Assembly: GCA_030678995.1 (NCBI GenBank)
Contig: JAUXTQ010000034.1
Span: 54,127 to 118,126, forward strand
Reading direction: 5' to 3'
Source: Caulobacter sp.
GTDB lineage: Bacteria; Pseudomonadota; Alphaproteobacteria; Caulobacterales; Caulobacteraceae
DNA: 64,000 nt
In this document: positions 1 through 64,000 of the stretch, piece after piece
How the letters are laid out: every line of letters begins with the position of its first letter
Numbering within the stretch: position 1 is the stretch's first letter
Program-made: the position numbers and the translations under genes
The notes under the pieces: generated by a model
Databases searched by the model: none
Seen by the model: the letters and a program-made list of their open reading frames with translations, nothing else
Told to the model about the DNA's origin: nothing

Positions 1-310
1 GCAGCACGGGCGAGGCGCTGAGATCGATGGCCGTGGTCTCGGGCCGGTAGTAGCCGGGTCTGGTCTTGTCCGGCGGCGTCGCGACGGGTGCTGCGCCAGG
101 CCAGACGGCGGCGGCGGTGGCGGCCAGGGCGGCGCCCTGGGACACCAGCTCCACCTCGGTCTGCCGCACCAGGGTATTCTCGTACACCCGCAGGAAGACG
201 GCGGCGGCCACCGGCATGGCGGCGACGGCCAGCAGCACGGTCAGCAGGATGGTGCGCAGCCCCAGGGCCGGCCAGTGACGCTTGAGGAAGGCCTTGGCCG
301 CCGCGATCAC
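1..310 (-). CDS. Sensor histidine kinase, N-terminal part (truncated by window edge)
   Basis: Reverse strand reads [59 protein letters not shown]..., a TM segment plus periplasmic start. GTG start overlaps the stop of the adjacent response regulator (GTGA). Confidence 0.7.
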
Positions 311-1017
311 GCGGCCTGGCCGGTGCAGGCTCCCAGCCGGTAACCGACTCCCGCCCGCGTCTCGATCACGTCGTGACCGCCGAGGCCGGCGAACTTGCCC
401 CGCAGGTTGCGCACATGGCTGTCGATGGTCCGGTCGGTGATGGCGAAGCCCGGGCCGTGCAGCCGGTCGATGATGGCGTCGCGGCTGAACACCTTGGTCG
501 GAGTCGAGGCGAGGGTGCGCAGGATGCCGAACTCGGTGACCGTCAGCGGCGCCTCGCGGTCGTCCCACAAGGCCGTCCAGCCTTCGGTGTTGAGGGTCAG
601 ACGGCCGCGGACGATGGCGCCGTTGGTCTCTTCCGCCGCCGCTGGCTTCTGGCTGCCCGACCGGCGCAGGATGGCCTGCACCCTGGCGGTGACCTCGCGG
701 GGGCTGAACGGCTTGACCACATAGTCGTCGGCGCCCAGCTCGATGCCCAGCACCCGGTCGATCTCGTCGTCCCGCGAGGACAGGAACAGGATCGGCAGGT
801 CGCCCTGCGCCCGCAGACGGCGGCAGACCTCCAGCCCGTTCAGCCGGGGCATGTTGATGTCGAGGATCACCAGGTCCGGCGGGTTGTCGGCCACGGCCGC
901 CAGGGCCGCCTCGCCGTCCTCGGCCTCCCGCGCTTCGAGCCCGGCCTTGGTCAGCGCGAAGGCCAGCAGCTGGCGGATGTGCGGGTCGTCATCGACGATC
1001 AGGATCGAACGGGTCAT
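307..1017 (-). CDS. OmpR/PhoB-family response regulator
   Basis: Receiver domain ([44 protein letters not shown]) plus winged-helix C-terminus. Confidence 0.95.
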
Positions 1018-1140
1018 GGGCGCATCTTCCGCCGACCACGCGCGGCGTCAACGGCGCTAACCGCGCAGGCCCCGAACGGTTGCCGTGCAGATTCCGTGCA
1101 GGCCTTCCTCGAAAAGCCCGGGCAGCGTAAACCGAACCCC

Positions 1141-1935
1141 ATGAACGCCCACGCTCCCACCGCCGCCGCCGACAGCTGGACCGTCGCCGGCCACACCTTT
1201 TCCTCGCGCCTGATCGTCGGCACGGGGAAGTACAAGGACTACGCCACCAACGCCGCGGCGGCCGAAGCCGCGGGCGCGGAGATCGTCACCGTCGCGGTGC
1301 GGCGGGTGAACATTTCCGATCCCAGCCAGCCGCTGCTGATGGATTTCGTGAAGCCCGACCGCTTCACCTATCTGCCCAACACCGCCGGCTGCTTCACCGG
1401 CGAGGAGGCGGTGCGGACGCTGCGCCTGGCCCGCGAGGCCGGCGACTGGTCGCTGGTCAAGCTGGAGGTCCTGAGCGACCCGAAGACCCTCTATCCGGAC
1501 ATGGAAGAGACGCTAAAAGCGTTGAAACTGCTTGTGAAAGAGGGTTTCGACGTGATGGTCTACTGCACCGACGACGTCGTCTACGCCCGCAAGCTGGAGG
1601 AGGCCGGGGCGGCCGCCATCATGCCGCTGGGCGCGCCGATCGGTTCGGGCCTGGGCATCCAGAACCGGGTTAACATCCGCCTGATCGTCGAGCAGTCGAA
1701 GGTCCCGGTGCTGGTCGATGCCGGCGTCGGCACGGCCTCGGACGCGACCATCGGCATGGAGCTGGGCTGCGACGGCATCCTGATGAACACCGCCATCGCC
1801 GAGGCCAGAGACCCGATCCGCATGGCCCGGGCGATGAAGCACGCGGTGATCGCCGGCCGGGAGGCCTATCTGGCCGGCCGCATGGCGCGGCGCATGTACG
1901 CAGACCCGAGCTCGCCGCTGGCGGGGCTGATCTAG
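1141..1935 (+). CDS. thiG: Thiazole synthase ThiG
   Basis: [13 protein letters not shown]..., [47 protein letters not shown] at 1141; the longer ORF from 373 is antisense read-through. Confidence 0.95.
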
Positions 1936-1973
1936 GAAGGTCGCAGCCCGTCCAATAAACGGTGTCGAACGGC

Positions 1974-2090
1974 TAGAGCATTTTCCGAAAAGTGTGAAAC
2001 GGTTTTCGGATCGAAAAATGCTCTAAACTTTTGATTTGGAGCCCTTTTTATCCGATCCGATTGAAGCAATCAGATCGGAAAGGGCTCTAG
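1974..2090. repeat. Two-hairpin intergenic palindromic element, family E copy 1
   Basis: TAGAGCATTTTCCGAAAAGTGTGAAACGGTTTTCGGATCGAAAAATGCTC followed by GAGCCCTTTTTATCCGATCCGATTGAAGCAATCAGATCGGAAAGGGCTCTAG. Confidence 0.85.
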
Positions 2091-2878
2091 CCGCTGCGTC
2101 CCTGGAGACGTGGCGCGGCAGGCACATGGCGCTTCAGATCGCCTGTCCCCGGCCACCCATGGCGGCGGCGCCAGCGCAGGCGGGAAATCTCCGATGACCG
2201 CCCCGGCTGACCGGAAAGGCGCGCCTCCTGTTCGGCGAGAATCGCGTCCCTCAAGGCGCCAATCTCCACTTCGCGCTGGCGCTCTTGTTCGAGGACTCTT
2301 TTTGCATTGTACCCGAGTTGGTTGCGGAGGTTGCTGTAGTATTCGTCGGCGAAGACAAAATCTCGCATGACCTCGGCGACCGCTCCGACCGTTATGATGT
2401 GTTTTTCCGAAGCGATATTGTAGATGATTGAGCAGATGTGCTGCACATTTCTGCGGAAGGAGTTGAAATCCAGCACCGCATTTGGCTTGAGCTCATGCAT
2501 CGGAAATTCCATGAGCGATCTCGTATTCTCGAGCAGTTTCTCGGAGTCCTGGGTAAGACGGCTGAAGTAGCCGGGACTGTTCTCGCTCTCTGCCACGAGC
2601 CTGACGACACAGCGGCTAAGCGAGCCATAGGCATCGCTGGTCACGATCCACGCGGTCATGGCGTAGGTGCGCTGCTTGTTGTGCTTCTCCGCTCGTCCAA
2701 AATAGTAGGCGGCCGATAACGCCGCGATGGATCCCACCATTTCGAACCACGGCGCGATGTCCTTGCTGCGAGCCAGGAAATCAAACACCGCGTCTCCCGT
2801 TGTCTTCAGGCTTTCGATCAACAACGTCCCGCCCCCCCCTGGCCGACTTGTGGTCCTGGAGGTTGTACTCTTTCGCAT
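2087..2878 (-). CDS. Hypothetical protein with N-terminal TM segment
   Basis: 263-aa ORF; plausible body sequence (IAPWFEMVGSIAALSAAYYFGRAEKHNKQRTYAMTAW...). N-terminus uncertain, no family recognised. Confidence 0.55.
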   Translation of the reverse strand: MRKSTTSRTTSRPGGGGTLLIESLKTTGDAVFDFLARSKDIAPWFEMVGSIAALSAAYYFGRAEKHNKQRTYAMTAWIVTSDAYGSLSRCVVRLVAESENSPGYFSRLTQDSEKLLENTRSLMEFPMHELKPNAVLDFNSFRRNVQHICSIIYNIASEKHIITVGAVAEVMRDFVFADEYYSNLRNQLGYNAKRVLEQERQREVEIGALRDAILAEQEARLSGQPGRSSEISRLRWRRRHGWPGTGDLKRHVPAAPRLQGRSG

Positions 2879-2989
2879 GCAACCGCATAGGGAAACGTCG
2901 CTCTCCCCACGGGCGACTGATCGGGTCTGATTGCGGGTCGCCCTGCCGCTCTGTAGCCTCTGTCCCGTCGCTCAAGGGGTTACGGAAGG

Positions 2990-3348
2990 CGTACACCCGG
3001 GGCGGCGCCTGGCGGCGGCCACGGTGCGGCGCTACGCCAAATCCGGCGGCGACGCTGCCTACGCCGACGAAATCCTCGGACCGGCGACCGCCTGGCCCGG
3101 GGATGACTTTATCCAGGTGCTGACCGCCGAGGCCCTGATGGCTACCGGCAAGACCGGCAAGGTCCGGCGGGGTGCTGGAGGCCAACGCGGTGCTGGTCAA
3201 GTGGCTGAAGGATCCGCTGACCCTGCTGGTGGTGGCCCGGGCGCAGGCGCGGCTCGGCAATCCGACCCTGGCAAAGATGGCGATGGACCAGGCCGTGGCC
3301 GGCTGGAGCGGCGATCCCCTGGCCGGGATCAGCCTGGCGGCGATCTAG
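2990..3348 (+). pseudogene. Frameshifted remnant of a protein-coding gene (TPR/alpha-solenoid-like)
   Basis: Frame 1 reads RRLAAATVRRYAKSGGDAAYADEILGPATAWPGDDFIQVLTAEALMATGKTGKV; around 3170 the coding signal shifts to VLEANAVLVKWLKDPLTLLVVARAQARLGNPTLAKMAMDQAVAGWSGDPLAGISLAAI*, stop at 3346-3348. Confidence 0.65.
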
Positions 3349-4031
3349 CGCTTGCGGCGCAGTTCGGCGGCGATGGCCACCTTGACGGCTTCGGCGTCGG
3401 CGCCGGGGATCAGGGTGTCGCCGATGATGAAGGCGGGGGTTCCCTCGAGCCCCAGGCCTCTGGCGATGTCATGGACGTCGGACAGGTATTGCCGGCGGGC
3501 GTCGGAGGCCTGTTCGCGGCGGACGGCGGCCGGATCCAGCCCGTGGGCGACGATGATCCGGGTGGCCACCTCGTCGTTCAGCGGCTTGGCGGCCATGAAG
3601 GCGCGGTGCAGGGCGATGTACTGGGTCGGGGTCCTGGCCAGGGCGGCGGCGGCGGCGGCGTATTCGCTGGTGGCGCCGAAGATGACCATGTCCTTGAACA
3701 CGAACCGCACCTGCGGATGGGTGCGCGCCAGCTCGAGGATTTCCGGCGCGATGGTTTTGCAGAAGCCGCAGTTGTAGTCGAACATCGCCACCAGGGTGAC
3801 CTTGCCGTCCGGATTGAGCACCCGATCGCGGGGGTCGTGCTCCAGCGCGCCGCGATAGGCGGCGAGCGCTTCCCGCGTCTGCTTGGCCCTCAGCGCCGTT
3901 TGAACCTCGACCAGCACCTCTGGATTGGCCAGCAGATAGGCGCGGACCTTCTGGCCGAACTCCGGTTCGACCTTCGGCTGGCCGCAGGCGGCAAGCGTGG
4001 CGGCGAGGGCAAGGATCGTCAGCGAGCGCAT
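3345..4031 (-). CDS. DsbA-family thioredoxin-like lipoprotein
   Basis: MRSLTILALAATLAACG lipobox, FDYNCGFCKTIAPEI (CxxC), GTPAFIIGD. Confidence 0.92.
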   Translation of the reverse strand: MRSLTILALAATLAACGQPKVEPEFGQKVRAYLLANPEVLVEVQTALRAKQTREALAAYRGALEHDPRDRVLNPDGKVTLVAMFDYNCGFCKTIAPEILELARTHPQVRFVFKDMVIFGATSEYAAAAAALARTPTQYIALHRAFMAAKPLNDEVATRIIVAHGLDPAAVRREQASDARRQYLSDVHDIARGLGLEGTPAFIIGDTLIPGADAEAVKVAIAAELRRKR

Positions 4032-4080
4032 GGGGGACTCCGGCGGCGGCCGCCCTAGGTGGCGCGAAGGGGGGACCAGG

Positions 4081-5493
4081 TCAACGGCGGCGGGTCGTCG
4101 AGCCTTCGCCGGCCAGGGCCCGCAGGTCCTGGTCGCTCGGGTTGGAGGCCATGATGATGTCGGTGGCCTGCAGCCACTCGACGCTGGTGCGGTCAAACAG
4201 CTCCCGGGCGCGGATGGCGAACGCCTTGGATTCGTTCAGGGCGCCCAGGGCGAAGAACCGTTCGGCCGTGGCCAGGCGCGCCATGCCCTCGTCGCCGCGG
4301 GCCTCGTAGGCCATCGCCAGCAGACGCCAGGCCTCGGCGTTGTCGTCTTCCAGCAGAATGACCTTCTTCAGCTCGGCGATGCCTTCATCGCGCTTCTGGC
4401 GGTCGTTCATGTTGATCAGGGTCTGGCCCAGGTTGATGCGCAGCAACGGCGCTTCGGGCTTCAGCTCGACCGACCGGCGCTGGGGGGCCTCGGCCTCATC
4501 GATGCGGCCGAACTCGAACAGAATCTGGCCCTTGAGCTCCCACAGGTAGGGGTTATCGGGCTGGTCGGCGAGCAGGGCCTCGATCAGCTTCAGGGCCCGG
4601 TCCGGATCCTTGAGCTGGTAGTAGGCGATCGCCCGGGCGTAGCGGGCCGGGTAGCTGGCATCGCTTTCCTTGTACTTGGTCAGCGAGACCTGCGGGTTCA
4701 TGAAGCCGTCGATCTTGGCCCGCATGACCTGGAATTCGAGGATGTCCGCCTCCGAATCCACCGCGTTGTAGTTCGACTGGGCGGCCACCTTGGTGCGCAG
4801 CAGTTCGATGCGCTGCGACGACAGGGGGTGGCTGCGGAAATAGGGGAAGCGGCGGGCCTCGGCGAAGACCTCCTGGTAGCGGAACTTGTCGAAGAAATCG
4901 ACGAGCCCGCGGCCCGACTGGCCGGTGCGCTCCATGTAGACCAGGGCCGCCTGGTCGGCGCGGCCTTCCTGCTCCCGGCTATAGCCCAGGGCGCCCAGGG
5001 TTCCGAAATACTGCGCGTTGCTCAGGATCAGGGCGCCGGCTTCCGGGGCGCCGGCGAACATCGCCAGCACGCCAAGGCCCATGGTCAGCAACATCGGCCG
5101 CAGGCCCGCCTTCAGCAGCTCGCCCGACCGGATCGGGTGGCCGCCGGCGATGTGGCCGGTCTCGTGGGCGATGACGCCCTTCAGCTGGTTGGGATTCTCG
5201 GCCTCCAGGATCAGGCCGGTGTTCAGGCCCATCTGCTGGCCCTGGGTGGCGAAGGCGTTCAGCGACGGATCGCCGATCAGCAGGATGCGGACATCCTTGG
5301 GATTGAGGCCGGCCGCCGCGAACAGCGGATCGGCCTCGCGATGGAGGATTTCCTCGATCTCGGTGTCGCGCAGCAGGGTCGGCCCGCGCTGGGCGGACTG
5401 GGCCATGGCCGGGCCGAGCGGCGACAGCAGCGCCGCCGCGAAGGCGGCGACGCGCCCGATGGACTGGAGCGGCTTCCGGATCGGGGAAGTCAT
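4081..5493 (-). CDS. M48-family periplasmic Zn metalloprotease with C-terminal TPRs (BepA/YfgC-like)
   Basis: Signal peptide, GVIAHETGHIAGGH (HExxH), TPR-like C-terminus. Confidence 0.92.
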   Translation of the reverse strand: MTSPIRKPLQSIGRVAAFAAALLSPLGPAMAQSAQRGPTLLRDTEIEEILHREADPLFAAAGLNPKDVRILLIGDPSLNAFATQGQQMGLNTGLILEAENPNQLKGVIAHETGHIAGGHPIRSGELLKAGLRPMLLTMGLGVLAMFAGAPEAGALILSNAQYFGTLGALGYSREQEGRADQAALVYMERTGQSGRGLVDFFDKFRYQEVFAEARRFPYFRSHPLSSQRIELLRTKVAAQSNYNAVDSEADILEFQVMRAKIDGFMNPQVSLTKYKESDASYPARYARAIAYYQLKDPDRALKLIEALLADQPDNPYLWELKGQILFEFGRIDEAEAPQRRSVELKPEAPLLRINLGQTLINMNDRQKRDEGIAELKKVILLEDDNAEAWRLLAMAYEARGDEGMARLATAERFFALGALNESKAFAIRARELFDRTSVEWLQATDIIMASNPSDQDLRALAGEGSTTRRR

Positions 5494-5655
5494 GCCTCGA
5501 AACTCTCCGTCGCGCCCCCGCGCGCTTACACTCTAGTGGCTAGACCCTGCCCGGATCGAATGGATTCGTTGGGTCCGGGAATACTGTCTTCAATCCAGAT
5601 GGCTGGAGTATGACGGCCGCGGCGCGGAAGCCCCGCCGCGACCGTCACAATATCT

Positions 5656-8325
5656 CTAGCCGCGACGCCACCATCCGCGCTTGGGCTTTTCGGGCGGCGC
5701 GCCGATTTCGGCCGGGTCGGGCAGGGCCGCTTCCAGCGCGGGCTCGGGCTCGGCAGGGGCCGGGGCCGGGGCAGGGACCGGCTCGGGCGCGGCTTCAGGC
5801 TCGGCCGCCGCGATTTCCGGTTCCGGCGCGGCCTTGGCCTTGGCCTTGGCCCGCGAAGGGCGCTTGGGCTTGGCGGGCGCCGATTCGGGTTCCGGCGCGG
5901 CTTCGACTTCGGCCGCGGGGACCTCGATCACCGCCGGTTCCGGCGCGGCCTCGGCGACGGTCTCGGGCGCGGCCTCGGCCGCGGCGGCCTTGCCACCCCG
6001 CGGCTTGCGGGGACGGCGCTTGGCGCCGGAGTCCGGCTCGGCCGGCAGCTCGACCCAGACCTCGTCGGTGGAGACCGCCGCCGGAGCGGCCACCTCAACC
6101 TGCGCCTGCGGCGCCGGTTCCGGCCGACGCGGCGGCCGGGCATCGTTGGCGGAAGCCTGGGCGCCGCCCTCGGTCAGGGTCGCCGGATCGTGCCAGACAA
6201 AGGGGTCGTCGCCGAACGGCACCCGCGGGCGGGTCCAGGAGAAGCCATCCTGCGGGCGGGCGTCGTCGCGCATGCGGCGACCGCCGCGACGGCCGCGACG
6301 GCGGCGGCGCTGGGCTTCGCTTTCGCCGGGCACGGCGTCGTCGTCTTCACCAGCGGGGGCCGGAGCAGACGCGGGCGCGGCGCCGGCTTCGGGCGCATCG
6401 CCGTCCTCGCGACGTCCGCCGCGACGGCGACGGCGACGGCCGCGGCCGCGACGGCCGCCTTCATCGCCGGCGTCACCGTCTTCGCGAGGTTCACGCGCCT
6501 CGCGGGCGGGGGCGGCGTCTTCGTCGCCGTCCTCTTCCTCGCCGACGGGGGCGTCTTCGTCTTCTTCGTCCTCGTCTTCCTCGTCCTCGAAGTCCTGGTC
6601 GTCATCGACCAGGTCATCCTGCGGATCATAGGCCACGCGGGCCATGCCGGGCTCCGGCTCAAGGTCATGCAGCGAATTCTCGCCGCTCGCCGTGCGCTCG
6701 ATCTCGTGGTCAGCCTGGCCCAGACCCGCGTCGATCTGGACGGTGACGAACAGGTGGTGGGTCTGGTGCACGCGGGTCAGGTAGGCCCGCTTTTCATTGA
6801 GGATGTAGAGGCCGACGGCCGGGGAGACCTTCAGGGTCACCTCGCCGCCGCCCTGCAGGGCTTCCATCTCCACGGCGCGCAGGGCGGCCAGGGCGCTGGA
6901 TTCGGCCGAGCGCATGCGGCCGGTGCCGGCGCAATGCTCGCAGACATGGGTGGTGCCCTCCAGCACGCCGCTGCGGCGGCGCTGGCGACTGATTTCCATC
7001 AGGCCGAACGAGCTGATCTTGCCCATCTGGATGCGGGCGCGGTCATCCTTGAGGCTGTCCTTGAGCCGCTTCTCGACCGCCCGATTGTTCTTCGACTCCT
7101 CCATGTCGATGAAGTCGATGACGATCAGGCCGGCCAGGTCGCGCAGGCGCAACTGGCGGGCGGCTTCCTCGGCCGCCTCCATGTTGGTCTTCAGCGCGGT
7201 GGCCTCGACGTTGCGCTCGCGGGTCGATTTGCCGGAGTTGACGTCCACGGCGACCAGCGCCTCGGTCTGGTTGATCACCAGGTAGCCGCCGGACTTCAGC
7301 GGCACGACCGGGGTGTAGATCTGCGACAGATGTCCCTCGACCTTGTGCGCCACGAACAACGGCGTAGGCTCGCGGTACAGCTGGACCTTCTTGGCCTGCG
7401 ACGGCATCAGCATGCGCATGAAGTCGCGCGCATCCTTGTAGCCGCGCTCGCCCTCCACCCAGACACCGTCGATGTCCTTGTCGAACAGGTCGCGGATGGC
7501 GCGTTTGACGAGGTCTTCCTCCTCGTAGATCAGCGCCGGAGCGATCGAGTGCAGGGTCGTCTCGCGGATGTTTTCCCAGGCCCGCAGCAGATAGTCGTAG
7601 TCGCGCTTGATCTCGGTCTTGGTGCGCTTGGCGCCGGCCGTGCGGACGATCAGGCCCATGCCCTTGGGCACGTCCAGGCTCTGGACGATGGTCTTGAGCT
7701 TCTTGCGGTCAGTTACCGTGGTGATCTTGCGGCTGATGCCCCCGCCACGGGCGGTGTTGGGCATCAGGACGCCGTAGCGGCCAGCCAGAGACAGATAGGT
7801 GGTCAGGGCCGCGCCCTTGTTGCCGCGCTCTTCCTTGACGACCTGGACCAGCATGATCTGCCGGCGGCGGATCACTTCCTGAATCTTGTAGTTGCGCATC
7901 AGACGGCGGCGGCGGCGGGCCACCTCCTCGTCCATGACGTCGTCTTCGTCCTCGGAGACCTCGCCGTCGTCATCGTCGTCGTTTTCGGACGCGGCGGCCT
8001 GCGGCCGGCCCCGGCCGCGGGTCTCGGGCTCGTCGTCATCCTCGGCCTGGGCGCGCATCAGCGCTTCGCGGTCGGCGAGGGGGATCTGGTAGTAGTCCGG
8101 GTGGATCTCGTTGAAGGCCAGGAAGCCGTGGCGGTTGCCGCCGTACTCGATGAAGGCCGCCTGCAGGCTGGGCTCAACCCGCGTCACCTTGGCGAGGTAG
8201 ATGTTCCCGCGAAGCTGTTTCTTGTTCTGGCTTTCGAAATCGAACTCTTCAACCCGGTTTCCGTCCACGACGACGACCCGGGTTTCCTCCGGGTGGGCGG
8301 CGTCGATAAGCATTTTCTTGGTCAT
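5656..8325 (-). CDS. rne: Ribonuclease E/G
   Basis: MTKKMLIDAAHPEETRVVVVDGNRVEEFDFE, S1 and RNase E catalytic core (VAVDVNSGKSTRERNVE, IVIDFIDME), Zn-link CEHCAGTGR, acidic/Arg-rich C-terminus ending EKPKRGWWRRG. Confidence 0.97.
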   Translation of the reverse strand: MTKKMLIDAAHPEETRVVVVDGNRVEEFDFESQNKKQLRGNIYLAKVTRVEPSLQAAFIEYGGNRHGFLAFNEIHPDYYQIPLADREALMRAQAEDDDEPETRGRGRPQAAASENDDDDDGEVSEDEDDVMDEEVARRRRRLMRNYKIQEVIRRRQIMLVQVVKEERGNKGAALTTYLSLAGRYGVLMPNTARGGGISRKITTVTDRKKLKTIVQSLDVPKGMGLIVRTAGAKRTKTEIKRDYDYLLRAWENIRETTLHSIAPALIYEEEDLVKRAIRDLFDKDIDGVWVEGERGYKDARDFMRMLMPSQAKKVQLYREPTPLFVAHKVEGHLSQIYTPVVPLKSGGYLVINQTEALVAVDVNSGKSTRERNVEATALKTNMEAAEEAARQLRLRDLAGLIVIDFIDMEESKNNRAVEKRLKDSLKDDRARIQMGKISSFGLMEISRQRRRSGVLEGTTHVCEHCAGTGRMRSAESSALAALRAVEMEALQGGGEVTLKVSPAVGLYILNEKRAYLTRVHQTHHLFVTVQIDAGLGQADHEIERTASGENSLHDLEPEPGMARVAYDPQDDLVDDDQDFEDEEDEDEEDEDAPVGEEEDGDEDAAPAREAREPREDGDAGDEGGRRGRGRRRRRRGGRREDGDAPEAGAAPASAPAPAGEDDDAVPGESEAQRRRRRGRRGGRRMRDDARPQDGFSWTRPRVPFGDDPFVWHDPATLTEGGAQASANDARPPRRPEPAPQAQVEVAAPAAVSTDEVWVELPAEPDSGAKRRPRKPRGGKAAAAEAAPETVAEAAPEPAVIEVPAAEVEAAPEPESAPAKPKRPSRAKAKAKAAPEPEIAAAEPEAAPEPVPAPAPAPAEPEPALEAALPDPAEIGAPPEKPKRGWWRRG

Positions 8326-8753
8326 TGAAAGCGTCTCCCCGGCGCGCAGCGGGCTCGTGGCCCGGTCGCCGGCATGAGGTGAAGGCGCGCTCCGTATGGC
8401 CGTCCTTCGCGTCGCAAGCGGCGATGCGAAGGGGCGAGTGCCAGGCCAGGGCGTGTGCGCAGCCCATGAGGTTCATTCCCTGAATGCGCCAAAATCAGCG
8501 CGGGATCGGATGGTCGCGTCGCTCGCCGCTAGGCGATGGGCCGGACGCGCGGCCTTGATATCGTTGCGCGGAGAATCCCCGTCGGTACGCGGGGACCGGC
8601 GCGCCAAGGGACATTACCCTTATCCACACTCAAAAGGAAAGCGCGCCGCCGTTCGTGTGCGGCATATCGGCCGTATGCAAAGCCTTAACTAATTGAATAC
8701 GAGCCCGGCGCGATACTGGCGTCCAAATCGCAAAGCGATGTGTGGGGCCTTGA

Positions 8754-9941
8754 ATGAGGGCGTTGTCGGCCGGCGGACTTTTGGCGGGATGGCGAGGGTT
8801 TGCCGTCCTGGCCGCGTTGATCGTGGCGGTGCTGGCTGTGGGCGGCGTCGCCCGGGGGTCCGCCACGTCGGGCCTCCTGAAAGTGCGTCTCGGGGGCGAC
8901 CAGAGCGAGACCCGCGTGGTCCTCGATCTCGACCGCTCGGTGACCGGAAAGCTGTTGTCCGATGGCCTCGACGGCACGGTGGTCGTCTCGCTGCCCCGGA
9001 TCGACGCGGCCGGCGACCTGCGCGGCGGCGGCCAGGGCCTTGTGCGCCGCTGGAATGTCGAGCGGGGCCCCGGCGCGCTCAAGCTGAACCTGGAGCTGGC
9101 CCGCGATGCCGAGGTGCGCCGCCGCTTCCTGCTGCCCCCCGGCGACGGGGTGAAGACCTATCGCTATGTCATCGACCTCAAGGCCCGCGGCGGCGCGGCG
9201 CCCATGATCACGCCCACGACCCGCAAGCCGGCAAAGCCCGCTCCGATTGTCGCCCGACCGCCGGCCCGGGACTGCCCGCGGGTGGTGGTCATCGACCCCG
9301 GTCACGGCGGCAAGGATCCCGGCGCGCCCGGCAAGACGGCGCACGAGAAGGACGTCACCCTGGCCGCGGCCAAGGCGCTCAAGGCGCGGCTGGAACGCAC
9401 CGGGCGCTATCGAGTGGTCCTGACCCGCACCAGCGACGTCTATATCCCGCTGGAGAGCCGGGTGCGGATCGCCCGGGCCGCCGACGCCGACCTGTTCATC
9501 TCGCTGCACGCCGATTCGGGGCCGAGCACAGACACCCGGGGCGCCAGCGTCTACACCTTGTCCGAACGCGGCGAGAGCCGGGTGACCCGGGTGCTGCGCA
9601 AGGACGACTGGCTGATGCCGGCCAGCCTGCCGGGGGCCGACCGCACGGTGGGCGAGATCATCCTCGACCTGACCCAGCGCGCGACCCGCAACCGCTCGGC
9701 CGAGTTCGCCACGCTGCTGCTGGAGAAGATCGCAGACGAGACGCCCCTGTTGCGCCGCAGCCACCGCGACGGAAATCTGATGGTGCTGCTGGCCCCCGAC
9801 GTGCCGGCGGTTCTGCTGGAAATGGGCTTCATCAACAACGCCGAGGACGAGCGCCAGCTGACCGATCCGGCCAAGCGCCTAAGGCTGATGAACGCCGTCG
9901 GTGACGCCGTGGACGCCTGGTTCGCGCGCAGAGCACGATAA
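8754..9941 (+). CDS. N-acetylmuramoyl-L-alanine amidase (Amidase_3, AmiC-like, AMIN-type N-terminus)
   Basis: VVVIDPGHGGKDPGAPG, SLHADSGPS, LLEMGFINNAEDE. Confidence 0.95.
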   Translation: MRALSAGGLLAGWRGFAVLAALIVAVLAVGGVARGSATSGLLKVRLGGDQSETRVVLDLDRSVTGKLLSDGLDGTVVVSLPRIDAAGDLRGGGQGLVRRWNVERGPGALKLNLELARDAEVRRRFLLPPGDGVKTYRYVIDLKARGGAAPMITPTTRKPAKPAPIVARPPARDCPRVVVIDPGHGGKDPGAPGKTAHEKDVTLAAAKALKARLERTGRYRVVLTRTSDVYIPLESRVRIARAADADLFISLHADSGPSTDTRGASVYTLSERGESRVTRVLRKDDWLMPASLPGADRTVGEIILDLTQRATRNRSAEFATLLLEKIADETPLLRRSHRDGNLMVLLAPDVPAVLLEMGFINNAEDERQLTDPAKRLRLMNAVGDAVDAWFARRAR

Positions 9942-10040
9942 CCGAAAGTGGTTGCCGGTTTCGGCGCCCATCGTGCTCCACTTCAGAATCGAGCCTGTTT
10001 TTCCCGCCCGGATTGAATTCAATCCGGGCGGGACAGGCTC
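9930..10040. repeat. Two-hairpin palindromic element, family E copy 2
   Basis: AGAGCACGATAACCGAAAGTGGTTGCCGGTTTCGGCGCCCATCGTGCTC followed by GAGCCTGTTTTTCCCGCCCGGATTGAATTCAATCCGGGCGGGACAGGCTC. Confidence 0.85.
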
Positions 10041-10121
10041 GAGGCGAAGATGGCCAGCCGCTAGGCAGACTCTCGCGTTCCGCCCGTTGGCGCCCGGCCA
10101 TTGTCAGGTTACAGCAGGCCC

Positions 10122-12554
10122 ATGCTTGAGAAGGCCCTTCTGCGTCTTTGGCCGTTCGAGGAGCCGCCCGAGCGCTGGGTGGCCGTCGTCGGCATCAGTG
10201 TGCTCAGCGTCATTGCCGTGGCCGGTTTCGCCCTGGCCATCTACGCGGCCTGGCTTTTCCACGACATGCCGGACGCCGGCGACCTGACCGACTATCGGCC
10301 GCCGACGGCGACGCGGGTCTATGCCTGGGACGGCACCCTGATCGGGGAATTCTCCCGCGAGCGCCGGATATTCATCCCCTACGACCAGCTTCCGCCCCGG
10401 CTGGTTCAGGCCTTCCTGGCCGCCGAAGACCGCAACTTCTTCCAGCACAGCGGCGTGGACATGCAGGGCCTGTCTCGCGCCATGGCCAAGAACGTGCTCA
10501 ACGCCCTGCAGGGGCGGCGGCTCGAAGGCGGCTCGACGATCACCCAGCAGGTGGCCAAGAACGTCCTGCTGACCAGCGACGCCACGGTGGGGCGCAAGCT
10601 CAAGGAAGCAATTCTCGCCCGTCGGCTCGAGCAGACCCTGACCAAGGACCGGATCCTCGAGCTGTATCTCAACGAGATCTGGCTGGGCTACCGGTCCTAC
10701 GGCGTCGGCGCGGCGGCCTACAACTACTTCGGCAAGCCGGTGAATGAGCTGACCCTGGCCGAGTGCGCCTACCTGGCGGCCCTGCCCAAGGGGCCGGACA
10801 ACTACCATCCGATCCGGCGGAAAAAGAACGCGACTGATCGCCGGAACTGGATTCTCGGCGAGATGGCGGAGCTGGGCTGGGTCAGCCGCGCCGACGCCCA
10901 GACTGCGATGGCGGAAGACCTCAAGGTCCAGGCAGCGCCGTCTCGCGCCAAGTACAAGGACGCCGACTATTTCGTCGAGGAAGTCCGCCGCCGCGGCCTG
11001 GTCACGCTGGGGCCGCGTCTGAGCGAGGGCGGCTACTACATGCGCACGACCCTCGACCCCCGCCTGCAGACGGCGGCCCGGGTGGCGCTGATGGACGGGC
11101 TGGAGACCTACGACCGCCGCCACGGTTGGCGCGGCGCCTGGGGCACGACCAACATGGTCGCCGGATGGCAAAAGGCCGCGCTGAAGAAGACCCCGCCGTC
11201 CGAGCGTCGCGACTGGCGCGCGGCCGTGGTTTCCAGCGTCACGGGCGGCGTCCGCGTCACCCCGGCCAAAGACTACGCCCCCGGCGCACTGGTCGCAGAG
11301 GACGTCGCCTGGGCCAAGGCGGGCAGGGGCCTGAACGTCGGCGACCTGGTGTTCGTCGAGCCGGCGGCCAGCGGCGGCTATCGCCTGCGGCAGGCGCCCG
11401 CCGTCAACGGCGCCCTGGTGGCCATCGAGCCCCATTCTGGCCGGGTGCTGGCCATGGTCGGCGGCTATTCCTTCTCACTGTCGAGTTTCAACCGTGCGAC
11501 CCAGGCGATGCGCCAGCCGGGGTCGGCCATCAAGCCGTTCGTCTATGCCGCGGCCCTGGAGCCGGACGGCGGCTACACCCCGGCCAGCTACGTCACCGAC
11601 GCCCAGATCGTGTTTAAGGGCGGGGTCAACGGCGAGGACTGGACGCCGCAGAACTACAACCGGAAATACTACGGCTCGATGCCCCTGCGGCGCGGCCTGG
11701 AGCTGTCGCGCAACGCCATGACCGTGCGCCTGGCCCAGGGCGTGGGCATGCGCAAGATCGCCGACCTGTGCGTCAAGTTCGGCATCGTCCGCTCGATGGA
11801 GCCGGTGCTGGCCATGGCGCTGGGCGCCGGGGAGACCACGCCGTTCAAGCTGACCGCCGCCTACACCGCCTTCGTCAACGGCGGCCGGAGGGTCGAGCCG
11901 CACCTGATCGAGCTGGTCCAGGACCGCGAGGGCCAGGTGATCTACCGCGCCGACAAGCGCGACTGCCCCCGCTGCACCGCCGGTTTTGGCGGCGAGGAAA
12001 GCCCGCGGGTCGCTCCGGCCGGCGAACAGATCATCGATCCGGTCACCGCCTTCCAGATCTCGTCCATGCTCGAGGGCGTGGTCCAGCGCGGCACGGCCAC
12101 CCAGGCCCGGGTCCTCGGCCGTCCCGTGGCGGGCAAGACCGGCACCACCAACGAATACCGCAGCGCCTGGTTTGTCGGCTTCACGCCGCAGATCGTCGTC
12201 GGGGTATTCATCGGCTTCGACGACAACCGCTCGCTGGGCGAGGGCGAGGCCGGCGGTGTCTCGGCCCTGCCGGTGTTCATCAACTTCATGACCGAAGCGG
12301 TGAAGGGCGTGTCCCCCGAGCCGTTCAAGCCGCCCAAGGGCGCCAAGTTCATCGTCGTCGGCGGCCAGCGCGAGGCGTTCCGGCCGGGCACCGAGCCGCG
12401 CGGCCCGGTGGGTCCGGCGCTGCCCGCCAGCCCCGGCGCGCCGACGTCCTACCAGGAGGCCTGGCCCGGCGGACAGCTGCGCAGCGAACAACCCCAGGCG
12501 CCGCCGCCGCCGCCCAAAGCCAGGATCCCCGACGATCTGTCGGGATTGTATTGA
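10122..12554 (+). CDS. mrcA: Penicillin-binding protein 1A (GT51 plus transpeptidase)
   Basis: AAEDRNFFQHSGVD, GGSTITQQVAKN, RQPGSAIKPFVYAAAL, GKTGTTNEYRSAWFVGFTP. ATG 10122 preferred over TTG 10101. Confidence 0.95.
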   Translation: MLEKALLRLWPFEEPPERWVAVVGISVLSVIAVAGFALAIYAAWLFHDMPDAGDLTDYRPPTATRVYAWDGTLIGEFSRERRIFIPYDQLPPRLVQAFLAAEDRNFFQHSGVDMQGLSRAMAKNVLNALQGRRLEGGSTITQQVAKNVLLTSDATVGRKLKEAILARRLEQTLTKDRILELYLNEIWLGYRSYGVGAAAYNYFGKPVNELTLAECAYLAALPKGPDNYHPIRRKKNATDRRNWILGEMAELGWVSRADAQTAMAEDLKVQAAPSRAKYKDADYFVEEVRRRGLVTLGPRLSEGGYYMRTTLDPRLQTAARVALMDGLETYDRRHGWRGAWGTTNMVAGWQKAALKKTPPSERRDWRAAVVSSVTGGVRVTPAKDYAPGALVAEDVAWAKAGRGLNVGDLVFVEPAASGGYRLRQAPAVNGALVAIEPHSGRVLAMVGGYSFSLSSFNRATQAMRQPGSAIKPFVYAAALEPDGGYTPASYVTDAQIVFKGGVNGEDWTPQNYNRKYYGSMPLRRGLELSRNAMTVRLAQGVGMRKIADLCVKFGIVRSMEPVLAMALGAGETTPFKLTAAYTAFVNGGRRVEPHLIELVQDREGQVIYRADKRDCPRCTAGFGGEESPRVAPAGEQIIDPVTAFQISSMLEGVVQRGTATQARVLGRPVAGKTGTTNEYRSAWFVGFTPQIVVGVFIGFDDNRSLGEGEAGGVSALPVFINFMTEAVKGVSPEPFKPPKGAKFIVVGGQREAFRPGTEPRGPVGPALPASPGAPTSYQEAWPGGQLRSEQPQAPPPPPKARIPDDLSGLY

Positions 12555-12600
12555 GGCGCCGCGCGGGTTACGCCCCGCGTCCGCTTGATCGGAGATTTTC

Positions 12601-13723
12601 ATGAGACCGGATGTCGAGGCCGCCAAGGCCGACATCGAGCAGTCCGCCGGACTGCTCAGGAGGCGTCTTTGACTGGGATGCTTCCCTAAGACGTCTGCAC
12701 GAGCTGGACGCGCGTTCCGAAGACCCCACCCTGTGGGACAGGCCCGCCGAGGCCCAGGCCTTGATGCGCGAGCGGCAGAGCCTCGCCGACCGGATCGGGG
12801 CGGTGAAGGCGATCGAACGCGACCTCAGCGACGCCCTCGAATACGCCGAGATGGCTGACGCCGAAGGGGACGAAGCCTCCCTCGAAGACGCCCGCGCCCA
12901 GCTGAAGGAGATCAGGGCCCGCGCCGGCAAGGCCGAGCTGGAGGCTCTGCTGTCGGGCGAGGCCGACGGCAATGACGCCTATGTGGAAATCAACTCCGGC
13001 GCCGGCGGGACCGAGTCCTGCGACTGGGCCAACATGCTGCTGCGCATGTACACCCGCTGGGCCACCAGCCACGGCTACAGCGTCGAGCTGGTCGAGGAGA
13101 CCGGCGGCGACCAGGTGGGCATCAAGTCCGCCACCCTGCAGATCAAGGGCCCCAACGCCTACGGCTGGCTGAAGACCGAGGCCGGGGTGCACCGGCTGGT
13201 GCGCATCAGCCCCTATGACGCCGCCGCCAAGCGCCACACCAGCTTCGCCTCGGCCTGGGTCTATCCGGTGGTCGACGACACCATCGAGATCGAGATCAAC
13301 CCGGCCGACGTGCGCACCGACACCTATCGGGCCAGCGGCGCCGGCGGGCAGCACATCAACAAGACCGACTCCGCCGTCCGCCTGACCCACATCCCCACGG
13401 GCATCGCCGTGGCCTGCCAGGCTGGCCGCAGCCAGCACCAGAACCGGGAAGAAGCGTGGAAGATGCTGCGCGCCCGGCTCTACGAGGCCGAGCTGCAGAA
13501 GCGCGAGGCGGCGCAGCAGGCGCTGGAGGACCAGAAGACCGACATCGGCTGGGGCCACCAGATCCGCAGCTACGTCCTGCAGCCCTACCAGATGGTCAAG
13601 GACCTGCGGACGGGGGTGGAGACCTCCGACACTGACGGCGTCCTCGACGGCGACCTCGACGACTTCATGGGCGCGGCCCTGGCGCAAAGAGTCGGGGCCA
13701 CGCGGGACGCGGTCGAGGGGTAG
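12601..13723 (+). CDS. prfB: Peptide chain release factor 2, expressed via programmed +1 frameshift
   Basis: ATG 12601 frame ends at in-frame TGA 12670-12672 in AGGAGG-CGT-CTT-TGA-C; the +1 frame continues [23 protein letters not shown]... with [16 protein letters not shown]. Confidence 0.96.
12658..12673 (+). promoter_or_regulatory. prfB autoregulatory +1 frameshift site
   Basis: AGGAGG (12658-12663), 3-nt spacer CGT, slippery CTT, TGA stop, then C; same layout as the classical RF2 site. Confidence 0.95.
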
Positions 13724-13761
13724 GCCGGTTTCCCTCCCCACAAAGGGGAGGGAGGAAGAGG

Positions 13762-14265
13762 CTAGCTGATCGGCTTGGGCGGCGCGGACAGGGAATCGCC
13801 CTGCGTCGGCGAAGACGGCGCCGGGGCCGGGCTGTGGTGAGCCGGAGCCTGCGGGCGCTGGAACTTCAGGCTGCGGCCCTGGAAGAAGGCCCCCGTTTCC
13901 ATGGCCAGCTGCTCGTGGGTGATGTCGCCGTCCACGTAGGCTGTTCCATAAAGGCGCACTTGCTTGGCGGTGACCGAACCGATCACGCGGCCGCGGATCT
14001 CGGTGGCCTCGGCATAGACCGAGCCCTCGATGTGGCCGGTGTCGCCGACGGTCAGCCGGGCGACGCGGACGTCGCCTTTGACGATGCCGTCGATCTGCAG
14101 TTCGCCATCGCCGACGACGCCGCCTTCGATTGTAATCCCGTCGCTGATAAGGGACGCGACCTTGGGCCGGGCCTTGGGCGCTTCGGGCGCCATGGCCGTC
14201 GGCAGGGGCGCCGGAGCGGACGTCGTGGCGGGTTTGGGCGGGGTCTTAGTTTGCTTGCTGAACAT
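13762..14265 (-). CDS. Bactofilin (polymer-forming cytoskeletal protein)
   Basis: SLISDGITIEGGVVGDGELQIDGIVKGDVRVARLTVGDTGHIEGSVYAEATEIRGRVIGSV beta-helix repeats. Confidence 0.93.
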   Translation of the reverse strand: MFSKQTKTPPKPATTSAPAPLPTAMAPEAPKARPKVASLISDGITIEGGVVGDGELQIDGIVKGDVRVARLTVGDTGHIEGSVYAEATEIRGRVIGSVTAKQVRLYGTAYVDGDITHEQLAMETGAFFQGRSLKFQRPQAPAHHSPAPAPSSPTQGDSLSAPPKPIS

Positions 14266-15400
14266 ATTCGCCGGCCTTCAAGAATCGGTTGGGGTTCTGC
14301 GCCCGGCCATTGACCCACACCTCATAGTGCAAATGTGGGCCAGTCGACCGGCCGGTCGACCCCATCGATGCAATACGCTGGCCAACAGTGACTCGTTGCC
14401 CCACGCGGACACTGAAACCGGCAAGGTGGGCATAGCGGGTCTTGAACCCGTTGCCGTGGTCGATCTCGACGGTGTTGCCGTAACCGGACCGAACGCCGGT
14501 AAAGGAGATCACGCCCGGACCCGACGCATAGATCGGCGTGAAGCTGGCGCCCGGGAAGTCGAGTCCCGAATGGAAGGCCGGGCGGCGGGTGAACGGATCG
14601 AGGCGCACGCCGTAGCTGCTCGACTGGGCCGCCGCGCTGGTCGGGCGGAAGAAGGGCAGGCCGCGCGCCGCCTGGGACAGGGAGCGCATGTCGGACATGT
14701 TGGACGAGGCGCGCTGGATGCGCTGGGCGAAGCTCTCGTCCACGTCCAGCACGGCGGCCAGAGCGCGGGGGTCGCGGGTCTCGATCAGCGGACCGCCGAG
14801 CGATCCGCCGCGGCCGGCGTAGCTGTCCGGGTTGAGGCCGGCCAGGCGGAAGGCCAGGCGCAGGCGTTCGGCGCGGCTCAGGGCGAAGCCCTCCGCGGCG
14901 CTGATGATCCGTTCCTGGTCCATCAGGGTGTACTGAACCCGGGCGATCGGGTTGGTGATGTCCGGACGGGGTTTGGCCGGCGCCAGGGCCTGGGCGGCGC
15001 CGGGGGCGCCGCGGAAGCCGCCGTCGGCCAGCAGCAGGGCGAGCGCGTTGTGCCGGTTTTCGACCGACTTGGCCAACTCGCCGAGCGACCCGTCGTTCGC
15101 CAGCTGCTGCATGGCGCTGTTCAGCCGGGCCTGGCGGTCGGCGGTGACGCGTTCCCAGTAGGCGTTGCGGCGGGCCAGTTCCTGGTCGGTCGCGCTGACC
15201 GACAGGGCGCTGACCAGCATGGCGGCGGTGCAGACGCCCATCCAGAGGGCGGCGGCGCCGATGACGCCGGCGCCCATGACCTGCTTGCTGGTGGACAGCA
15301 CAAAGCCGCGCATCTCACCGCCGGACCGGATGTAGAGGTGCCGTTCTGGAAACAGCTCCTCCAATGCCCGCCGAATTCTGCGCAAGCGTGCTGTGGCCAT
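14246..15400 (-). CDS. M23-family (LytM) peptidase with N-terminal TM
   Basis: RPAFHSGLDFPGASFTPIYASGPGVISFTGVRSGYGNTVEIDHGNGFKTRYAHL, GPHLHYEVWVNG. Start ATG (cat 15398-15400). Confidence 0.93.
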   Translation of the reverse strand: MATARLRRIRRALEELFPERHLYIRSGGEMRGFVLSTSKQVMGAGVIGAAALWMGVCTAAMLVSALSVSATDQELARRNAYWERVTADRQARLNSAMQQLANDGSLGELAKSVENRHNALALLLADGGFRGAPGAAQALAPAKPRPDITNPIARVQYTLMDQERIISAAEGFALSRAERLRLAFRLAGLNPDSYAGRGGSLGGPLIETRDPRALAAVLDVDESFAQRIQRASSNMSDMRSLSQAARGLPFFRPTSAAAQSSSYGVRLDPFTRRPAFHSGLDFPGASFTPIYASGPGVISFTGVRSGYGNTVEIDHGNGFKTRYAHLAGFSVRVGQRVTVGQRIASMGSTGRSTGPHLHYEVWVNGRAQNPNRFLKAGEYVQQAN

Positions 15401-15677
15401 AGCCCCCGAACCCGACTTTCCCGGTTTGCGCGATATGCGACCATGTGGGGGAAACGCGCAAGGGTCTTCGCGCGTCAGGCGTGCGCGAAGCGGGGATTCT
15501 GCATCGTCGAGGTCAGGGTTAACCACGTCTGCCCGATCGCGCCAGTTCTCGATGAGCACTTTGCCCGCCCAGCGCGAATATTCGGGGCCAGGCGCGGCGT
15601 TTTCGCAACACCTGACGTAACCGGTGAGTAACGGCCCATTGAGGGTCGGGAGCGGCGGAACGCCGCCCCTTGCCGCG

Positions 15678-16139
15678 TCAGGGGTTGCGGACCGCGGCCA
15701 GGACCTCTTCCACATGTCCCGGAACGCGCACTTTTCGCCAGATCCGCCGGATCACGCCCTCGCCGTCGATCAGCCAGGTGGAGCGGTCGATCCCCATGTA
15801 CTGACGGCCATAGAGGGTCTTTTCGACCCAGGCGCCGTAGCGCTCGATGACGTCGCTGTCGGCGTCGGAGCCCAGCTCGACCGTCAGGCCATGCTTTTCG
15901 CGAAATTTGCCGTGTTTCTTCACCGTGTCCTTGGACACCCCGACCAGGGTCGCCCCGGCCGCCTCGACGTCGGCCTTCGCCCGGGAGAAGCCGATCGCCT
16001 CGGTGGTGCAACCGGGGGTGTCGTCCTTGGGATAGAAGAACAGCACCACCGTGCGGCCCTTCAGGGCCGCCAGGGAGACCCGACCCGTGTCGGTGGGCAG
16101 GTCGAAGTCGGGGGCCTTGTCGCCTTCCTTGAGCATCAC
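15678..16139 (-). CDS. bcp: Peroxiredoxin, BCP type
   Basis: GDKAPDFDLPTDTG, FFYPKDDTPGCTTEAIGF. Confidence 0.95.
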   Translation of the reverse strand: MMLKEGDKAPDFDLPTDTGRVSLAALKGRTVVLFFYPKDDTPGCTTEAIGFSRAKADVEAAGATLVGVSKDTVKKHGKFREKHGLTVELGSDADSDVIERYGAWVEKTLYGRQYMGIDRSTWLIDGEGVIRRIWRKVRVPGHVEEVLAAVRNP

Positions 16140-16159
16140 TGTTTCTCCGCAACAAAGAC

Positions 16160-16257
16160 TGTCATCCCGGCCGAAGCATAGCGCAGAGCCGGGACCTAAA
16201 GACGGCTGAACGTCAGCCTGGGTCCCGGACCGGCCATGCAGGCCGTCCGGGATGACA
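16160..16257. repeat. Palindromic repeat, TGTCATCCCGG family A copy 1
   Basis: TGTCATCCCGGCCG...GGGTCCCGGACCGGCC...GGCCGTCCGGGATGACA. Confidence 0.85.
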
Positions 16258-16265
16258 GTGAAGGA

Positions 16266-17525
16266 TCAGACCGGGCGAACCAGCACGATCTTCTTCCTGC
16301 CCGCGCTCAGCTTGATCACGCCGTCCACCAGGTCGGCCGCCGTCACCTCGCGGTTGGCGTCCGGCTCCTGGGTGTCATTCAGCCGAAGTCCGCCGCCCTG
16401 GGCAAGGCGGCGCGCCTCGCCGTTGGATCCAGCCAGGCCGGCGGTCACCGCCAGTTTCGCCAGCTGGATGCCGCCGGCCAGGTCGGTCGCCGGGATGTCG
16501 ACCGTCGGCAGGTCGTCGGACAGGGCGCCCTGTTCGAAGGCCTTCTCGGCGGCGTCGCGCGCCGCCTTCGCCGCCTCGGCCCCGTGCAGCATGCGGGTGG
16601 TCTCGTCGGCCAGCACCTTCTTGGCGTCGTTGATCGCCGCGCCTTGCATGGCTTCCAGCCTGGCCACCTCGGCCAGCGGCAGGTCGGTGAACAGGCGCAG
16701 GAAGCGGCCGACGTCGGCGTCCTCGGCGTTGCGCCAGAACTGCCAGTAGTCGTACGGCGAGCGCATGTCGGCGTTGAGCCAGACCGCGCCCTGGGCCGTC
16801 TTGCCCATCTTGGCCCCCGAGGCCGTCGACAGCAGCGGGGTGGTCAGGCCGAAGGCCGGCTTGTGGTCGACCCGGCGGATCAGCTCCACGCCATTGACAA
16901 TGTTGCCCCACTGGTCGGATCCGCCCATCTGCAGCACGCAGCCGTAGCGGCGGTTCAGTTCCAGGAAGTCGGTCGCCTGCATCAGCATGTAGTTGAATTC
17001 GATGAAGGTCAGCGGCTGTTCCCGTTCCAGCCGCAGCTTCACCGAGTCGAACGCCAGCATGCGGTTGATCGTGAAGTGGACGCCGTACTCGCGCAGGAAG
17101 TCGATGTAGCCGAGCTTGCTGAGCCACTCGTCGTTGTCGATCAGCAGGGCGTCGGTCGGGCCGTCGCCGAAGGTCAGGAACCTGCCGAAGGCCTGCTTCT
17201 GGCTGGCGATGTTGGCCTGGATCTCCTCATGGGTGCGCAGCTGGCGCGTCTCGTCCTTGCCGGACGGGTCGCCGACCTTGGACGTGCCGCCGCCGACGAT
17301 GACGATCGGCTTGTGACCGCTCTGCTGCAGCCGCCGCAGCATCATGATCGTGATCAGGTTGCCCACGTGCAGGCTGGGCGCGGTGGCGTCGTAGCCGATG
17401 TAGCCGGTGATGATCCCCTTGCTCGCCGCCTCATCCAGCTCCTCTGGATGGGTGATCTGGTGGATGTAGCCGCGCGCCTGCATCGTCTGCAGGAACGCCG
17501 ACTTGAACTGGGGTTCGGCGGTCAT
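16266..17525 (-). CDS. tyrS: Tyrosyl-tRNA synthetase
   Basis: [33 protein letters not shown] motif, C-terminal S4 domain. Confidence 0.96.
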
Positions 17526-17599
17526 TGGGTCGGAGTCTCCTTGCGCTGTCGGCTCTAGCACGTCGGGCGGGGAGGGGTTCAAGGTCGCGAGCATGGAAA

Positions 17600-17704
17600 G
17601 GTCTCCTCAGGGGTGAGGCCGGAGACCGTCTGCTGGGAGTGTTCAGAGCATGCCGCCGGCTATGGGCGGCATGCGATCGCACAGCCGCTCGTCAGGACGA
17701 GCGG
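17600..17704 (-). promoter_or_regulatory. Three consecutive hairpins in the presumptive tyrS 5' leader
   Basis: GGTCTCC...GGAGACC (17600/17627), GCATGCCGCC...GGCGGCATGC (17648/17674), CCGCTCGTC..GACGAGCGG (17685/17704). Confidence 0.4.
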
Positions 17705-17798
17705 GCGTAATAGAGGCTGCAAAGGGCGCGGCGGGCGATCATGGGTCGCTGAATGCCCTCGCCATTGACCGGCGTCAAGCAGGAGGTAACGAAGGGGG

Positions 17799-18335
17799 AT
17801 GCTGCTGGCCCTGACGCCTCATCCCGAAACGCCGTGCGATGCGATCACCCGCATCGAGGTGAACCTGGCGCGGGGCGCGGGGTCGAGCCTGGCGCTGCGC
17901 TATCTGGCGAGCGGCGACATCGGGTCGTTGCAATTGCCGCCGCCGGCGGAGCGGGCAAGGGCGGATGGGCTGTGGAAAGCCACCTGCTTCGAGGCCTTCC
18001 TGCAGACCGGCGAGGGCGATGGCTACCTCGAGATCAACCTCTCGCCCTCGAACCGCTGGGCGGCCTACGGTTTTGACGGCTACCGGCTTGGCATGGCGCC
18101 GGCCGACGGTGTGGCGCTCAGCCACCTCACCCAGCGGGCCAGCGCGGATCAATACGAACTGGTCGCGACTCTCGGTCTGGCCGGCCTCCTTCCGGACGGC
18201 CCCTGGAGGGTAGGCTTGTCCGCCGTGATTGAGGAGACCAACGGCCGCAAGTCCTACTGGGCGCTGGCCCATGCGCCGGGTAAGCCAGACTTCCACCATC
18301 CCGACTCCTTCGCCTTCACCCTGGAGCCCGCATGA
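17799..18335 (+). CDS. DOMON-like domain protein
   Basis: LWKATCFEAFLQTGEGDGYLEINLSPSNRWAAYGFDGYR; overlaps and is co-directional with the DUF1343 gene. Confidence 0.75.
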   Translation: MLLALTPHPETPCDAITRIEVNLARGAGSSLALRYLASGDIGSLQLPPPAERARADGLWKATCFEAFLQTGEGDGYLEINLSPSNRWAAYGFDGYRLGMAPADGVALSHLTQRASADQYELVATLGLAGLLPDGPWRVGLSAVIEETNGRKSYWALAHAPGKPDFHHPDSFAFTLEPA

Positions 18336-19534
18336 AATTCGGCATCGACCGCCTGCTGGCCGACCCCGCCCTGCGCTCGCCGCTGGCCGGCAAGCGCGTG
18401 GCGCTGCTGGCGCATCCGGCGTCGGTGACGGCGGACCTGACCCATTCGATCGACGCCCTGGTCGCCTGTCCCGACATCGAGATCACCGCCGCCTTCGGGC
18501 CGCAGCACGGCATGCGCGGCGACCTGCAGGACAACATGATGGAGTCGCCGGACTTCACCGACCCGGTCTACGGCTTCCCGGTGTTCAGCCTGTACGGCGA
18601 GACGCGCCGGCCGACCGGCCAGGCCATGGGCACGTTCGACGTCATCCTGGTCGACATGCAGGACCTGGGCTGCCGCATCTACACCTTTATCACCACGCTG
18701 CTGTACGTGCTCGAAGCCGCCGCCGAGCACGGCAAGGCGGTCTGGGTGCTGGACCGACCCAACCCCGCCGGCCGTCCGGTTGAGGGCCTGACCCTGCTGC
18801 CCGGCTGGGAGAGCTTCGTCGGCGCCGGGCCGATGCCGATGCGCCATGGGATGACGCTCGGCGAACTGGGCCACTGGTTCATCAAGACCCGGGGCCTGAA
18901 CCTCGACTACCGCGTCATCGCCATGGACGGCTACGACCCCGCCGCCGGCCCCGGCTTCGGCTGGCCGCTGGGCGAGCGCAGCTGGATCAACCCCAGCCCC
19001 AATGCCCCAAACCTGTCCATGGCCCGGGCCTACGCCGGCACGGTGATGATCGAGGGAGCCACCCTGTCCGAAGGCCGGGGCACCACCCGGCCGCTGGAGC
19101 TGTTCGGCGCCCCGGACATCGATGCCCGCAAGGTGATCGCGAAGATGCACGAGCTGGCGCCGCAGTGGCTGAACGGCTGCCGCCTGCGCGACATCTGGTT
19201 CCAGCCGACCTTCCATAAGCATGTCGGCAAGCTGTGCAACGGGGTGCAGATCCACGTCGATGATCCGTCCTACGACCATGAGGCGTTCAAGCCCTGGCGG
19301 GTCCAGGCCCTGGGTTTCAAGGCCATCCGGCAGCTGTATCCGGACTACGACCTGTGGCGGGATTTCCCGTACGAGTACGTCTTCGACAGGCTGGCCATCG
19401 ACGTGATCAACGGCGGCCCGGGCCTGCGCGAATGGGTCGATGACAGCGACGCGGCGCCCGGTGATCTGGACGCCCTGACCGTGCCCGATGAACAGGCCTG
19501 GCTCGAAGAGCGCCGGCCCTTCCTGCTGTACTAA
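18332..19534 (+). CDS. DUF1343 (NamZ-like exo-muramidase family) protein
   Basis: GIDRLLAD...GKRVALLAHPASVTADLTHSIDAL, FGPQHGMRGDLQDNM, DMQDLGCRIYTFITTL, DRPNPAGRPVEG, GTTRPLELFGAPDID. Confidence 0.9.
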   Translation: MKFGIDRLLADPALRSPLAGKRVALLAHPASVTADLTHSIDALVACPDIEITAAFGPQHGMRGDLQDNMMESPDFTDPVYGFPVFSLYGETRRPTGQAMGTFDVILVDMQDLGCRIYTFITTLLYVLEAAAEHGKAVWVLDRPNPAGRPVEGLTLLPGWESFVGAGPMPMRHGMTLGELGHWFIKTRGLNLDYRVIAMDGYDPAAGPGFGWPLGERSWINPSPNAPNLSMARAYAGTVMIEGATLSEGRGTTRPLELFGAPDIDARKVIAKMHELAPQWLNGCRLRDIWFQPTFHKHVGKLCNGVQIHVDDPSYDHEAFKPWRVQALGFKAIRQLYPDYDLWRDFPYEYVFDRLAIDVINGGPGLREWVDDSDAAPGDLDALTVPDEQAWLEERRPFLLY

Positions 19535-19536
19535 CC

Positions 19537-20079
19537 ATGACCCTGCGGATCGCCCTGCTGCGCGGAGTCAATGTGGGCGGCAACAAGAAGGTCGCCATGG
19601 CCGACCTGAAGGCCATGGTCGAGGCGCTGGGCTTCACGCAGGTGAAGACCCTGCTGCAGAGCGGCAACGTCGTGTTTGAAGCCGGCGAGCGGAGCGACGA
19701 CGCGCTGGAGACGCTGCTGGAGCGAGAGGCGGAGGCGCGGCTGGGGCTGGTCACCCGCTTCATCGTGCGCGGCCCGAAGGCCTGGCGGGCGATCATCGAC
19801 GCCAATCCGTTTCCGGCCGAGGCCGAACGCGAACCCTCGCGGTTCCTGGTCAACGTCGCGCGCGAGAAGGTCACCGCCGACCAGCTGGCCGCCATCCGCG
19901 CCATCGCCACCCCCGGCGAGAAGGTCGAGGCTGTCGACCGCTGCGTCTACATCTTCTTCGGCGACGGCATCGCGGACTCGAAGGTGGCTGCGGTGTTCGG
20001 CAAGAAGTCGCTGGGACTGACCGCGACGGGCCGTAACTGGAACACGGTCATGAAGATCGCGGCGTTGATCGGGGCCTGA
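19537..20079 (+). CDS. DUF1697 family protein
   Basis: RIALLRGVNVGGNKKVAMADLKAMVEALGFTQVKTLLQSGNVVF. Confidence 0.9.
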   Translation: MTLRIALLRGVNVGGNKKVAMADLKAMVEALGFTQVKTLLQSGNVVFEAGERSDDALETLLEREAEARLGLVTRFIVRGPKAWRAIIDANPFPAEAEREPSRFLVNVAREKVTADQLAAIRAIATPGEKVEAVDRCVYIFFGDGIADSKVAAVFGKKSLGLTATGRNWNTVMKIAALIGA

Positions 20080-20082
20080 ACA

Positions 20083-20227
20083 GGCCCCATCGTCGTTTCT
20101 CGCGCTTTCCGCGCGCTCGAAACGACACTTCCCCGCAAGCGGGGAAGAGCGAGGGATTTGCTCCTCCCCATGAAATGGGGAGGTGTCGTCTGGAGCGCGC
20201 TGCAAGCGCGACGGGCGACGGAGGGGC
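20083..20227. repeat. Palindromic repeat family B copy 1
   Basis: GGCCCCATCGTCGTTTCTCGCGC...CTTCCCCGCAAGCGGGGAAG...CCTCCCCATGAAATGGGGAGG...GCGCGCTGCAAGCGCG; reverse complement matches 43743-43881. Confidence 0.8.
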
Positions 20228-20761
20228 CTACTTCTCCGCCTTCGCCCGCTCGATCCCTTCAAGCACCATCTCACGGGCTTTCGCCGCGTCGCCCCAGCCC
20301 TTGACCTTGACCCATTTGCCGGGCTCCAGGTCCTTGTAGTGGCGGAAGAAGTGCTCGATCTGGTCCAGCGTGATCTGCGGCAGGTCGGTGTAGTCCTGGA
20401 TGGTGTCGTAGCGGGCCGTCAGGTGCGAGGACGGCACGGCGATCAACTTCTCGTCGATGCCGGCCTGGTCCTCCATCAGCAGCACACCGACGATGCGGCA
20501 GCTCATCACAGCCCCCGGCGCGATGGCGCGGGTGTTGGCCACGATCACGTCCACCGGGTCGCCGTCGCCCGACAGGGTGTGGGGGATGAAGCCGTAGTTC
20601 CCCGGGTAGCGCATGGCCGTGTAGAGGAACCGGTCGACCACCAGCACCCCGGCGGCCTTGTCGAGCTCGTACTTGATCGGCTCGCCGCCGATCGGCACCT
20701 CGATGATGACGTTGACGTCTTCCGGCGGATTCCTGCCGATGGCGATGGCGTCGAGATTCAT
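20228..20761 (-). CDS. ppa: Inorganic pyrophosphatase
   Basis: [56 protein letters not shown]. Confidence 0.97.
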
Positions 20762-20766
20762 GGCGA

Positions 20767-21417
20767 TCAGGCCGGTTCGGCTTCCAGGCGGCGGTCGAGG
20801 TAGCTGCCGACTCGCTTTTCCACTTCCGGCAGGTGCTCGGCCCAGAAGTGGGTCGCGCCCTCGACCAGTTCGTAGTCGATGACGATGCCCTTCTGGGTGC
20901 GCAGCTTGGAGACGACGCGCTCAACTTCGACCGGCGGCACCACGGTGTCGGCCTGGCCGTGCAGGATCAGGCCGGAGGCCGGGCAGGGGGCGAGGAAGCT
21001 GAAGTCGTACATGTTGGTCGGCGGCGAGACGCTGATGAAGCCGTCGGTTTCCGGCCGACGCATCAACAGCTGCATGCCGATGTAGGCGCCGAAGCTGTAG
21101 CCGGCGACCCAGAACTGGCTGGCCTGGGGGTTGGTCGCCTGCAGCCAGTCCAGCGCGGTGGCGGCGTCGGCCAGCTCGCCGATGCCGGCGTCGAACTCGC
21201 CCTGGCTGCGGCCCACGCCGCGGAAGTTGAAGCGCAGCACGGAGAAGCCGCGCTTCATGAACAGGTGATAGAGCTGCACCGAGACCGGGTGGTTCATGTG
21301 TCCGCCGGCCCGCGGGTGCGGGTGCAGGATCAGGGCGATCGGCGCGGCCTCGCGCTTGCCCGGCGAATATCGACCTTCGATCCGGCCCGCCGCACCAGTC
21401 AGCACCACTTCAGGCAT
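20767..21417 (-). CDS. Alpha/beta hydrolase
   Basis: [46 protein letters not shown]. Confidence 0.9.
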
Positions 21418-21571
21418 GCGATTTTTCCCGTCTGGCCAGGCGGTGGAATACTTGACCACTGCGCTTGGTTTTCCTAGATCACCTACGTCCGCGGGGCCCT
21501 TCCGAAAAGGGCCTTGCGGGCGAGGCGCGGCTTTAGCACAGCCCGCGCGCCGGATGCCAAGGAATCTCGCC

Positions 21572-22021
21572 ATGCGCCTGTCCACCAAGGGCCGCTACGC
21601 CGTGATGGCCATGACCGACCTCGCCGGACGGCAGGGGGCGGACGATTCGGTGCGCGCCGTGTCGCTGGCCGAGATCGCCGCGCGGCAACAGATTTCCCTG
21701 TCCTACCTGGAGCAGCTGTTCGCCCGGCTGCGCCGGCGCGGGCTGGTCAGGAGCGTGCGTGGGCCGGGCGGCGGCTATCGCCTGGCGATGTCCGCGGCCG
21801 AGACCAACATCGCCGACATTGTGCTGGCGGTCGACGAACCCCTGCGCGCCACCCGTTGCGGCAAGCCCGTCGGGCGCGGTTGCATGATGGGCGGTGAGCG
21901 CTGCATGACCCATGACCTGTGGGAGGAAATGGGTCGCCAGCTGCAGAACTACCTGACCTCGGTGTCGCTGGCCGATGTGCTGTCCGGCAAGCTCCGGCCC
22001 TCCGTCTCGGAGGCCGCGTGA
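21572..22021 (+). CDS. iscR: Rrf2-family regulator, IscR-like
   Basis: MRLSTKGRYAVMAMTDLA, ISLSYLEQLFARLRRRGLVRSVRGPGGGYRL, Cys cluster ATRCGKPVGRGCMMGGERCMTHDLW; first gene of the suf cluster. Confidence 0.9.
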   Translation: MRLSTKGRYAVMAMTDLAGRQGADDSVRAVSLAEIAARQQISLSYLEQLFARLRRRGLVRSVRGPGGGYRLAMSAAETNIADIVLAVDEPLRATRCGKPVGRGCMMGGERCMTHDLWEEMGRQLQNYLTSVSLADVLSGKLRPSVSEAA

Positions 22022-23141
22022 CCGTCTATCTCGACTACAACGCCACCGCCCCCGTCCGCCCCGAGGCGAAGGAGGCGGTGCTGCGGGCGCTGGAGATCGG
22101 CGGCAATCCCTCCTCGGTGCACGCCGCTGGCCGGGCCGCCCGATCGCTGATCGAGGCGGCGCGGGCGCGGGTGGCGGACCTGATCGCGGTCAAGCCGGGC
22201 TCGATCACCTTCACCAGCGGCGGCACCGAGTCCAACGCCCTGGCCATCGAGAGCGCCGTGGCGGCCGGTTACGACCGCATCCTGCTGGGCGCGACCGAGC
22301 ATGGCGCGGTGTCTGAAAACGTCCGCGCGACGGGCGTTCCGGTGGAGGTCTGGCCGGTGGACGCGAACGGCGTCGCCGACCTGGCCTGGCTTGGCGAGGC
22401 TCTGGGCAGGGGCGGCAAGCCGCTGGTCTGCCTGATGCTGGCCAACAACGAGACCGGTGTGATCCAGCCTGTCGCCGAGGCGGCGGCACTGGTGCGCGAG
22501 GCCGGTGGCTGGCTGCATGTCGACGCGGTGCAGGCTGGCGGCAAGATCGCCATCGATTTCAATGCCCTGGGCGCGGACACCCTGGCCCTGGCCGCCCACA
22601 AGATCGGCGGGCCGTTCGGCGTGGGCGCCCTGGCCGCCGGGCCGCGCGCGACGCTGGTGCGGCGGCTGCACGGCGGCGGGCAGGAGCGCGGCCGCCGCGC
22701 CGGCGCCGAGAACCTCTCCGGCATCGCCGGCTTCGGCGCGGCCTGCGACGCTGCCCGCCTCCACCTGGACTCCATCGCGGCTCAAGCCCCCTGGCGCGAC
22801 GCCCTGCAGGCCCGCGTGGAAGCGGTTGGGGCCGAAATCCTTGGCAAGGACGCGCCGCGCCTGCCGCAGACGCTCGGCTTCGCCGCGTCCGGCTTCGACG
22901 CCCAGATGCAGGTCATGGGCATGGATCTGGCCGGGGTGATGATCAGCGCCGGCCCGGCCTGCTCCTCCGGCAAGATGAAGCCCAGCGACGTGGTCGCCGC
23001 CATGGGGCGGCCAGACCTGGCCCCCAGCGCCATTCGCGTCAGCGGCGGCTGGGACACGACACAGGCGGACTGGATCCGGGCCGGTGACGCCTGGCTCGAA
23101 CTGTACGCGCGCCACACGGCCCGCCGGAAGGAAGTCGCGTA

Positions 23142-23142
<1 letters not shown>
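22018..23142 (+). CDS. Cysteine desulfurase, NifS/IscS type
   Basis: [75 protein letters not shown] start overlaps the iscR stop. Confidence 0.93.
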
Positions 23143-24607
<1,465 letters not shown>

Positions 24608-24611
<4 letters not shown>

Positions 24612-24961
24612 CCGAGATCATCCACACGACCGGAAAGGTCCATACCGTCCGGGTCGACGGATCGAAAATGGTCGACTGGAACAGTTTCCACGACGAATTT
24701 TCACGGGTGTTCGGCTTCCCAGACTTTTACGGCCGGAACATGAACGCGTGGATCGACTGCATGACCAATCTTGATGATGAGTTCTCCAACTTCAGGGTCG
24801 AAGTGGGTGAACTCGTCATGCTGGAGATTTCCGATCGAGAGGTGTTTCAGAAGAAGCACGCCGACCTTTCCTCCGCGCTGCATGAATGCGCTGCTTTCGT
24901 GAATGGCCGCCGGGTCGCCGTCGGAGAGCTTCCCATCCTCCTGATATCCGTGGCGCTCTGA
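24608..24961 (+). CDS. Barstar-family protein (barnase-inhibitor-like)
   Basis: [35 protein letters not shown]..., the barstar-like [18 protein letters not shown] signature. GTG overlaps sufB stop; stop overlaps the next ATG. Confidence 0.78.
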
Positions 24962-25332
24962 TGCTTCGCGCCATCGACCATGTGCTGATCGCCATCCCCG
25001 TCGGGGGCGAAGACCAGGCGCGTCCGTTCTACGGCGCGCTGCTGGGCCTGACCGAAGTGCCCAAGCCGGCCGAGCTGGCCAAGCGCGGTGGCGCCTGGTT
25101 CGAGCAGGGCGCGGTGAAGGTCCACCTCGGCGTCGAGCAGGACTTCCGCGCCAATGTGAAGGCTCACGTGGCCTTCGAGGTCGATGACGTCGCCGGGCTC
25201 GCCGAACGGGCGGCGGCGGCCGGGTTCAAGACCCAAATCGACGACGACCTCGACGGTTTCGAGCGCGTCTACCTCTACGACCCCTTCGGCAACAGGCTCG
25301 AGTTCCTGAAGCCGCTGAGCGCGCCCCAATGA
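24961..25332 (+). CDS. VOC/glyoxalase-family protein
   Basis: IDHVLIAIPVGGEDQARPFYGALLGLTEVPKP, VYLYDPFGNRLEFLKP. Confidence 0.9.
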   Translation: MLRAIDHVLIAIPVGGEDQARPFYGALLGLTEVPKPAELAKRGGAWFEQGAVKVHLGVEQDFRANVKAHVAFEVDDVAGLAERAAAAGFKTQIDDDLDGFERVYLYDPFGNRLEFLKPLSAPQ

Positions 25333-25349
25333 GCGCCGCATCCCTTTCA

Positions 25350-25474
25350 CCGTCATCCTCGCGCCTGTCGCGAGGACCCATGCACACCCATGCCCGCCAG
25401 TGTGCATGGGTCCCCCGGGCTCGGCCAAAGGCCGACCCGAGGACAAGCTCTGGAACAAGTCCGACGATGACGGA
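25350..25474. repeat. Palindromic element at VOC/sufC junction
   Basis: CCGTCATC...GATGACGG outer arms with perfect inner GGACCCATGCACAC/GTGTGCATGGGTCC. Confidence 0.8.
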
Positions 25475-25496
25475 ATTTGTGAGTTCCCCGGACCAA

Positions 25497-26254
25497 TGAC
25501 CTCAATGCTCTCCATCACCAACCTCCACGCCACCGTCGGCGAGAAGCAGATCCTCAACGGGTTGACCCTCGAGGTGCCCGCCGGGGAGGTGCACGCCATC
25601 ATGGGGCCGAACGGGGCGGGGAAGTCGACGCTCAGCTATGTGCTGACCGGGCGGTCCGGTTACGAGGTCACGCAAGGCACGGCCACCCTGAACGGCGAGG
25701 ATCTGCTGGCCCTGGCGCCCGACGAGCGGGCCGCCCGGGGCGTGTTCCTGTCGTTCCAGTATCCGCTGGAGATCCCCGGCGTGCCGGCTCTGACCTTCAT
25801 CCGCACGGCCCTGAACGCCCAGCGCAAGGCGCGCGGCGAGGCGGAGATCAGCGCGCCGGAGTTCCTCAAGAAGGCCCGCGCCACGGCCACGGCCCTGAAG
25901 ATCGACTTCGACATGCTCAAGCGGGCGCTCAACGTCGGCTTCTCCGGCGGCGAGAAGAAGCGGATGGAGATCTTCCAGATGGCCATGCTGGAGCCGCGCT
26001 TTCTCATTCTCGACGAGACCGACAGCGGCCTGGACATCGACGCCCTGAAGATCGTCGCCGCCGGCGTCAACGCCCTGCGTGGGCCGGAGCGGGGGATGCT
26101 GGTGATCACCCACTACCAGCGGCTGCTCGACTACATCAAACCCGACCGCGTGCATGTGCTGAGCGCGGGCCGGATCGTGGCGAGCGGCGGGCCCGAACTG
26201 GCGTTGCAGCTCGAGGCCGAGGGGTACGACAAGTACGTTCAGGTGGCGGCATGA
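25497..26254 (+). CDS. sufC: Fe-S assembly ATPase SufC
   Basis: AIMGPNGAGKSTLSYVLTG, VGFSGGEKKRMEI, LDETDSGLDIDAL. Confidence 0.97.
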
Positions 26255-26259
26255 GCGCC

Positions 26260-26373
26260 GTGCGTCCTTCGAGACGGCCGCTTCGCGTCCTCCTCAGGAT
26301 GACGAATTCAGTGGGCTGCAAAAATGCTCGTCATGGTGAGGAGCGCTCGAAGAGCGCGTCTCGAACCACGCAC
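26260..26373. repeat. Palindromic element at sufC/sufD junction
   Basis: GTGCGTCCTTCGAGAC/GTCTCGAACCACGCAC and CTCCTCAGGATGACGA/TCGTCATGGTGAGGAG, each 14/16 complementary. Confidence 0.8.
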
Positions 26374-26384
26374 GGAGACGCGGC

Positions 26385-27458
26385 GTGACCCTGGCCGCCG
26401 CCATCAAGACCGGCGATGTCAGCCAGCTGCCCTCGCGCCGCGACGAGGACTGGCGCTGGACGGACCTGCGCGGGCTGATCCGCAGCCTTCCGCCGCGCTA
26501 CGAGCCGAAGGCCGGGCATGGTGCGTTCGCCATTGTCCGCGACGATGAACTCTACCGGTCGCCGTTCGAGGCGACGCGGCAGGTCACGGTTCTCAACGGG
26601 GGGATCTGTGGCCTTGGGCTTCGCGAGGCCGCACCCCTCGTCTTCGACAAGCATGATCCCGTCGTGCTGCTCGATGTGCAGACGCTGGGCGACATCTCAG
26701 AGGTCACGGCGTTGAAGATCACAGTGCCCGCCGGGCTGTCCGCCGTTCTCTTGGAAAGCCATGTGGGGCAGGGCCGGTATGTCACCAGCCTGTCGCTGGA
26801 TATCGTCGTTGAGGCTGGCGGCAGTCTCGAGCGTGTCCTTCTCGCTGAGGACGACCCGGAAGGCGTTTCGATCGTCGACGCCACGGTCGACCTCGCGCCG
26901 GGCGCAACCTTCAGCCAGACCATCCTGACTTTCGGCGGTCGACGTCAGCGCATCGAGACCCACATCACCCATCCGGGGCAGGGCGCCGCCGTCCGCCTCG
27001 ACGGTGTCTATCTGCTGCGCGACCAGCGCCATGCCGACCTGACCACCGTCGTCACCCACGGCGGCCGCGACGGGACGACGTCCCAGCTGACCAAGGGCGT
27101 GGTGCGCGACCAGGCGCGCGGCGTATTCCAGGGGCGGATCGTCGTCGAGGGCGGCGCCGACGGCACGGAGGCGCGCATGGGCCACCACGCCCTGATCCTG
27201 TCCGACAAGGCCGAGGTCGACGCGAAGCCCGAGCTGCTGATCTTCGCCGACGACGTCCAGTGCGCTCACGGCAACACGGTCGGGGCGCTGGACGAGGCGG
27301 CGATCTTCTACGCCCGCCAGCGGGGGATGCCGGAGGATGTCGCGCGGGCCATGCTGACGGAGGCTTTTGTCGGGGAGGTAGTGGACCGGATTGGCCACGA
27401 GGGCGCGCGGGAGATCGCGCGGGCGTGGGTTTCGGCCCAGTTGGGGACCGCTGAATGA
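26385..27458 (+). CDS. sufD: Fe-S assembly protein SufD
   Basis: QLPSRRDEDWRWTDLRGL, VYLLRDQRHADLTTVVTHGG, KPELLIFADDVQCAHGNTVGALDEAAIFYARQRG. Confidence 0.95.
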   Translation: MTLAAAIKTGDVSQLPSRRDEDWRWTDLRGLIRSLPPRYEPKAGHGAFAIVRDDELYRSPFEATRQVTVLNGGICGLGLREAAPLVFDKHDPVVLLDVQTLGDISEVTALKITVPAGLSAVLLESHVGQGRYVTSLSLDIVVEAGGSLERVLLAEDDPEGVSIVDATVDLAPGATFSQTILTFGGRRQRIETHITHPGQGAAVRLDGVYLLRDQRHADLTTVVTHGGRDGTTSQLTKGVVRDQARGVFQGRIVVEGGADGTEARMGHHALILSDKAEVDAKPELLIFADDVQCAHGNTVGALDEAAIFYARQRGMPEDVARAMLTEAFVGEVVDRIGHEGAREIARAWVSAQLGTAE

Positions 27459-27476
27459 GCCCCGCTCTCTTTTATA

Positions 27477-27617
27477 TTCCGCTCATCCTCGCGAAAGCGA
27501 GGACCCAGGTTTTTTCAGAGCTTCGGCTCACGATTCAGGCAAGCCATCGCTCAACTCGAAAGGTGAGCCGCTGTTTCAAAAACACCTGGGTCCTCGCTTT
27601 CGCGAGGATGAGCGGAA
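27477..27617. repeat. Long perfect inverted repeat at sufD/sufS junction
   Basis: TTCCGCTCATCCTCGCGAAAGCGAGGACCCAGGT and its exact reverse complement (34 bp arms), nested CGGCTCAC/GTGAGCCG inside. Confidence 0.9.
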
Positions 27618-27633
27618 CTGAAAGGGGGTTCGC

Positions 27634-28851
27634 GTGAGCCTCTTTGATCCAGAAGCCGTAAGGGCCGAATTCCCCATCCTCTCGCGCCAGATCAACGGTC
27701 ACCCGCTGGTCTACCTCGACAACGCCGCCTCGGCCCAGAAACCCCAGGCGGTGATCGACGCTCTGACCCACGCGATGAGCCACAGCTACGCCAACGTCCA
27801 TCGCGGCCTGCACACACTCGCCAACGAAACCACGGAAGCCTATGAAAAGGCGCGAGAAACGGTCGCTCGCTTCCTGAATTGCGCGACCACGGAGGTGGTC
27901 TTCACCAAGGGCGGCACCGAGGCGATCAATCTGGTCGCGGCGTCATTCGGGCTGGGCCTCAAGGCCGGCGACGAGATCGTGCTGACGCAGATGGAGCACC
28001 ACTCCAACATCGTCCCCTGGCACCTGCTGCGAGAGCGCAAGGGGGTGGTGCTGCGGTTCGCGCCGGTGAACGAGGACGGCTCGCTCGATCTGGAGGGCCT
28101 GAAAGCCCTGATCACCGACCGCACCAGGCTGGTCGCCGTGACCCAGATGTCCAACGTCCTGGGCACGATCAACCCGGTCCGCGCCATCGCCGACATGGCC
28201 CACGCCGCCGGCGCCGCGGTGCTGGTCGACGGCTGCCAGGGCGCGGTGCACATGGCCATCGACGTCAAGGCGCTGGACGCCGACTTCTACGTCTGCACCG
28301 GCCACAAGCTGTACGGCCCGACGGGCGTGGGCGTGCTGTACGGCAAGGCCGAGCGGCTGGCGGCGATGCCGCCCTACCAGGCCGGCGGCGAGATGATCGG
28401 CACGGTCACGGAAGCGGCGATCACCTACGCCGACCCGCCGATGCGGTTCGAGGCCGGTACGCCGCCGATCCTTGAGGCCATCGCGCTCGGCGCGGCGCTC
28501 GAATGGCTGATGCAGTTCGACCGCGAGGCCGTCGCGGCCCACGAGCGCCGGCTCTATGACCGCGCGGTGGAGCGTCTCGATGGGGCCAACTGGCTGCGCA
28601 TCCTGGGGACCACGCCCAACAAGGGCGCGATTCTCAGCTTCACCGTCGAGGGCGCCCACGCCCACGACATCGCCCAGATTCTCGACCAGCAGGGGGTGGC
28701 GGTCCGCGCCGGCACCCACTGCGCCGAACCCTTGATGGCCCGGTTCGGGGTGACGTCGAGCGCCCGGGCCTCCTTCGCCCTATATAACACCCTGGCCGAG
28801 GCCGACGCGTTCGTGGACGCGCTGGTCAAGGCCCGCAGCTTTTTTGCTTGA
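27634..28851 (+). CDS. sufS: Cysteine desulfurase SufS
   Basis: YLDNAASAQKPQAVIDAL, FTKGGTEAINLVA, FYVCTGHKLYGPTGVGVLYG, RAGTHCAEPLM. Confidence 0.96.
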   Translation: MSLFDPEAVRAEFPILSRQINGHPLVYLDNAASAQKPQAVIDALTHAMSHSYANVHRGLHTLANETTEAYEKARETVARFLNCATTEVVFTKGGTEAINLVAASFGLGLKAGDEIVLTQMEHHSNIVPWHLLRERKGVVLRFAPVNEDGSLDLEGLKALITDRTRLVAVTQMSNVLGTINPVRAIADMAHAAGAAVLVDGCQGAVHMAIDVKALDADFYVCTGHKLYGPTGVGVLYGKAERLAAMPPYQAGGEMIGTVTEAAITYADPPMRFEAGTPPILEAIALGAALEWLMQFDREAVAAHERRLYDRAVERLDGANWLRILGTTPNKGAILSFTVEGAHAHDIAQILDQQGVAVRAGTHCAEPLMARFGVTSSARASFALYNTLAEADAFVDALVKARSFFA

Positions 28852-28855
28852 GACC

Positions 28856-29218
28856 ATGACCGACACAGCGACGCCCGTGACCGATACGCCCTCCGCCATT
28901 CCGCAGGCGGAGCTGGACGCCCTGACCGACCAGCTGGTGGAGAAGCTGAAGAGCGTTTACGACCCGGAAATCCCGGTCGACATCTATGAGCTGGGCCTGA
29001 TCTACAAGGTCGATGTCTCCGACGACAAAGAGGTCAAGATCGACATGACCCTGACCGCGCCGGGCTGCCCGGTGGCCGGCGAGATGCCCGGCTGGGTCGA
29101 GGACGCGGTGATGGAAATCCCCGGCCTCAAGTCCTGCACCGTCGACCTGGTCTTCGACCCGCCCTGGGACCCCTCGCGCATGAGCGACGAGGCCAAGCTG
29201 CAACTGAACATGTTCTGA
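28856..29218 (+). CDS. SufT-like/MIP18 (DUF59) Fe-S assembly protein
   Basis: SVYDPEIPVDIYELGLIYKVD, MTLTAPGCPVAGEMPGWVEDAV, FDPPWDPSRMSDEAKLQLNMF. Confidence 0.93.
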   Translation: MTDTATPVTDTPSAIPQAELDALTDQLVEKLKSVYDPEIPVDIYELGLIYKVDVSDDKEVKIDMTLTAPGCPVAGEMPGWVEDAVMEIPGLKSCTVDLVFDPPWDPSRMSDEAKLQLNMF

Positions 29219-29253
29219 TGAACCAGTGTTTTCGTTCAGCGAATTGGGGCAGC

Positions 29254-29334
29254 GAAATGAGGGGACAGCTTACTCATTTCCCGAGGACCGCCGCTCGCCG
29301 CGAGCTGGAAATGAGTAAGCTGTCCCCCCATTTC
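29254..29334. repeat. Palindromic element between DUF59 gene and sufA
   Basis: GAAATGAGGGGACAGCTTACTCATTTC / GAAATGAGTAAGCTGTCCCCCCATTTC, 26/27 complementary. Confidence 0.85.
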
Positions 29335-29354
29335 GGGCTTGGCGAGGTAGCGTG

Positions 29355-29750
29355 ATGGAACCGCGGATTTCCGCTCCCAGACCCCGTCGGCCCCGCCCCA
29401 AGGTGGTCACCCTCAGCGACGCCGCCGCGGCGCGGGTGAAGGAGATCATGGGCAAGGCCGACAAGGACTACATCGGCCTGCGCGTGGGCGTGAAGAACGG
29501 CGGCTGCGCCGGCCAGGAGTATGTCCTGGAGTATGCCGAGGCGGCCAACCCGCTGGACGAGATGGTCGAGGACAAGGACGTCACCATCCTGATCGACCCC
29601 AAGGCCGTGCTGTTTCTGATTGGCACGGAGATCGACTACGAGGTCAGCCGGCTGTCGTCGAAGTTCGTCTTCCGCAATCCCAACGAGACGGATGCGTGCG
29701 GTTGCGGCGAGAGCGTGACGATCCAGCCTGCGGCCGAACCCGAGGCCTGA
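29355..29750 (+). CDS. sufA: HesB/IscA-family Fe-S carrier (SufA)
   Basis: VTLSDAAAARVKEIMGKADKDYIGLRVGVKNGGCAGQEYVLEY, NPNETDACGCGESV. Confidence 0.95.
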   Translation: MEPRISAPRPRRPRPKVVTLSDAAAARVKEIMGKADKDYIGLRVGVKNGGCAGQEYVLEYAEAANPLDEMVEDKDVTILIDPKAVLFLIGTEIDYEVSRLSSKFVFRNPNETDACGCGESVTIQPAAEPEA

Positions 29751-29836
29751 CCGCGCCGCCCCGCAATTCGGGTAGGTCGCTGATTGTCCGACGGCCGGGT
29801 CGATGAAATCGTCCCCCACCCTGGGAGGACGACATC

Positions 29837-30244
29837 ATGATCAATCTCGTTGCAGGCGCCGCCGCGGCCGCGGTTCTGGCGGCCGGCGCGGTCAATCCGG
29901 ATCAGTTTGAGGGCCTGGCGAGCGACAGCTTCGCCGCCTGGTCCTACGGTTATGGTTCGGTGAAGGTCACCGGCTCGGTGCGCACGCTTCTCGTTCAGAC
30001 CCGTTACACGACGCCTACCGCGTTCAACGGCAATCCCGTGCCGGTGGCCTATTCGATCCACACGCTGGCGATCGACTGCGCCGCCAAGACAACGACGTTC
30101 ATCAATGGTGACAACTACTCGGCCAGCGGTGTGCTGCTCTACGCGGCCAATCCCAGCGCGCCGACACCCTGGAGCGACGCCACGCCCGGCCTGCAGGACT
30201 TCGTCACCCAGGTCTGCGCCACGGACTGGAGCAAGATGCAGTAG
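29837..30244 (+). CDS. Hypothetical exported protein
   Basis: MINLVAGAAAAAVLAAGAVNPDQFEGL..., signal-like N-terminus, good RBS (gggaggacgac). Confidence 0.65.
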   Translation: MINLVAGAAAAAVLAAGAVNPDQFEGLASDSFAAWSYGYGSVKVTGSVRTLLVQTRYTTPTAFNGNPVPVAYSIHTLAIDCAAKTTTFINGDNYSASGVLLYAANPSAPTPWSDATPGLQDFVTQVCATDWSKMQ

Positions 30245-30256
30245 CGGTGGGCCGCC

Positions 30257-30604
30257 TCAGAGCGACATCCCGGAGGCGCCGGCGAGGATCAAAAGCTGGA
30301 ATATCCCGGTGATGGCGATCACGGCGATGGCCGCCGGCGCGGCCCATAGCCCTCGCCACACACCGTAGATGCGCACTAGCAGCGTGGTGGCCGCCACAAC
30401 CGGGATCGGCGACAGGGCCACAATAACGAGCGTCGGCGCATAGGCGAGGGTGTTGTCGGGATACAGCGGCATTATCAGCTGGGCCAGTGCGGGTCCGCCG
30501 AAGACGCCGAGCAGGCCCAAGCCGTAGGCCATCACCAGTCCGCCGGCGTAGCCGTAAGGCTCTTCGAGGTTTCTTGGGGGCCTCGGACTGAAGGTTTCGG
30601 TCAC
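30257..30604 (-). CDS. Small membrane protein, paralogue of the upstream gene
   Basis: VTETFSPRPPRNLEEPYGYAGGLVMAYGLGLLG..., 115 aa, 3 predicted TM; GTG overlaps upstream stop. Confidence 0.6.
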   Translation of the reverse strand: MTETFSPRPPRNLEEPYGYAGGLVMAYGLGLLGVFGGPALAQLIMPLYPDNTLAYAPTLVIVALSPIPVVAATTLLVRIYGVWRGLWAAPAAIAVIAITGIFQLLILAGASGMSL

Positions 30605-30927
30605 AGGAAGCTCCCGTCCTCGATGGCGATGCGAACCACGTTGCACACACCGGCGCCGGTCACGGCCAGGACCGCCGCCGGAGCGCCGAGCAGACCGCGT
30701 CGCCAGCCGTAGTCCCACACCAGCAGGGTCGCCGCCGCCACCGCCGGGATCGGCGCTAACGCCAGTGCGCCAAGGTAGGTGAAGAACCCCGGCAGGTTGT
30801 CGCTCATCCAGTTGGGATAGAGGGCGTTCAGCGGGATCCAGGCCAGGGCGCCGACCAGGGCGAGGGCGTAGACCAGGGCGAGGCGGCGAGCATAGCCGTC
30901 CGCGCTTTGGACCGGGCGGGCGCTCAC
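30601..30927 (-). CDS. Small membrane protein
   Basis: MSARPVQSADGYARRLALVYALALVGALAWIPLNALYPNWMSDNLPGFFTYLGALALAPIPAVAAATLLVWDYGWRRGLL... Confidence 0.6.
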   Translation of the reverse strand: MSARPVQSADGYARRLALVYALALVGALAWIPLNALYPNWMSDNLPGFFTYLGALALAPIPAVAAATLLVWDYGWRRGLLGAPAAVLAVTGAGVCNVVRIAIEDGSFL

Positions 30928-31718
30928 GCCGCCGCCTCCACCGCCACCTCGGCCTTGCGCAGCTCATCCGGCGTCGGCACCAGCACCGACGGCCGCACCG
31001 CCTCGCCCGTCGCCATGGCGATCAGCTCCTGGCTGCGCGTCTCGATGACGTGCTCAAGGCGGTTCAGGAACGGCGTGCGGTCCAGGCCCGTCTCGATCGG
31101 GTCGAGGAACTCGATGGTCGCCACGCCCGGCGTCTTGATCTTCGAGGTCTGTTCCCAGAACAGGCCCAGGTTGGTCGCCACCGGGACCACCGGCAGGTCG
31201 AAGTCGCGGCTCATGTAGTAGACGCCGGTGCGGTAGCGGAAATGCGTGCCGGGTTTTGCCAGGTTGCCCTCCGGATAGATCAGGATTCGCCGGCCCTCGG
31301 CGGCCACCTGGGCGGCGCTTTCCGACAGGGCCTTGCGCGCTTCGGGCCCGCCGCAGTTGTCGACGATGATCGCGCCGAACTTGCGCAGGATCGCCCCGAC
31401 CAGCGGGAACCGCTCCATGTGGTCGCCGGTGACGAACGACAGGTTGTCGACGTTGGCGAACATCACGAAACCGTCGCCCCAGCTGTGGTGCTTGGCGGCG
31501 ATGATGAAGGCGCCGTCGGGAAGCTTCTCCTGACCCTTCAGCTCGATCTTGATGCCGGCCAGGGCGTCCATCGACCACAGCATGCGACGGGTGTAGCGGC
31601 GGATCGCCCAGGTCATCGGGCCGCGTCCCGGCGCCAAGGCCAGCACGGCGGCGCTGAGGCCGTAGAAGATCGACAGCACCCAGTAGTAGCCGTTGAACAG
31701 CCGGTTGCGGAAGGTCAT
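30924..31718 (-). CDS. plsC: 1-acyl-sn-glycerol-3-phosphate acyltransferase (PlsC family)
   Basis: FIIAAKHHSWGDGFVMF (HHxxxD type), ILIYPEGNLAKPG. Confidence 0.92.
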   Translation of the reverse strand: MTFRNRLFNGYYWVLSIFYGLSAAVLALAPGRGPMTWAIRRYTRRMLWSMDALAGIKIELKGQEKLPDGAFIIAAKHHSWGDGFVMFANVDNLSFVTGDHMERFPLVGAILRKFGAIIVDNCGGPEARKALSESAAQVAAEGRRILIYPEGNLAKPGTHFRYRTGVYYMSRDFDLPVVPVATNLGLFWEQTSKIKTPGVATIEFLDPIETGLDRTPFLNRLEHVIETRSQELIAMATGEAVRPSVLVPTPDELRKAEVAVEAAA

Positions 31719-31730
31719 GGAAGCCTTGTC

Positions 31731-32291
31731 CTAGCGGGCGAAGAGGACCGCCTGCACGCCCGCGGTCATCAGCGCGGCGTGGGCGGAGAGGGGATCGTCG
31801 CCGAGCCGGCCATAGGCCTTGTTCTGCGCCGTCTGGGTGATCACGCCGATGGCCATGGCGGCCAGCACGCGCGGGTCGGCCGGCGGCAGCTCGGCGTTGA
31901 TCATGGCTTGCTTGATGACGTTTTCGGTCACCGTCACCGGGTCGCGGCCGTCTTCCTGGTAATAGGGGATGAAGCGGTGAAGCTGGGTCAGGTGGAAGCT
32001 GAAGGTCAGCCAGTCCTCGTCGGCCACCTCGCAATAGGCGGCGACGATGGCGGCGGCCTTGGCCTTGATGCCGGTGGCCTTGGCCGCGCTCTCCTCGATC
32101 AGGGATGAGAGGCGGCGGTGGGTGGTCATGAACAGGCTGATGGCCAGCTCATCCTTGCCCTTGTAGTGGCGGTAGAGGGCGCCTTCGGAGACCCCGGCCT
32201 CGGCGGCGATGGCCCGGGTGGTGGCCCCGTCGACGCCTTCGCGGACGAAGACTTCCAGGGCGGCGCGTTCGATGCGAGGCTTGGCGGACAT
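31731..32291 (-). CDS. TetR/AcrR-family regulator
   Basis: RIERAALEVFVREGVDGATTRAIAAEAGVSEGALYRHYKGKDEL. Confidence 0.95.
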   Translation of the reverse strand: MSAKPRIERAALEVFVREGVDGATTRAIAAEAGVSEGALYRHYKGKDELAISLFMTTHRRLSSLIEESAAKATGIKAKAAAIVAAYCEVADEDWLTFSFHLTQLHRFIPYYQEDGRDPVTVTENVIKQAMINAELPPADPRVLAAMAIGVITQTAQNKAYGRLGDDPLSAHAALMTAGVQAVLFAR

Positions 32292-32309
32292 GGGCTGGCG
32301 ACTCCTTGT

Positions 32310-32360
32310 GTGAGCATTTGCTCACATTCCGCCGCGACCCGCAAGTGAGCAAATGCTCAT
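32310..32360. promoter_or_regulatory. Paired palindromic operator between divergent tetR and tfoX genes
   Basis: GTGAGCATTTGCTCAC (32310-32325) and GTGAGCAAATGCTCAT (32345-32360); both contain TGAGCA-NN-TGCTCA, centres 35 bp apart. Confidence 0.85.
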
Positions 32361-32371
32361 ACGGAGATGGA

Positions 32372-32761
32372 ATGGCCGTCAGCGCCGAATTTCTCGAGCA
32401 TTTGGCCGAGCTGCTGGCCGATCTTGGCCCGCTGACCGTGAAAAAGATGTTCGGCGGCGCCAGCCTGCAGGTCGATGGCGCGGCCTTCGCCCTGGTGTTC
32501 GGCGAGACGCTGTACATCAAGGTTGATGACGAGAACCGCGCCGCCTTCGAGGACGCGGGCTCGGGGCCGTTCGTCTACGGCATGAAGGACGGGCGGAGTG
32601 CGTCGCTGGGCTATTGGAGCCTGCCCGAAAGCGGCCTGGACGATCCTGACGAGGCGGTGCGCTGGGCCCGGCTGGGGCTGGACGCCGCATTTCGGGCGAG
32701 AAAGCCGAAGAAGGGCAGGGCGGCCCGGGCGGACATCGGCCCGGGACCCTGGGATGGGTAA
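32372..32761 (+). CDS. TfoX N-terminal domain protein
   Basis: LGPLTVKKMFGGASLQVDGAAFALVFGETLYIKVDDENRAAFE. Confidence 0.9.
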   Translation: MAVSAEFLEHLAELLADLGPLTVKKMFGGASLQVDGAAFALVFGETLYIKVDDENRAAFEDAGSGPFVYGMKDGRSASLGYWSLPESGLDDPDEAVRWARLGLDAAFRARKPKKGRAARADIGPGPWDG

Positions 32762-32768
32762 GGATCTA

Positions 32769-32949
32769 TCCTCCCCGCGAAGTCGGGGAGGGGGACCATG
32801 CGGAGCATGGTGGAGGGGGCAGCGCCGTCGCATCCGGATCGTCCCGAATGCCGCTTTCGGCCGAGACCGGCGTTCCGGCTTTGACCACTGACGCCGGCGC
32901 TGCCCCCTCAGTCAGGCTCCGCCTGACAGCTCCCCGGCAAGCGGGGAGC
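32769..32949. repeat. Palindromic mosaic repeat family C copy 1
   Basis: CTCCCCGCGAAGTCGGGGAGGGGGACC...GGAGGGGGCAGC...GCTGCCCCCTCAGTCAGGCTCCGCCTGACAGCTCCCCGGCAAGCGGGGAG. Confidence 0.75.
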
Positions 32950-32960
32950 AAAGTCCAACT

Positions 32961-33764
32961 CTACCGCCCCTTGAACGCCGCCACCCGCTTCTGCAGAAAC
33001 GCGCTGACGCCCTCGATGAAGTCCTCGGACTTGCCAGCGACCTTCTGGGCCTTGCGTTCGGCGGTCAGCTGGCCGGTCCAGTCCTGGTCCAGGCTGTCCC
33101 AGATCAGGCGGCGGATGGCGCCCAGCGATGCCGGGCCGCTGGCCAGCTCCTTGGCAAGCGCGATGGCCGCCGTCAGCAGGTCAGCGTCGGGCACGACGCG
33201 GTTGACCAGGCCCCACTCCAGCGCCTTGGCCGCGCCGATCTTCTCGCCCAGCAGGGCCATTTCCATGGCCCGGGCCCGGCCGATGGCGCGCGGCAGCAGG
33301 TAGGTCGAGCCGCCGTCCGGCACCAGGCCGATACGGCGGAAGGCCTGCAGGAAGTAGGCGCTCTCGCCGGCGACGATCAGGTCGCCCAGCAGGGCGAAAG
33401 AGCAGCCCACGCCCGCGGCGGCGCCGTTGACCGCCGTAACCAATGGCACGGGCAGGTCGCGCATCTGGCTGACCAGCGGGTTGTAGACCGTCTCCAGCGC
33501 CCGGCCGGCGTCCGGCTTGCCATCGACGTCCAGCTCGCGTCCGGCCGCGCCGCCGCCGCCCAGGTTGGCCCCCGAGCAGAAGCCGCGGCCCTCGCCGGTC
33601 AGCACCACGGCCCGCGCGGAGACCTTGCCGGCGGCGATGCTGGCCAGCGCGTGGCTCAGCTCGCCGGCCAGGTCCAGGCCCGCGGCGTTCATGGTCGAGG
33701 GGTCCGCCATGGTCACCACGGCCACGCCGTCGACGACCTCAACCTTGATTTTCGTGTAGTCCAC
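32961..33764 (-). CDS. Enoyl-CoA hydratase/isomerase family
   Basis: VVLTGEGRGFCSGANL, PLVTAVNGAAAGVGCSFALLGDLIVAGESAYF. Confidence 0.93.
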   Translation of the reverse strand: MDYTKIKVEVVDGVAVVTMADPSTMNAAGLDLAGELSHALASIAAGKVSARAVVLTGEGRGFCSGANLGGGGAAGRELDVDGKPDAGRALETVYNPLVSQMRDLPVPLVTAVNGAAAGVGCSFALLGDLIVAGESAYFLQAFRRIGLVPDGGSTYLLPRAIGRARAMEMALLGEKIGAAKALEWGLVNRVVPDADLLTAAIALAKELASGPASLGAIRRLIWDSLDQDWTGQLTAERKAQKVAGKSEDFIEGVSAFLQKRVAAFKGR

Positions 33765-33836
33765 CCGAGCATCCTCCCTGGGTCCAGTGGCGGGCTTGGT
33801 AGCGCCCATAACGCCGGGTAACGCCACCAAAAAAGT

Positions 33837-34982
33837 TCAGCCTGGGCGGGGCGGGCCGTAGTAGCGGCGCAGCATGAGGATCAGGGCGGCGGCGGCCGGC
33901 AGCCCCATCAGGATCGGCGCGCCGAGGGACAGGCCCGCCCAGGCCATCGCCGCGGCGCTGACGCAGCCGAGGAAACAGCCCACGTCCCAGGCGCCCTCGG
34001 TGGCCATGTGGAACCGCATCACGCAGGGCGAGGCCTTGGCCATGTTGTAGACCGGCGTCATCAGCACCGGCGACACGATGGCCACCAGGAAGGAGCCTGC
34101 CGCGTTGGCCGCCACGGCCAGCCAGGGCAGGTCCAGGCTGCCCGCCCGCATCGCGACCACGATCGCCGCGGCGCCATAGGCGATGTACGTCGCCCTCCGG
34201 CCGTGACCCATGTCCACGTGACGCCCCAGCGCTATACCGCTGACCGCGCCGACGAGAGCGGCCAGCGCCCACGCCGCCCCGAAAGCGACGTAGCTCTCGC
34301 CCAGCGCCACGAAGAGGGCGATCAGCCAGACATAGTGATAGGCCGAGGCGAACACCCCGTCGGCGACCATCAGGCCAAGGCCCATGGGCGTTGCTCCGGC
34401 GGGGCCATCAACCTTGCTCTTCACCGGCACGTTCGGCAGTCCGATCAGGGGGACAACGGACAGCATCTGGATGAGGCCGACCATCCAGAAGGTCGGCGTG
34501 GGGCCAAGGGTGGTCAGGCCCCAGGCCCCCATCAGCGGGGCGATAATGCCGACCACCGCCACGGCGGCCTCCCGCACCCCGATCTGACCGCCGCGGTCGT
34601 CGGCGTTTCCGAGGGCCGCGAAATAGGCGTGGTAGCAGAGCCAGTAGAGCAGGTAGCCGATCGACGAGAAGGCGCAGAGCATCCACAGCATCGGACCTGG
34701 ACCCTCGACCATGGCCAGCAGGGGGAAGTCGACGCCGGTGATGATGGCGCCGGCCATCAGCAGCGGCTTGATCCCGAACCGCTTGGCGAGCGGCAGGGTG
34801 AGAGGACGCAACAGGAAGCGGAGCGCCACCACCCCGGCCTGGAACAACAGGGCGACCGGAACCGGCACGCCGGCCTTGAGCAGGTAGGCGAGGATGAAAA
34901 TGCCGCCGGCGGCGCTGGCGAAGGCCTGGATGGCGTAATGGATATGGACGCGGTTGACCGCGCCGACGTTCAGAAATGACAT
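33837..34982 (-). CDS. MFS transporter
   Basis: Roughly 12 hydrophobic segments, 381 aa. Confidence 0.85.
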   Translation of the reverse strand: MSFLNVGAVNRVHIHYAIQAFASAAGGIFILAYLLKAGVPVPVALLFQAGVVALRFLLRPLTLPLAKRFGIKPLLMAGAIITGVDFPLLAMVEGPGPMLWMLCAFSSIGYLLYWLCYHAYFAALGNADDRGGQIGVREAAVAVVGIIAPLMGAWGLTTLGPTPTFWMVGLIQMLSVVPLIGLPNVPVKSKVDGPAGATPMGLGLMVADGVFASAYHYVWLIALFVALGESYVAFGAAWALAALVGAVSGIALGRHVDMGHGRRATYIAYGAAAIVVAMRAGSLDLPWLAVAANAAGSFLVAIVSPVLMTPVYNMAKASPCVMRFHMATEGAWDVGCFLGCVSAAAMAWAGLSLGAPILMGLPAAAALILMLRRYYGPPRPG

Positions 34983-35182
34983 GGAAGCCCGATCGGAGCT
35001 CGTGTGAATACGCTGACGCGCGGCGAGGGGGCCGGCGCGGGGTTTTGACGGCTAGCCTCGGCTAGGTCTCAGCGTTTGCGCTCACACATAAGCTGTCGCT
35101 CCTTCGAATACCAAAGGTCTCGCATGCGGCGGGAATGGCGACAAGTTCGGGTGGGTCGGAACAGCGCGGTTCCAAACTACCG

Positions 35183-35306
35183 TGTCATCCCGGCCGCAGG
35201 CCCGGCGCAGCGGGCCGGAGAGCCGGGACCTGGATTCGGCTTCAGTCAAAGCGGATGAGAATTGATCTGGGTCCCGGATCGTCCCTGCGGGCCGTCCGGG
35301 ATGACA
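35183..35306. repeat. TGTCATCCCGG family A copy 2
   Basis: TGTCATCCCGGCCG...GAGCCGGGACCTGGATTCGGCTTCAG...GATCTGGGTCCCGGATCG...GGCCGTCCGGGATGACA. Confidence 0.85.
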
Positions 35307-35314
35307 GTGGTGGA

Positions 35315-36370
35315 CTAAGCCGCCGCGGGCAGCTTTTCGCCGTTGGTGACGCGGTTGCGGCCAGAACGTTTGGAAGTATAGAGGGCCTCGTCGGCCCGTT
35401 CCAGGACGCAGTTTCCGGTTTCGCCCTCGCGACGGGTCGCCAGGCCGGCGGAGATGGTCACGGTGCCCAGGTCCTCGTTGGTCGAGCGGCGCTTGAGCAT
35501 GCGCGAAGCGACCTCCTCGCGGATCTCCTGCAGGCAGGTCTCGACCAGGGCGGCGTCCTCGCCGGGAAAGATCATCGCGAATTCCTCGCCGCCGTAACGG
35601 GCCGAAAAGCGCGGCGTGGCGCCCAGACGGCCGATCACGCTGGCGACGTAGCGGATCACCTGGTCGCCGGTCTGGTGGCCCCAGGTGTCGTTGAAGCTCT
35701 TGAAGTGGTCGATATCAAGCACCGCCAGGGTGAGCGGCATGCCGTTGGCGTCGGCATCGGCGCAGGCGCGCATCAGCTCATCGTCGAAGGCGCGGCGGTT
35801 CGCCAGATTGGTCAGGCCGTCGGTGGTGGCGTCGCGGCGGACCTGCTCCAGGTGCTCGCGCAGACGCTGAACCTCGCTGGTGGATTCGGCGAGGCGCTTC
35901 TCGAGGGACTTGTTCTCCTTCTGCACCCGGCGGGTGGCGGCGGAGAGGGAGTCGACCATCGCCTTGACCTGGCCGACATCCTCGGCGTTGGACAGGCCCT
36001 TGCTGGCGCCGGCCAGGGTTTCGCCATAGGCCACGTTCGATTTCTGCGCCGACTGGATGGCCTTGGAGACGGAGTCCAGTTCCTTGGACAGCTGATCGCC
36101 GGCGTCGCGGATCTGTTCGTTCAGGCGGGCCTTGGCCAGGAAGGCGGCGGCGAGGTCTTCGCTGACGTTCTCGGTCAGCGGTTCGCCCAGCGAGATCAGG
36201 CGGCCCAGCTCGATGGCCAGCGCGCCTTCAGGATCGGCCACATAGTGGGACCACAGTTCATAGTTCAGCGGCGTCGGCCAGACGTGATGGCTCTCCATCA
36301 GTTCCAGGGCCTTGCGGGCGACATTGTAGGCCTCTGGCCCTCGCAGCGTGGTTTCGACGTCGCCGGACAT
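35315..36370 (-). CDS. Diguanylate cyclase (GGDEF domain)
   Basis: RRDATTDGLTNLANRRAFDDEL, FSARYGGEEFAMIFPG (GGEEF), coiled-coil N-terminal region. Confidence 0.95.
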   Translation of the reverse strand: MSGDVETTLRGPEAYNVARKALELMESHHVWPTPLNYELWSHYVADPEGALAIELGRLISLGEPLTENVSEDLAAAFLAKARLNEQIRDAGDQLSKELDSVSKAIQSAQKSNVAYGETLAGASKGLSNAEDVGQVKAMVDSLSAATRRVQKENKSLEKRLAESTSEVQRLREHLEQVRRDATTDGLTNLANRRAFDDELMRACADADANGMPLTLAVLDIDHFKSFNDTWGHQTGDQVIRYVASVIGRLGATPRFSARYGGEEFAMIFPGEDAALVETCLQEIREEVASRMLKRRSTNEDLGTVTISAGLATRREGETGNCVLERADEALYTSKRSGRNRVTNGEKLPAAA

Positions 36371-36559
36371 TCCTGCTCCCCCTCGGCCGAAGCACGCCAT
36401 TCTTGCGCACCGGGGCTGTAGATGAAGGAGGATAGGCCAGAAGGTCCGAATGACCGGTTAAAGAGATAACGCCGGTCGCTTGCGGCGCAGCGTCGCGCCG
36501 GTCATTCTGATCGTCGATCACCTGAGCCGGGGCCCGCCCGGCCGGCCGGAGGAACTCCC

Positions 36560-38017
36560 ATGAACGCACCCGCCAACCTCGGCGCGGAAGGCCAAAAGGC
36601 CGCCATGCTCGCCATTCTCGACGCGCAGAAGGCCGCCCACCTGCGCGACGGCGCGCCGACCGCGGAAAGGCGTATCGATTGGCTGGACCGCTGCATCGGC
36701 CTGCTGGTGGACCATGCCGTCGATATCCAGGACGCGCTCAACACCGACTTCGGCAACCGCTCGCGTGAGGCGACCCTGCTGACCGATGTCTCGGGCTCCA
36801 TCGGCCCGCTGAAGTTCGCCAAGGAGAACGTCCGCAAGTGGATGAAATCCCAGAAGCGCAAGACCACGCCGGCGATCCTGGGTCTGTTCGGCGCCAAGGC
36901 GGAAATCCAGTACCAGCCCAAGGGCACGGTCGGGGTGATCAGTCCGTGGAACTTCCCGGTGAACCTGACCTTCGCGCCGCTGGCCGGCATCCTGGCGGCG
37001 GGCAACCGGGCGATGATCAAGCCGTCGGAATTCACCCCGGTAACGTCCGAGCTGATGAAGACCATGTTCGCCAAGGCCTTCAGCGACGAGGAGATCGCGG
37101 TGATCACCGGCGGTCCCGAGGTCGGCCAGGCCTTCGCGGGACTGCCGTTTGATCACATGATCTTCACCGGGGCGACCTCGGTGGCCCGTCACGTGATGCG
37201 CGCCGCGGCCGAGAACCTGGTGCCCCTGACCCTGGAGCTGGGCGGCAAGAGCCCGGTGATCATCTCGAAATCGGCGGACATGGCCACGGCCGCCGCGCGG
37301 ATCATGAACGGCAAGACCCTCAACGCCGGCCAGATCTGCCTGGCGCCCGACTACGTCCTGGCCCCGGAGAGCCGGCTGGAGGAGTTCGTCACCGAGGCCA
37401 CCGGCGCGGTCACCCGCATGTTCCCAACGCTGAAGGACAACCCCGACTACACCGCCGTGGTCGCCCAGCGGCACTATGACCGCATCAAGGGCTACATCGA
37501 CGATGCCCGCTCAAAGGGCGCCGACATCCGCGAGATCAACCCCGCGAACGAGGACTTCAGCCAGCAGGAACACCGCAAGATCCCGCCGACCCTGATCCTG
37601 AACGCCACCGACGACATGTCGGTGATGCAGGAGGAGATCTTCGGCCCGGTGCTCGCCGTGCGGACCTACAAGGGCGCCGACGAGGCGGTGGACTACGTCA
37701 ACGCCCACGAACGTCCGCTCGGCCTCTACTGGTTCGGCACGGACGAGGCGGAGAAGGACCGCGTATTGGCGCGGACCACCAGCGGCGGGGTCACGGTCAA
37801 TGACGTGGTGATGCACGTGGCCCAGGAGGAACTCCCGTTCGGCGGCGTCGGGCCCTCGGGCATGGGCAGCTACCACGGCCACGACGGCTTCCTCGAGTTC
37901 AGCCACAAGAAGGCGATCTACACCCAGCTGAAGAAGGACATCGGCCCGCTGCTGCAGATGCGCCCGCCCTATGGCCCGGCGATCCGCAAGTTCCTGGGGG
38001 CCAGCCTCAAGCGATAG
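36560..38017 (+). CDS. Coniferyl-aldehyde-dehydrogenase-like aldehyde dehydrogenase
   Basis: PKGTVGVISPWNFPVNLTFAPLAG, LELGGKSPVII, NAGQICLAPDYVL. Confidence 0.92.
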   Translation: MNAPANLGAEGQKAAMLAILDAQKAAHLRDGAPTAERRIDWLDRCIGLLVDHAVDIQDALNTDFGNRSREATLLTDVSGSIGPLKFAKENVRKWMKSQKRKTTPAILGLFGAKAEIQYQPKGTVGVISPWNFPVNLTFAPLAGILAAGNRAMIKPSEFTPVTSELMKTMFAKAFSDEEIAVITGGPEVGQAFAGLPFDHMIFTGATSVARHVMRAAAENLVPLTLELGGKSPVIISKSADMATAAARIMNGKTLNAGQICLAPDYVLAPESRLEEFVTEATGAVTRMFPTLKDNPDYTAVVAQRHYDRIKGYIDDARSKGADIREINPANEDFSQQEHRKIPPTLILNATDDMSVMQEEIFGPVLAVRTYKGADEAVDYVNAHERPLGLYWFGTDEAEKDRVLARTTSGGVTVNDVVMHVAQEELPFGGVGPSGMGSYHGHDGFLEFSHKKAIYTQLKKDIGPLLQMRPPYGPAIRKFLGASLKR

Positions 38018-38121
38018 GCGAAGCTGTTCATCCTGCCGTCAGGCGGCCTGTCGTATTGCAGCTTCCATGGCGGCGTACGATATGTCGCCTGAAGGGCCCA
38101 TTCGGCCCATTGGAGAAGACC

Positions 38122-38487
38122 ATGCGTGTGGCCGTTACCGGCCTCCTGGTTTCGCTGCTGGCGGTTTCCACCGCCCAGGCGAAGCCTGACTTCCACGTCC
38201 AGGCCAAATGTATCGCGGCCTATGAGGTCGCGGCCGGCCTGCTGGAAGCCGACGCCGATGCGGCGAGCGGCGCCGACAAGGCGTCGATTCGCAAGCGCAT
38301 CGCCAAACTGGACGCGAACCGCGAGCGGCTGTCCCTGGCGCTCGCCACCCGCACCGACCTGAGCCCGGCCGACAGCAAGGCCAGTCAGGCGGACCGCAAG
38401 GCCGAGGAAGCGCGGCTGGACAAGCTGGCGCCGGCGGACGTGCAGTCCGCGGCGGACGCCTGCGACGCGGTGCTGGCGGGGGATTAG
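38122..38487 (+). CDS. Hypothetical periplasmic protein
   Basis: MRVAVTGLLVSLLAVSTAQAKPDFHVQAKCIAAYEVAAGL..., cleavable signal peptide. Confidence 0.7.
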   Translation: MRVAVTGLLVSLLAVSTAQAKPDFHVQAKCIAAYEVAAGLLEADADAASGADKASIRKRIAKLDANRERLSLALATRTDLSPADSKASQADRKAEEARLDKLAPADVQSAADACDAVLAGD

Positions 38488-38516
38488 TCCCGAAGCTACC
38501 AAACACTGTCATCCCG

Positions 38517-38591
38517 GAAGCCGCACAGCGGCTATCCGGGCCCAGATCGAGTCCAAGCCGAATCTGGGTCCCGGCTTGCGCCGGGATGACA
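38517..38591. repeat. TGTCATCCCGG family A copy 3
   Basis: TGTCATCCCGGAAGCC...AATCTGGGTCCCGGCTTGCGCCGGGATGACA. Confidence 0.85.
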
Positions 38592-38644
38592 GTTAGGGGT
38601 TGTCGGACCGGTGAGCGGCTTGCCGCACCGATCTCCTCTGAACC

Positions 38645-40450
38645 CTACTCCTCGCCAGCCGGCGGGCTGACCGGCGCGGCGCGCGTCATGAAGGCCGGCA
38701 GGTCCGAGCCGAAGCCGACGACGCGCGGGCCGTCATCGTCGCGATCCCGCCCACGGTAATGATCGCGGCGCTGGTCGTCGCGGCGCGGACCGCGATCCCG
38801 ATCCCGACCGCCTTCAGAACGACCTTCCGGCCGAGCGTCGGTGCGGCGCGGTTCGCGGTCGCGGCGGGGCTCTTCCTGACGCGGCGCGCGTTCCTCGCGG
38901 ACACGCTCTTCACGGACCGGGACGGCTTCGGCTTCGGCGGCGACGGGTTCGGCGCGGGGGCCGGCCTCGCGGCCACGGCCACGGCCCCGGCCGCGACGCG
39001 GTTCACGCTCGGGACGCTCCGACGCGACCTCGTCGGCCATCGGCGCGGCCACGACGGGAGCCTCGGCGACAACGACGTCGGGCTGGGCGATCGGGGCGGT
39101 GTCGGCTTCAGCCTTGCGGCCGCGCGGACGGCGGGCGGGCTTCTCGGCGACCTCGCCGGCCTCGACCGGCGCGGAAATGGCCTCCATCGACACCACCGAG
39201 GTCTCCGAAGCCGGACGGCCGCGGCTGAACTCGCGGTCGCGGTCGCGGCCGCCGGCGCGGGGCCCGCGCCTGTCGCTGTCGCGCTTGCTGCGCGGTTCGC
39301 TCTTGAGGCTGGCCCAGTCGATGCCTTCGAAGGTCGCCTCGGCCGGCGCCTTGCCGGTCAGCTTGATGACCTTGTCGTAATTCCGGTCGTCGCCCGGGGT
39401 GACGATCATGAAGGCCTCGCCAGACCGCCCGGCGCGGCCGGTGCGGCCGATGCGGTGGACATAGTCGTCGGCGTGGTGCGGGACGTCGTAGTTGAAGATG
39501 TGGCTGACATCGGGAATGTCCAGGCCCCGCGCGGCCACGTCCGACGCCACCAGCAGCTTCAGGTCGCCCTTGCGGAAACCTTCCAGGGTGCGCATGCGCG
39601 TCGCCTGGTCCAGGTCGCCGTGGATGGCCGCGGCGTCGTAGCCGTGGGTCCGCAGCGACTTGGCGACGATATCGACCTCGCTCTTGCGGTTGCAGAAGAT
39701 GATGCCGTTCTTGATCTCGCTGCGGTCGATCAGGCTGCGCAGGGCGGTGCGCTTGGCCTTGGGGTCGCTGCTGGGGATGCGGGCCACGAACTGGCTGATG
39801 TTCTCGCCGGTGGTCGCCGGGCGGCTGACCTCGATCCGCACCGGGTCCTTGAGGAACTGCTTGGTCAGCCGGGTGATTTCCGGCGGCATGGTGGCGCTGA
39901 AGAACAGGGTCTGGCGCTTGGGCGGGGTCAGCTTGAAGATCCGCTCGATGTCCGGGATGAAGCCCATGTCGAGCATGCGGTCAGCCTCGTCGACGACCAT
40001 GATCTGCACGCCGGTCAGCATGATCTTGCCGCGTTCGAACAGGTCAAGCAGGCGGCCGGGCGTGGCGATCAGCACGTCCACGCCCTTGTCGAGGGCAGAG
40101 ACCTGGTCGCCCATCGAGACGCCGCCGATCAGCAGCGCCCAGGACAGGCGGGTGCCCTTGGCGTATTTCTCGAAGCTGCTGGCGACCTGGTCGGCCAGTT
40201 CGCGGGTCGGCGCCAGCACCAGGGCGCGGGGCATGCGGGCCCGGGCGCGTCCGGCGGAGAGCTTGTCGATCATCGGCAGGGTGAAGGCGGCGGTCTTGCC
40301 GGTGCCCGTCTGGGCGATGCCAAGAACGTCCTGGCCGGCGAGGGCCACGGGGATCGCCTGGGCCTGGATCGGGGTGGCGGTGGTGTAGCCGGTGTCAGCA
40401 ACGGCTTGCAGGGTAGAGGCGCTCAGCCCCAGTTGGGAAAATTCGGTCAT
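38645..40450 (-). CDS. DEAD-box RNA helicase with long charged C-terminal tail
   Basis: Q motif FSQLGLS, AQTGTGKTAAF, VVDEADRMLDMGF, FSATMP, VATDVAARGLDI-like, HRIGRTGRAGRSG; RG-rich tail. Confidence 0.95.
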   Translation of the reverse strand: MTEFSQLGLSASTLQAVADTGYTTATPIQAQAIPVALAGQDVLGIAQTGTGKTAAFTLPMIDKLSAGRARARMPRALVLAPTRELADQVASSFEKYAKGTRLSWALLIGGVSMGDQVSALDKGVDVLIATPGRLLDLFERGKIMLTGVQIMVVDEADRMLDMGFIPDIERIFKLTPPKRQTLFFSATMPPEITRLTKQFLKDPVRIEVSRPATTGENISQFVARIPSSDPKAKRTALRSLIDRSEIKNGIIFCNRKSEVDIVAKSLRTHGYDAAAIHGDLDQATRMRTLEGFRKGDLKLLVASDVAARGLDIPDVSHIFNYDVPHHADDYVHRIGRTGRAGRSGEAFMIVTPGDDRNYDKVIKLTGKAPAEATFEGIDWASLKSEPRSKRDSDRRGPRAGGRDRDREFSRGRPASETSVVSMEAISAPVEAGEVAEKPARRPRGRKAEADTAPIAQPDVVVAEAPVVAAPMADEVASERPEREPRRGRGRGRGREAGPRAEPVAAEAEAVPVREERVREERAPRQEEPRRDREPRRTDARPEGRSEGGRDRDRGPRRDDQRRDHYRGRDRDDDGPRVVGFGSDLPAFMTRAAPVSPPAGEE

Positions 40451-40675
40451 GTCTCACTAAAGGAAGATTCAGAGCCGCCCGTGTTTGGGCGAACGGGCGG
40501 CGCGGAATCGCCAGACCTGCTCCGAACTCGCGCGGATACATATTCGCATGCCCCGCAAAGTCAATGTTTGCTTGGGTTGAAGGTATTCCCTCGCGCCTGT
40601 GGCGAGATGGGATGACAGACCGGCGCCGGATGGTGTTTAGTCCGCCATCGGAGAACTCGCAGGGGGAGAGGCGAG

Positions 40676-41038
40676 ATGACGGCTGGTCGCGTAATCCTGG
40701 GTCTGCTGGCGGTGGCGTCGATCGCGGCCGCGCCGTCGACGCCGCTTGACGCCGCCTTCGGCAACACCATCGTCACCACCTATCCGGACGGCAAGTCGAC
40801 CCGCATGTGGCTGCACCGGGACGGCACCTATGACGGCAAGCGAGCCAACGGATCGCCGACCGCGGGGGTTTGGGATCTCAAGAAGGCAAAGCTGTGCATC
40901 ACCCAGCACCGGCCCTTCCGTGTGCCGGTGGCCTTCTGCACGCCCCTGGTCACCGGCGGCGTCGGCACGACCTGGAGAGCCAAGGGCCTGAAGGGCGAAC
41001 CGGTGGTCAACACCCTGGTCGCCGGGCGGCAGGGCTAA
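40676..41038 (+). CDS. Hypothetical exported protein (paralogue of next gene)
   Basis: MTAGRVILGLLAVASIAAAPSTPLDAAFGNTIVTTYPDGKSTRMWLHRDGTYDGKRANG... Confidence 0.7.
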   Translation: MTAGRVILGLLAVASIAAAPSTPLDAAFGNTIVTTYPDGKSTRMWLHRDGTYDGKRANGSPTAGVWDLKKAKLCITQHRPFRVPVAFCTPLVTGGVGTTWRAKGLKGEPVVNTLVAGRQG

Positions 41039-41131
41039 CAGGGTTAACCTGTCCGGAATTCTTGGCTAGGGTGCCGCGCTCGCCCGCGAGGCGAGCCTGT
41101 GCAAACAAGCACCCGGGGTGGGAAACCAGAG

Positions 41132-41488
41132 ATGAAAATTCTTGCGAAGGCGGCGATCGCCGCGGTGATCTTCATGGCGGCCGGTCCGGCGCTGGCGGCC
41201 GATCCGATGGCCGCGGCCTACGGCAACACGGTCAACATCGTGTATGGCGATGGCACGACGGTGAAGCTGTTCATCGATGAAGGCGGCTCCTACACCGGCG
41301 AAAGCCCGGCCGGCCAGAGCTCGGGCTCCTGGACCATCTCGGGCGACCAGACCTGCTTCACCCAGACGGCCCCGGAAGCGACCCCGCCGTCCTGCGGCCC
41401 GACCGTCAGCAAGAATGTCGGCGACACCTGGGAAGGCACGGGCCAGGGCGGCGCGCCGGTGACCATCTCGATCGTCGCGGGGCGGTAG
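41132..41488 (+). CDS. Hypothetical exported protein (paralogue of previous gene)
   Basis: MKILAKAAIAAVIFMAAGPALAADPMAAAYGNTVNIVYGDGTTVKLFIDEGGSYTGESPAG... Confidence 0.75.
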   Translation: MKILAKAAIAAVIFMAAGPALAADPMAAAYGNTVNIVYGDGTTVKLFIDEGGSYTGESPAGQSSGSWTISGDQTCFTQTAPEATPPSCGPTVSKNVGDTWEGTGQGGAPVTISIVAGR

Positions 41489-41494
41489 AGGAGA

Positions 41495-41606
41495 TCCTCC
41501 CCATCGGGGGAGGTGGATCGCCGCAAGGCGAGACAGAGGGGGTCCGCTCAGATTTCGGGTGACCCCCTCAGTCAGCCCTTTGGGCTGACAGCTCCCCCAA
41601 TGGGGA
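41495..41606. repeat. Palindromic mosaic repeat family C copy 2
   Basis: CCTCCCCATCGGGGGAGGTGG...AGAGGGGGTCCGC...GGTGACCCCCTCAGTCAGCCCTTTGGGCTGACAGCTCCCCCAATGGGGAG. Confidence 0.75.
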
Positions 41607-41617
41607 GCATCACCGCC

Positions 41618-43669
41618 TCAGATATCCACGTCGGCCGCGGCGAATTCGGCGTTTTCCTGGATGAAGCGGAAGCGCTGCTCGGGCTTGCGGCCCATCAGGT
41701 TCTCCACCAGCTCCTCCACATGCCCCTCGTCGCGGGGCAGGGTGACCCGCGCCAGCGTCCGCTTGGACGGGTCCATGGTGGTTTCCTTCAGCTGGGCGGG
41801 CATCATTTCGCCCAGGCCCTTGAAGCGGCCGATCTCCGGCTTCTTGCCCTTGAACTGCGTCTCCAGCAGCTCGTCCTTGTGCGCGTCGTCGCGGGCGTAG
41901 ACGGCCTTGCCGCCGTGACTGATGCGATAGAGCGGGGGCAGGGCGAGATACAGCCGCCCGGCCCGGATCATCTCGGGCATCTGGCGATAAAAAAAGGTGA
42001 TCAACAGGCTGGCGATATGCGCCCCGTCCACGTCGGCGTCGGTCATGATGACGATGCGGTCGTAGCGCAGGTCTTCCTCGCGATACTTGCTGCCGCCCTG
42101 GACGCCGAGCGCCAGCATCAGGTCCGACAGCTCCTTGTTGCCCATCAGCTTGTCGCCGGTGGCGCTGGCCACGTTGAGGATCTTGCCGCGCAGGGGCAGG
42201 ATCGCCTGGGTCTTGCGGTCCCGGGCCTGTTTGGCCGAGCCGCCGGCGCTGTCGCCCTCGACGATGAACAGCTCGGCGCCGTCGATGGCCCCCGCCGAGC
42301 AGTCGGCCAGCTTGCCGGGCAGGCGCAGCTTGCGGGTGGCCGAGGCTCTGGCGACCTCGCGGTCCTTGCGGCGCTTGAGCCGGTCCTCGGCCCGCTCGAT
42401 GACGAAGTCCAGCAGGGCCCGGGCGGCTTTGGGCGAGGCGGTCAGCCAGTGGTCGAACGGATCGCGCAGGGCGGCCTCGACCAGCTTCTGGGCGTCGGAG
42501 GAGCTCAGCCGCTCCTTGGTCTGGCCCTGGAATTCCGGATTGCGGACGAACACGCTGATCAGGGCGCCGGCGTTGGCGATCACGTCGTCGGCGGTGACGA
42601 TGCCGGCGCGCTTCTCGTTGATCAGGTCGGCATAGGTCTTCAGGCCGCGCGTCAGGGCGGCGCGGAAGCCGGCCTCGTGGGTGCCACCCTCGGGCGTGGG
42701 CACGGTGTTGCAGTAGGACTGCATGAAGCCGTCGGCCTCGCCGAAGCCCTGCGGCGTCCAGGTGACGGCCCATTCCACGGCCCCGGCCTCGCCGGTGCGC
42801 TCGATGCGGCCGTGGAAGGCGTCGGGCGTGACCGTGGCCACGTCCTTGATCCGCTCGGCGAGGAAGTCGGCCAGGCCGTTGGGGAAGTGGAAGGTCGCCT
42901 CGGCCAGGGTCTGATCCTGGATCCGCGAGGGGTCGCAGGACCATTTGATCTGCACGCCGCGGAACAGGTAGGCCTTGGACCGGGCCATGCGGTAGAGCCG
43001 CGCCGGCTTGAAGGCCACGCCCTCGCCGAAGATCACCGGATCGGGCAGGAACTTGATCGCCGTGCCGCGCTTCTTCGAGGGGCCGATCTTCTCCAGCCCG
43101 CCGATCGGCTTGCCCCGCGAGAACACCTGGCGGTGCTCGAAACCGTCGCGCCAGACCGTGACCTCGACCCGTTCGGAAAGGGCGTTGACCACGCTGACGC
43201 CGACCCCGTGCAGGCCACCGGAGGTCTCGTAGGCCTTGCCGGAGAACTTCCCGCCCGAGTGCAGCACGGTCATGATCACCTCGAGCGCCGACTTGCCCGG
43301 GTGCTTGGGGTGGGGGTCGACCGGGATGCCCCGGCCGTCGTCCTTGACCGTCAGGGCGCCGTCGGCGTCGAAGCGGACCTCGATCAGCCGGGCGTGGCCG
43401 GCGACGGCCTCGTCCATGCTGTTGTCGAGCACCTCGGCGAACAGGTGGTGCAGCGCCCGCTCATCGGTGCCGCCGATATACATGCCCGGCCGCTTGCGCA
43501 CCGGCTCAAGGCCTTCCAGCACCTCGATGTCGACGGCGGTGTAGCCGCCCGGCGTCGGCTTGGTGACGGGCGGGGCGGCGACAGGCTCGCTCGCCTGCGC
43601 CAGCGGCGGGGCCGCCGGCGGGTTGAGCGCGTCGTCGAAGAGGGAGGTTTGGGCGGGGGAAGCGGACAT
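41618..43669 (-). CDS. parE: DNA topoisomerase IV subunit B
   Basis: [75 protein letters not shown]. Confidence 0.96.
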
Positions 43670-43742
43670 GACGCGTCAGTCTGGAACGATTCTGGAACGC
43701 CGGGGTATGCGGCGAAGGGGTGCGGGGGGCAAGGGCGCAGGT

Positions 43743-43881
43743 TCCCCTCCAGCCTTTGTCGCGCTTGCAGCGCGCTCCAAAGCCCACCTCCCCATGAATG
43801 GGGAGGAGCCGCTGCTCTTCCCCGCTTGCGGGGAAGTGTCGTTTCGAGCGCGCGGGAAGCGCGAGAGACGACGATGGGGCC
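43743..43881. repeat. Palindromic repeat family B copy 2 (inverted relative to copy 1)
   Basis: CCCCTCCAGCCTTTGTCGCGCTTGCAGCGCGC...CTTCCCCGCTTGCGGGGAAGTGTCGTTTCGAGCGCGCGG...ACGACGATGGGGC. Confidence 0.8.
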
Positions 43882-43884
43882 GTC

Positions 43885-45233
43885 CTACTGATACGCTGGC
43901 GGATAGCCCATCGCGTTCGGCGTGGCGTAGCGGTCTCTCAGCTCGAACGCCCTCGTGCTCCGCGTTTGTTCCACGCCGCCGATGAACACCGCCAGCGGCC
44001 AGGTGCTGGTCTCCAGCGGGTCGCCGTTCCACAGCACCACGTCGGCCTCCTTGCCGACCTCCAGCGTGCCGACCGTGGTCATGCCCCACATCCGCGCCGG
44101 GTTGGCGGTGAGGGTGGCCATGGCCGCCTCGCGCGGCAGGCCGTTGGCCACCGCCAGGCCGGCGTTGAAACGGGCCTGGCGCAGGTTGTTGATGTCGCGG
44201 CTGCCCATGATGGCCACCGTCACGCCCGCGGCCTGCAGCCGGGCGGCGTTGTCCAGGCGGGCGCCGAGGCTCTCGAAGCTGTCGGGCAGGTCGGCCTGGC
44301 TGTCGATGATCACCGGCGCGCCGGCGGCGGCGATCTCGCGGGCCACCAGCCAGCCTTCCTCGACGCCCTCGAGGATCACCTTGATCTTCTCCTCGCGGGC
44401 CAGGCGCAGGACCTGGAGGATGTCGCTGGCCCGGTGGACCCGGACCAGCAGCGGAATGCGGCCCTCGACCACCGGGATCAGGGCTTCCAGGTCGACGCGC
44501 GAGAGGCCGAACTGACGGGTCTCGCCACGGTCATAGGCGCCGCGGTTGCGGGCATAGGCGCGGGTGTCCTGCAGGGCAGCGCGCACCAGCACCAGGGCCG
44601 CGCCGCGCGAGCCGCCGGCATTGCGGGCGCCGGCTTCGCCCAGGTCCAACGTCACCGCCACGCGGGCCATGACCACCGGATCGCTGTCGCCGGCCGCGAG
44701 GGTGACGATGGCCGCCTGGCCGGCGAACATCGCCGGATCGCCGTCGCCCGGCCCGCCGCCGCCGGCGAAGTCCTCGGCGCCGCTGTCGTCCTGATGGCCG
44801 CCGCCGCCTCGGGAGAGCACCGGCGTGGCGACCACCCGGGTCAGGCCCGTCTGGCGGGCCAGCGGGATCATGGTGCTGGCGGGATTGACGCCATAGCTGA
44901 TGTCGAACCCGGCCGAGAGGCTGCCCGAGCGGTCGTCCCGGGTGGAGGTGACCTGCTCGACCTCGGAGACCGTCAGGCTGGTGGAGGGCGCGATCAGGCC
45001 GGGCGTCACCACCCCGCCGGCGGCGTCGATCACCCGCGCGCCGGCCGGCGCCGTCACGCCGGCCCCGACGGCGGCGATCCTGCCGTCCTTGAGAACGATG
45101 GTCCCGTTGGGGATGATCCCGGCCCCCGCGGCGGTCTCCAGCCGGGCGTTGATGATGGCCACGGTCTCGGCCGCCACGGCCGCAGCCGGGGCGCCGATGG
45201 CCGCGAGGGCGGCAAAGGCTATCAGGGCGCGTT

Positions 45234-45237
<4 letters not shown>
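43885..45237 (-). CDS. Exported amidohydrolase
   Basis: Signal peptide, IPNGTIVLKDGRIAAVGAG, VVTPGLIAPSTSL, GTLEVGKEADVVLWNGDPL. Confidence 0.9.
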
Positions 45238-46688
<1,451 letters not shown>

Positions 46689-46822
46689 CAGCCCGTCCCG
46701 TCCTCGAAGGCGGGCAGATCAGACTAATTGCGCCCGGCAGGCAAGGGCGGATGGAGCCCTCTCGACAGCTTCGCGTTCGATGAGCAGACTCGGGACCCCG
46801 AGGACGGTGACGGAGACATGAT

Positions 46823-47170
46823 ATGAGAAAGCTCGTCCGGATCGGCCTGGCCACGGCGCTTTTGCTGGTGCTCGGCGCTGCGTGCGAAACCACCGACGGC
46901 GGGTCCGCGCCGACGCCGGGCCGGACGCCCGTCGCCGAGGGCGGCATGTGCGGCGGCATCGCCGGCTTTCAATGCCAGGCCGGCCTCTACTGCCAGATGA
47001 CGCCTGAGATGCAGCGGGCGGCGGACGGGTCCGGGATCTGCCGCAAGCGTCCCCAGATGTGCACCCGCGAATACCGCCCGGTCTGCGGCGCCGACGGCAA
47101 GACCTGGGGCAACGCCTGCACCGCCGCCGCCGCCGGCGTGAGCGTCGCCAGCCAGGGCGAGTGCCCCTGA
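46823..47170 (+). CDS. Lipoprotein with Kazal-type inhibitor domain
   Basis: LLLVLGAACETTDG lipobox; CTREYRPVCGADGKTWGNACTAAAAGVSVASQGEC matches a Kazal-like Cys pattern. Confidence 0.88.
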   Translation: MRKLVRIGLATALLLVLGAACETTDGGSAPTPGRTPVAEGGMCGGIAGFQCQAGLYCQMTPEMQRAADGSGICRKRPQMCTREYRPVCGADGKTWGNACTAAAAGVSVASQGECP

Positions 47171-47301
47171 CGCCGGAGCGGATGGCCGCTGACGGCGGGT
47201 CTGTGTCCGCGGGCGCACGGCGCGGCGCTATCGTCGGCGTGCCTGCGCGTCAGGATTGAAGCGCGTATCCCCGCAAGGCAGACTTGGGGCAGGGGAGTCC
47301 C

Positions 47302-48396
47302 ATGAAACGCGTCCTGTGCCTGTCTATCCTGACCCTCGCCCTGGCCGGCGCCGCGCCGGCCTTCGCCGGCGGGGTCAAGTCGCCCTGGCAGCTGAAGCTG
47401 CTGGAGGCCTGCAAGTCGCCGGCCTTCGTCGAGCAGACGAAGAAGAAGGCCCAGGCGCGGGACATCGAGGCGATGGCGGCGCTGGGGTTCCTCTATTCCG
47501 AGGCCTGCGGCGTCGACCTCGACGCCGAGGAGGCCGCGCGGCTGTGGCGGGAAGCCGCGGACCGGGGGCAGGCCGACGCCATGGCCTCGCTCGGCTATGT
47601 CTACAGCGAAGGGATCGGGGTCGAGCCGGACGAGGCCGAGGCCATGCGCTGGACCCGCAAGGCGGCCGAACTGGGCAACGTGCGCGGCCAGTTCAATATG
47701 GGCGTCAGCTACGATATCGGCCTGGGCGTGGCCGTCGACAAGCTGGAGGCCGTGCGCTGGTACCGCGCCGCCGTGATCCAGGGCGACGTCGATGCCATGC
47801 ACAACCTGGCCATCCTCTATCTCAAGGGCGACGGACCGGAGAAGGACGAGCGCGAGGCCCTGCGCCTGTGGCGCCAGGCGGCCGACCTGGGCGACCCCAC
47901 CGGCATGGCCCAGCTGGCCGCCATGGCCTACTGGGGCACGGGCATGGACAAGGACCTGGGCGAGGCCATGCGCTGGTGGCGCGCGGCGGCGGACAAGGGC
48001 GACGCCGGCTCGATGTTCTTCGTCGGGCTGATGTACGAGACCGGCGAGGGGGTCGCGGTCGATGACGCCCGGGCCCTGACCTGGATCCGCAAGGCGGCTG
48101 AGCTGGAGGACTCCAACGCCATGGTCAACATGGGTTTGCGCGCGGTCTCCGGCCGGGGCCTCGCCCGCGACCCGAAGGCCGGCCGGCGGTGGTGGCTGGC
48201 CGCCGCCCGCAAGGGCAACGCCGACGCCATGTACTACCTGGGTCTGCTCTATTCGGAAGGCGACGACGGCGTCGCGGTGGACAATGACGAGGCTGTCCGC
48301 TGGCTGCGCAAGGCGGCCCAGGCCGGCAGCCAGGAAGCCGCCCAGGTCCTGCGCCAGAGCGGCGTCGGCGTGGTCGCCCCGGCCGATCCGATCTGA
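47302..48396 (+). CDS. Exported Sel1-repeat protein
   Basis: Multiple Sel1-like repeats (A..LGFLYSEACGVDLDAEEAARLWREAADRGQADAMASLGYVYSEGIGVEPDEAEAMRWTRKAAELGN...). Confidence 0.94.
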   Translation: MKRVLCLSILTLALAGAAPAFAGGVKSPWQLKLLEACKSPAFVEQTKKKAQARDIEAMAALGFLYSEACGVDLDAEEAARLWREAADRGQADAMASLGYVYSEGIGVEPDEAEAMRWTRKAAELGNVRGQFNMGVSYDIGLGVAVDKLEAVRWYRAAVIQGDVDAMHNLAILYLKGDGPEKDEREALRLWRQAADLGDPTGMAQLAAMAYWGTGMDKDLGEAMRWWRAAADKGDAGSMFFVGLMYETGEGVAVDDARALTWIRKAAELEDSNAMVNMGLRAVSGRGLARDPKAGRRWWLAAARKGNADAMYYLGLLYSEGDDGVAVDNDEAVRWLRKAAQAGSQEAAQVLRQSGVGVVAPADPI

Positions 48397-48400
48397 CGCG

Positions 48401-48571
48401 GGGGACATGTTCGCTGGTCAGGGACAGACACCGCGGTGTCTGTCCCTGTGGAAGGGGCCGGAGATCGCTCTCCGGCCCCGCGGACGTAGGGGACATGTAC
48501 CGCAGGTACGTGTCCCCGAAATGCACCGTCCCGGGTATCGGGGACACGTACCGAAGGCGGTACATGTCCCC
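48401..48571. repeat. Cluster of four hairpins (REP-like) between sel1-type gene and glnA
   Basis: Perfect 30-bp palindrome CAGGGACAGACACCGCGGTGTCTGTCCCTG (48419-48448); GGGGCCGGAGA/TCTCCGGCCCC; GGGGACATGTACC/GGTACGTGTCCCC (48489-48517); GGGGACACGTACC/GGTACATGTCCCC (48540-48571). Confidence 0.9.
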
Positions 48572-48577
48572 TCTAAC

Positions 48578-49987
48578 CTAGCACTTGTAATACATGTCGA
48601 ATTCGACCGGGTGGGGGTGCAGGGCCAGGCGCATGACCTCTTCCATCTTCAGCTCGATGTAGCTGTCGATGAAGTCGTCATCCATGACGCCGCCCTTCTT
48701 GAGGAAGGCGCGGTCCTTGTCGAGGTTCTCCAGGGCTTCCTTCAGGCTGCCGCAGACCTCGGGGATCTTCTTCTGCTCGCGGGGCGGCAGATCGTAGAGG
48801 TTCTTGTCGGCGGGCGCGCCCGGGTCGATGCGGTTCTCGATGCCGTCCAGGCCGGCCATCAACAGGGCCGTGAAGGTCAGGTAGGGGTTGCCCATGGGAT
48901 CGGGGAACCGGCACTCGATGCGCTTGCCTTTGGGGCTGTCCACGTGGGGGATGCGGATCGAGGCGGAACGGTTGCGGCTGGAATAGGCCAGCTTCACTGG
49001 CGCTTCGTAGCCCGGCACCAGGCGCTTGTAGCTATTGGTGGTCGAGTTGGAGAAGGCGTTGATCGCCTTGGCGTGCTTGATGATGCCGCCGATGTACCAC
49101 AGGCAGGTCTGCGACAGGCCCGCGTACTGGTCGCCGGCGAACAGCGGCTTGCCGTTGTCCCAGATCGACTGGTGCACGTGCATGCCCGAGCCGTTGTCGG
49201 CGAACATCGGCTTGGCCATGAAGGTGGCCGTCTTGCCGTAGGCGTGGGCCACGTTGTGGATCACGTACTTATAGAGCTGCAGCCGGTCGGCCATGGTGAC
49301 CATGGTGTCGAACTTCAGGCCCAGCTCGTGCTGCGCCGGGGCCACCTCGTGGTGGTGCTTCTCCGGCTTCATGCCCAGCTCGCCCATCACCGCCAGCATC
49401 TCGCCGCGCAGGTCCTGGGCGCTGTCGACCGGGTTCAGCGGGAAGTAACCGCCCTTGGGCCCCGGGCGGTGGCCCATGTTGCCTTCCGGATAGCTCTTGC
49501 CGGTGTTGGCCGGCAGCTCGGTGGAATCGTAGCTGTAGCCGGTGTTGTGCGGGTCGGTGGACCACTTCACGTCGTCGAAGATGAAGAACTCCGCTTCCGG
49601 GCCGAAGTAGACCGTGTCGCCCACGCCCGAAGACTTGACGTACGCCAGGGCCGTCTTGGCTATCGAGCGCGGGTCGCGGCTGTAGGGGGTGCCGGTGTCG
49701 GGGTTCACCACATCGCAGAACAGGCACAGCGTGGTCTGCTGGTAGAACGGGTCGATGTAGGCGGTGGCCAGGTCCGGCCGCAGCTTCATGTCCGACTCGT
49801 TGATGGCCTTCCAGCCGGCGATCGACGAGCCGTCGAACATGGTGCCGTCCTCGAGGAAGTCGTCATCGACCAGGTCGATGTCGAACGTCACATGCTGCAT
49901 CTTGCCGCGAATGTCGGTGAAGCGGACGTCGACGTATTTGACGTCCTTTTCCTTGATCATCGCGAGAATGTCTTTGGCCTTGGCCAT
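48578..49987 (-). CDS. glnA: Glutamine synthetase type I
   Basis: [58 protein letters not shown]; conserved NLY/adenylylation region and C-terminus. Confidence 0.98.
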
Positions 49988-50036
49988 TTGCCCTATCCCC
50001 TGAGCTGATGGTTCGAAACGAAGGTGGTTGGTGGTG

Positions 50037-52137
<2,101 letters not shown>

Positions 52138-52149
52138 TCCACCCTAGAC

Positions 52150-52261
52150 TGTCATCCCGGCCGCAGCGTAGCGGAGAGCCGGGACCCAGATTCGGCTTCA
52201 GACCCGGTGGGCGAGATTTGATGTGGGTCCCGGATCGGCCTGACGGCCGTCCGGGATGACA
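52150..52261. repeat. TGTCATCCCGG family A copy 4
   Basis: TGTCATCCCGGCCGCAGCGTAGCGGAGAGCCGGGACCCAGATTCGGCTTCAG...GTGGGTCCCGGATCGGCC...GGCCGTCCGGGATGACA. Confidence 0.85.
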
Positions 52262-52284
52262 GTGGTTTTGGTTTCGGAGGTCCG

Positions 52285-52854
52285 ATGGCCCGCACCTACA
52301 TGATCCGCCACGGCAAGCCCTCGGCCACCTGGGGTGACGACGACGACGATCCCGGTCTCGACGACATGGGTCACGCCCAGGCGAAGACGGCCGCCGCCAT
52401 CCTGCTGGCCCTGCCCGAGCATGCGCGGCCGACGCGCGTCGTCAGCTCGCCCCTGCGCCGCTGCCGCGAGACGGCCCAGCCGTTCGCCGACGCCCTGGGG
52501 GTCGAGCTGATCATCGATCCCAGTGTGGGCGAGATCCCGACGCCGAAAGGCGTTTCCCGGGAGGACAGGGGCGCCTGGCTGCGCGAGGCGTTCGGCGGGC
52601 GTTGGCATGAGATCAAGGGCGACCTCGACTATGACGCCTGGCGGCGGGAGGTGGCGGCCGCCGTGGCCGGATACGCCGGCGCGGCGGTGTTCAGCCATTT
52701 CGTGGCCATCAACGCCGCCCTCAGCGTGGCCGGCGGCGGGGACCTGGTGATGGCCTTCCGGCCGGACCACTGCTCGATGCAGGTCTTCGACACCGCCGAT
52801 GGCGGCTTGAAACTGGTCGCCAAGGGGCGCGAAGCTTCGACCCAGGTTCTGTAG
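52285..52854 (+). CDS. Histidine phosphatase family protein
   Basis: MARTYMIRHGKPSATWG, RVVSSPLRRCRETAQPFA, VFSHFVAINAAL. Confidence 0.92.
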   Translation: MARTYMIRHGKPSATWGDDDDDPGLDDMGHAQAKTAAAILLALPEHARPTRVVSSPLRRCRETAQPFADALGVELIIDPSVGEIPTPKGVSREDRGAWLREAFGGRWHEIKGDLDYDAWRREVAAAVAGYAGAAVFSHFVAINAALSVAGGGDLVMAFRPDHCSMQVFDTADGGLKLVAKGREASTQVL

Positions 52855-52900
52855 AGCGCGACAGCCGAAAGTGGATGCCGGTTTCGGCGCCCGTCGCGCG
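52852..52900. repeat. Family E element copy 3 (single-hairpin half)
   Basis: TAGAGCGCGACAGCCGAAAGTGGATGCCGGTTTCGGCGCCCGTCGCGCG; same conserved CCGAAAGTGGnTGCCGGTTTCGGCGCCC core as copy 2. Confidence 0.8.
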
Positions 52901-52924
52901 ACTGGCGAGAAGGTCGGAGATTTC

Positions 52925-54379
52925 ATGGGGTCGGCGCCGGATATCCTGACGGTCGAGGAGATGACGGCCGCCGATCGCGCCACCATCGCCGCCGGAACGC
53001 CGGGCCTGCTCCTGATGGAGCGGGCGGGCAGGGCGGTCGCCGAGGCCGTCCGCAAGCGCTACCGGCCCTGTCGCGCGGTGGTCCTCTGCGGGCCGGGCAA
53101 CAACGGCGGCGACGGCTATGTCATCGCCCGCATTCTGAAACGGCGTGGCTGGCCGGTCTGGGTCGAGGCGTTCGGCCAGCCGGCGACGGCGGACGCCCGG
53201 GCCATGGCCGTCAAGTGGCGCGGCGAGACCCTGCCGCTGTCCGCCGCCGTCCGGCCCGCCGAGCTGGTGATCGACGCCCTGTTCGGCGCCGGCCTCAGCC
53301 GCCCCCTGGAAGGCGCGGCGCTCAGCCGGGCCAAGGCCTCGCACCGCCCGGGCCCGCCGGTCGTGGCCGTCGACATGCCCAGCGGCGTCGATGGCGACAG
53401 CGGCAAGGTGGTCGGCGAGGCCGCCTTCCGCGCCGACGTCACAGTCACCGTCCATCGCCGCAAGATCGGCCACGCCCTGGAGCCGGGCCGGTCGGCCTGT
53501 GGCGAGGTGGTCGTCGCCGACATCGGGCTGGGCGCGACCACGGGCGGGGTGGTGGAGAACCGGCCCTCCCTGTGGCTGGACCGCTTTCCCTGGCCTGGCG
53601 CGGCCTCGCACAAGCATGCCCGCGGCCGGCTGGCGGTGGTCAGCGGCGACCAGACCCACACCGGCGCGGCCCGGCTGGCGGCGCGGGGCGGCCTGCGCAT
53701 CGGGGCGGGGGTGGTGACGGTGCTCTCGTCGCCGGCCGCCGCGCCGGTCATGGCCGCCCATCTCGAAGCGATCATGATCAGCGTGTTCGACAGCGAGCAG
53801 ACCCTGGTCGAGGCCGCCGACAAGGCCGACGCGGTGGTCATCGGACCGGCCGCCGGGGTGACCCCGGCCACCCGCGCCAACCTGTTCGCCCTGGCCCGCA
53901 CCGGCGCGGCCATGGTGCTCGACGCCGACGCCCTGACCGTGTTCCGCGACAAGCCGGCCGATCTGTTCAGCGCGCTGGACCGCGACGACGTCCTGACCCC
54001 CCATGTCGGCGAGTTCGAGCGGCTGTTTCCCGGCCTGCTCAAGGCCGCCCCGCACCGCATCGCCGCCGCCCGCGAGGCCGCGCGGCTGGCGGGCGCCATC
54101 GTGCTGCTCAAGGGGGCCGACACGGTGATCGCCGCGCCGGACGACCGCGCCGCCGTCTGCCTGGAGGACGCCCCCTGGCTGGCCACCGCCGGCAGCGGCG
54201 ATGTGCTGGCCGGCTTCATCGGCGGGCTGATCGCCCAGGGCATGGACAGTTTCGAGGCCGCCTGCGCCGGCGCCTGGATCCACGCCGCCTGCGCCAGGCG
54301 CTTCGGCCCCGGCCTGATCGCCGAGGACCTGCCGGGCCTGGCCCCGGCGGTGCTTGGGGAGCTTTATGCCAGCCGGTAG
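52925..54379 (+). CDS. Bifunctional NAD(P)H-hydrate epimerase / ADP-dependent dehydratase
   Basis: GLLLMERAGRAVAEAV, LCGPGNNGGDGYVIAR, VDMPSGVDGDSG, LTPHVGEFERLFPG, LKGADTVIAAPD, ATAGSGDVLAGFIGGLIAQG. Confidence 0.95.
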   Translation: MGSAPDILTVEEMTAADRATIAAGTPGLLLMERAGRAVAEAVRKRYRPCRAVVLCGPGNNGGDGYVIARILKRRGWPVWVEAFGQPATADARAMAVKWRGETLPLSAAVRPAELVIDALFGAGLSRPLEGAALSRAKASHRPGPPVVAVDMPSGVDGDSGKVVGEAAFRADVTVTVHRRKIGHALEPGRSACGEVVVADIGLGATTGGVVENRPSLWLDRFPWPGAASHKHARGRLAVVSGDQTHTGAARLAARGGLRIGAGVVTVLSSPAAAPVMAAHLEAIMISVFDSEQTLVEAADKADAVVIGPAAGVTPATRANLFALARTGAAMVLDADALTVFRDKPADLFSALDRDDVLTPHVGEFERLFPGLLKAAPHRIAAAREAARLAGAIVLLKGADTVIAAPDDRAAVCLEDAPWLATAGSGDVLAGFIGGLIAQGMDSFEAACAGAWIHAACARRFGPGLIAEDLPGLAPAVLGELYASR

Positions 54380-55410
54380 ACGCGCCTGGCCGTCCCCGAG
54401 AACAGGTCCGCCTTCTCCGCGTCCGAGGCCCCGGCGGCGATGCGTTTGAAGGCGTTCCACAGGGTGGCATAGTCGCAGCCCCAGCGGTCGACGGGGAAAT
54501 TGCTCTCGAACATGCAGCGGTTCGGGCCAAAGGCCTCGATGCAGGTCTCGACATAGGGCCGCCACAGGTCCGCCAGCGCCTGGGACGAGGGCCGCGCCAC
54601 GCCGTCCAGGCCGGGAAAGCCGGGGAAGGGCATGGCCAGGCCGCCGAGCTTCACCGTCACCTTCGGCGACTTCGCCAGCGCGCGAATGTTGTCCCGCCAG
54701 ACCCCGAACCGCTCCTCCAGCCGCCCGGCATAGGTCCCGATGCCCAGCGGCGTGCCGACGTGGTCGAGGATGATGTCGGTGTCGGGGAAGGCCCGGGCCA
54801 GGTCGATCAGCTCCGGCAGCTGCGGCTCCAGCAGCCAGGCGTCGAACGACAGGCCCATCGGCGTCAGCCGGGCGAAGCCGGCGCGGAAGGCGCTCTCGGC
54901 CATCAGACCGGCGGGCGTCTGCGACATCGGCCCCAGCACCGCCGGGTCGGCGTCCCGGGCGGTAACGTGGCGGATGCCCTTGAACCGCCCGCCGCCGGCG
55001 GCGATCTCGGCCTCCAGCACCGCCGCCGCCCCGTCGCCGAGCAACAGGTCCGCGTGTCCGACGATGCCGTCGCAGGCCCGGAAGGGTCCGTAGATCCCGC
55101 TGGCGCTCATCGCCGCCACGCCGTTGACGAACTCCACCTCGCCCACGGGCGCCATGCCGGGCGCGGCGTCCGCGCGGTAGAAGGCGCCGCACTGCAGATA
55201 GACCGTAGCGGTGACGTTGTGGCCGCTGCCCGCGTCGGCGCGCAGCTCGTCCAGCAGATAGCGGGGCGTCAGGCGGATGACCGCCTCGAACGGATGTCCG
55301 TCCGGGCGGGCGGGCGGCACGACAGGCCGATCCCACAGGTGATGGTGCGGGTCGATGATCGGAAGGTCGGGCTCGAGGATCGCCTCCGGCGTCGCGGTCT
55401 CTGTGCTCAT
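54364..55410 (-). CDS. Amidohydrolase-2 family (metal-dependent hydrolase)
   Basis: PIIDPHHHLWDRP, DIILDHVGTPLGIG, NRCMFESNFPVDRWGCDY. Confidence 0.93.
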   Translation of the reverse strand: MSTETATPEAILEPDLPIIDPHHHLWDRPVVPPARPDGHPFEAVIRLTPRYLLDELRADAGSGHNVTATVYLQCGAFYRADAAPGMAPVGEVEFVNGVAAMSASGIYGPFRACDGIVGHADLLLGDGAAAVLEAEIAAGGGRFKGIRHVTARDADPAVLGPMSQTPAGLMAESAFRAGFARLTPMGLSFDAWLLEPQLPELIDLARAFPDTDIILDHVGTPLGIGTYAGRLEERFGVWRDNIRALAKSPKVTVKLGGLAMPFPGFPGLDGVARPSSQALADLWRPYVETCIEAFGPNRCMFESNFPVDRWGCDYATLWNAFKRIAAGASDAEKADLFSGTARRVYRLA

Positions 55411-55540
55411 AGTCCTGTCCTCGCCCGTTTCCATCAGCCATGGTCGGCCAGCAGGACCGGTGACGGCAAGAGGGACCGGCGTATATGATCACTGTTCTCC
55501 CGGCGTCGCCGCTCCAGGCCGCCCTCACCGGAACCGCCCG

Positions 55541-56773
55541 ATGACCGACAAGCCGCTGCCCTCCATCATCGAGCTCACGCCGCTCAACCCGGCCTATCAG
55601 GTCGATCCGCACCAGGTGCTCGACGACCTGCGCAGCCGCTGTCCGGCGCACCGGGACCCGACCTCCGGCAGCGTGCTGCTGACCCGCTACGCCGACGTCC
55701 GGGCGGTGGTGAACAACCGCGACATGTGGCGCGACGCGATGAAGGCCGAAGAGGGAGCGATCATGCAGCGGCGCTTCCTTGAGGCCGTCCCCGAGGGCGT
55801 CCCCCGCACCCATGTCACCAGCATCCTGACCCTGGACGATCCCGACCACGCCCGCATCCGCCAGCCCCTGGCCCAGGCCCTCTATGCCCGGGTAGCGAAG
55901 TTCCGGCCGGAGATGGAGCGGCTGGTGGACGCCACCCTCGACGCCATCGGCGACGAGATCGAGTTCGACCTGATGGAGCGGTTCTGCATCCCGATCCCGA
56001 TCGACGCCATCGCCCGCATCCTGGGGGTCGACCAGAGCCGGCTGGCGGAGTTCCGCGCCTGGTCTGAGGGCGTGATCCAGGGTCTCAACCCGTTCCGCAA
56101 CGCCGAGCAGACGGCGGTCATGGAGGCCTCCCAGATCTCCCTGCGGACCTATTTCGCCGAGCTGATGGCCGCCCGCCGCGCCGAGCCTCGGGACGACCTG
56201 ATCAGCGACATGGTCCAGCTGCAGGCCGCCGGCGCCGATCTCGACGACGACGAGCTGCGCCTCAACCTTCAGGCCCTGCTGGTCGGCGGCAACCTGACCA
56301 CCACCGACCTGATCGGCAACACGGTGCGCAACCTGCTGCTCAATCCCGGCGAGCTGGCCAAGCTGAAGGCCGACCCGGGCATCATCAACGCGGTGGTCGA
56401 GGAGGCCCTGCGATTCGAGCCGCCGGTGGACGTCACTGGGCGGATCGCCTCCGGCGACATGGAGTTCAGCGGCTGTCCGCTGCACGCCGGCCAGTCGATC
56501 ACCGTCTCCCTGCGGGCGGCCAACCACGATCCGGAGACTTTCGAGGACCCGCACCGCTTCGACGTCAGCCGCAAACACAAGTCCCACGTGGCCTTCGGCG
56601 GCGGCGCCCACATGTGCATCGGCGCCCCCCTGGCCCGGCTGGAGACCAGCATCGCCCTGGTCAAGCTGTTCGCGCGCTACCCCAACCTGCGGCTGGCCAA
56701 TCCCGACGAGACGCCGTCCTGGAGGACACTGCCGTTCTTCCGCGGCATGGAACGGCTGGACGTGATCGCGTGA
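55541..56773 (+). CDS. Cytochrome P450
   Basis: EALR (ExxR), FGGGAHMCIGAPLARLE heme motif; I-helix LLVGGNLTTTDLIGN. Confidence 0.95.
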   Translation: MTDKPLPSIIELTPLNPAYQVDPHQVLDDLRSRCPAHRDPTSGSVLLTRYADVRAVVNNRDMWRDAMKAEEGAIMQRRFLEAVPEGVPRTHVTSILTLDDPDHARIRQPLAQALYARVAKFRPEMERLVDATLDAIGDEIEFDLMERFCIPIPIDAIARILGVDQSRLAEFRAWSEGVIQGLNPFRNAEQTAVMEASQISLRTYFAELMAARRAEPRDDLISDMVQLQAAGADLDDDELRLNLQALLVGGNLTTTDLIGNTVRNLLLNPGELAKLKADPGIINAVVEEALRFEPPVDVTGRIASGDMEFSGCPLHAGQSITVSLRAANHDPETFEDPHRFDVSRKHKSHVAFGGGAHMCIGAPLARLETSIALVKLFARYPNLRLANPDETPSWRTLPFFRGMERLDVIA

Positions 56774-56795
56774 GAGGTGACCGCCGGGCGGGCCG

Positions 56796-57866
56796 ATGAC
56801 GTCGAGTGACACTCTCGAGCTCCTGATCCGCGGCGCGGCCGTCGGCGCCTACCTGGGCGTCGCCCTGATCGTCGGCCTTGGCGGCCGGTCGCCGGCGCGG
56901 GTGGCCGGCGTCCTGTTCAGCCTGGCGGCGGCGGCCCACACCCTGACCCAGGCTCCGCAGATCGACGCCGGATTTGTCTGGGCCTGGGCCCCGGTCTGGG
57001 CCTTCTCGGCGATGGGCTCGGGCTTGTTCTGGGCCTTCGCGACGGAGCTGTTCGAGGACCGGCCGCGCCTCGAGCCGCTGCGATTTCTTCCGGCCGCGGC
57101 GCTACTGGCGGTCGCGATCTCGGGTAACCTGGCGCAGCCATCGGTGGGACGAGGTTTGTGGCTAACCCACAACCTGGTCGGCGCCAGTCTGATGGTCCAC
57201 GTGCTCGTCGTCATCGCCGTCGGCTGGCGCGGGGATCTGGTGGAGCCGCGCCGGCGGCTGCGCGGGCCGATCCTCGGGGCCGGCGCACTCTATGTCCTGT
57301 CGGTCACGTTCGTGCAGTCGGGGGAGCTGTTCCTGGGTTCGGCGGAGGCCCTGTCACCGATCGCGGCGGTCGTCCTGGTCCTGCTGGGCCTGCTTTCCCT
57401 GGTCGTGTTCACCAAGGCCGACCCCGCTCTGTTTGGGCCAACGACGCTGGCGCGCGTGGAGGCCGGCGGGACAGGCGGCTCTCCCACGCTCGAACCCGAG
57501 GAAGCGGCCATGGCCGCCAAGCTTGACCGGCTCATGCGTGAGGAGCGCCTCTATCGGCTGGAGACCCTCTCCATCGCCGCGCTCGCCCTGCGGCTGGGAC
57601 TTCCCGAATACCGGTTGCGCCGCCTGATCAATCAGCGGCTCGGCCATCGAAACTTCGCCGCCTTTCTCAACCAGTGGCGGATCGGCGAAGCCAGGGCCGC
57701 CCTGCTTGACGTTTCGCAGCGGGAAGTCCCCATCTCCACCATCGCGCTCGATGCCGGGTTCCAGTCGCTCGGGCCCTTCAACCGCGCGTTCCGGGCGGAA
57801 ACGGGTCTCACGCCGACCGCGTTTCGGGCCCGCGCGGCGGGCGAGACGCTGGCGTCAACCGCTTGA
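56796..57866 (+). CDS. Membrane-anchored AraC-family regulator
   Basis: N-terminal hydrophobic helices; C-terminal AraC HTH (LALRLGLPEYRLRRLINQRLGHRNFAAFLNQWRI..., ISTIALDAGFQSLGPFNRAFRAETGLTPTAFR). Confidence 0.93.
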   Translation: MTSSDTLELLIRGAAVGAYLGVALIVGLGGRSPARVAGVLFSLAAAAHTLTQAPQIDAGFVWAWAPVWAFSAMGSGLFWAFATELFEDRPRLEPLRFLPAAALLAVAISGNLAQPSVGRGLWLTHNLVGASLMVHVLVVIAVGWRGDLVEPRRRLRGPILGAGALYVLSVTFVQSGELFLGSAEALSPIAAVVLVLLGLLSLVVFTKADPALFGPTTLARVEAGGTGGSPTLEPEEAAMAAKLDRLMREERLYRLETLSIAALALRLGLPEYRLRRLINQRLGHRNFAAFLNQWRIGEARAALLDVSQREVPISTIALDAGFQSLGPFNRAFRAETGLTPTAFRARAAGETLASTA

Positions 57867-58003
57867 GTCAAAGCCGAAAGTACAGACCCAGCCATCCCTG
57901 CTTCACAATCGGCTAGCCGCATTTCGACAACGGCGAGCGCGGCGCTCCAGTCTGACCGACCTTCGATCCGGGCGAACCGATCGCCCGGCAGGAGGAGTTC
58001 GCC

Positions 58004-59284
58004 GTGAGTCTGTTCAATGTCACCTGGGGAGAGGTCGCGCGGGCCGTCCCGCACATCGTCGGCCTCGAAATCGGCCGCTATCTGGTCTTCGCCGGCCTGG
58101 CGAGCCTGATCGTCCGGGTCTTCTGGAAGGCCGGGCTCGGGCAGCGGAAGATCCAGGCGCGCACCGCCCGCGCGGCGGACCTGCGTCGCGAAATCGCCAC
58201 CTCGCTACGGTCGGCCCTGGTCTTCGCCACGGTGGGCTTCTGCATGTTTCTCGCCAGCCGCGTCGGCTGGCTGACCATCTACGACGACTTTGCCGTCCGA
58301 GGGCCGGTGTACTTCACGGTGACCCTGATCCTGATGATCGTTGCGCACGACGCTTGGTACTACTGGACGCACCGGGCGATGCACCACCCGCGCCTGTTCC
58401 GGGCCTTCCACTGGACGCACCACAAGTCGAAGACCCCGACGCCGTGGACGTCCTACGCGTTCGACGTTCCCGAGGCGCTGGTCATGGTCGCCTTCGTGCC
58501 GCTCTGGGTGGCCGTCGTGCCGATGCACGACCTGGCCATCTTCACCTTCATGACCTGGCAGCTGGTCCGCAATGTCGCCGGTCACACGGGCGTGGAGCTA
58601 TCTCCGGTCTCTGGCGAGCCGTCGCGCCTGTTCGGCTGGCTCAACACCACTACCCACCACGACCTTCATCACCAGACGCCGGGCAGCAATTTCGGCCTCT
58701 ACTTCAGCTGGTGGGACAGACTGATGGGCACCGAGCATCCCGAGTATCAGGCGCGGGTCGCGGAGATCGCCGAGCGTAGCCGCGCCCGGCGGAAGCGGAC
58801 GCCGGGAGGAGCAACCATCGCGGCGGTTCTGATACTCGCCGCAGTGGGGGCCAGCCACGTCGCGGGGCGGGCGGAAGCGGCCGGAAGCAATATCGCCGGC
58901 CGTTGGGCGACCCAGGGCTTCGGCTCCATCGTTGAGTTCCGCCCCTGCACCAGGAGGCCGGACGCCATGTGCGGAAGCATCCTGTGGCTCTGGGAGCCCA
59001 ACGATGCGGCGGGACGGCGACGCACCGACTCGCGCAATCCCGACAGGGCGCTCCGGTCGCGGCCGTTGGTCGGTGTTGAGATCGTGCGGGGCCTTCGCGA
59101 GACCGCCCCCGGCGTCTGGAGCGAGGGCTCGATCTACAATCCCGACGACGGGCGCACCTATACCGGCACGGTCCGTGTTCGTGGCGGAAAGCTCGAGCTG
59201 CGCGGCTGCGCGCTCAACCTCCTTTGCCAGACCCAGACCTGGCGCAGGCCCGAAGCGGCCCTCGCTGCGGTGCGCGCGCTATGA
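58004..59284 (+). CDS. Sterol desaturase/fatty acid hydroxylase fused to DUF2147-like C-terminal domain
   Basis: His boxes HDAWYYWTHRAMHHPRLFRAFHWTHHKSKTP and TTHHDLHHQTPGSNFGLYFSWWDRLMGTEH; then hydrophobic linker and NIAGRWATQGFGSIVEFRPC...GVWSEGSIYNPDDGRTYTGTVRVRGGKLELRGC in one frame. Confidence 0.85.
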   Translation: MSLFNVTWGEVARAVPHIVGLEIGRYLVFAGLASLIVRVFWKAGLGQRKIQARTARAADLRREIATSLRSALVFATVGFCMFLASRVGWLTIYDDFAVRGPVYFTVTLILMIVAHDAWYYWTHRAMHHPRLFRAFHWTHHKSKTPTPWTSYAFDVPEALVMVAFVPLWVAVVPMHDLAIFTFMTWQLVRNVAGHTGVELSPVSGEPSRLFGWLNTTTHHDLHHQTPGSNFGLYFSWWDRLMGTEHPEYQARVAEIAERSRARRKRTPGGATIAAVLILAAVGASHVAGRAEAAGSNIAGRWATQGFGSIVEFRPCTRRPDAMCGSILWLWEPNDAAGRRRTDSRNPDRALRSRPLVGVEIVRGLRETAPGVWSEGSIYNPDDGRTYTGTVRVRGGKLELRGCALNLLCQTQTWRRPEAALAAVRAL

Positions 59285-59913
59285 CCGCTCGCCGTCCACG
59301 CGCCATCGCCGAACAGGCCCGCCACGCCAGGGGCCTGCTGGGCCGGATCATCGCCTTCATCATGGCCCGCGAGACCTGGGCGGCGAACCGCCGGACGATC
59401 GACGCCCTGGCAATCACCGACCGCGACCAGATTCTCGACATTGGCTGCGGTCATGGCCGCAGCCTGGGCGCCCTGGCCGCCCGCGCGCCGAACGGAAAGG
59501 TCGTCGGCGTCGATCCCTCCGAGCTGATGGTGAAGATCGCGGCCCGCCGCAATCGACGGCTCGCAAAAGTCAGCCGTGTGGCGGTGCGTGTCGCCGGGGC
59601 GGACGACCTTCCGTTCCCGGACGGTGGGTTCGACAGGGCGCTGTGCGTCCATGTCGTCTATTTCTGGCGCCAGCTGGAGGGGCCGCTTCGAGAGGTCGCG
59701 CGCGTGCTGAAGCCGGGCGGCCGGCTGGCGCTGTACTTCCGCACCAGCGCCGACGCCGCCGCCGTCGCGGCGTTTCCCGCCGACGTCTATCGCTTCCCCT
59801 CGCTCGAAGAGATGCTTGCCGCCCTGGAGGCCGCCGGCTTCGGCATCGAGTCCCTCGACACCAGCGGCGCCGGTGACGCCGGCCCGGTTCTGCTTGTCGC
59901 CCTGCGCCGTTAG
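59281..59913 (+). CDS. Class I SAM-dependent methyltransferase
   Basis: ILDIGCGHGRSLGALA, GVDPSELMVKIA, EVARVLKPGGRLALYF. Confidence 0.93.
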   Translation: MTARRPRAIAEQARHARGLLGRIIAFIMARETWAANRRTIDALAITDRDQILDIGCGHGRSLGALAARAPNGKVVGVDPSELMVKIAARRNRRLAKVSRVAVRVAGADDLPFPDGGFDRALCVHVVYFWRQLEGPLREVARVLKPGGRLALYFRTSADAAAVAAFPADVYRFPSLEEMLAALEAAGFGIESLDTSGAGDAGPVLLVALRR

Positions 59914-60284
59914 GGACTGGGCGCCGGCGTCCAGGGCAGGCGTTCGTTCTCGAAAAAGGCGCCGGTCGGCGCCAGCTCCGCCGCGCGGTCGAACGCGCCC
60001 ACATGGTAGTGCGTCTCGTCTGGCAGGGCGGCGTTGGAACAGGTGAGTGTCGAGCCGCAGCGGCTGCAGAAGCCGCGCTCAACGCCGGGCGAGGAGGTGA
60101 ACCTGGTGATTTCGCCCTGTGTCACCCTCACCGCGTCGTTGGCGAAGGCGACGAACGCGGATGCCGGCGCGCCGCTGTGCCGACGGCAACTCTCGCAAAA
60201 GCACCACAGCACCCAGCGCGGTGCGCTCGTCGCCTCGAACCTCACGTCGCCGCAAAGGCAGTGAGCCTGGAAGATCTCGCTCAT
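59910..60284 (-). CDS. GFA/CENP-V family protein
   Basis: CLCGDVRFEA, WCFCESCRRHSGAPASAF, RGFCSRCGSTLT. Confidence 0.93.
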   Translation of the reverse strand: MSEIFQAHCLCGDVRFEATSAPRWVLWCFCESCRRHSGAPASAFVAFANDAVRVTQGEITRFTSSPGVERGFCSRCGSTLTCSNAALPDETHYHVGAFDRAAELAPTGAFFENERLPWTPAPSP

Positions 60285-60411
60285 CCGGCGATGCTAGGCG
60301 CGTCAGCCCAGGCGTCAATCCGGACCTGGTCGCCCCGGACCTTGGCGATCGGCCCACCGGTCACTACCTGCTGACTCGGTCGGCGCCTGTCGTGGCGGGC
60401 CAGGGCGAGGC

Positions 60412-61026
60412 GTGATCATGACCGACAGTCGGCAGTGTCACTGGGACGGCGTCTACGAAACCAGGGCGGAGGACGAGGTCAGCTGGTTCGAGGTCACGCC
60501 TGGAGCCTCCCTCGATCTGATCCGGCGGACGAACGTCCCCCTGGACGCGGCCATCATCGACGTCGGGGGCGGCCTTTCTCACCTGGCCGGGACCCTGGTC
60601 GCCAACGGCTACTCGGACGTGACCGTGCTCGACATCTCTGACGTCGCGATCAGGCAGCTGGCGGCCCGCCATCAGGCGGTAAAGGGTCTGGTCGCCGATA
60701 TCACCGACTGGACGCCGAAACGCCGCTATCAGGTCTGGCACGATCGGGCGGTCCTGCATTTCCTGACCGACGAGGCCGACCGGGCCGCGTACCGAAGGGC
60801 CCTGCTGGCGGGGCTTGAGCCGGGTGGGCAGGCGATCATCGCCACCTTCGCGCCGACCGGACCGGATCGCTGCAGCGGCCTTCCGGTGCGGCGCTACGGT
60901 CGCGAGGATCTGGAGGCTTTCCTCGGTGACGCGTTCCTGATGGTCGAAAGCTTCGAGTTCGACCATGTGACCCCGGCCGGGCGCGTCCAGCGCTTTCACG
61001 TCGGTCGTTTGCGGCGAAAGAAATAG
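60412..61026 (+). CDS. Class I SAM-dependent methyltransferase
   Basis: CHWDGVYETRAEDEVSWFE, IIDVGGGLSHLAGTLVANGYSDVTVLDISDVAI. Confidence 0.92.
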   Translation: MIMTDSRQCHWDGVYETRAEDEVSWFEVTPGASLDLIRRTNVPLDAAIIDVGGGLSHLAGTLVANGYSDVTVLDISDVAIRQLAARHQAVKGLVADITDWTPKRRYQVWHDRAVLHFLTDEADRAAYRRALLAGLEPGGQAIIATFAPTGPDRCSGLPVRRYGREDLEAFLGDAFLMVESFEFDHVTPAGRVQRFHVGRLRRKK

Positions 61027-61158
61027 CGGCGCCTGCACCGCGCTGTTCGTTGGCCCCGGCAAAAATGTCGAACAGATCAAAATCGCCGGCCGCGGAACCG
61101 GCTAGTCTGGTCGCCTGACTTCGCCCGCTCCGGGCCGGGTCGCGGGGGCGGGGCGGTC

Positions 61159-61770
61159 ATGACCGAGCGAGTCGACACCATCATCGAGAGCATTCGGGCG
61201 CTTGAGCAGGAACTCGAGGAGGAATTCGCCAAGGCCCAGGCCGGTCTCAGATTCGGGCTGGAACACGGCCGGGCGCGCTTCGAGACGGAGGTCATCCGCC
61301 GTCACCATCAACTGAAGACCGGGCTGGCCCGCTATCTGGCGCGGGCCAACCCGCTGGTCGTGCTGACCGCGCCGGTGATCTATTCGCTCATCGCGCCGTT
61401 CGTGATCCTCGACCTGTGGGTCTCCCTCTACCAGGCGATCTGTTTCCGCGTTTACCGCATTCCGCAGGTCAGGCGCAGCCGGTACGTCGTCTTCGACCGG
61501 TCGGCGCTGGCTTATCTGAACCTGATCGAGAAGTTCAACTGCGCCTACTGCTCCTACGGCAATGGCGTGGTCGCCTATGCGCGCGAGATCGCCAGCCGCA
61601 CCGAGCAGTACTGGTGTCCGATCAAGCATGCGCGCCGGGTCCTGGGCGCCCACGACCGCTACAGGGGCTTCGCCGACTATGGCGACGGCGACGCCTATGC
61701 CGAAGCGCTCAAACAGGCCCGCGCCAGGGTCCGGGCCACGCCGGACGACGCGCCGGACCCGAGGGCCTGA
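61159..61770 (+). CDS. Hypothetical membrane protein with CxxC motif
   Basis: Coiled N-terminus, hydrophobic hairpin, KFNCAYCSYGNGVVAYAREIASRTEQYWCPIKHARR. Confidence 0.8.
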   Translation: MTERVDTIIESIRALEQELEEEFAKAQAGLRFGLEHGRARFETEVIRRHHQLKTGLARYLARANPLVVLTAPVIYSLIAPFVILDLWVSLYQAICFRVYRIPQVRRSRYVVFDRSALAYLNLIEKFNCAYCSYGNGVVAYAREIASRTEQYWCPIKHARRVLGAHDRYRGFADYGDGDAYAEALKQARARVRATPDDAPDPRA

Positions 61771-61830
61771 GCCCGGCGCCGCCGGCTCTGGCGCCGTTCG
61801 GCTCGTTCCCTTAAGGGAGGCGTTGGACCT

Positions 61831-61874
61831 GCGGATGTGGCGGAACTGGTAGACGCACTGGATTTAGGTTCTGA
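61831..61874 (+). tRNA. 5' half of tRNA-Leu(UAG), no 3' half found (interrupted gene / att site)
   Basis: GCGGATGTGGCGGAACTGGTAGACGCACTGGATTTAGGTTCTGA: acceptor 5' strand, D-arm, anticodon loop TTTAGGT; no TpsiC arm or CATCCGC 3' strand in position. Confidence 0.75.
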
Positions 61875-62070
61875 CCAGTCTATTAAATTTCTAAATAAAA
61901 ACAGCTGATTACGACGTGAGAAGAATTGCGTGTGTCCAGGTTTGTGTCCAAAAGTTCGAGTTAAATGCGGCATCGCATCGCTGCACGATGGGCGGAAGAA
62001 ATGGGTGCATGAACTGGTTCGCTGAAACGCCTTCATCATGAAGCGGCTACGCGCTCCGTTGCTCCAAAAC

Positions 62071-62121
62071 GATAAGCTATAGGTTATCAAGACGCCCGAT
62101 ATTTATAACCCATAGGTTATC
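62071..62121. promoter_or_regulatory. Duplicated operator-like pseudo-palindromes
   Basis: GATAAGCTATAGGTTATC (62071-62088) and TATAACCCATAGGTTATC (62104-62121), 14/18 identical, 33 bp apart. Confidence 0.5.
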
Positions 62122-62259
62122 GTGGAGGCTGCGTAGCGGCAGGCGTCGTCTGCCCTGTGCAACTGGGCGGTCGGTTTAGACATGCCGCAAAACATCTAGT
62201 CTGGCTTAGCGTATCGCGGCATCCGCAAACCGCCGTGTCGTAGCGATGGCGAGCGGCAT

Positions 62260-63402
62260 TTACAGGATGTCGGCAATCTCCAATGAGGAAGCTGGCTCCG
62301 CCGCGATGTTGAGGTGATAGCGTGTCGCTTTATTGATGCCGGCGCGTGTCAACGCGCCCATGGTGACGAGCGCGGCCAGGTCGCGCGTCGCCGTGGCTGG
62401 CGGCGAGGCCGTGATCTTCATGTAGTTGGCGGCGCTCAAGCCGCCGAGGAAGCCCTCCGGCCCCGCTGCGAACAACCGCAGTAACGCCTTTTCCTGACGC
62501 GGGTTTAGCTGACGGCCGAGGCGACTGAGCAGGTGCGACTTCTCAAGAATAAATTCAACCTGACGCAAGGTGCGCTGCTGCGCCTCGATAGTTTTGGCGG
62601 CGAACCAGAGCAGCCAGTCAGTGATTTCCAGCTCGCGGTGCGCGCGCTCAAGCTCGGTATAGTAGGTCTTGCGGTGTTGGAGCAGCGTGCCCGCCATGCC
62701 GGTGATGACCGGTGCGGTCAGCCCCTGAGCGAGGATCTTTTCGCTAACGGCGCGGCCAACGCGACCGTTGCCATCTTCAAAGGGGTGGATGCTCTCGAAC
62801 CAAAGATGCGCGATGCCCGCGCGGGTGATGGCGGGCAGCGGGGCTTCCCCCTTGGGGGCGCTGCGTTGCAGCCAATCCCAGAAGCGCTGCATTTCACTGG
62901 CGACCTGCGACGAAGGGGGGGCTTCAAAATGCACCTTGGGATCATGCAGCGCGCCCGAGACAATCTGCATGGGGTCGGTGTGGGTACGGTAGCAGCCGAT
63001 ATCGTGCAAGTCGGTCCTGCCGTTGGTGATGAGTTGGTGCCAGCGGAATAGCGTCGCCTCGGTGAGCGGGACGGACGCCTGTTCGTAAAGATCGACCATC
63101 ATTTCCGCGATGCCGGCCTCGGCGGGCGACGCGCGACGATGATCGCCTGCCAACCCTAGGTGCCGACGGATAGACGACTGAACGCTGTCGCGGTCGAGCG
63201 GCTCTCCCTCGATCGCCGAGGTGTCCACCGCCTCGTGACTCATAAGCTCGATGGTGAGGGCGTTACGCTCGGTGGCGTCGAGGTGTTTGGCCGTGCCAAT
63301 GAGCACGCCTGCACTCTCGATAAAGAGCGCCTCGGCGCGCATGAGTTTGCGCTGATCCCAAGTGAATTCGGGCCAGGCTTCCTGCTGCCAGTTCCACGTC
63401 AT
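62260..63402 (-). CDS. Fic-family protein (DUF4172-like N-terminus, C-terminal HTH-like region)
   Basis: HPFEDGNGRVGR Fic motif; N-terminal TSAIEGE matches the class II inhibitory [ST]xxxE[GN] motif. Confidence 0.95.
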   Translation of the reverse strand: MTWNWQQEAWPEFTWDQRKLMRAEALFIESAGVLIGTAKHLDATERNALTIELMSHEAVDTSAIEGEPLDRDSVQSSIRRHLGLAGDHRRASPAEAGIAEMMVDLYEQASVPLTEATLFRWHQLITNGRTDLHDIGCYRTHTDPMQIVSGALHDPKVHFEAPPSSQVASEMQRFWDWLQRSAPKGEAPLPAITRAGIAHLWFESIHPFEDGNGRVGRAVSEKILAQGLTAPVITGMAGTLLQHRKTYYTELERAHRELEITDWLLWFAAKTIEAQQRTLRQVEFILEKSHLLSRLGRQLNPRQEKALLRLFAAGPEGFLGGLSAANYMKITASPPATATRDLAALVTMGALTRAGINKATRYHLNIAAEPASSLEIADIL

Positions 63403-63456
63403 GATCGATATATAGGCGATTTATCGATCAAAATCCAGCTAAATGATGATCGATAA
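63403..63456. promoter_or_regulatory. Inverted repeat upstream of fic
   Basis: TTATCGATC (63421-63429) and GATCGATAA (63448-63456), with an additional ATCGATA next to the start codon. Confidence 0.55.
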
Positions 63457-63803
63457 GCGGGGCGCTTATCAATCAATACCTCGAATATTGCGCGTGGAGG
63501 CGCGCGTCTAAACGAGGGAGCGGAGGCGAAACGAGTCTGCGCGGACGCGCTAAGCTTCCAAGCTGGCTCCTAAAGTAGATTGGCCCTCTCAAAAACAAGT
63601 CGCCAAGGCGAAAGCCTTTCCATCTTTTGAAATAGACTGCGTCCTCCTCGAACACGCGAGTTCGATCAAAATGGGCTCAAAATAGCATTTTCGCGTTGGA
63701 GTTTGTGTCCAAAATTACTTCATTGAATCTATTGAACTAATTTAACACGAAAAATTGTATGCACTTGCGTAGATGAACGTAAGTAACTAAATACATTGAA
63801 TAT

Positions 63804-63848
63804 GCGGGTGTGGCGGAATTGGTAGACGCACCAGATTTAGGTTCTGAC
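63804..63848 (+). tRNA. Second 5' half of tRNA-Leu(UAG), no 3' half in window
   Basis: GCGGGTGTGGCGGAATTGGTAGACGCACCAGATTTAGGTTCTGAC; followed by sequence homologous to that after the first half, not by a tRNA 3' half. Confidence 0.75.
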
Positions 63849-64000
63849 AAGTATATAAAATTTTCCAACAAAAACAGTATATTACAAACCGCCTAAATCC
63901 CGCTGTGTCCAAATGTGTGTCCAGCATGCGTGCCCTACGGCCCAGTGCTTGGCACCGCGCTGTTGAAGAAACGTAAGCGTCCCATTTGGGCCGCCTACTG

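Follow-up and report, generated by a model that had tools for sequence, protein, structure and literature searches.

Tandem tRNA-Leu(UAG) 5' halves in Caulobacter as the probable left ends of stacked integrative elements whose relatives carry a replacement tRNA

The best account of the locus described here is that a family of elements, moved by a tyrosine integrase, splits the only tRNA-Leu(UAG) gene of its host, that its members bring a replacement tRNA with them, as the relatives do, and that a small integrase-less element (element 1) has entered the same site as a passenger. We regard this reading as highly probable. The locus lies at the right-hand end of the window, the whole 64,000-nucleotide stretch of Caulobacter DNA that was analysed.

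Two 5' halves of tRNA-Leu(UAG) start at 61831 and 63804, each running to GATTTAGGTTCTGAC; paired TGTGTCCA boxes stand at +100 and +112 from each start, and the two units are spaced 1973 bp apart, with a single fic ORF between them. This layout, proposed in a sequence-only reading, is confirmed in every detail, and the 'about 89/120' identities counted there by eye prove on recount to be exactly 89 over 120 ungapped nucleotides. Past the tRNA part the units agree at 48/75 positions; the best score anywhere else in the window is 36/75. The five copies of TGTGTCCA in the 64 kb are all on the + strand and all at this locus (61931, 61943, 63704, 63904 and 63916). An intact tRNA at either start would have spoken against that reading; ARAGORN finds no complete tRNA gene in the 64-kb window. 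After the second 5' half comes another P' arm and no 3' half, and as the 118126-bp contig stops where the window stops, the second unit is truncated. A promoter picked out by eye before the 63804 half (TTGCGT-N17-TAAATA) is absent from the consensus-scan listing and is not relied on. The features are as follows:

61159..61770, + strand: host left-flank gene (203 aa) adjoining the target tRNA; a 93% identical protein lies directly upstream of the intact tRNA-Leu(UAG) of G025 (L037), the empty site
61831..61871, + strand: host tRNA-Leu(UAG) 5' half, left part of attL; with the 3' half on contig C63 it makes a full tRNA-Leu(UAG)
61861-61871: common core GATTTAGGTTC of the first 5' half
61872..63844, + strand: element 1, an integrase-less mini-element, 1973 bp core to core; GC 60% against 69% in the host flank
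61931..61938, + strand: P' arm box 1 of element 1 (TGTGTCCA), +68 from the core
61943..61950, + strand: P' arm box 2 of element 1 (TGTGTCCA), +80 from the core
62260..63402, - strand: fic gene (DUF4172 + Fic by Pfam), a SoFic-like candidate for defence cargo (PADLOC SoFic, 4.7e-40)
63704..63711, + strand: a TGTGTCCA box, the only one in element 1's right arm, at -132 relative to the second core (-97 and -86 in autonomous elements)
63804..63844, + strand: second tRNA-Leu(UAG) 5' half, whose sequence (GCGGGTG / CCAGA) is of the type of a different host and which sits in foreign, AT-rich DNA; core at 63834-63844
63845..64000, + strand: P' arm at the left end of element 2, truncated where the contig stops
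63904..63911, + strand: P' arm box 1 of element 2
63916..63923, + strand: P' arm box 2 of element 2

Within the genus, 3 of 75 genomes contain a 5' half followed by TGTGTCC at this spacing, and no other genome does among the 398 Caulobacterales and 399 Sphingomonadales sampled. The absence from about 800 other genomes, together with the fixed geometry at ten loci (below), rules out a chance repeat. The tandem halves might still have arisen in assembly, from strain variants wrongly joined within a metagenome bin, given that the contig ends in the second unit and the assembly is fragmented (67 contigs, 89.5% complete). This we consider very improbable: the two units share no long exact repeat able to cause a false join, either of them alone fits the family geometry, and single units of the same geometry are found in complete or named isolate genomes.

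A tyrosine integrase and a tRNA 3' half had been predicted downstream, and both are present, on another contig of the same genome (C63; the window contig is C52). C63 carries a relative of the family integrase; outward from it come paired boxes (-97/-86), the core, a 3' half (...ATTTAGGTTCCAGCGCCGCGAGGCG...CATCCGCACCA) and then the trigger factor gene (tig). This is the only tRNA-Leu(UAG) 3' half of the window genome. Its acceptor, CATCCGC, pairs with GCGGATG of the first window half, and the two halves, joined by script, give a normal tRNA-Leu(UAG). Alignment to an empty site, also suggested by the sequence-only reading, is possible within the genus: G025 has one intact tRNA-Leu(UAG), with tig after it, and both its flanks are syntenic, matching the left flank of the window at 88% and the right flank of C63 at 89%. 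Because of this flank synteny and of the halves joining into a normal tRNA, it is most likely that C52 and C63 flank the break in a single gene and that the DNA between them is missing from the assembly. Both contigs end inside element 2, and the element body is outside the assembly; when it was sought there through its relaxase, the sole match belonged to an element at tRNA-Leu(UAA), described below. The assembly (67 contigs, 89.5% complete) holds no intact or functional tRNA-Leu(UAG). C63 stops at the 3' end of the integrase gene, exactly where relatives carry their replacement tRNA, and the window genome's own replacement is predicted to lie in the assembly gap; for element 2 a GCGGCTATGG- or GCGGGCG-type tRNA-Leu(UAG) would be expected.

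The family emerged from a pattern search of genomes for a 5' half with paired boxes, a search that the sequence-only reading had recommended together with a look for an integrase; one lies at the right end of the complete relatives. Family 5' halves occur in Sphingobium, Sphingomonas, Phenylobacterium, Brevundimonas, Caulobacter ginsengisoli and two more Caulobacterales metagenome genomes. The same att geometry recurs across Caulobacterales and Sphingomonadales: left-end boxes stand at +68/+80 from the core in 10/10 cases and right-end boxes at -97/-86 in 8/8 (within 1 nt), which bears out the att-like character claimed for the window units. Four elements are complete, at 20-29 kb: G036 (Caulobacter ginsengisoli), G051, G200 (Sphingomonas) and G202 (Brevundimonas). 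Their order is host 5' half, boxes at +68/+80, cargo, a divergent intact tRNA-Leu(UAG), the tyrosine integrase, boxes at -97/-86, and host 3' half; in three more (G105, G199 and G316) the right end is the same. The shared core, read from junctions, is 11-14 bp, and the tRNA halves break in the anticodon loop at all loci. In the four complete elements the junctions thus consist of the 5' half on the left and the 3' half on the right, and the tRNA is rebuilt at neither.

Other members and matches are less regular. A Phenylobacterium metagenome-assembled genome (G201, L064) contributes one more left end, accompanied by genes that resemble those for a relaxase and a coupling protein; an integrase relative, the tRNA-Leu(UAG) 3' half and an intact gene are all missing from the genome as searched, which is probably incomplete. 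In the Sphingomonas element of G200 the integrase gene appears frameshifted, in two overlapping fragments (L062:12349-13586), and this copy may be immobile. A hit in Bacteroidales (L058) is a chance match adjoining an intact tRNA-Leu(CAA).

Another way to understand the tandem halves, and the one first put forward, is that all family elements carry and resupply the 5' half, so that the functional tRNA is always pushed to the right. As a rule for the whole family this is improbable. It fits a mini-element in G113 exactly, where an intact tRNA stands on the right; G060, too, leaves a displaced 5' half, with a different integrase, some 25 kb from an intact tRNA; and in element 1 a second 5' half follows AT-rich DNA. 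Seven autonomous relatives, however, end on the right in a bare 3' half, their sole intact tRNA-Leu(UAG) being the divergent one beside the integrase, and the second window 5' half leads into a P' arm, not into a 3' half. The stacking of two elements, the first without an integrase, was therefore rightly seen; resupply holds for the G113 mini-element, may work only poorly for that of the window, and fails for the autonomous elements, as these leave the host tRNA split and carry a whole replacement instead.

That an element should carry such a replacement is readily understood in the account preferred here, in which the integrase cuts an unduplicated gene. Exactly one intact tRNA-Leu(UAG) is found in each of the 30 other genomes of the genus tested (30/30), and the disrupted host tRNA is the only tRNA-Leu(UAG) copy. 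In the seven UAG carriers tRNA-Leu(UAG) is matched only by the bare 3' half and by the tRNA that the element brings, never by a canonical copy; an intact element-borne tRNA of the same isotype is present in 7/7 UAG carriers and at four UAA loci. The replacement tRNA-Leu(UAG) is clearly divergent from the host's and usually reads GCGGCTATGGCGG..., with the anticodon loop TTTAGGT the same in both. The stem pair 31-39 is A-T in hosts; six replacements have G-C there and one has T-A, so that the pair is changed in 7/7. As judged from these sequences, the altered pair looks like a target made unrecognisable with pairing kept, and the replacement, probably no longer a target of the integrase, would be immune to it. 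Position 31 is already a G on the element side of the G036 core; discrimination in this case must then rest on position 39.

A sister element in the window genome uses a second leucine tRNA. A related integrase is encoded on contig C9, in an element (G000:C9:7942-42805; L079, L008, L126) that splits the host tRNA-Leu(UAA), with the 5' half at C9:7942, the 3' half, of matching acceptor, at C9:42805, and a MobA/MobL relaxase at C9:21732. The integrase is neighboured by this 5' half and by a tRNA-Leu(UAA) whose anticodon loop contains an intron of 211 bases; the loop is uninterrupted in the host tRNA-Leu(UAA) halves. G301 shows the same UAA pattern with both halves present, and in G582 and G211 an intron-bearing tRNA-Leu(UAA) adjoins the integrase. 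The introns of G301 and G211 score above threshold as group I introns (Rfam); those of C9 and G582 were called by ARAGORN only. No publications that combine group I introns with tRNA integrases were found in the literature searched. A group I intron in the window's own tRNA was considered and rejected: neither half continues as an intron, and introns occur only in the UAA replacement tRNAs. The paired boxes of the C9 element are of the CTAGCACA type. G211 also has an odd tRNA-Leu(UAA)-like gene at the att side (L095:2761-2832); Rfam scores it weakly, at 36 bits, it lacks a proper variable arm, and it may be a junction that is chimeric or has decayed.

What kind of elements these are is read from the complete relatives. 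The family integrase matches a PHROG integrase (8e-26), has near-invariant R235, R346 and Y378 and an LRHT motif, and finds nothing among solved structures at E 0.01; in the integrase tree the UAG-group enzymes form one branch (100/100). A MobA/MobL relaxase and a TraG-like coupling protein (TraG-D_C) accompany it in 4/4 complete elements, and Lamassu- and Gabija-type genes are present in two of the four. Phage structural families are absent from the about 30 element proteins scanned, the integrase has no match in 50,697 phage records, none of its relatives is confirmed in viral contigs, and the plasmids of Alphaproteobacteria hold distant integrase relatives only. A phage origin was rejected on the lack of a phage integrase match and of a confirmed relative in viral contigs. 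Since they have a relaxase and a coupling protein, and an integrase with no phage match, the elements look like integrative mobilizable elements, a class assigned from the complete relatives. Two viral contigs that matched the search pattern are large, each with a tRNA cluster that includes an intact tRNA-Leu and with one chance box.

The mini-elements are harder to place. Element 1 of the window combines a conserved P' arm with a Fic protein and lacks an integrase; where right arms usually have a -97/-86 pair of boxes, that of element 1 has one, at -132. The G113 mini-element (2890 bp; 5' half on the left, intact tRNA on the right) carries a HipB-like antitoxin-type regulator and an adjacent small ORF. 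Its right end is an exact 90-bp copy, made of 44 bp of host upstream DNA and the 5' half, that rebuilds the intact tRNA, and its right arm has no box in the right orientation. The mobility of such elements is doubtful, as neither right arm has the normal boxes. Rebuilding by the window's second 5' half may likewise work only poorly, to judge by two anticodon-stem mismatches that joining the 63804 half to the host 3' half would create. In G060 (C14:9258-34753; L043, L044) about 25 kb separate a displaced 5' half from the intact copy of the same tRNA, and a different tyrosine integrase ends at the displaced half.

A serious rival, if on balance an unlikely one, supposes that element 1 and the G113 mini-element are immobile scars, remnants of autonomous elements that lost the integrase end and were joined to another copy of the tRNA by illegitimate recombination. 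Both lack an integrase, their right-arm boxes are missing or misplaced, and the exact 90-bp repeat of G113, with its 44 bp of host upstream DNA, is what a sister-chromosome event would leave. The window fits less well: the second 5' half and the DNA upstream of it are of another host's type and AT-rich (32% GC at 63660-63803), and so do not derive from a sister copy, and the geometry of the second P' arm is fully conserved.

The preferred reading, with element 1 as a passenger, runs as follows. The window locus is what stands to the left of the break in the host's single tRNA-Leu(UAG) gene, whose anticodon loop has been cut by an alphaproteobacterial family of tyrosine-integrase elements. Element 2, with its left end at 63845 and its right end presumably the one on C63, would be autonomous; its integrase would recombine the 11-14 bp anticodon-loop core and leave the tRNA in two halves, a loss for which its relatives compensate by a complete tRNA-Leu(UAG) beside the integrase, with the pair next to the loop changed. 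Element 1 (61872-63844), with the same P' arm and the same insertion site, was probably mobilised in trans by the integrase of element 2. The simplest order would be that element 2 came first, together with its replacement tRNA, and that element 1 then entered its left junction.

A wider proposition, which we put at even chances, is that non-phage mobilizable elements swap an essential tRNA for a copy of their own, protected in the UAG case by a compensated change at 31-39 and in the UAA case by a self-splicing group I intron within the loop, and that integrase-less passengers with defence-like cargo exploit the site. With the host tRNA cut, only precise excision would remove the element's tRNA without killing the cell; the swap would in that way act as an addiction system.

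Several parts of this scheme have precedents. In the tRNA-dependent lysogeny of actinobacteriophages, shown by experiment (Guerrero-Bustamante and Hatfull 2024, PMC10865867), a tyrosine integrase, as here, uses an attB in a host tRNA, a tRNA of the same isotype is carried by the element, and paired putative arm sites flank attP; the core is about 10 bp, likewise short, and the tRNA is not rebuilt. Unlike those temperate phages of Actinobacteria, the present elements have a relaxase and a coupling protein, and their replacement tRNA either differs at the pair that flanks the core or contains a group I-type intron. tRNA-dependent lysogeny proper belongs to temperate phages, and the complete relatives are not such; by analogy, the elements are tRNA-dependent integration in non-phage elements, the need for the replacement tRNA being putative. 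Closer in host and target are Sinorhizobium meliloti prophages in tRNA gene 026, Leu(UAG), which carry a tRNA-Leu(UAG) (PMC11476347, Table 4) and for which replacement of the inactivated tRNA has been discussed (PMC11476347): the target tRNA, the bacterial class and a replacement of the same isoacceptor are shared. The S. meliloti prophage is likened to Mesorhizobium phage vB_MloP_Lo5R7ANS, whereas the family integrase matches no phage record. Recombination with the 5' part of a tRNA, in reversed orientation, is known and less frequent (Zhao and Williams 2002, as summarised in PMC6563490); the G113 mini-element and G060 resemble such cases in having the 5' part of the target tRNA on the element side, and the autonomous members differ from them in restoring the tRNA from neither part.

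Integrase-less cis-mobilizable elements (CIMEs) accrete beside integrative and mobilizable elements. The family agrees with the latter in its relaxase, coupling protein, site-specific integrase and cargo genes, and with CIMEs in the att-flanked integrase-less neighbour in the same site, accretion and transfer being putative here; the tRNA replacement strategy sets it apart from both. Provisionally, in a search that drew mostly on papers outside subscription, novelty appears to lie in a carrier that is not a phage, in a replacement that is altered or bears an intron, and in the integrase-less mini-elements associated with the family.

If so, a tRNA-dependent strategy described in phages in 2024 is also used by mobilizable elements that are not phages and that bring defence cargo, and this in two alphaproteobacterial orders. 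The altered replacement suggests how such a gene stays beyond the reach of the integrase, and if the intron acts as a shield, selection would have a concrete reason to favour a group I intron within a mobile tRNA gene. As one integrase clade includes relatives that adjoin an intact tRNA-fMet and relatives that replace tRNA-Leu, which of the two strategies came first is testable. In the fMet-associated group it is at the att side that the intact tRNA-fMet stands, as it does beside the integrases of this clade at L104 (G211) and L098-L102. In G211 a second tRNA-fMet lies at the other end of the integrase gene, an arrangement that is a possible intermediate between rebuilding and replacing.
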